A DNA stretch of 33,057 bases from Saccoglossus kowalevskii. Lineage: Eukaryota; Hemichordata; Enteropneusta; Harrimaniidae. The position numbers and the translations under genes are program-made. This document shows positions 1 through 33,057 of this stretch, one piece after another. The stretch's first letter is position 1, and each line of letters opens with the position of its first letter. The notes beneath the pieces are model-generated. The model was not told the DNA's origin and searched no databases. It saw nothing but the letters and a program-made list of their open reading frames with translations. The stretch is from positions 89,737 through 122,793 of the forward strand of contig NW_003119935.1 of NCBI RefSeq assembly GCF_000003605.2, given 5' to 3'.

Positions 1-857
1 TTACCACTATTATTAAGTGAAGCTTGAATAGCTTTGGTCTGAATATCATGATGTATGGATATTGTCGCTGTATCGCCTCGACATCCAAGCCAACACAGCT
101 TTAGCTGTGCTCAGCGACATTTATTCTCGGGTCAGGCATTTTCACCGCCTGGCAACCATCATGGTGAAACAAAGGCCATAAAAGTCCCAGAAAACGGTAT
201 TTTGGGATGGTTGTTGTCACTCCCTACATATGCAACATATTTAAATTTGGTTGGATTTCTTCAAAGTTAAGTTTGTGCTGTTTTCTCGATTTTAGCTATT
301 TTCACCGGCTTTTTGATCAGTGCACAGCAGCTCGCGCAGAGTCCATAGAAATACTTGGTAGAGTGGTGCGCGTCTTAAATAGCAACGTGGAGCGTTTAGT
401 GACTTAACTCCGCCTCGAAGATTTTGATAGCTTGGCCAAGCGCGTTGAAGAAAGAAGTTATATGATTGGCTGTTGTTAAACTGATTCTAAACTGTGAGGG
501 CATTGTCACATACACATAGTCCTAATGAAATACTTCAAGGTGATAGTGGAGTGCTTCGCCGGAACATTCACCTTGAAAATTCAAGATGGGTGTAAACTAG
601 CTGACTTAACGTTTCTACACTAAAATACAAACTAGGCTAAGACTAAAAAATTATTGGTCAATGCAGCATAACTACATGATGTTAGTATGGAATGGCAGAT
701 TGCAGCGTGACTGCAACTTGAAGGTATACGACAGCAAGTGCTGCGGCAACACCCTAGTTACATTTCGGCAAGAACAATGATATACAATAACAAAGTGTTA
801 TACTACTAGTGTATTACCACAGGCATATGGTACACAGTCGGAAGCAATAGTTAATAT
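1..857. other. Upstream flank or intron of gene 1; no supported exon
   Basis: Short open frames occur at 55-270 and 207-407, but neither has a signal peptide, a convincing donor in phase 0 or a recognisable domain. A small hairpin (CACAGCT, TT, AGCTGTG) sits near 91-106. The 5' exon of gene 1 is therefore not identified here and may lie before the window. Confidence 0.4.
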
Positions 858-879
858 AATGATTTCTCTTTTTTTCCAG

Positions 880-1356
880 AAAAAACTTTATGACGACAAC
901 TTTGAAATGTTGCTGAATCATCAATTATCTCCCAAAATGGTTTATGATCTTACTCTGAAAACTAAAAAGAATAACTTTCCTGATTCAACAAATGTGTACA
1001 ATCAGTATGAACACACAACTGCCAGTGTACCTGTAACAAGTGGATTATCAGACGCGAATCTTTATGATGATGATGATTCTAATGCAGCTGATTTAACAGG
1101 CGATGAGTTGGAAGCGGAAAGTATAGCATCATACGGACCATATACACAATTTCAGTTCAATTCACAGCCCTCTGAATTTGATAGATCGTTTTCGAGTATT
1201 GTTGACAGCGATGAAGCAGGAATATCCGATCAACTTGATGCGCCACCACCAAACATTGCACACATGGATAGCCTAGATATTCAAAATACGCCCCAAGTCC
1301 CGTTTGGAATCCAGCCACATATTGTGCCCCATTTCCGTGCCGGGTTCCTACCACCG
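880..1356 (+). CDS. Gene 1 exon A: acidic cysteine-free linker
   Basis: 159 codons, phase 0 at both ends. The exon opens with K-K-L-Y-D-D after a polypyrimidine tract, so the ATG at 859 lies in the intron and is not a start. A D-D-D-D-S run and many E/D residues sit near residues 65-85. The exon closes with a hydrophobic, Pro-containing stretch (HFRAGFLPP) just before the donor at 1357. Gene 2 exon 2 is of similar size, also lacks cysteine and ends in a similar hydrophobic/Pro stretch. Confidence 0.8.
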
Positions 1357-2805
1357 GTATGTATGTATGACATTCACATATAGCAATAAGGCGCTATCAA
1401 CGTTGTCGCATGTCAATGTTGGCTTCTATTTGCTTTTTATACCTCGCTGCAAATTTAAATCGCCACTTAATTGACTGTCTGGGCTCAGAGTTGTATTTAT
1501 ACTAGCCAGAAAGCAGGACTTGCAGTACTCTCATATCTCGCGAACGTCATTGTAAATTTTAAGATTGATTTCAGTATGTGTTACTATTAAATTGAAAGTG
1601 TTACTAGTAAATGAACGCAACAAACATCACTGTAATCCTATTCTCTACTCTGTGTAGCCAATGGTTAAAGTGGAAGCCTGGTTTTCTTGGGAAGATTTTC
1701 CAATATTCAGTGACAGCATTGTGGTCCCACCCATGGCAGATGTAGTGGAAGTTCTGGATAAAGCCTATGCGAGTTTCGTGAGAAAACGTTCTGTCTCTAA
1801 CTACCCATATCCCTCTCACTATGAAATAGAAAGAGTAAGTGGGAACTGTGTTATTCTGAAGGACTTTGTGGGTGTTCCTGTACAAAACCAACTAGCATGG
1901 ACAATAACAATACTAGGACTACGAGGCGAGGTAAGACAAACATTGTGACTTAGGCATGTACCCTGGTCACCTTTCAAACTGCTATATTTTAGTTATTACT
2001 AGTCGTTGATTTTTAAATCTGCATGTTTAGCATTTCAACACGTTTTGAAACAACGATTCCTGATCTTAAATTCAAACACGTTTCAAACACGTGGTACCTC
2101 AAATGGCAAACATTCAACCTCATCTGCTGTTGAGAACACATCTCCTTAGATCTTTCGCTTTATGAGATGCCGATTGTTTATAAATAATATGAATAATTAT
2201 GATGTCTGTAATTGGGGTCCAAACAGGGATTGGATCCCTATTGTTATCGTTCTCGATTTTCTTCTTCTTCCGACGTTTTTTATGTGCGCTTGTTTGATAA
2301 AACCGCTGAAGGAATCTCCTCAAACTTGCGGATTTAGAGCGGGAGGGTCGTCACCTGCGCACGCGCGGGAATTGAGTCCCAAACGATGATAACAGTACAC
2401 GTTAAGAACGCAAAGGCTCATGGGTAGACGCTTGTTTGTAAACAATGACACGCTATGGCCACCTGGCGCATGCGTAGGTGACGACTCCCCCGCTTTAAAG
2501 TATGTAATATTTTATTTCATCTGTGTCATATTACTCAATAGCATGCGATTTGTAAAGACATTTTTTTAAAGAAAAACTGAGAAATGCACAGTAAATTTTA
2601 CTTTCAGCAGTGACAACATGCAGTATAAAATTAGTCGAATTCGCTTTAACTAATATTTGTTATTTTTCTTCTGTTGTGACAGAAACTATCCGAGAGCTTG
2701 TGCCTGCCACCAGCAGACCTGTACGTGTTGTCTGGTTATACAGTTGAGCTTGTGTATGGACCCTTTACTTCAATAGAAGACGAAAAAAGGAATGTTAACT
2801 TGTGA
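880..2805 (+). CDS. Gene 1: 3' portion of a spliced gene, unrecognised protein with a two-cysteine C-terminal domain
   Basis: Three exons (880-1356, 1658-1930, 2683-2805) join in one frame and give 290 residues ending at a TGA (2803-2805). Both introns are phase 0 with GT-AG ends: donors GTATGT and GTAAGA, acceptors after TTTTTTCCAG, TGTGTAG and TTGTGACAG. Exon 1 of this model is an acidic, Ser/Asp-rich linker with no cysteine. The other two form a compact domain with two cysteines, one in a G-N-C-V-I stretch and one in L-C-L-P-P, followed by SGYTVELVYG. The same layout recurs in gene 2 of this window (16360-19277, - strand), so the two are probably paralogues. By analogy the missing 5' end should be an exon with a signal peptide, making this a secreted protein. 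I do not recognise the family; function is unknown. The exon chain is well supported, the complete gene is not. Confidence 0.8.
1658..1930 (+). CDS. Gene 1 exon B: first part of the C-terminal domain
   Basis: 91 codons, phase 0 at both ends. Visible landmarks are V-V-P-P-x-A-D-V-V-E-V-L-D-K-A, then a Y-E-I-E strand, a single cysteine in G-N-C-V-I-L, and A-W-T-I-T-I-L ending in R-G-E at the donor. Gene 2 exon 4 has the same landmarks in the same order (TVNNVL, Y-S-V, E-C-Y-V-I, V-W-F-I-V-V-V, N-G-K). Confidence 0.8.
2334..2498 (-). mobile_element. TTAA-type MITE, copy A
   Basis: About 157 bp (2338-2494) with terminal inverted repeats: AGCGGGAGGGTCGTCACCTG at the left and the complement of AGCGGGGGAGTCGTCACCT at the right. 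It is flanked by TTAG (2334-2337) and TTAA (2495-2498), the first a likely one-base mutation of a TTAA target duplication. The interior matches copy B (4138-4301) in the opposite orientation, including CAAACAAGCGTCTACCCATG when read on the - strand. No coding capacity, so it must be non-autonomous. TTAA duplications suggest mobilisation by a piggyBac-type transposase; that is inference. Confidence 0.8.
2683..2805 (+). CDS. Gene 1 exon C: last strands of the C-terminal domain, with stop
   Basis: 40 codons plus TGA. It contains CLPPADLYVLSGYTVELVYG, which lines up with CLPDEKIIVRPGYTVKVVLL in gene 2 exon 5. An AATAAA at 2811-2816 begins only five bases after the stop. A second AATAAA at 3211-3216 would give a 3' UTR of about 400 bases and looks a more usual polyadenylation signal. 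Confidence 0.78.
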   Translation, partial: KLSESLCLPPADLYVLSGYTVELVYGPFTSIEDEKRNVNL

Positions 2806-2816
2806 AAAATAATAAA

Positions 2817-4137
2817 CACTTTCCTTTATCTGGATAGTATCGCCATAAACTATATTGCTAAGGCACCACAATTTCAGTAATTGGTACAGTCTATAAAAGT
2901 GTCTTTGAGAAGAATCCAAATCTGCAATATACAACGTGTTGCTGTAAATCACGTACTTATATCACATTAAATGTACACAGACAATTAATTATGATTTTGT
3001 TAAAATTTAGTCGTATTGTCCAATGTTGTAACAGTTTACAGTTGTGTCATATGACCACATGTACCCAGATTTAAAGATATGTATAATAATAATGATAATT
3101 CTAATTATTGTTGTTTAATTTATGTAATTTCTTATCAATTGATATGTATATTTGTGGAAGTATTATTTATATTAATAATTTAGTTCTTCAACTATATACA
3201 CAACAACATTAATAAATATAAGGTAACCTTTTACAGATTTCAAACTCGTACGATTGTCTTTACTTGAAAACACTTCTTCATTGCTTTGTACAAATAGAAC
3301 ATCAAGTGAATTAACGCATCAGCTAACATGCTATACAGATGTGACAGCCTTTAGGGCAACACGCCGATCGGAAGGACGAAGCTTCTGTGTATTCATGTGT
3401 GACCATGCAATATCAGATTTCGGAACTTCTACTTGCAATTAATAAATTTAATTGCACTCCGAGTAAATTTGACCCATTTGATATCCGCTGTGTGCCATAT
3501 ATCCGTTTCGCAGTTTTTAAAACATTTCGATAACGGAAACGTAATTTATGATCGCGGAGTCATTGAGACTACGTAGTGATTGGTGATTTGCATAAATGAT
3601 TTGAAAGGGGTAGTTGTCGCGCCACATATGCGTCAGATTTCTTTGGATAAATACGTTGATTTCCCCGGTATTGGTGTTCATAGGTTAGGGAACACACAGA
3701 GGATTGTAATGCACAATATGAACCTCGGTACCGCCTTTGCATTTCACTGTGATGGAGGTTATCAACAATTTCGATCATATACTAGGACCCATATCTGACG
3801 CATAAGCGAATCACCGTTAGTTGACCCTCACGGTTTTCGGGACGCATCGTTTACTATTCACTATATACTGGTCTTTTCATAACCAAAATAGATGAAACAA
3901 TCTCACGATGCGCGGTCATGTTGCCACTGGGTGAATAAGAATATTATCATAATATTTAGTATGCCTGTATGAGCCAAATAGATGACAGGTTATTACTACA
4001 TGAGGATAATAACAATTATTGCAATGCTTTATTGCACTATAATCTATTATATAGGAATACATAACCAACGTCATTATATACTAAAGTTATTTTCCAAACC
4101 TACGCTGTGTAAACAGCAAATCTAAAGTTTGATGTAG
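2817..4137. other. Intergenic stretch after gene 1
   Basis: AT-rich DNA that holds the probable 3' UTR of gene 1 and then no supported gene. The one structure seen is a spaced inverted repeat at 3582-3815: TATGCGTCAGAT (3627-3638) against ATCTGACGCATA (3793-3804), with an outer GGTGATTTGC / GCGAATCACC pair. The roughly 70-codon frames open on both strands there have no recognisable domain. Confidence 0.4.
3211..3216 (+). promoter_or_regulatory. Candidate polyadenylation signal of gene 1
   Basis: AATAAA lies 406 bases past the gene 1 stop, at the end of an AT-rich stretch that could be 3' UTR. The competing AATAAA at 2811-2816 almost touches the stop codon. Sequence alone cannot say which is used. 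Confidence 0.35.
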
Positions 4138-4301
4138 TTAAAGCGGGGGAGTCGTCACCTGCGCATGCGGCAAACGGCCATAGCGTGTCGCTGTTGACAA
4201 ACAAGCGTCTACCCATGAGCCTTTGCGTTTTAGCGTGCGTTGTTATTGGCGCTTAAAACTCAATTCCCGCGCATGCGCAGGTGACGATCCTTCCATTTTA
4301 A
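4138..4301 (+). mobile_element. TTAA-type MITE, copy B
   Basis: About 156 bp bounded by TTAA at both ends (4138-4141 and 4298-4301). The inverted repeats share TCGTCACCTGCGCATGCG, with AGCGGGGGAG at the left and the more diverged AATGGAAGGA at the right, just inside the TTAA. It is the inverted counterpart of copy A, 1.6 kb away. The intact TTAA pair defines the family boundaries well. Confidence 0.82.
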
Positions 4302-4679
4302 AAAACACCAAGGAACGATTATGTCGAATTACAATAGAACGCTTTGTTAACTGGCAAATTTGTTAATTTAAAGCCCTTCAATATGCTTAAATTTGTGAAA
4401 TGAAGGACCAATGAAAATAAATGGTTTTACAGTACGCCGTTTCTGTAAGTCGCGCCATCCAGCGACAAAGTGGATAAGTGTTTAAAAGGAAGCAAAGGAC
4501 ACCGTGGAGGGCGTTGATACTGTTTTGATCTGTGGTCGTCCGCCAATGAATACATACTGGAATAAATAATAACAAACTACCAAACATCATTGTCAAGTTT
4601 AATGACAGTGCTTACACCCATTTATGCCATGTTGATGTCACGGAAGGAAATTATATTATAATTTTGATTACCTAAGTTC

Positions 4680-5341
4680 CCCGGGGGTCCGACTTGTGGA
4701 AATACCTGGAACCCATGTCTGTGAAAGGGGTTTTCAAAATGACCCAAAATACGTTTTTAAAGGACAAAATTTCGTACCCTTTTCCCTGTTAGAAAGCTTA
4801 AAGATCACACACCTTGAACTCGCGCCTGATCTCGCGATATTTAGGCTTTCTAACCCTTCAGTGTAAGCACGGGTTGGTCATAAGCCGTGATCGCCCGTGA
4901 TCGAGGGTCGTTAACCAGGGGCCGGACGTTTCCTCGTACCCTTTTCAATGTTAGAAAGCTAAATGATCACACACCTTGAACTCGCGCCTGATCTCGCGAT
5001 ATTTAGGCTTTCCAACCCTTCAGTGTAAGCACGGGTTGGTCAGAAGCCGTGATCGCCCGTGACCGAGGGTCGTTAACCAGGGGCCGGACGTTTCCTCGTT
5101 TTTGCAATCATTGAAATCCTTAAAGCAATAAAAAAAAAAAACGATAATACCATTTAAAAAATAACCACCCTTATCACGCTGGCAGTACCGGAAAAGACAC
5201 CCTTTTTGGCTATTTTGACTGAAATGGTAACCCTAAACGCTTAACGCGCGTTAACGTGCTTTTCTTTAAAAATACACCCTTTTAAGGCGTTTTCTTTCAC
5301 AGACATACGTTCCAGATCATTCTTTAAGTCGGCCCCCCGGG
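4680..5341. mobile_element. Non-autonomous DNA transposon with long TIRs
   Basis: The ends are CCCGGGGGTCCGACTT and, reverse-complemented, CCCGGGGGGCCGACTT. The inverted similarity continues inward for about 55 bp, including CTGGAAC and ATGTCTGTGAAAG at both ends. Flanking 8-mers CTAAGTTC (4672-4679) and CTAAGTCC (5342-5349) differ at one base and fit an 8-bp target duplication, as in hAT or P-type elements. The interior is more GC-rich than its surroundings and has no ORF, but carries a 162-bp tandem duplication. The transposase class is inferred only from duplication length; the termini are not the usual hAT CAGGG. Confidence 0.72.
4773..5098 (+). repeat. 162-bp unit, two tandem copies inside the TIR element
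   Basis: Unit 1 is 4773-4934 and unit 2 starts at 4935. Both begin CGTACCCTTTTC and contain GATCACACACCTTGAACTCG, CTCGCGATATTTAGGCTTTC, GTAAGCACGGGTTGGTCA and GGGGCCGGACGTTTCCTCG, with only a few differences, so the duplication is recent relative to the TIR divergence. Confidence 0.9.
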
Positions 5342-5349
5342 CTAAGTCC

Positions 5350-6093
5350 CCCTAATCGACAACGTCGCCATAGAAACTGAGGGACTGTGGTTTAATTAAT
5401 CATGAATTGGTCTTTTAATATATCCCGAATATTCACATGAATTGCGCCCTCAACCGACATATACAATTTCCTTACTATTACCTGGCAACACGTCAGAACT
5501 ATGTTCCTCATTGTTGAGTATCATATTTTGTATTGCTCGTGGAAAGCACTAGAATAAAGTGATGATTTTTTTTTAGAAACCCCGATCTCTGCAAATGCTT
5601 TTGTGCAATTCTTATGCAAATGTCATGAAAATATTTCATGGTCTTTGATCGCGATTCATCGTCAATTCAGTCATGATCAATTCAGGGTGCATAGAATTTA
5701 CAATTTCCAATTTAAATTTAAAATGTTGATCCTAAATATAATTGACCTTTTGTGTAATCGTTTGCCATCTAGAATGTAGTCAATGTAGTCAAATCCCAAA
5801 TGATTGATTGATTAATTGATATATAGTTACAGGCCAGAACGACGTCGACGCTGTGTCACCCAATTAGGCATTACTAGAGGGCGCAACATAACTGTCAATA
5901 TACTATTTTAATATACCTAACATAGACTTTATGACATGTAGTCTGAGGGCGTTAAAGTGAGTCAAAAGTCAAAACTATACCCTGAAACTGGTAATCCCCA
6001 GGTTAATAGACGCACAACAAATATTTGCATTCATTATTGAACCTATTTCACCTTGCTGACACTTAAAAAGGCCCCAAACTTAATGTAATATAA
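5350..6093. other. Intergenic stretch
   Basis: No gene is supported. A single ACTAGAGGGCGC at 5873-5884 resembles half of a vertebrate-type CTCF core and recurs elsewhere in the window. Confidence 0.4.
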
Positions 6094-6795
<702 letters not shown>

Positions 6796-6949
6796 TTTCA
6801 AAGTATGTGTTTACATGTTTCAAAGTATGTGTTTACATGTTTCAAAGTATGTGTTTACATGTTTCAAAGTATGTGTTTACATGTTTCAAAGTATGTGTTT
6901 ACATGTTTCAAAGTATGTGTTTACATGTTTCAAAGTATGTGTTTACATG
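6796..6949 (+). repeat. 22-bp minisatellite, seven perfect copies
   Basis: The unit begins TTTCAAAGTATG and ends GTTTACATG. 154 bases equal exactly seven units with no mismatch, which implies very recent amplification or homogenisation. Each unit carries TGTTTAC, the core of a forkhead-factor site. Because 22 is not a multiple of three and no reading of the unit contains a stop, the array is open in several frames; the small proteins it appears to encode (repeats of FQSMCLHVSKYVFTC) are artefacts. Confidence 0.97.
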
Positions 6950-8389
6950 TGCATTTTGAAATATAACACTTGTTGAACGCAATAAAATCATGTGTGGATT
7001 TATCCCTTCAAAAAAAAATAAAGCAGTGGCACCAAAATGATTGCCGTTTGAATTGTTTTGCAATAGACACAATTTTAGAATGAAATGATTTGATATATAT
7101 GTGAAGTGTATATTGTTGCGTCAAATCCAAATTAGACATTGCCCTCTAGTGGCTGCATTTTTATGTATTTCTTGGGTTCATACCGTGTTCTCTGGCGATG
7201 AAAATGATTATTTCCTTGAAACATCTCTTCACTTTATTCCATCATTATTTCAATTAAGTCTGATTATTGGTCGACTGGTTATCATATCAATCTATATTTC
7301 ATCTGCTTTTGTATCGCATTTTTTGAAACAAGTATTTATATCATGTGAAAAAGCATACCCAAACACACTACTTAGTATGACATCACTTTCTATATTTTGA
7401 ATTATATTTGGATGGAAATGAGGGTGAAGAAAGGATAGTTTCCTCTGTGTCACATTTAACATATACTCAAGTTGACATTATAGTTAGACCTATGTGACCT
7501 GGTAATTATGATTGTTTGAAATTACTCGAAATTTGAGATTTATGTACTTTGCAAAATGTATTATTGTCGCCAACCAGAATTCACGAAAAGATATTATAAA
7601 ATTAATTGTTCACAGGCAAGGCATCCACGATGTTCTGTTAAAATCGTAATGGAGGTTAAATTGATGCATTATTATATTTGTTCAATATTTCATGATATTT
7701 AATTGAATATCAATTGTGGTACAAAAGTACTTTGTTCTGCCAGCTTAACTTATGAAATACATCAGAGCATCTGATGAACTTGAATTATGAGGGAAATGGA
7801 AAAGGAAATTAACACTGTATATTGAGCTAGTGTTAGTATACCTACAAGAGGACAGGAAATGTTATGCAAAATGTCGCCATGCGTGAGAAATATACATGAG
7901 AATAACATTTAAAGCTGAAAGACCCAATGAAACTATTTGATCAACATCGTACACAAACTGATCGTAATCCAAAGAAGAATGAAACCAGGAACCAAATGAT
8001 TTATTCAACTAAAACATCACTGACCTGATAGATCAGACAGCAAGGAATCTTATGTGAAAACAAAAATACCTGGTACAAATCCGAATCTAGCTGTACTAAA
8101 TTTCAGAAACACAGAATCACCAAGTATAAAGTCCAAAGACTCATATACCTACAATGAATAAACTTCTCAAACCAACAATAGTTGAAAATGTAGAACATAA
8201 GATAAAGAAGAACAAAGCCAGACAGGTCACAAAGTAGGCAATGTCAGAATAACTGCCAAACCTGGAAAGAAGTCAACATGCAATGCATGCACACTAAAGT
8301 ATAATTATGAAGTTATAACAAAGAATGAACAGGAATTCTTATATATATATCAAATTCAGCAGCTGTCAATATTACAGAAAATGTTGCGC
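6950..8389. other. Intergenic stretch with a possible decayed coding relic
   Basis: No intact gene. From about 8050 to 8345 (+ strand) short frames such as ESYVKTKIPGTNPNLAVLNF and, after a shift, GNVRITAKPGKKSTCNACTL look protein-like and could be a broken transposon or gene fragment, but I do not recognise them. A 99-codon frame at 7101-7400 starts with GTG and has no supporting splice site or domain. GCCCTCTAGTGG occurs at 7141-7152. Confidence 0.25.
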
Positions 8390-8464
8390 CTCAGCCACAC
8401 CAGATAACCAAGCACTCAGCCACACCAGATAACCAAGCACTCAGCCACACCAGATAACCAAGCA
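8390..8464 (+). repeat. 25-bp direct repeat, three perfect copies
   Basis: The unit begins CTCAGCCACACCAG and ends AACCAAGCA. Three head-to-tail copies without mismatch. Confidence 0.97.
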
Positions 8465-10035
8465 AACCCCACGATCACTTAATAGGCTATGTATTATAGC
8501 TAGAACACGGTAGTTATCTGCAAAAGTTACATATATGAAAACTGTCCATTAGTTAAGAGATACACGAATTTATTCTACAATTTGCCCTCGAATTTAAACA
8601 CACTATTTTGTTCTGGTTCTAGAAAATATCGTTGTATAACTGTACTATCACTTTATTGCATTAATATGTATTATTATTCAATGTTCATGTTTGCAGTTGA
8701 GTAAGCATGGTTTGAAAGTGTATGGTTAAATAACACAGCATATGATTCATTTCATATTTACATATTTTGATGAAGTACTTTCCATCACCAATCCTAAATT
8801 TAATGATTATATTTTTCTGCTGCATTCTTAGATCTGATCAGCTTTATACCAGACTATATGACAAAAGATCATCAATTTTCGACACCTTTACAGCAGTAAC
8901 TCAATTCTCTGCTACATATGGGGTAAAAATTCAAAAGGTCTTTTGGCAGATATAATTACCTTGCATCAATGTAACATGAAAGAAAGCATTGGTTTTCGAA
9001 TTTCGGTAGCTTCTTTTGGCGTTTTTTCACTGATCGACGATATAATATATAGCAGTATATATTAAACGAAATACTCCATTCCTGTCGCAATAATTTGATT
9101 CTTTCTTATTGGTCAATTACCTTAATGTCAGAAAATATGACATAGAACACTTGTACTGTGATTAAACTAAAACCAAAATACACCCTAAAAAGTCGAAATA
9201 TTCTGAATAGTTAGTTTTTATCAGATGACTTGGGTTTTTTGCTTTCAATTTTGTGCGATCGCACTTTGTTATTGAGTGGTTTCACAAATTTCATGATCTG
9301 TATACATCCAGTACTGCGTATGTAATCGACTGTGTACTCGAGTTATTATGAGGACTCCCACATTATGCACTCAGACGGTACATATTTTCATCGAACAACG
9401 AATACTCTTAGGGTACGTTTCTCTGCTTTCACGGTATCCTCGTTATTCAGCAATATAATGAGGGCGCTACATATTTTTGATGAGATCACTATGATTGTGT
9501 ATGATATAAGATTATCGATTTGTAAACGCGTTTATTTAGATATATTGACTCCCACCATTGGAATTTGAAGTGTTTTGTGTCATCATTTGTAGAAGAGGAA
9601 ACGTACTTTTTCTGCCAGTTGCAGCATAAATGTTTATAGGCTTGAATTTTAAAATTAGTAGATGCTCACCAACTCATTCCGACACTTACTTTTCAAGACA
9701 TCATTCACGAGTTAACATAGCACACAAAGCAGATAAACAATGCGCCATCAGATGTGTGAGCAAATATTTTTTCATTACTCAGAAATGACACGACAAAGCC
9801 ATGACTTGTTATCTGGTGTCACTGCATTATTTATTTATTTATTTGCTTCATAACTCGAGCCCATTATTTGGATAGTTCAACAAATCCAGTTGGGGCATCG
9901 AATTACTTGTGTGAAATGGTGTTTATATGTCATCGGCTGAAACGGGAAATGAAATTCTTGATAGCGACGATGCTTTTCAGTTACGTAAATGTAAGTTACG
10001 TAAGTTTGGTATAAACATTTAATGAAGAACTGTCG
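8465..10035. other. Intergenic stretch
   Basis: No supported gene. A 62-codon frame at 8767-8955 starts with a hydrophobic segment (LMIIFFCCIL) but has no flanking gene structure. A 78-codon frame at 9332-9568 has no recognisable feature. Two TTACGTAA-like palindromes lie near 9980-10002. Confidence 0.3.
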
Positions 10036-10775
10036 TTTATGGCACATTGTTTAATAGTGAAGTATCTTATAGGACACAGTGTTCAAAAGAAGTCCATTTT
10101 AGAGTGCAGTGTTCAATAGAGAAGTCTCGTTTAGGGTACAGTGTTCAATAGATAAGTCTCTTTTAGGGCACAGTGTTCAATATGAAGTCTCTTTTAGGGT
10201 ACAATGTTCAATTGAGAAGTCTCATTTAGCGTACAGTGTTCAATAGAGAAGTCTATTTATGTTACAATGTACAATAGAGAAGTATCTTCTAGGCTACTGT
10301 GTTCAATAGCGAAGTCTCGTTTAGGGTACAGTGTTCAATAGAAAGTCTCTTTTATGATACAATATTCAATAAAGAAGTACCTTCTAGGGTACTGTGTTCA
10401 ATAGCGAAGTCTCGTTTAGGGTACAGTGTTCAATAGAAAGTCTCTTTTAGGATACAATATTCAATAGAGAAGTACCTTCTAGGGTACTGTGTTCAATAGC
10501 GAAGTCTTTTTTAGGTTACAATGTTCGATAGAGAAGTATCTTCTAGGGTACTGTGTTCAATAGAGAAGGCTCGTTTAGGGTACAGTGTTCAACAGAGAAG
10601 TCTCGTTTAAGGTAAAGTGTTCAATAGAGAAGTCTCATTTAGGGTACAGTGTTCAACAGAGAAGTCTCGTTTTAGGTACCAAGTTCAGTAGAGAAGTCTC
10701 GTTTATAGTACATTATTCAAAACGGGATGTCGTTTAGGGTGCGATATTCATTGAAGAGTTCTCATTTCGGGTTAA
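10036..10775 (+). repeat. ~32-bp satellite array, about 23 diverged units
   Basis: The unit consensus includes CAGTGTTCAATAGAGAAGTC followed by TCGTTTAGGGTA. Units differ by point changes and one-base indels. From about 10270 to 10500 a higher-order pattern of three units (about 95 bp) repeats: one marked by CTTCTAGG, one by AGCGAAGTCTCG, one by AATATTCAAT. The period is not a multiple of three and frames are broken, so it is not coding. Confidence 0.93.
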
Positions 10776-11500
10776 AGATACATTTATAATAGAAGTGAAG
10801 GTTAAACCAGGTCACCCCGTATATACTTTGATACAAACACCTTTCCTTGTGTGAGAAGGAAAATATAGTCTGTTATACATATTACTATATATATATATAT
10901 ATTTTTTTATTTAGATAATGACAATTTGTTGGTCACAGCGCCCTCTAGTATTTGTTGGGAAACATGTTTATTTAGAATGCTCTGATTGGATGGAAGTTCG
11001 AGCCTAGCAAGGTATGATAGAATTGGCCTGTTATGTTCAGATTCAAATAAGTATTAACCACTAATTTGACAGGGAAGTGATACTTATAATGCAGCAAGCA
11101 TTTTAATTGCTGTTGTGGTCGAGTTTTTATATTTTCCTGTCAAATGCATTTATTGGTCCACTTAAAAATCAAAATAATGTTCCCTGTAACTTAGACTCTT
11201 GTTAATCAAGGCATTTTTAAAATCATGGGTGTTAACTCCCCTCAAGTTATGACACATTGTCCCTTATAAAATAATGGTTGCTAATATTAAAATAAAGATG
11301 GCGGAGTATAGCGTTGATTCATCTCTACTCTGGATTACTTGGAGCCAGTAAAGATCCTAGAAAGTTAGTATTTATATGCCTGTGAGTTTTTTGTTTTGTT
11401 GTTTCACTGTCTTTGACTTTCCCAGAAAGTTTGTTGCTATTGACAACAATTCAGTCTTGTGCAAGGCTTCAGTCAATGTTTTTTTTCACTACCTACCCAT
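10776..11500. other. Intergenic stretch
   Basis: Short TA tract at about 10887-10902 and GCGCCCTCTAGTA at 10938-10950. At 11298 an ATGGCGGAG sits in a favourable start context but the frame closes after 17 codons. No gene supported. Confidence 0.35.
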
Positions 11501-11504
11501 CTCC

Positions 11505-11760
11505 TCGTCAGGCACTATGTAGCTGGTGTGGTATATTTATCACAGACAGTAGGGCATTTGTCACATTTAGTGTTCCAAAAAAATATTCTCTGTCCATGTG
11601 TATTTATATAAATAGATGCAGTTTCTTTGGCTTGAATAACATTCACTGGCTTCGTACATACAGGTACACTGGTTTACCTGTTTCTACTTGAAATTTAGCC
11701 AATCTTATTACCCAAGACTATTGGACATTTGCCACATGTACTCACACTCGTTTCCAAGTG
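11505..11760 (-). pseudogene. Decayed C2H2 zinc-finger fragment
   Basis: On the - strand, with frameshifts and stops, three zinc-finger-like units follow each other: TCGKCPIVLGNKIG, then a linker-like ETGKPVYL, then a unit with YINTHGQRIFF leading into KCDKCPTVCDKYTT. These match the C-x2-C-P-x-V pattern and the H-T-G-x-(K/R)-P-like linkers of C2H2 fingers. The first and last units are also similar at DNA level (TGTGGCAAATGTCC against TGTGACAAATGCCC) 171 bases apart, as expected for tandem fingers. Missing histidines and stops show it is dead. The 92-codon + strand frame over the same bases is a shadow. Confidence 0.45.
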
Positions 11761-11969
11761 TCACAGCTTGAAACAAGTGGTAAAATCTGATATTGGCTGG
11801 AGCTTTTGTTTATATGGAAATGGACATGGTGAACGGCTAACTAGATGGTCAGAAAGTAATAAAAATAATCACAGGTTTACTTCACCCACCCCACTATGAA
11901 GTGAAAGGCTGTTTATAAGGCCATTTATGATGGTTTCATGCGGTAATAGAGGAATTAATACACAACTAC

Positions 11970-12035
11970 ATGAGTAGTGAAACTCGACAGCACTGTTTCG
12001 TAAGGTACAAGTACCTCACTCATCAGGAACTTTAT
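11970..12035 (-). ncRNA. Hammerhead ribozyme in the Penelope 3' region
   Basis: On the - strand the core CTGATGA (12026-12020) is followed by stem II (GTGAGGTAC, loop TT, GTACCTTAC with one G-U pair), then CGAAAC (12000-11995), a minimal stem III (CAG-TG-CUG), and the cleavage triplet GUC with the cut predicted after 11986. Stem I forms between AAGUUC before the core and GAGUUU after the cut. All core positions (CUGANGA, GAAA, UH) are present. Hammerheads with a tiny stem III are a known feature of Penelope-like elements and are thought to act best as dimers. The ribozyme looks intact although the ORF is dead. Confidence 0.88.
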
Positions 12036-12122
12036 GTTTAATTCACTGCACCAACGAGCATACATATACAAATGTACTTCGCAAATTAACATATTAATTA
12101 CAAATAAAAAAAACATACAGGT

Positions 12123-13045
12123 TTAAGTGTTACATAATAAGGCTTTTGATCTGTGTCGGCATGATGATACAAGTTCATTTCTTTTGTTTAGTGTGGAGTG
12201 GTGAGGTCTAAAAATTATTATAAATTTTTCCTTCAAACATAGAATGCATCGTTTACTGGAGCTACTGTACGGGCTACCACGAGCAAGAATTGTCCATGTT
12301 ATTCTGTGCTCAATATTTTTTCTTTAAGTGATCAAACATATTTACTTAGTTCTGTCGCATTTCTAGAGGCCTGATTACGAAATGAGGCAGTGTGGTTTCT
12401 GTACCTTGTTTTGAATTCATTTCCAGTGAGACCGAAGTACGTTTCGCTAGTTTGTTTGTCTAAGCACGTAACTTCCGCTTGGTATATCACGCCGGACTGC
12501 AAAAACTTCCCGTCCAGTGGACATGCCGTTTTTTTCTGACAATTGCATAGTTTGTTGACTTTCGTTTTATCAGTTGTGGTGCTCTTATCAGTCGCGAGTT
12601 GCCGTTTGTTGTTACTGTTTTTGGTATCTTTTATATTGTTCATACAGCTATAGCTGACTTTGATGGTATTTCGGTTGAATATTTTCCTGAGATTATTGCC
12701 AGTCGGGAAACACTTATCAATTAAATCCAGGAATCGCTTGCCGATATAGTTACGGACGCTGCAGCTATATGGTGGGTTGTACCAAAGGACATTACTGCGT
12801 GGCCGTTTTTTTTACCCTTCTCCGTGGGGGGCTCAAACTTTAATTGGTGGTTGTAGCCACTTTCACGTAGAGCTCTTTGGTAGGGTGGCGCCGCGGTGTC
12901 AAATATCTTTTTATCTGACGATATAGATGATAATCGCCTGTTAATCCCGGCCGGGATATTCTTTGTGATGGCGGGTGGGTGGTTACTTTCCTTGTGCACG
13001 TATACCAAGTTGGCGTTGGCCTTTGTAAAAGGGCTGTATGAACCT
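12123..13045 (-). pseudogene. Penelope connector and GIY-YIG endonuclease, frameshifted
   Basis: After the RT the sense passes through NHPPAITKNIPAGINRRLSS and, past a shift near an A-rich spot at about 12810, LWYNPPYSCSVRNYIGKRFL. The nuclease follows: a cysteine cluster (CNCQKKTACPLDG), V-I-Y in place of GIY, YFGLT in place of YIG, the catalytic Arg in FKTRYRNH, and Glu in NATELSKYV. A TGA (12332-12334) stands where W is expected; beyond it, after one more shift, HRITWTILARGSPYSSSSKR and CILCLKEKF, then NELVSSCRHRSKALLCNT and TAA at 12123-12125 complete the usual C-terminus. Confidence 0.9.
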
Positions 13046-13545
13046 TCAACGAGGTTTAGCTAGCGTGACATCAAGGAAGTTGACTATCTTCTTATTCGCT
13101 TCGATCGCGATCTTCAGACTGTGGTTTTTGAATACGCGACAGATATCTTGTTTGATCTGTTCAGTCTCTTTGGGTGTGGCGTCTAAGGCGACTAAACCGT
13201 CATCTCTGTAGAGACCGATCCGGACGTTATTCCCTAACCGTGCTCGAAGTTGTGATAGTAAGAAGCAGCCCACAAATTCACAGGTCTCTGCGCCGTCAAA
13301 ACTTCCCATCGTGACATCAAACGTGTTGGAGCCCTTCTTCTGCCACGGTGATTGATTGTGGAACAACAATGTTTGTTTGGCGTGAGAGATGATGTTTATT
13401 TCTTCATCCGGGATGTTATCATAAGCTGAGGCGAAACGCAACGCTTTGCTCAATAGATCTTCGCTTATGGATGGGTAGAATTCCACAACGTCAAAACAAA
13501 TAAAGTTATAACATGCCTTGTTATCGATATTATCAAACCATTAAA
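13046..13545 (-). pseudogene. Penelope-type reverse transcriptase fragment
   Basis: Reads from W-F-D-N-I-D-N-K into [15 protein letters not shown], through [13 protein letters not shown], to the catalytic YRDDGL box and [20 protein letters not shown], the S-x-DGAE-x-CE motif and Y-x-DD-G are diagnostic of Penelope RTs. The first conserved RT blocks are absent. The frame ends prematurely at a TGA near 13046 because of a one-base shift after FLDVTL; the missing sense continues in another frame as EGSYSPFTKANANLVYVHKE. A GTG near 13486 is not a true start, since homology continues upstream. Confidence 0.92.
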
Positions 13546-13546
13546 T

Positions 13547-13570
13547 ATATGTATATATATATATATATCA
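13547..13570. repeat. (TA)n tract at the truncated end of the Penelope element
   Basis: A TATATATATATATATATAT tract abuts the point where RT homology stops. It may mark the target or the junction of the insertion. Confidence 0.85.
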
Positions 13571-15234
13571 TACTATTATACATCATTTCAAGACTGATCA
13601 TTTCATCTAGTGTAGCACATTGATTTGTGTACTACTGTACACAAAGAGCTGTGTACATGTGTAAATGTAGTTTGTCTCATATATATTGTTATATTGTTCA
13701 TTGTACTTTGTTGAAATCTCTAGAGCATTGGTTAATTGAGATTAATGAATTGTTATGTCTTATTCTGAAATAGCTAACACTTTGCCGTTAATAAAAAAAC
13801 AACCAAGGAGAACATATATGATACGATTAATTGTGAAATAAACATATCAATGCGATTGCGCATTGAATTAACTGTACGTATAGGCATATTCTATGGAGCT
13901 AGCATGTACTAGTTAATCATTAATTCATCTTTAATCGTGCTTCTGTGTAAGTTCCCAAAACAACACTGTTTTTTTTTTTGTTGGTTTTGTTTCGTTTTCT
14001 TTTTTGTTTTGTTTATTACTGTATTTACTGTATTTATTATAGTCCTGTAATTGCTTTTGTTATGGGTAATAAAAAAAAATATTAAAAAAAACAAAAAAAA
14101 ACAAAAAAACAACACTGTTATTGTCTGAGACTGAACTCTCGTTCATCGCGTCAAGTCGAGTAAGTCTTGTAACATGTCTGTTGACTCCCGGGGGAATTTT
14201 CTCAACGATCTTTGTGCTTACGTCATAGTTGCCGATTTGCATATTTAACAATCAATGATAGCAGTGCAATTGAAATGCGACGGAAACCCATTATTTCCAT
14301 GTCCTGAAGACATTTCCTCCAATTAACTTCAGCGGAAGAGCGCTCCCGCAACAGATTTCTGCGGCGAAAACGAGATGAGTAGACGTCTTTTGTCAAAATA
14401 CTCCACAGAGCAGAATAACATAGACAATAATATTCTCTCTAGGATAGAATTTGAAAAAAAATGAGGACGATGAATAGCATAACAATATATAGCTATTAAG
14501 TCGCATCTGCGTCATGATTTCAATGTATTTCTCTTGACGTCAATGAAACGAATACATATAGGAACCGAATTGAATTATAATAAGGGCCTTAAAATGTATC
14601 ATTTAAAATGAAAAAAAAATATTCGTGACATTAGATGTATCAATTGTCCTCCCTTGACATGTTGATGCGTGAGGTGAATGTATAAACTATGACTTTGAGA
14701 TAATCTTCATAGCGCGTATGAATTTTAATGTCGCGCAAAATAAAAAATATTTTTTATTTTTATTTTATTTTTTATAATTTGTTTTTCACAATGTTGATCA
14801 CGACTTGCCAACGTAAAATATGGCATATCCGGTTCAAAATTATAAATTATAGAAAAATACGGCGCCCAAATAGTTAATGCGCGAAACAGGACCAGTAAAA
14901 AAAACGTCAAGGAAAATTTAACGAATTTCGCGTCTATAACTATGTTACCGGGGATATGAAGTATTTCTACGAATGTCAAGCGGCCAGGTTAACTATACAA
15001 AAGAAATTACGACACCTTTAAGAAGGAAGTAAACGTCATTTTGTTTATGAATCCACATTTTGCTCTTAAAAATTCATGCGTCGCTTGTACAAAAACAAAA
15101 TAACAATATGCAAGTTTCATGAGCGAAATTTTGTGATATTGATAACTATATCGATCTCTGTATTTCGGACGCTGGATCCTGGTAAGGTCTACATCTAAGA
15201 TTTGATTCAATAAACGGTGGGAGTGTGTGGTTCG
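13571..15234. other. Intergenic stretch with one poly(A)-type insertion
   Basis: AT-rich, no supported gene. It includes the 13971-14119 insertion described separately and a T/A-rich low-complexity block near 14741-14785. Frames of 63-84 codons on the - strand (14060-14251, 14725-14979) have no recognisable domain. Confidence 0.35.
13971..14119 (-). mobile_element. Candidate retroposed insertion with 12-bp target duplication
   Basis: AACAACACTGTT occurs at 13959-13970 and again at 14108-14119, enclosing about 137 bases that begin with a T run and end in A-rich sequence (AAAAAAAACAAAAAAAAAC). Flanking duplications plus an A-rich end fit a small retroposed insert, though both ends are low-complexity, so its polarity is unsure. 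Removing the insert would leave a 57-codon - strand frame from the ATG at 14242 to the TAA at 13920; its meaning is unknown. Confidence 0.45.
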
Positions 15235-15239
15235 ACATT

Positions 15240-15665
15240 GCAGTATATAATTTCCATGTTACCATGGCAACTCAAGCATATGCTTTTGACACAACTAAGA
15301 TGACTAGTAGCTGGTAGGCGCATATAAATCGTAAATAATTGTTAATTAGAATATGTCACCACGTCGTGTTGTACACACACCGCATGGACAGGGGGTTTCA
15401 CAACCGTTTACAGAACCAGCAACTTATACCAAAAGAGCAGCAGAGCGAGACGGCAAATACATATTTTTCTTGTCAGAAATGTATCTTCCCAGTGACACAA
15501 TATTTTAATGACTCATTAAATAGTAAGTACAGTGATATCCAAAGCAGTTTGTCATGAAGTCATGACATAATAAACCAGACAGTAGCCAATCACAACTGTT
15601 CCACTAATACACCTTTTCTATCAATCAAGACCTCTAGTGACAAGGCACTTCTATGCCGTAGAAGG
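15240..15665 (+). repeat. Dispersed repeat, copy 1
   Basis: Shares with 16140-16620 the stretches CATGTTACCATG, TGCTTTTGACAC, AATAATTGTTAATTA, GTCACCAC-TCGTGTTGTA and, further on, CTCTAGTGACAA, at nearly the same relative spacing (about 900-950 bases apart). The middle, where copy 2 holds gene 2 exon 5, does not align. A weaker third relative of the 3' side (TTGAACGA, TCATTTTG-CGTCA) appears at 18440-18515 against 15790-15840. Confidence 0.55.
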
Positions 15666-16139
15666 ATGGCATAATTGCCGTTTAAAGTGTCGATAATTTT
15701 TTATCTGTAGTCGTTTACCAATACGATCATGTTTTGACAGATGTCTCCCTTTTGTAGACAGCGAACGTCTACAAAGATAAACACAATTATTCATTTGAAC
15801 GATGTTGCTTTCACCCTTATACGTCATTTTGACGTCACAGAAACGTCCGAATGATAAGAATGGTGTATTATGCCTCCGGTAGACTTTTATCTTTCACTCT
15901 ATATCTCATGTAAAATGAGTGTTGAGTTTGGGAACTTAATCCAGAACAATTTGATTGTTTTACAGACTTTCTCATTTTCAACTTCCATTTCGTCTACCGA
16001 TGCGCTAAATATGTATACTACACGTACAAAACAACATACCGCAAAACAACAAATACTTTTCTTCTATTCCCAAAAATAGTTATGGGAAAGAATATAAGTA
16101 TTTAATGAAAATAATAACAAAACATGTAACGAAATTATT

Positions 16140-16340
16140 GAAATATAATTTTCATGTTACCATGATAAATCCAGCATAATGCTTTTGACACGTCTTAGAC
16201 GACTAGTGACTGATATCTTGACATATTTATAACCCACATTTAGGTCAATACATCGCAAAGAAGTGTAAATAAATAATTGTTAATTAAATTCTGTCACCAC
16301 ATCGTGTTGTATACACAACGCTTAATACGCAGATAAAGGG
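16140..16340 (+). repeat. Dispersed repeat, copy 2 (flanks gene 2 exon 5)
   Basis: Counterpart of 15240-15400, lying just downstream of the gene 2 stop. It has an extra ~50 bases relative to copy 1 (around 16215-16265). It probably forms the gene 2 3' UTR or flank. Confidence 0.5.
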
Positions 16341-16359
16341 GTGCTTCACAGGTGTGGCG

Positions 16360-16521
16360 TTACTCACGATCGACACCATCATCTACACCATCAGTATCAC
16401 TCTGCGATACATCGTGAATTGGCAGTCTATGGCTCTTAGTAGGTAATAATACAACCTTCACGGTATACCCTGGACGCACTATGATTTTTTCGTCAGGTAA
16501 ACAGCTGTTGAAATATATCTC
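16360..16521 (-). CDS. Gene 2 exon 4: last strands of the domain, acidic tail, stop
   Basis: Acceptor CTTTAATTGCAG precedes E-I-Y-F-N-S-C-L-P-D. 53 codons and TAA (16362-16360). It carries V-R-P-G-Y-T-V-K-V-V, aligned with gene 1 exon C, then a tail of about 30 residues with repeated D-G-V-D. The exon is too short to stand out as an open frame; it is supported by the splice site and the match to gene 1. Confidence 0.8.
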   Translation of the reverse strand, partial: EIYFNSCLPDEKIIVRPGYTVKVVLLPTKSHRLPIHDVSQSDTDGVDDGVDRE

Positions 16522-19277
16522 CTGCAATTAAAGAGACGACGATTGTCGGTGTTAGTGTAGTTAAATGTAATGCAAATTGTGCCCTCTAGTGACAAAGTGG
16601 TTCTGTTTAATGTGTAAAGGGCCATCGATATTGTTGCCCCGCCAAGGAGGTTATGGTTTTTTGCTGATCTGTAAGAAAAATAGCTGAAAACGTTACAAAC
16701 TTATCCTAATGAAGTCGTCACGAAGGGATGCCTTTGATACAAGGTTTAGTTCATTAAATTTTAGTCGCGATGTGGATGTGGTTTCCATGGAATCATCAAT
16801 TTCCGGATAATTTTTCAGTTGAACACAAAATACAGTAGCGTTCATAGGAACTCAACATTCGAACCGTCAGCCATTAAAAATGTAATAATTATATCGTAAT
16901 ACATATATGATATAAAACTTCACCTTTCCGTTGCTGTTGACGACGACGATGAACCATACACGGGAAACTGATGTGTTAATGTTAAGTATGCGACTGATGA
17001 CGTAACATTCATTATTAGTTTGTCGTACACTATATTGAAAAGGATTCGCAATTTCTGAATTTTGAAATTCGTAGTTCCACTGCGCTTGCGTCAATACATT
17101 ATTAACAGTCTGCCGAGGGGTGGAGGTGATATTCTGCGACGCAAAGCCACCGCTGCCATCAGATATTGTCAAAAGCACAGGTAGCTGAAAAAAAGAAATT
17201 ATTTAATTGCATTATTATAATAACAATTAGAGGTTATTATATTCTGATAAGCATTGTATCATTTCGAGCGTCTTAGACTAGTGTATACACACTTCTATCG
17301 AACTAGATTACGGTCACCCAGAGCGACATTCAATATAAATTATGATAACGTACGTTTTTGTGGGGTCAAAAAGTATAGCGTGGTGTAGATTGAATTCCCA
17401 AAATTATTTCCGCAGCTATAAAAAATGTGGCTCTTCGGATATCACGGCTACTATTATGATAACGTTTGATATGTATCTAATTGGGTTGGGATCATACAAA
17501 CGTCACCATTAAGTATTCCTTTTTTATTTTTATTAACACAAAATCTTTTCTGAAAGTCTACACTTTTATCTTGCCTTCGAATTCCACGACAAATCATTGC
17601 ATCGCGCGATTTCAACGGAACATCACCATGGCTGTGAATATAACATATCTCATGTAATACTTTGCCAACCTTTGTCATTTGGAATGCCGCTTGCATCGTA
17701 AGTAAGTTAATTTTAAAAACACGTAAACTGGCATGTCAAGAAACAGTAATCAGGACATCTTACCAATGGTAACAAATGCTGAGGCGCAAAATCTGGCAAT
17801 CCTGCAGCGGGTTTACCGTGGTTCCCAGCAATAGGACCTAATTCATCAGACGTATACGTTGGTTCATGGTTCTTGGCATCAGACATCGTTCGTAGAGCGC
17901 CCGCCACAGAGATCGGAAATTTTTTATTAGAGACAAATTCCCCAAGTGTATCAGACTCAGTGAAGTGCTGAATCGCTGAGTGATGCATTGGGAATTCTTT
18001 CATAGTTGAGGCCGGAATCCCGGTTTCCAAGGGAGCAATTGGTGGCAATTCCATGTGATCTATAGTGGGAGGTGCTGGTAAATCGGAAATGGATGGAAAT
18101 CTTTCTCTTGTCGAATTGACTTCTGGCTTATTACCTGTGGGTCTCCTATTTCCAAACAGGGCTGTTGATAGCGTAATCGGATTATCCTGCTCGAAGAGCT
18201 GTTGACAGATTCAAAAATAATGTTATTTACTAAGAGAGAGAGAGAGAGAGAGAGTTCAGTTAGCTCACATCGTCACTTGAATAGAATTTTCATGAAACCT
18301 GCGCCTCGAGTGACGGAGCTACTTTTTTGACGTAATTCAGAGATAACTCAATCGTCAATATCGTTTTGATTTGTAGTTAATCGAGGAAAATTAGGTTTTT
18401 GAGAAATTTTACTATATTATCGATGGGGAAAGACTACACAAACATACACAGTTATCAATTTGAACGACTTTTTTTTACGTGGAATTACATCATTTTGGCG
18501 TCATAGGTTGGTGCAAACAATAGTAATTAATCTAAAACAATGCAATAATGACATACTCGGAGGAATAAATAAACAACAGTAATTAAACGCAAGGAGCCAA
18601 GTGGTGAAAGTAATTAAAATACTAATAATTATTCATAAAAAATCAAATATGTTTATCCAGAAAAGAATGGTAAAGGTTTAGCTTATGTGTATTGTGTGTA
18701 TTTCAACGGACTGTGTATCGCAGTCAGTGTGACTATTTCACCAACCATTTTACATTCGATATCACATGACACATTAATGATAGGGATGTTTAAACTATTT
18801 TTTTAAATATTAACAACAAAAAATTTTGAAAAGGTGCACTCAAAATATGGCATCCAAACGGCCTTCTGTTACCTTTTGTTCTGGTTGACTGGAATGGTAT
18901 AGGACGTCTTCATTCTCCTTTAGCGTGTCGCAATCAGGCTGATTTGACTTTACATTAATATGATCAGGTAAGTCGTGTTTAGGAATGTATCCAATAATTC
19001 CAATGGGACTTGGTAGGGAATATGAACCGCTACCTTGTTTGTCAATGGAATGTGATGCTTCGCCTGGGATGTGGGCAGGATGTCTAGCGGGCTGTTTCCC
19101 ATGCTGCGTCTGTGTATATTCTTGTGTTTCACCATTGCCGTTTCCGACACTGCTACTAACGCCGGCGCCAGAATAGAATGCGGGTACTTTTTGAAGGGTA
19201 CTAACTGGTACGGAGAGAACTTCTGTCCAGATACAGCATGACACAAGTAGATACGACAAAACCATCGGGGTCCTCAT
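16360..19277 (-). CDS. Gene 2: complete secreted protein of 420 residues, paralogue of gene 1
   Basis: Four exons join in one frame: 19277-18873 (135 codons), 18198-17764 (145), 17184-16924 (87) and 16521-16360 (53 plus TAA). All three introns are phase 0 with GT-AG ends. Residues 1-22 form a signal peptide (MRTP, then a hydrophobic LSYLLVSCCIW core, cut probably after V-L-S), so the product enters the secretory pathway; no later membrane segment is seen, so it is likely secreted. Residues about 23-280 are low-complexity, Pro/Ser/His-rich linker. Residues about 281-395 form the C-terminal domain shared with gene 1, with two cysteines (E-C-Y-V-I and S-C-L-P) and GYTVKVVLL. The tail is acidic (D-G-V-D-D-G-V-D). 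N-glycosylation sequons occur at N-S-T, N-I-T and N-T-S. Family and function are not recognised. Confidence 0.85.
16924..17184 (-). CDS. Gene 2 exon 3: first part of the C-terminal domain
   Basis: Acceptor TTTCTTTTTTTCAG precedes LPVLLTISDG. 87 codons. Landmarks T-V-N-N-V-L, Q-Y-S-V, E-C-Y-V-I and V-W-F-I-V-V-V match gene 1 exon B in order and spacing. The exon ends S-N-G-K with donor GTGAAG. The open frame runs past the donor into the intron (FYIIYVLRYN) and that part is not coding. Confidence 0.83.
17454..17696 (-). other. 80-codon open frame inside gene 2 intron 2
   Basis: Starts ATG at 17696 and reads MQAAFQMTKVGKVLHEICYI, with four cysteines and many Lys. It lies in the intron between exons 2 and 3. 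Exon 2 joins exon 3 directly in phase 0 without it, and no AG in the right phase precedes this frame. It could be an alternative exon that would truncate the protein before its domain, or chance. Confidence 0.15.
17764..18198 (-). CDS. Gene 2 exon 2: cysteine-free linker
   Basis: Acceptor CTGTCAACAG precedes L-F-E-Q-D-N-P. 145 codons in phase 0, rich in Pro, Ser and His, ending APQHLLPL before a GTAAGA donor. The start is upstream of the first in-frame ATG; open sense and the acceptor both support the longer exon. It corresponds to gene 1 exon A. Confidence 0.82.
18233..18254. repeat. (GA)n microsatellite in gene 2 intron 1
   Basis: About 11 GA dinucleotides, 35 bases upstream (in gene 2 sense) of the exon 2 acceptor. 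Confidence 0.9.
18873..19277 (-). CDS. Gene 2 exon 1: start and signal peptide
   Basis: ATG at 19277-19275 gives MRTPMVLSYLLVSCCIWTEV, a classic n/h-region signal sequence, which fixes this start. The rest is a Gly/Ser/His-rich stretch with one cysteine (N-Q-P-D-C-D). The donor GTAACA follows K135 in phase 0; the frame runs on into the intron to a stop near 18840. Confidence 0.85.
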
Positions 19278-20410
19278 AGTAATATTCTATATAACTGTAA
19301 CGAATCATAGCAAACGGTGAACATTAAGACCCATCACAGGGCACATATATTGTACCACAGGTCAGAAATGTAAAAACAACATCAACAACATTATTCTCAC
19401 TCATAATACGTAAAAGAATTCTACAGTACGGTATTACTGACATGGCAGAAGTTGAGTCACCCTCGAATTACCAAACCATTATTTGTATCTATTAAAAATA
19501 CGTGGCATATATCATATAAGTACGGACGCATATATGTATAATTATAATATAATAAATTAAAAGAGACTAAAATATAACGAACATTTTTCTCGTTAATTCT
19601 CATTGTTCGTTGTGATCAAAATATCGCAATTTTCATCAAATTTAACTTCGATACAAATGTTGACATAACTGTATGGAGGATATGTGCTCCTAAGATGCAC
19701 GTAGATTTACATTCAGCATTATATAATGTGAGATGTAAAACAAAGCGAATCGGGATATGGATATGGAAATGAAAAACAATTAGACAGTGCATGTAGTTGT
19801 CAAGTAAAACTGTATGTTAAGTGATTTTCACTACATATTGGATAAAGTAAGCTAATATTCTATCCGTCCGTTTGCCAGCATCGGTAAAAGCAATAAAAAC
19901 AGTTAAGTTAAGGGGAAGTGATCGCCGTGCAGAACGCCGATTCTGTTCGATTATGTCAACAACTTACAACCTCGTTCGCAGTTGATTTACGCACACGGTC
20001 ACCGTCTCATATACACAAACAAATGAGCCACATTAATGCATTTTTTCTGGATTTAGCTGTGTTTAAGTATTTAACCGTCATGCAGTAGTGTAATAAATGA
20101 TATTCACGGTCGGTGATAATTATAGATGATAAAGCCATCTTTTTTTTGTAAACCTCTTTTGCTCCTATTTTGTTCTCATCAAAACATTTATCCTATATAC
20201 TATATACTATAGCATATTCAACAGAAAGTCACAGAGGGATATTTACACAAAACAAATGAACAACAATAATGGAAAAAAAAACGATTCACAAAGACGAAAC
20301 AAGGACTGCACAAGATAGTCAAATAAGTAATATAACGAGTATACATGAAGTGATGTCAGGTGTTTTGATATGAGTGAACACATCGTGATATAAACATAGT
20401 TATGTTTACC
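19278..20410. other. Upstream flank of gene 2
   Basis: Should hold the gene 2 promoter or a 5' untranslated exon on the - strand. I see no clear TATA box at a proper distance and no further coding exon. Confidence 0.35.
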
Positions 20411-20485
20411 CTTTTATAAATTAATTATTTATTGTCTTTTATAAATTAATTATTTATTGTCTTTTATAAATTAATTATTTATTGT
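20411..20485 (+). repeat. 25-bp AT-rich direct repeat, three perfect copies
   Basis: The unit begins CTTTTATAAATTAA and ends TTATTTATTGT; exactly three copies without mismatch. Confidence 0.97.
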
Positions 20486-22515
20486 CTATGTGAGTGTTAT
20501 AGCCACTTTACATCGGTATGTAATTATATTGTTGCATTAAGGCAATATCCGTTTAATATCTTATTATTGGGTTAGATGAATCTATCTACATATACTTCGT
20601 ATTTTTCAGTGAAACATGTCTATATAAAAACATATTATGATTGTTATATGATTGATATAATTAGATTAAAATTATATCATTTTGATAATTGTTGAGAAAC
20701 AGGGTTCTAAGTCCAGCAAAGGTTCAAACTCATGCAAATACATACGATTGTCTACCCTCATTTACAAAATGATATCGATATTTATACCATTTTTAAATTA
20801 TCAAACTCCAAACGTTAATAAGAAGTAAAAAAATAATGTTAAAGGTATAGATGTATATTGCGTCACATGCTTATTAAAAAACCGTCATTTTATTTGAAAA
20901 TGTGAACAAAAATACAAAACTTCTCGCTGCCGTTATAAAGTGTAGTATTGTAGAGTGGCCTTAGGTAAACGCCATTTGGCGATTTGCATGCTGGGAGAAA
21001 TTCACCTACGTGACTTGATATGTCAGGATTTTGAACCAATGAGATTTGTATCGTTGTTTGTTTGCCAACAATTTATACATTTACGTCACTGTATATCCGT
21101 CAGTTCTTGCCAGATAACTTGCGTAAACAGGTCATTTTAAAACTTACTTAATATTGTTTTGATGGAAAAACATTGTTTGCATGACATGGTATGATATAAC
21201 GTTAAAATGTTAATAATAAATAACTACAATCGTTTGTCTCTCACGTAGTGGAAACTTTTCAGCCCATCACTTATATAGGTAATACGTGACGTACAAACGT
21301 TAAAAACGTCGAACGAGGGTAAAATTGTATGAGGTAGAATTTATAATCAATATAATTCATGACTAAAAGCAACAGAAAAAGTTAAAAAGTGAATTGAAAA
21401 CCATTCACAGTCGGTAATGCGTGGTTCTGTACTCCCATTCAGTAATGATATGAGCACCGGCGTCACAACACATAGTTACTTCATTCATGTTCGATTTCCA
21501 TGTACCAATCTAAAGCCCATCGAACGTTTTGACAAGTATTGTTTTTATACAAATAAGTTTCATTGTGGAAGCAAAATACGATATTTAAAAACGTTTTGTG
21601 TTTTAACTTCGCTATTAGCAACATATACGACAGAGACTCTGAGATACACAAGTACAAAGTTGTAGTTGTACGTCATGAGAATATTAATATTTTCATAAGC
21701 TGAATACTTTACAATTCTGAATAAAACGTTATTCCTGCGCAGTAATATCGTTTGTTTCCTTGACTACACTTTTTATTAAGATACATAGAGAAAACTACCC
21801 ATTGTCCATATTCTTTGGGAAAACATTCTTAGCCTTATATGTGAAAAACATAAACTAATTAAAGGTTGTAAAACGTTTAAAACTGGTATACTGACGAGGA
21901 TTATCGTCCTTTGATAGAGAAATAGCCATATTATAACCGCTCGTGGCATTTTGTAACCCTATTTATCCTACTCAACGTTTTCTTGTAAAGTAAACATTTT
22001 GCTCTCTGACATTTGACAAACTGCTCAGCAATACATACTCATAGTACAATCTCATACTAATAGTACAATCATCTATCAAAGATTTACAATATATTTAAAA
22101 GGATCTAGATGAAATCTGATAAAGTACGTAGAATAACATGTTTTGTTACCAACTATGTCGGTAATACCCCCCCGTCATTTGAAACATGGCATCTGTGTTA
22201 CTTGGTTACCCATGCTGCAACGTGGTTCGCTTTTACAGCTAAGATCATTTCCCATAGATAGGGGGAGCTGAAAAACAATTTGACTTTATGAGAGTTATAT
22301 CAGTTTTAGAAATCATTCTTTTTCATCACGTTGTATTCAACAAATAATATTTATCTTGTTCAAACACGGGAACGAAAGTATGAGTCAAATCGTGCTCAAT
22401 TCTTAATCAGTTCAGAACATACTAGTGGTTCATTCTCATCTAAAACAGAACAAGATACGGTGCAATCTTTTTGAAGTTGGCGCAAATCTTTCATTTTTTT
22501 TATATTTGATTTATA
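20486..22515. other. Intergenic stretch
   Basis: No supported gene. Frames of 61 and 82 codons at 20955-21140 and 21417-21665 have no domain, signal or splice support. Confidence 0.35.
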
Positions 22516-22519
22516 CTAC

Positions 22520-23182
22520 TGTCATGAATTTGTTTTTGCGTATATGTTGATCGACTTAATTAGCTGATTACGAGTGAATTACTGTGTCATGTCTGTCACC
22601 GTTTAGGCCTATTTGAAGTTTTGGACGGAACTTGGCTCAGTGATTTGGAACTAATTACGAGATAACCGTCGCTATTCTTACTACTATTTCTGACAGTTAG
22701 TATTCGTAGTTATTAACGTAGTGAACGATTAATCAAAAGATATGACGTATTCAGTACTTAGTTTGATTGGATTTATGATTGAAGGTTACGCCTTAGAGTC
22801 TTTTTACTGCTTTGTAATTGGTTAGAGTTTTGAAAATGAATAAAGAGAGTTTGAGTTGGCCTTGGCGAGTACTCCACGACAGAGGCAGTCTAAGTCCAGC
22901 CTAAGAGAGTCCAAGTCCAGACCTAGAGAGTCTTGGGCGAGTCTTGGGTCAGCCTTGCGATAGTCTTGGGGATTTTTCCCCAGGGCACTGTGTCATATAG
23001 AGTACTCGACTGATCGACTAAGATGAGAGTTGAAACGTATTTCGCTGTGTGTGTCTTATTTGACTGTAAAGTATAAGTGACTTTCCTGATCCCGTACCTC
23101 AAAGGGACGCGATATAGAAACGAGACGAGATTCACCCCTGACACGTGTGGAGAACCCCGTGGAGAAGAATTACCCCCTGATA
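22520..23182 (+). repeat. Left LTR (663 bp)
   Basis: Begins TGTCATGAATTTG and ends CCCCCTGATA. AATAAA at 22839-22844 can serve as the LTR polyadenylation signal. It holds about 125-150 bases (roughly 22929-23060) that the right LTR lacks. Confidence 0.88.
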
Positions 23183-23184
23183 CG

Positions 23185-23202
23185 TGGTGGAGAAGCCGGG
23201 CA
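23185..23202 (+). promoter_or_regulatory. Primer-binding-site candidate
   Basis: 18 bases starting TGG, placed two bases downstream of the left LTR as expected for priming by a tRNA 3' end. The matching tRNA cannot be named from memory. Confidence 0.55.
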
Positions 23203-24718
23203 GGTGTTTTACACATATTGACATTCTGTGAAGAAAAGTGGAATGGCGAAGATGTGTCTTTTATGCGAACCGAACTAACAGCTCGACCACAGAGACAAAA
23301 CCGCGCTTGACTACTAACACCGTTAACAGTATGGCACCGATGTACAACGCTGATGAAGACATGAAGATTTCAGAACCCCTTCGGAAGGACCAGTATCGAA
23401 TAGGACTGCATAATTAAGAATTGAACGACATTAAAGACAAGAAGATGATAAAGAACGACCCGGACTAACGCGGTGACCAGAGGAGACGCTTATAGACTTT
23501 GATTAAAACTTTAGCTATTTGCTTAGAGAACCGCTCGTTGGACACTGTAACTGACACTGTGTAACTCAAAACGTTGAACTTATTTCCAGAATCCTAACCC
23601 TATTGTTCAGTAATGTAATGTATTGCTTGCTTTTCCTATCGTTTTTACCGTTTTTTTTTTTTTGTGATATTGAATTGTATGTGTGTAAACGCCCAGATCT
23701 TTGTTTTGAAGTGATATTTAGTTACGTGCGAGGTCCTTTATAACGATTTAAGCGCGCCTCAGTGGACAAGTATTTGCAACACAGTGTTTTGAGTTTTGTG
23801 AAGTTTTATGGAGTTTTTATGAGTTTATGGGTAAGGATTATGATGGGGAAAGTAATGCCCCAAAGAGTTTTTCAGAGTTTTGAGATTTGTCGAGTACAGA
23901 GATATCGACGTTTTAAGAGTTGTTTTTGTTTACGTGTTGTTTTCCGGAATACTTCTGACGCTTTTTGAGTGGGGAACACCTTTGTAACGTTTTCTAATGT
24001 CTTTTTGGAATGAGAGTGTGGTGCGCTTATATACTTATTGTTTGATATCGAAAGCTTTTGTTCATGATTGACAGGTTTATATGTAACTTAGTAGTATCTA
24101 TCGTTTTAGCCTTTTCCGTCTTAATTGCCAGAGGAGTAATGTGTTATGAAAGCGACATTGTCTTTGCATTCCGTTTCCACACCGTATGACTTGTGTTTAG
24201 ATTAACGACTTATGAGTTCAGTTGAAGTTTATAAGCGTATATGACAGGAGTTTGATTAATAGCTTGTTTATCCATTGTTTATTTGTTACCGCCTTGCAAT
24301 GCTTTAACCAAGAGACGCATCCCTGGTAATCACGTGATCATGCTGTCGACGGCCGCGATTAGATGATCGCTTGGTTACACCGCCACGCCTTAGTTGTTGA
24401 CCTTTTGATATAGAATTTGTAACCTTAGTAACGGAGACAGTGCAGCGAAGGGTAACCTCAGCGGACCTGTTTGAGAAAAGTGAGTCGATTGGTAGCCTTT
24501 CCCTCGTTTTTTGATTTATAGCCGTTGATATTTGTGACTTTATAACCATTGTATTTAGACCTTATAATCAGTTTATTAATCAGTGTGTTTTACTCTTTTC
24601 GATTTATACCTTTTTCTTAGTATTGTATTTAACCCGTATGACGATGAGTAGAGGACGGTATCTTTGATTTGTGAACGTGTTATGCCGGGAGGCATGACTC
24701 AGTTTGGGTGAAGGGATG

Positions 24719-25226
24719 TGTCATGAATTTGTTTTTGCGTATCTGTTGATCGACTTAATTAGCTGATTACGAGTGAATTGCTGTGTTATGTCTGTCATCG
24801 TTTAGGCCTATTTGAAGTTTTGGACGGAACTTGGCTCAGTGATTTGCAACTAATTACGAGATAACCGTCGCTATTCTAACTACTATTTCTGACAGTTAGT
24901 ATTCGTAGTTATTAATGTAGTGAACGATTAATCAAAAGATATGACGTATTCAGTACTTAATGTGATTGGCTTTATGATTGAAGGTTACGCCTTGGAGTCT
25001 TTTTACTGCTTTGTAATTGATTAGAGTTTTGAAAATGAATAAAGAGAGTTTGTGTTGGTCTTGGCGAATACTCCACAAAAGACGCAGTCTAAGTCCAGTC
25101 CTAGAGAATGTAAAGTATAAGTGACTTTCCTGATCCCGTACCTCAAGGGGACGCGATATAGAGACGAGACGAGATTCCCCTCTGACACGTGTGGAGAACC
25201 CTGTGGAGCAGAATTACCCCCTGATA
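24719..25226 (+). repeat. Right LTR (508 bp, internal deletion)
   Basis: Same ends as the left LTR. Over the first ~380 bases I count about 18 substitutions against it, so the insertion is not recent. AATAAA at 25038-25043. The missing block starts just after CCTAGAGA and resumes at TGTAAAGTATAAGTG. Confidence 0.88.
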
Positions 25227-25230
25227 CTAC

Positions 25231-26960
25231 ATCATTGTAGCGATGGCCAACACGTGCCAACAATCCCACATTTCAGATCTTTATTGATACCGAAAAATAA
25301 TAATAAATGATATCAATCAGAACTAAAAAATATGCAACACATTTGGAACTTAAAATAAATGAGCAACTAGATTAACGATTATAGATGATGGCACTGATTA
25401 GTTCATTATGAAAGGAATACACAATTATTTTGAGTCACAGGTATCGCCAGTGAAAGTAGTGCTTTCAGTGTGTAAGCATCCTTTATTTTATGTTTTTGTC
25501 ATATTACCTCAAACCCTGCAAATAGAAGTGTGCATGGAATCATGGGAAGAAACAGTGTGCATTGCTGTGTGATAACTGTCATAAACGGTGATTGACAGGT
25601 CATACTTGTTTTCAACTCTGGAAGGACAGTTGGAATCTACCAGGTTTGCTGTTATTTGAATAGTTTACGACTCTGTTAGCCTCACTCAACTGGTTCGTAA
25701 CCAGTCGTGTGATTGGTTGTTGACATATTCTGAATAGGCCACGCCTCCAATTGTGCCGTGCCGTTGATTATTCGTAAATGGAGTAATTTTTTGTAGTTTT
25801 CTGGATTTATTCTGCAAATATCGGTAAAATATAGGTATGGCTTTGGCGAAATTTGAAAGAGCAACCAATATTCTTCAAGCTTTTTTTTTTAGATTTTATT
25901 TCTCATTCTGTTTGACTGTTTTTTCGAGTTTAAAAAATGTGAGCTAGCTGGAGCTTTTACCCCTTGTCTATTTCTTACACTAGATACCAGCCGATACCCC
26001 CCCCCCCCGCTCATAGGGACTGCGTACAGTTGATTATAGTTCCTGGGCTCCCTGTGGTCTACTAGCAGTGAAAGAAGCAGGCCTTACACTGTGACACAGT
26101 GTATGCAGAACGCTGTTGTCATGGTAACTGTAAATTTCTTTAAAATGAGAATAAGTTGAGTTGAAATTACAGGAAATATATTTACCAGCTACTGTCAATA
26201 CATTTTCACTTTCTATTTAAATTTGTGAAGGTTTGTATAATATTATGTGTATGCAGACACTGTATGTACCTACAAGCACATTTTACACTGACTCATTCAA
26301 CAGAAATTGACAAACGCAACAAGAAAGAATCTATTTACGTCGTTCATTCTCACGACAAAAAGATCGGTTACGCCAAACTGATAACCAAACAATTTAATTT
26401 CAATTTGTAGGAATCAAATAATAGAATATCCCTCTCGCGGAGTTATAAACTGTTCCAACCTGTCACTGTAAACACGTGCCCTATATATATATATATTTAC
26501 ACCAAATATCAGTAATACAAGCCTGCAATCTGCCGATCTTTAAAATTTGAATTATAGCTCAATTGCTTTTTATCAGTCATATTATAAAGAATACTACTAA
26601 TCGACATCAGGAAAACTGGAGATAGCATTATCTTCCTAATTACCGGCGATTACGTATGCTAAAGCCTTATACACATGCATCAGACCGCGTCTTAATGAGC
26701 AATCTTGCATATTCGTTTGTGATAGATATCCTGCTTTACTATCAAAACACCATACACTCCAATCGCATAGTAAAACTTACAGGGCAACGATCTTGTCCCC
26801 TATTTTGATATTTTCAATTTATTACTTCATAGTCCGAAAGAAAAACTGCGTTTTGAGCCTTGAATATGAAACTGTTATCGATATGCCACGTTTAATACAA
26901 AAACAATGTGCCGACAATGAACATGGACCTACGTTGGCCAGATGGTCATCGCAAGTTAAA
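25231..26960. other. Intergenic stretch
   Basis: No supported gene. A run of C (about 25996-26009), a short TA tract (about 26483-26498) and short chance frames only. Confidence 0.35.
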
Positions 26961-26964
26961 TCTC

Positions 26965-27011
26965 TGACGTCACATGTATATAAAGCAGAGTGTTTATGCT
27001 CAGTTTAATCA
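26965..27011 (+). promoter_or_regulatory. Candidate core promoter: CRE, TATA box, initiator-like bases
   Basis: A perfect CRE (TGACGTCA, 26965-26972) is followed four bases later by TATATAAA (26977-26984), with TCAGTTT (27000-27006) or ATCACCAG (27007-27014) as possible initiators. No coding exon that it would serve is recognised downstream, so this may be chance. Confidence 0.25.
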
Positions 27012-27014
27012 CCA

Positions 27015-30000
27015 GTTTCAGAAGGTGTATTTGGCACGAACCCCAACGCCATGTGTGCATGGTATGGCGACTCTATTCGTACGTGGTCAAAATTCTGTTA
27101 GTCTATTGGTTCGACTACACTAATTACCGTATATGTTTACAATCATGGCCGCACTTTCGCCACAAATTATGACAGCGAATCATAACTCACAAATATCGAC
27201 AGATATATCTCGAATGTGAAGTCAATAATGCATTTCATGTAGGCATTCAGTAAAGGAAACTGTCCACAAGCACTTTTAATATATATCGTGCAATTCTTTG
27301 GAGAAGTATTGTTTCGTGAAAATTTGTCAGAGGAAATATCACGAAACACCGAACGAACTTGAATATTCTATCGTGGAAGCAGAATTAGATATTCATTGTG
27401 TGGTCTTACATATTTGTTGTGTGAATTTTCTAAACATTTGCGCTGATTGATTGGTATTTTTCAGAGCTTTAGCACTAAATGGCGCAGTTTATTCTGCGAC
27501 AAAAATGTATACATTTGCGGTCTTTGCGGAACACAATGAAAACATTATGAGAATATTGCATGACTATTTAAGCCTCCGTATATCTTTAAATATATACTCG
27601 CTGCCCGTGCACTTGTGGCAGTGTTGGAAATACATGTTTTATTATTTAACTCCAGGGAAAATACATATCATTACATCTATAATCGCTCATGAAAAAGACT
27701 GGTAAAAAGAAGTTAGAAAGGTGTGGGTACATGGCGAAATCCGGCAAAATAAAAATTCTATAAACCTAATTACGGTTGTCAACGAAATCATCACCATTTT
27801 AAACTTTGAATGATACATATACAAATAAATGACCAACGTTCAGATCGCTATAGTTATATAGGATTGGACAACATTCGTAGCGCGCACAGTGATCACATAT
27901 CACGTGATTACAAACTATTTGACATTATTTTTTATCTATCTTGTACCATACGGCAATGTTATGCATCTCTGAATGTGTAAACCGGGATATACTTATGAGT
28001 AACATTAAAAGTACAATTTTAAACCCATTAAATAACTGACTATTAATTGGAATACCCTCAAATTGGGTGTATATACGAATAATTGTTATTTACCTAAATG
28101 TTATAGTACGTAGCATATTGCAGTTGGTGGTGAAACAACAAAGTAGACACCGTTTTTTTTTTCATCAGCTTTCTAGTAGTGTCTAATATTGTATTGTGCT
28201 ACATAAATGAAATTTTAACATTATCGTCTTTCATACTATCATCTATATTAAAATTGTATGACATGCTTATTTTGTATTTAGTCTAAATTAGAGAAAATGT
28301 AATTTCAGGAGGATTGAACACACACGGCATGTACTGATGTTATTTTTTACGGAAGTTATTTGAAATCTGTTTTCCGAGATACTATGTGGCGTATTGCTGT
28401 GAACAGGTTTGAATCTGTAACAAAGTGCGTACTAACATTTCTAGAAAAGTAACCGTTTCTGTGAAGCGGCCGTACAAGCTTATGATTATGTGAACGAAAA
28501 TGTATACCTACCTCTACAAGCGACGAGAAACGCACCGTCTACTCCACGAACCTATATCATCAAGCATTCGAACGCAGAATGATAGTGATATCAATAAACA
28601 AAACTTTTCTGCTTCCGACTCAGCGACGCGTCACGTGTTCATGACGCACAGCAGCCTCGATTTCACTGATTTCAATACATCTACAGCTAGACGTGAATAT
28701 CATATAGTAACCATGCTCGCGGTATTTTATCTAACTCTATGCTCTTCTAAATTGAATAATTTGCTAAAATTGATTTCAAATGTCACGCATTTTCGGGCAT
28801 AATTGTATATGATGGTAATTGGTCATTGGTCAGGGCGGTGATTTTTTCCTCCGTGCTGTAGCTTTAAAAACTTTTAGGTTTTATCCGGTGCGGGGGCGTA
28901 TCAAAGATACACATCGATGTTTAGCGTGTCAAATCGTAGAATAATCTAGTATGATGTTAGATTGTACAGACTGCTATTTGCATTGTCATTGCCTGAGAGG
29001 ATAAGTATACAATTTACTAATAGTGAGATTAATCTCTCTGGATAATTGGCAAGAAATGGTTCAATGCTCTTAATAATTAACTTGTAAGAGTTTATAATCC
29101 GACCCTTTTTAGACAAATTATTTCCACCTTAAATATTTACTATTTAAGTTTGACAGGCACGATGTAATTATCAAGCCTAGAGATATATTTCACCTATGAC
29201 TCACGAGTTAAGCAGGGCTAAATGCTAGGCATGAACATGTTGTTATCTCTAATAGTGGTTCATGTATTTTACTTGGTAAAACATTGAATTAAACTATTTA
29301 TATTTATTTGGTATTTCTTTTGAAAATCTCGACATCAATCGATAGACCTTCCATCTTTTATCAAGAACATTCTACTGTAACTGCTATTGAAGCCGCCCTT
29401 CGAAAAATGTTACATATTTAAGAAATAATTCGATAGCTCGAAGTAGTGGGTGGTTTGCCTGTAGCAAAAGTCTTTATGGTCTGGCGAAAAAAATATGATA
29501 ATCTTCATCAAGGACAGATCTTTCGTTCAGTTGTTATGGCAACAGTACTAACAACAAGACGTGTCTGACACAAGGCTAAATTATACAATATGAAGAGAAA
29601 GTAACGACACAATAGTTCTAGTTTGTGTGTTTAGTAGATCGGGTCGAGAAATTATAATTGAAGAATTATTTTCAAATCCCAAATGTGTGCCTACTTAAGC
29701 CATATGTGCACGCGTGTACTCCCATGTGGCATGCACGGCAAGAATCGAAGGATGGTCCCATGTTTGCATATAATGTAATAATTCATTGTGAGTAAGTGAC
29801 GACGTCATCAGTTTTGCTTTCACAACAAAAAGGTATCAAGCGAGTACAAGCATAAATTTAGTGGTAGGCTATCATAGCCGTAAGCAATTATTCAGCGGCC
29901 TTCGTCATTGTAATATTTGAATTTGTAATGAAAAGTCAGTAAAATATAGAACAATAGAACGACTAGAATAATGTAATAGTACACATGTATCACACGGTTA

Positions 30001-33000
30001 TCATGGGGGAATGACGTAAATGTGTGTCCATATCATTGGGTTTCAATGTACCCAGTTCCAAGTCAGAATTTGACTTCTTCCTTTACGCGTCTAAGCTGGC
30101 CTTCGTTGCCCTTAACAACATAAACCCCATATTTGAAATACTGTAATAACAATAACTATAATAAGAAGTAAGGACAAGACACAGTTCGGTTGTTTTTATA
30201 ATTTTCAGAGTATATTTCAGTGCGTATGTACATACGCCTCGTGGTGCATGTATGCAGTCCTAGAAATGTATTGCATTTTAACAGTTTAGGAAAGTCCTTT
30301 TTTATGCAACAGATTTAAACCAAATCCATCCACGAATACCTGAATATGTCTGGTTCATTCTGATTAACACTTATATAACAGGCATTGAATCAGTTGGGCG
30401 TTTCCTTCCTTTCTTTATTAGACGACACGTGATGTTTATGTCCTTACAAACTGAAGTTAGGCGCAGCATTTTATGAAATATTATGACACAAAATAATATA
30501 TATATGCCATATATATATGACATAAAGTCTGATGACAATGTACGTTGCTATGCAATTGTTTTACCTTAAAATAGATGCTATCTGGAATCATGATACAAAT
30601 GTACCTGCATGACCAATACAATGTTTAGTTTAAACTCCAGGCATGTCTGAAATATGCATTCGGAATGGCCTACTTTAATGAAAAATGTCCACCAACCGGC
30701 CGTTTTGAACCTGATAAAAAATAGAAGGAAAACCATGAAGATCCCATTGCATTCAATGTATGTACTAAGTTTAAACCACATCCATTCACATACCACAGAA
30801 TGCCAGTTTCGGGAAGGTGAACATTGCGATTTTGATGCATTCTGTCATTCGGCCATCTTGAATCGGATCATGACACGAAAGCACGTGCATATATGCATCG
30901 GCCGATATATGAACTTGATCGGTGTGGGCATTTCAGAATATGGATTGAAAACTGAATAATATTCAAAAGATAAAATAACGTACACCACAGTCGTATTGTA
31001 TTCAATGTATGTACCATTTTTTAGAGTAAAATGTTCTCTTTTAATGAAAGTATAATTATATATATCCTAGATACAATAACATTACATACAAGCTGAGAGA
31101 TGAAGCGGTATTGTTACACTGAACAATACATATGCGTCTTACATTTTGATTGTTCATCTGGGATCCCAGTCACGAGACAACTTAAAGTTCTTGAAATTGG
31201 ATAGGTTGGAAACTATAGCAACAAATATGCGATAAACGTTTGATAGCAATTGGTACGGACATAGTCACACAACCGACCTTTAAAGAAGGTGAATTAACTT
31301 TATTGTGAAGACAATTTTCTTTCACACGTTGTACACAGCCTTTCGTGCTGCAATTGGTGATGCAATTGACGCGTAAAGCTATAAACCAAATGACCTACGC
31401 CTACGCCTCCCACCTTTAAGTTTTTGAATATTGAACTAGCGTGTGCTATAGACATCTTTACTGCCTTTAATCTGACCTAGTACACGTTGCTTCCAATAAC
31501 ACCTATTTATCCATGTAAATGGTGCTAGCAAGCATGGATGGATGTAACTACACGTGTACAAATAATCAAGTTATTCAAGTTTCGCATAAATAGAGGCATC
31601 CGGCGATGAGCGTAATTGCGTGCGCCTTAATTTACTGATTTTATGACAGTGATATACGGATTATATTAAGAAATGGATGGTTCATCTTCCCAGCTGGGAT
31701 GGGTGAGTTGGGATTTTCTGTCATATATTTTGTTCATTTATTTTACAAATAACTGGAGAGTAAATACAAACATTGTTATTTCTTCAAATGTTTTCTCTGT
31801 TTTTTTTCTTCTAAATCCAGCCTAGCCGCCAAGCACAAATAATAGTAAATATGTATTTTATTGCATTGTGGCAATGAACACAATCACAATTCACGTGCGT
31901 GATAGCTAAACAACCAGGGAACTACAGGATTCCAAAACAAGTCTATAGACTGTTCCTGTAAGTAGCGATCTCATTCCTCGTTTTGATACTTAAAATCTTC
32001 AATACTTGTCATTTCCTGTGTATTATTATAATCTTAAAAGTTTATGAATTTCTGTTTTATCCTCCTAAATAAGTTCCCCAACACCTTTCTCGTTGTCTTC
32101 GAATGTTATGCCCTGATTACGGTTATGTCTGAGTGCCATCGCTGTCTCTACAATCTTTCTTCCTGTCAAATGTCGTTCCTATTATTGGCTACTAGCAACA
32201 TGAACAGAGTATACACATTCCCTATAATAAAAAGATTGCCAAACTAAGATATTCTTTTCAAAGTTTTTATCTCGCCAATATTTGAGTTTGACAGTTTTAT
32301 AGTTTTTGTCATCAGGACTGTTTCTCAACATGAATATTAACAATCTCTAACGTAACGTTCAACTTTCTGTAAAAAAATAATGTTTTGTTCAACACACCTA
32401 TATAGTGTCCAATTTGTATTTTACGTGTCCCTGCAGCACTCCAAAACATTCAATGTCACTTATAACTATTTCATCTTTTCCTCGTTATTTTCGGCATGCA
32501 TTATGCATGGTTTCGAAATGGCTGGCTTATAAAAATTCCCCAGTTGCTGAAAGATTTAATAGTATACTATTGTACAATTAATCTACTTATAAAAATGTGA
32601 ATGTGACAGAAATGTTTTGACAGTGACGTGGTTTGTGTACTTCTACCATGTGCGGTGTAATTCAAGTAGAAATCGGAACATTTGAGTTAAATTTAAAGTA
32701 TTGAATTAAATATCTAGATGTAGAAGCTCAAGGAAAACGAATGGTTTGAAAAATGAGAAGAATGTTGCACTCTCACGTCATAACAGAACATTATTGGTCT
32801 GTACTGACAGATTAACCTGTAAATGCGTACAGTTTTTAAATTACTAGTCATACAATTAGGTTATACCAAACAATATTATTGTAGTCTGTGCACTCAACTA
32901 TTCAATTTGCGATACTCACAGTACCTCAGAATCTTAATAGACTTAAAGGGCGCTGGTCGTTGCGCCGCTCATGTACGACATTTATATTAATAAACACTGA

Positions 33001-33057
33001 TTATTTCACAATCCAATGCGCTGTTCTAATGGAAATCGCGAGTACGAGTTTTGACCT
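27015..33057. other. Long stretch with no supported gene
   Basis: AT-rich DNA. The longest frames (27451-27705, 28500-28802, 30654-30959, about 84-101 codons) have no domain, convincing splice sites or conserved motif. Around 30660-30960 two similar segments (CGGCCGTTTTGAACCTGAT and CGGCCATCTTGAATCGGAT) lie about 150 bases apart, and TTCAATGTATGTAC occurs at about 30750 and 31000, suggesting an old repeat. At 31673 an ATG begins MDGSSSQLGW and meets GTGAGT at 31703, a possible but unsupported first exon. Confidence 0.35.

Follow-up and report, generated by a model that had tools for sequence, protein, structure and literature searches.

Two convergent genes of Saccoglossus kowalevskii encode homologous C-terminal domains with a possible remote kinship to the transcobalamin beta-domain

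Two genes that lie tail to tail in the genome of Saccoglossus kowalevskii raise the question of what kind of protein they encode, and whether it belongs to any family that has already been named. They are found in a stretch of 33,057 nucleotides, referred to here as the window, and a preliminary description made from the letters alone set them out as paralogues of an unrecognised secreted family. The genes appear to be old paralogues, each encoding a leader followed by a C-terminal domain. On the basis of alignments and models, this domain could be a divergent transcobalamin-type beta-grasp (SLBB / DUF4430-like) unit that stands without an alpha-domain, a reading in which our confidence is evenly balanced. 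The genome that was searched comprises 572,110,611 bases in 4,830 contigs (about 572 Mb), and the window is C1273:89737-122793 in it. In a mitochondrial stretch of this genome with an ND1-like frame, AAA occupies a Lys position and AGA a Ser position, a usage that argues against echinoderms and vertebrates and suits another invertebrate, perhaps a hemichordate or amphioxus.

Table 1. Exons of the two genes, in window positions.
Feature	Position	Strand	Description
Gene 1 linker exon	880..1356	+	159 aa, without cysteine, acidic, Pro-rich end; first exon found; open frame, acceptor TTTTTTCCAG, donor GTATGT, phase 0
Gene 1 domain exon A	1658..1930	+	91 aa; Cys in hairpin, Trp in common with gene 2
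Gene 1 last exon	2683..2805	+	40 aa and stop; second Cys, then YTVELVY
Gene 2 exon 1	18873..19277	-	135 aa; start codon, N-terminal hydrophobic stretch, low-complexity leader
Gene 2 exon 2, linker	17764..18198	-	145 aa, without cysteine
Gene 2 domain exon A	16924..17184	-	87 aa; Cys, Trp; strand/helix order as gene 1 (low-confidence model)
Gene 2 last exon	16360..16521	-	53 aa and stop; second Cys, then YTVKVV, acidic tail

The rebuilt gene models (Table 1) bear out the coordinates, strands, phase-0 introns and domain split point that had been given for the pair, as well as the lack of cysteine in the linker exon of each gene. All seven exons are open, with lengths divisible by 3 and no stop ahead of the final codon, and the introns are GT-AG and of phase 0. 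The reverse-strand gene 2 model is complete from start codon through stop; an in-frame TAG lies four codons upstream of the start, and the first exon holds three cysteines, at residues 14, 15 and 116. The linker exons lie in stop-to-stop frames that exceed all others of the window in length: that of gene 1 comes first with 200 aa and that of gene 2 next with 165 aa, out of 56 frames that reach 70 aa or more. The 5' end of gene 1 lies outside the window, and no candidate for its start or for a phase-0 signal-peptide exon was found in positions 1-860; of 200 control segments of 860 nt, 42 gave at least one candidate. In the sequence analysed, the 7,208 bases ahead of the window and the 20,000 beyond it read N.

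The N terminus of gene 2 is hydrophobic, its top Kyte-Doolittle 19-mer beginning at residue 5 with a mean of 1.82, and this hydropathy supports a predicted secretion of the gene 2 product. The earlier claim of secretion thus has support for gene 2 only, as no start exon of gene 1 was found in 1-860. It might also be supposed that either locus, or each of them, is a pseudogene or a set of mis-joined exons, since the 5' end of gene 1 was not found and the models are known from DNA alone. Seven open GT-AG phase-0 exons with no premature stop speak against this, as does the conservation of the two copies at the protein level when the best 60 rows of a self-BLASTN hold no DNA match between them, and we regard it as very improbable.

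The relationship between the two genes is clearest in their C-terminal domains. These two-exon units, of about 115 residues, align at 24% identity with a local BLOSUM62 score of 103, a value that none of 2000 shuffles reached (shuffled mean 27.6), and the last exons are 45.8% identical across 24 residues. The exon junction falls at the same point in both domains, preceded by a common Trp, and the last intron is flanked by one cysteine per side in both genes, as had been noted. Judged by this comparison, the C-terminal domains are homologous, far beyond chance, and it is for this part of the proteins that the proposed paralogy is upheld. Homology between the linkers is undetectable, the BLOSUM62 scores being reached by 2147 and 1231 of 5000 shuffles; the corresponding counts are 2438 and 640 with BLOSUM45, and 409 and 1621 with PAM250.

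From the tail-to-tail order and the spacing, here 13,554 bp, an inverted local duplication had been suggested. This can only be presumed, and the mode of duplication cannot be read, as none of the best 60 rows (to E 5e-4) of the window self-BLASTN links gene 1 and gene 2; the same result implies that the duplication is old. When each domain was used as a query against the entire genome, no convincing copy appeared besides these two genes, and distant copies could escape such a search because only the best candidates get scored. Candidate paralogues on contigs C223 and C3425 (E 0.07 and 2.7) were rejected as weak hits that contain stop codons, the C223 match on inspection.

The intergenic stretch, positions 2806-16359, contains repeats, and other repeated elements are found elsewhere in the window. 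Positions 2333-2498, within the last intron of gene 1, and 4138-4302 are inverted copies of a short repeat that looks like a MITE; most of 48 genome matches listed are copies of it elsewhere, mostly 87-95% identical. A tandem array with a unit of 32/95 bp occupies 10026-10720. Two long intergenic frames at 12332-13540 on the reverse strand have no Pfam match, and by motif they look like a Penelope-type retroelement fragment with RT and GIY-YIG-like parts. The 3' flank of gene 2 is duplicated on the same strand about 0.9 kb downstream (15245-15383 / 16143-16321, in two blocks, 82-88% identical). Beyond gene 2, a direct repeat of 389 bp (22520-22908 / 24719-25107, 95% identical) is accompanied by a second block common to the pair (23062-23183 / 25106-25227, 94%).

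With regard to known families, searches of Pfam, NCBIfam and PDB sequences with the spliced domains or single exons (the domains only for NCBIfam) returned nothing above chance level, the PDB rows including DUF3244, homeodomains and others at E 0.26-7.1. The complete gene 2 product, beginning at the start codon, had no Pfam match, and hence none to PF01122, the alpha-domain. Neither protein matched DUF4430 (PF14478) at the Pfam cut-off, a test that is insensitive because one of three transcobalamin-type beta-domains from the same genome (15.3 bits, the other two passing with 26.4 and 34.9) and human intrinsic factor (22.1 against a cut-off of 23.8) also fail it. Across the whole genome, PF14478 gave no match at E <=10 despite the transcobalamin-type beta-domains present there, because exons divide the domain. 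Among the titles listed on DUF4430, transcobalamin, SLBB/beta-grasp and B12 binders, a survey that covers the subscription literature thinly, no comparable family appeared besides the solo fish domains described below. The claim that the pair belongs to no named family therefore holds for sequence searches of Pfam, NCBIfam and the PDB, and is qualified by a strand/helix order and a weak colinear profile match that suggest a transcobalamin-type beta-grasp (SLBB).

This order comes from structure prediction, which had been proposed as a check on the pair and was carried out with exon A of each gene: for gene 1 the AlphaFold input was its exon A, with gene 2 exon A as the sole other row. The gene 1 model (mean pLDDT 64) has predicted strands at 3-9 and 17-23, a helix at 29-44, a hairpin of strands 56-60/63-67 and a strand at 82-85, and the gene 2 model (pLDDT 48) has the same order of elements, so that the two agree at low to moderate confidence. 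The modelled order of this longer domain exon, strand-strand-helix-hairpin-strand, is that of transcobalamin. For rat transcobalamin, PMC11107200 describes a hairpin b1'/b2', a helix, a hairpin b3'/b4' and a hairpin b6'/b8', and a hairpin after the helix is given in PMC1796856 as typical of the transcobalamin-like clade of SLBB domains. With the partial gene 1 model, Foldseek gave no match at E <=0.001 and no transcobalamin in the best 50 of 673, while VIA gave no transcobalamin in 50 rows, of which the top was a ribosomal protein; such silence says little because the models are partial and of low to moderate confidence. That neither Pfam, NCBIfam and PDB sequences nor Foldseek gave anything significant would also be expected of a fold new to description and limited to this animal lineage. 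This we think unlikely, since strands and helix follow one another as in a fold already known, and the quality of the models makes an absent match a weak argument.

Profile comparison with the transcobalamins gave mixed results. Profiles of 4, 6 and 7 sequences were built from same-genome beta-domains and PDB chains (intrinsic factor, haptocorrin and two transcobalamin-2). In local hhalign, the 4-sequence profile scored 20.6 over 21 columns, reached by 1 of 200 shuffles (the reversed query gave 11.98); the 6-sequence profile scored 19.46 over 76 colinear columns, reached by none of 300 shuffles, the best of which gave 19.28; and the 7-sequence profile scored 21.73, reached by 1 of 1000 shuffles, in an alignment that pairs the last exon with an N-terminal strand and so loses register, with a second alignment of 18.5 over 84 columns. 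In global mode the 6-sequence profile gave 14.19 over 97 columns and the 7-sequence profile 12.88 over 49 columns, reached by 1 and 0 of 500 shuffles respectively, and all of these shuffle counts overstate the transcobalamin link because column shuffles lose the strand/helix pattern. The hhalign probabilities do not exceed 7.7%, and are 0.4% with either gene alone. When an HMM of the 7 transcobalamins was run against 391 ORFs and the two spliced domains, the gene 2 domain ranked directly below the seven exons of genuine transcobalamins, with E 0.28, followed by its own exon A frame and then a retroelement frame; the gene 1 domain was absent from the top rows. In three MAFFT strategies the Trp of both genes falls in the Trp column of all 7 relatives, a placement that an aligner could make without homology.

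Sequence and models together make a remote kinship of the domain with the end domain of transcobalamin only suggestive. It could instead be a beta-grasp or other alpha/beta domain whose order arose by convergence or belongs to another superfamily, so that the resemblance to transcobalamin would be generic. That explanation is possible but doubtful, for the global colinear hhalign outscores nearly all shuffles (1/500 and 0/500 reaching its scores) and the post-helix hairpin suits the transcobalamin-like clade.

A transcobalamin gene is also found in this genome, on contig C1549, where it and two further loci with transcobalamin-type beta-domain exons lie inside about 170 kb. The gene, at 819.8-821.5 kb, has three PF01122 exons above cut-off. 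Beta-domain exons at 655 kb are accompanied by a PF01122 match below cut-off (E 0.22), and the third set of beta-domain exons, at 683.9-689.9 kb, has no PF01122 match listed. The genome holds four PF01122 matches in all, every one on C1549 and none on the contig of genes 1 and 2. Introns common to the C1549 domains and genes 1 and 2 were considered and rejected, as sites and phases differ, the beta-domain phases being 1/2/1 in two spliced C1549 loci and 0/0 in genes 1 and 2.

If the transcobalamin-type reading is followed, each protein would consist of a long, probably disordered leader and, at the C terminus, a single compact domain some 115 residues in length. The leaders are long and of low complexity, and for that reason may act as flexible tethers. 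The domain itself may be a secreted module that binds a small ligand or a protein, with an extracellular location presumed for gene 1. In distant alignment, the two common cysteines lie in the hairpin and just ahead of the final strand, near the ligand side of transcobalamin. A disulfide between them is plausible from the sequences, and would tie the post-helix hairpin to the segment ahead of the last strand, fixing what is the ligand face in transcobalamin. Binding of B12 by either product appears doubtful. According to PMC4350170, the human carriers contact B12 through Trp359 and/or Tyr362 of the beta-domain hairpin, and an aromatic residue is found at one or other equivalent position in 7/7 aligned transcobalamins. 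In three MAFFT alignments of these distant sequences, the haptocorrin Trp359/Tyr362 positions are occupied by Asn/Ile in gene 1 and Glu/Val in gene 2. It is conceivable, at a tentative level, that the pair represents a lineage-restricted secreted beta-grasp family which has lost the B12 clamp, and which presents a disulfide-locked ligand face to a non-B12 ligand at the end of a long disordered leader.

Should the proposed fold be true, the SLBB beta-grasp would gain a further branch in animals, one that has departed from the two-domain B12 carriers. The presence of a transcobalamin gene and two beta-domain loci in the same genome would then make corrinoid binding by solo domains testable against re-use of the domain. 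Should it be wrong, the genes would constitute a secreted family that has no name and a limited reach.

Compared with the beta-domain (DUF4430, SLBB) of transcobalamin, intrinsic factor and haptocorrin, the domain occupies the same C-terminal place and, as modelled, has the same order of strand, strand, helix, hairpin and strand. The alignment with transcobalamins in MAFFT is colinear, and in 9/9 aligned sequences the strand that follows the hairpin carries a Trp. However, genes 1 and 2 lack a DUF4430 match and differ in intron sites and phases, and no alpha-domain is detected upstream of the domain in gene 2. They also carry a hairpin Cys where 7/7 transcobalamins have Gly, a second Cys ahead of the final strand, and about six additional residues past the Trp strand. 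The closest parallel may be among fish, for which PMC1796856 reports solo SLBB domains with predicted signal peptides, and PMC4350170 shorter teleost proteins made of a DUF4430 domain. The alpha-domain is missing from these as from gene 2, which is likewise predicted to be secreted. Whereas the fish domains are significant by PSI-BLAST, genes 1 and 2 are not found in that way, and they add leaders of at least 159 residues in gene 1 and 280 in gene 2. The pair is probably a narrow novel variant of a type already known.
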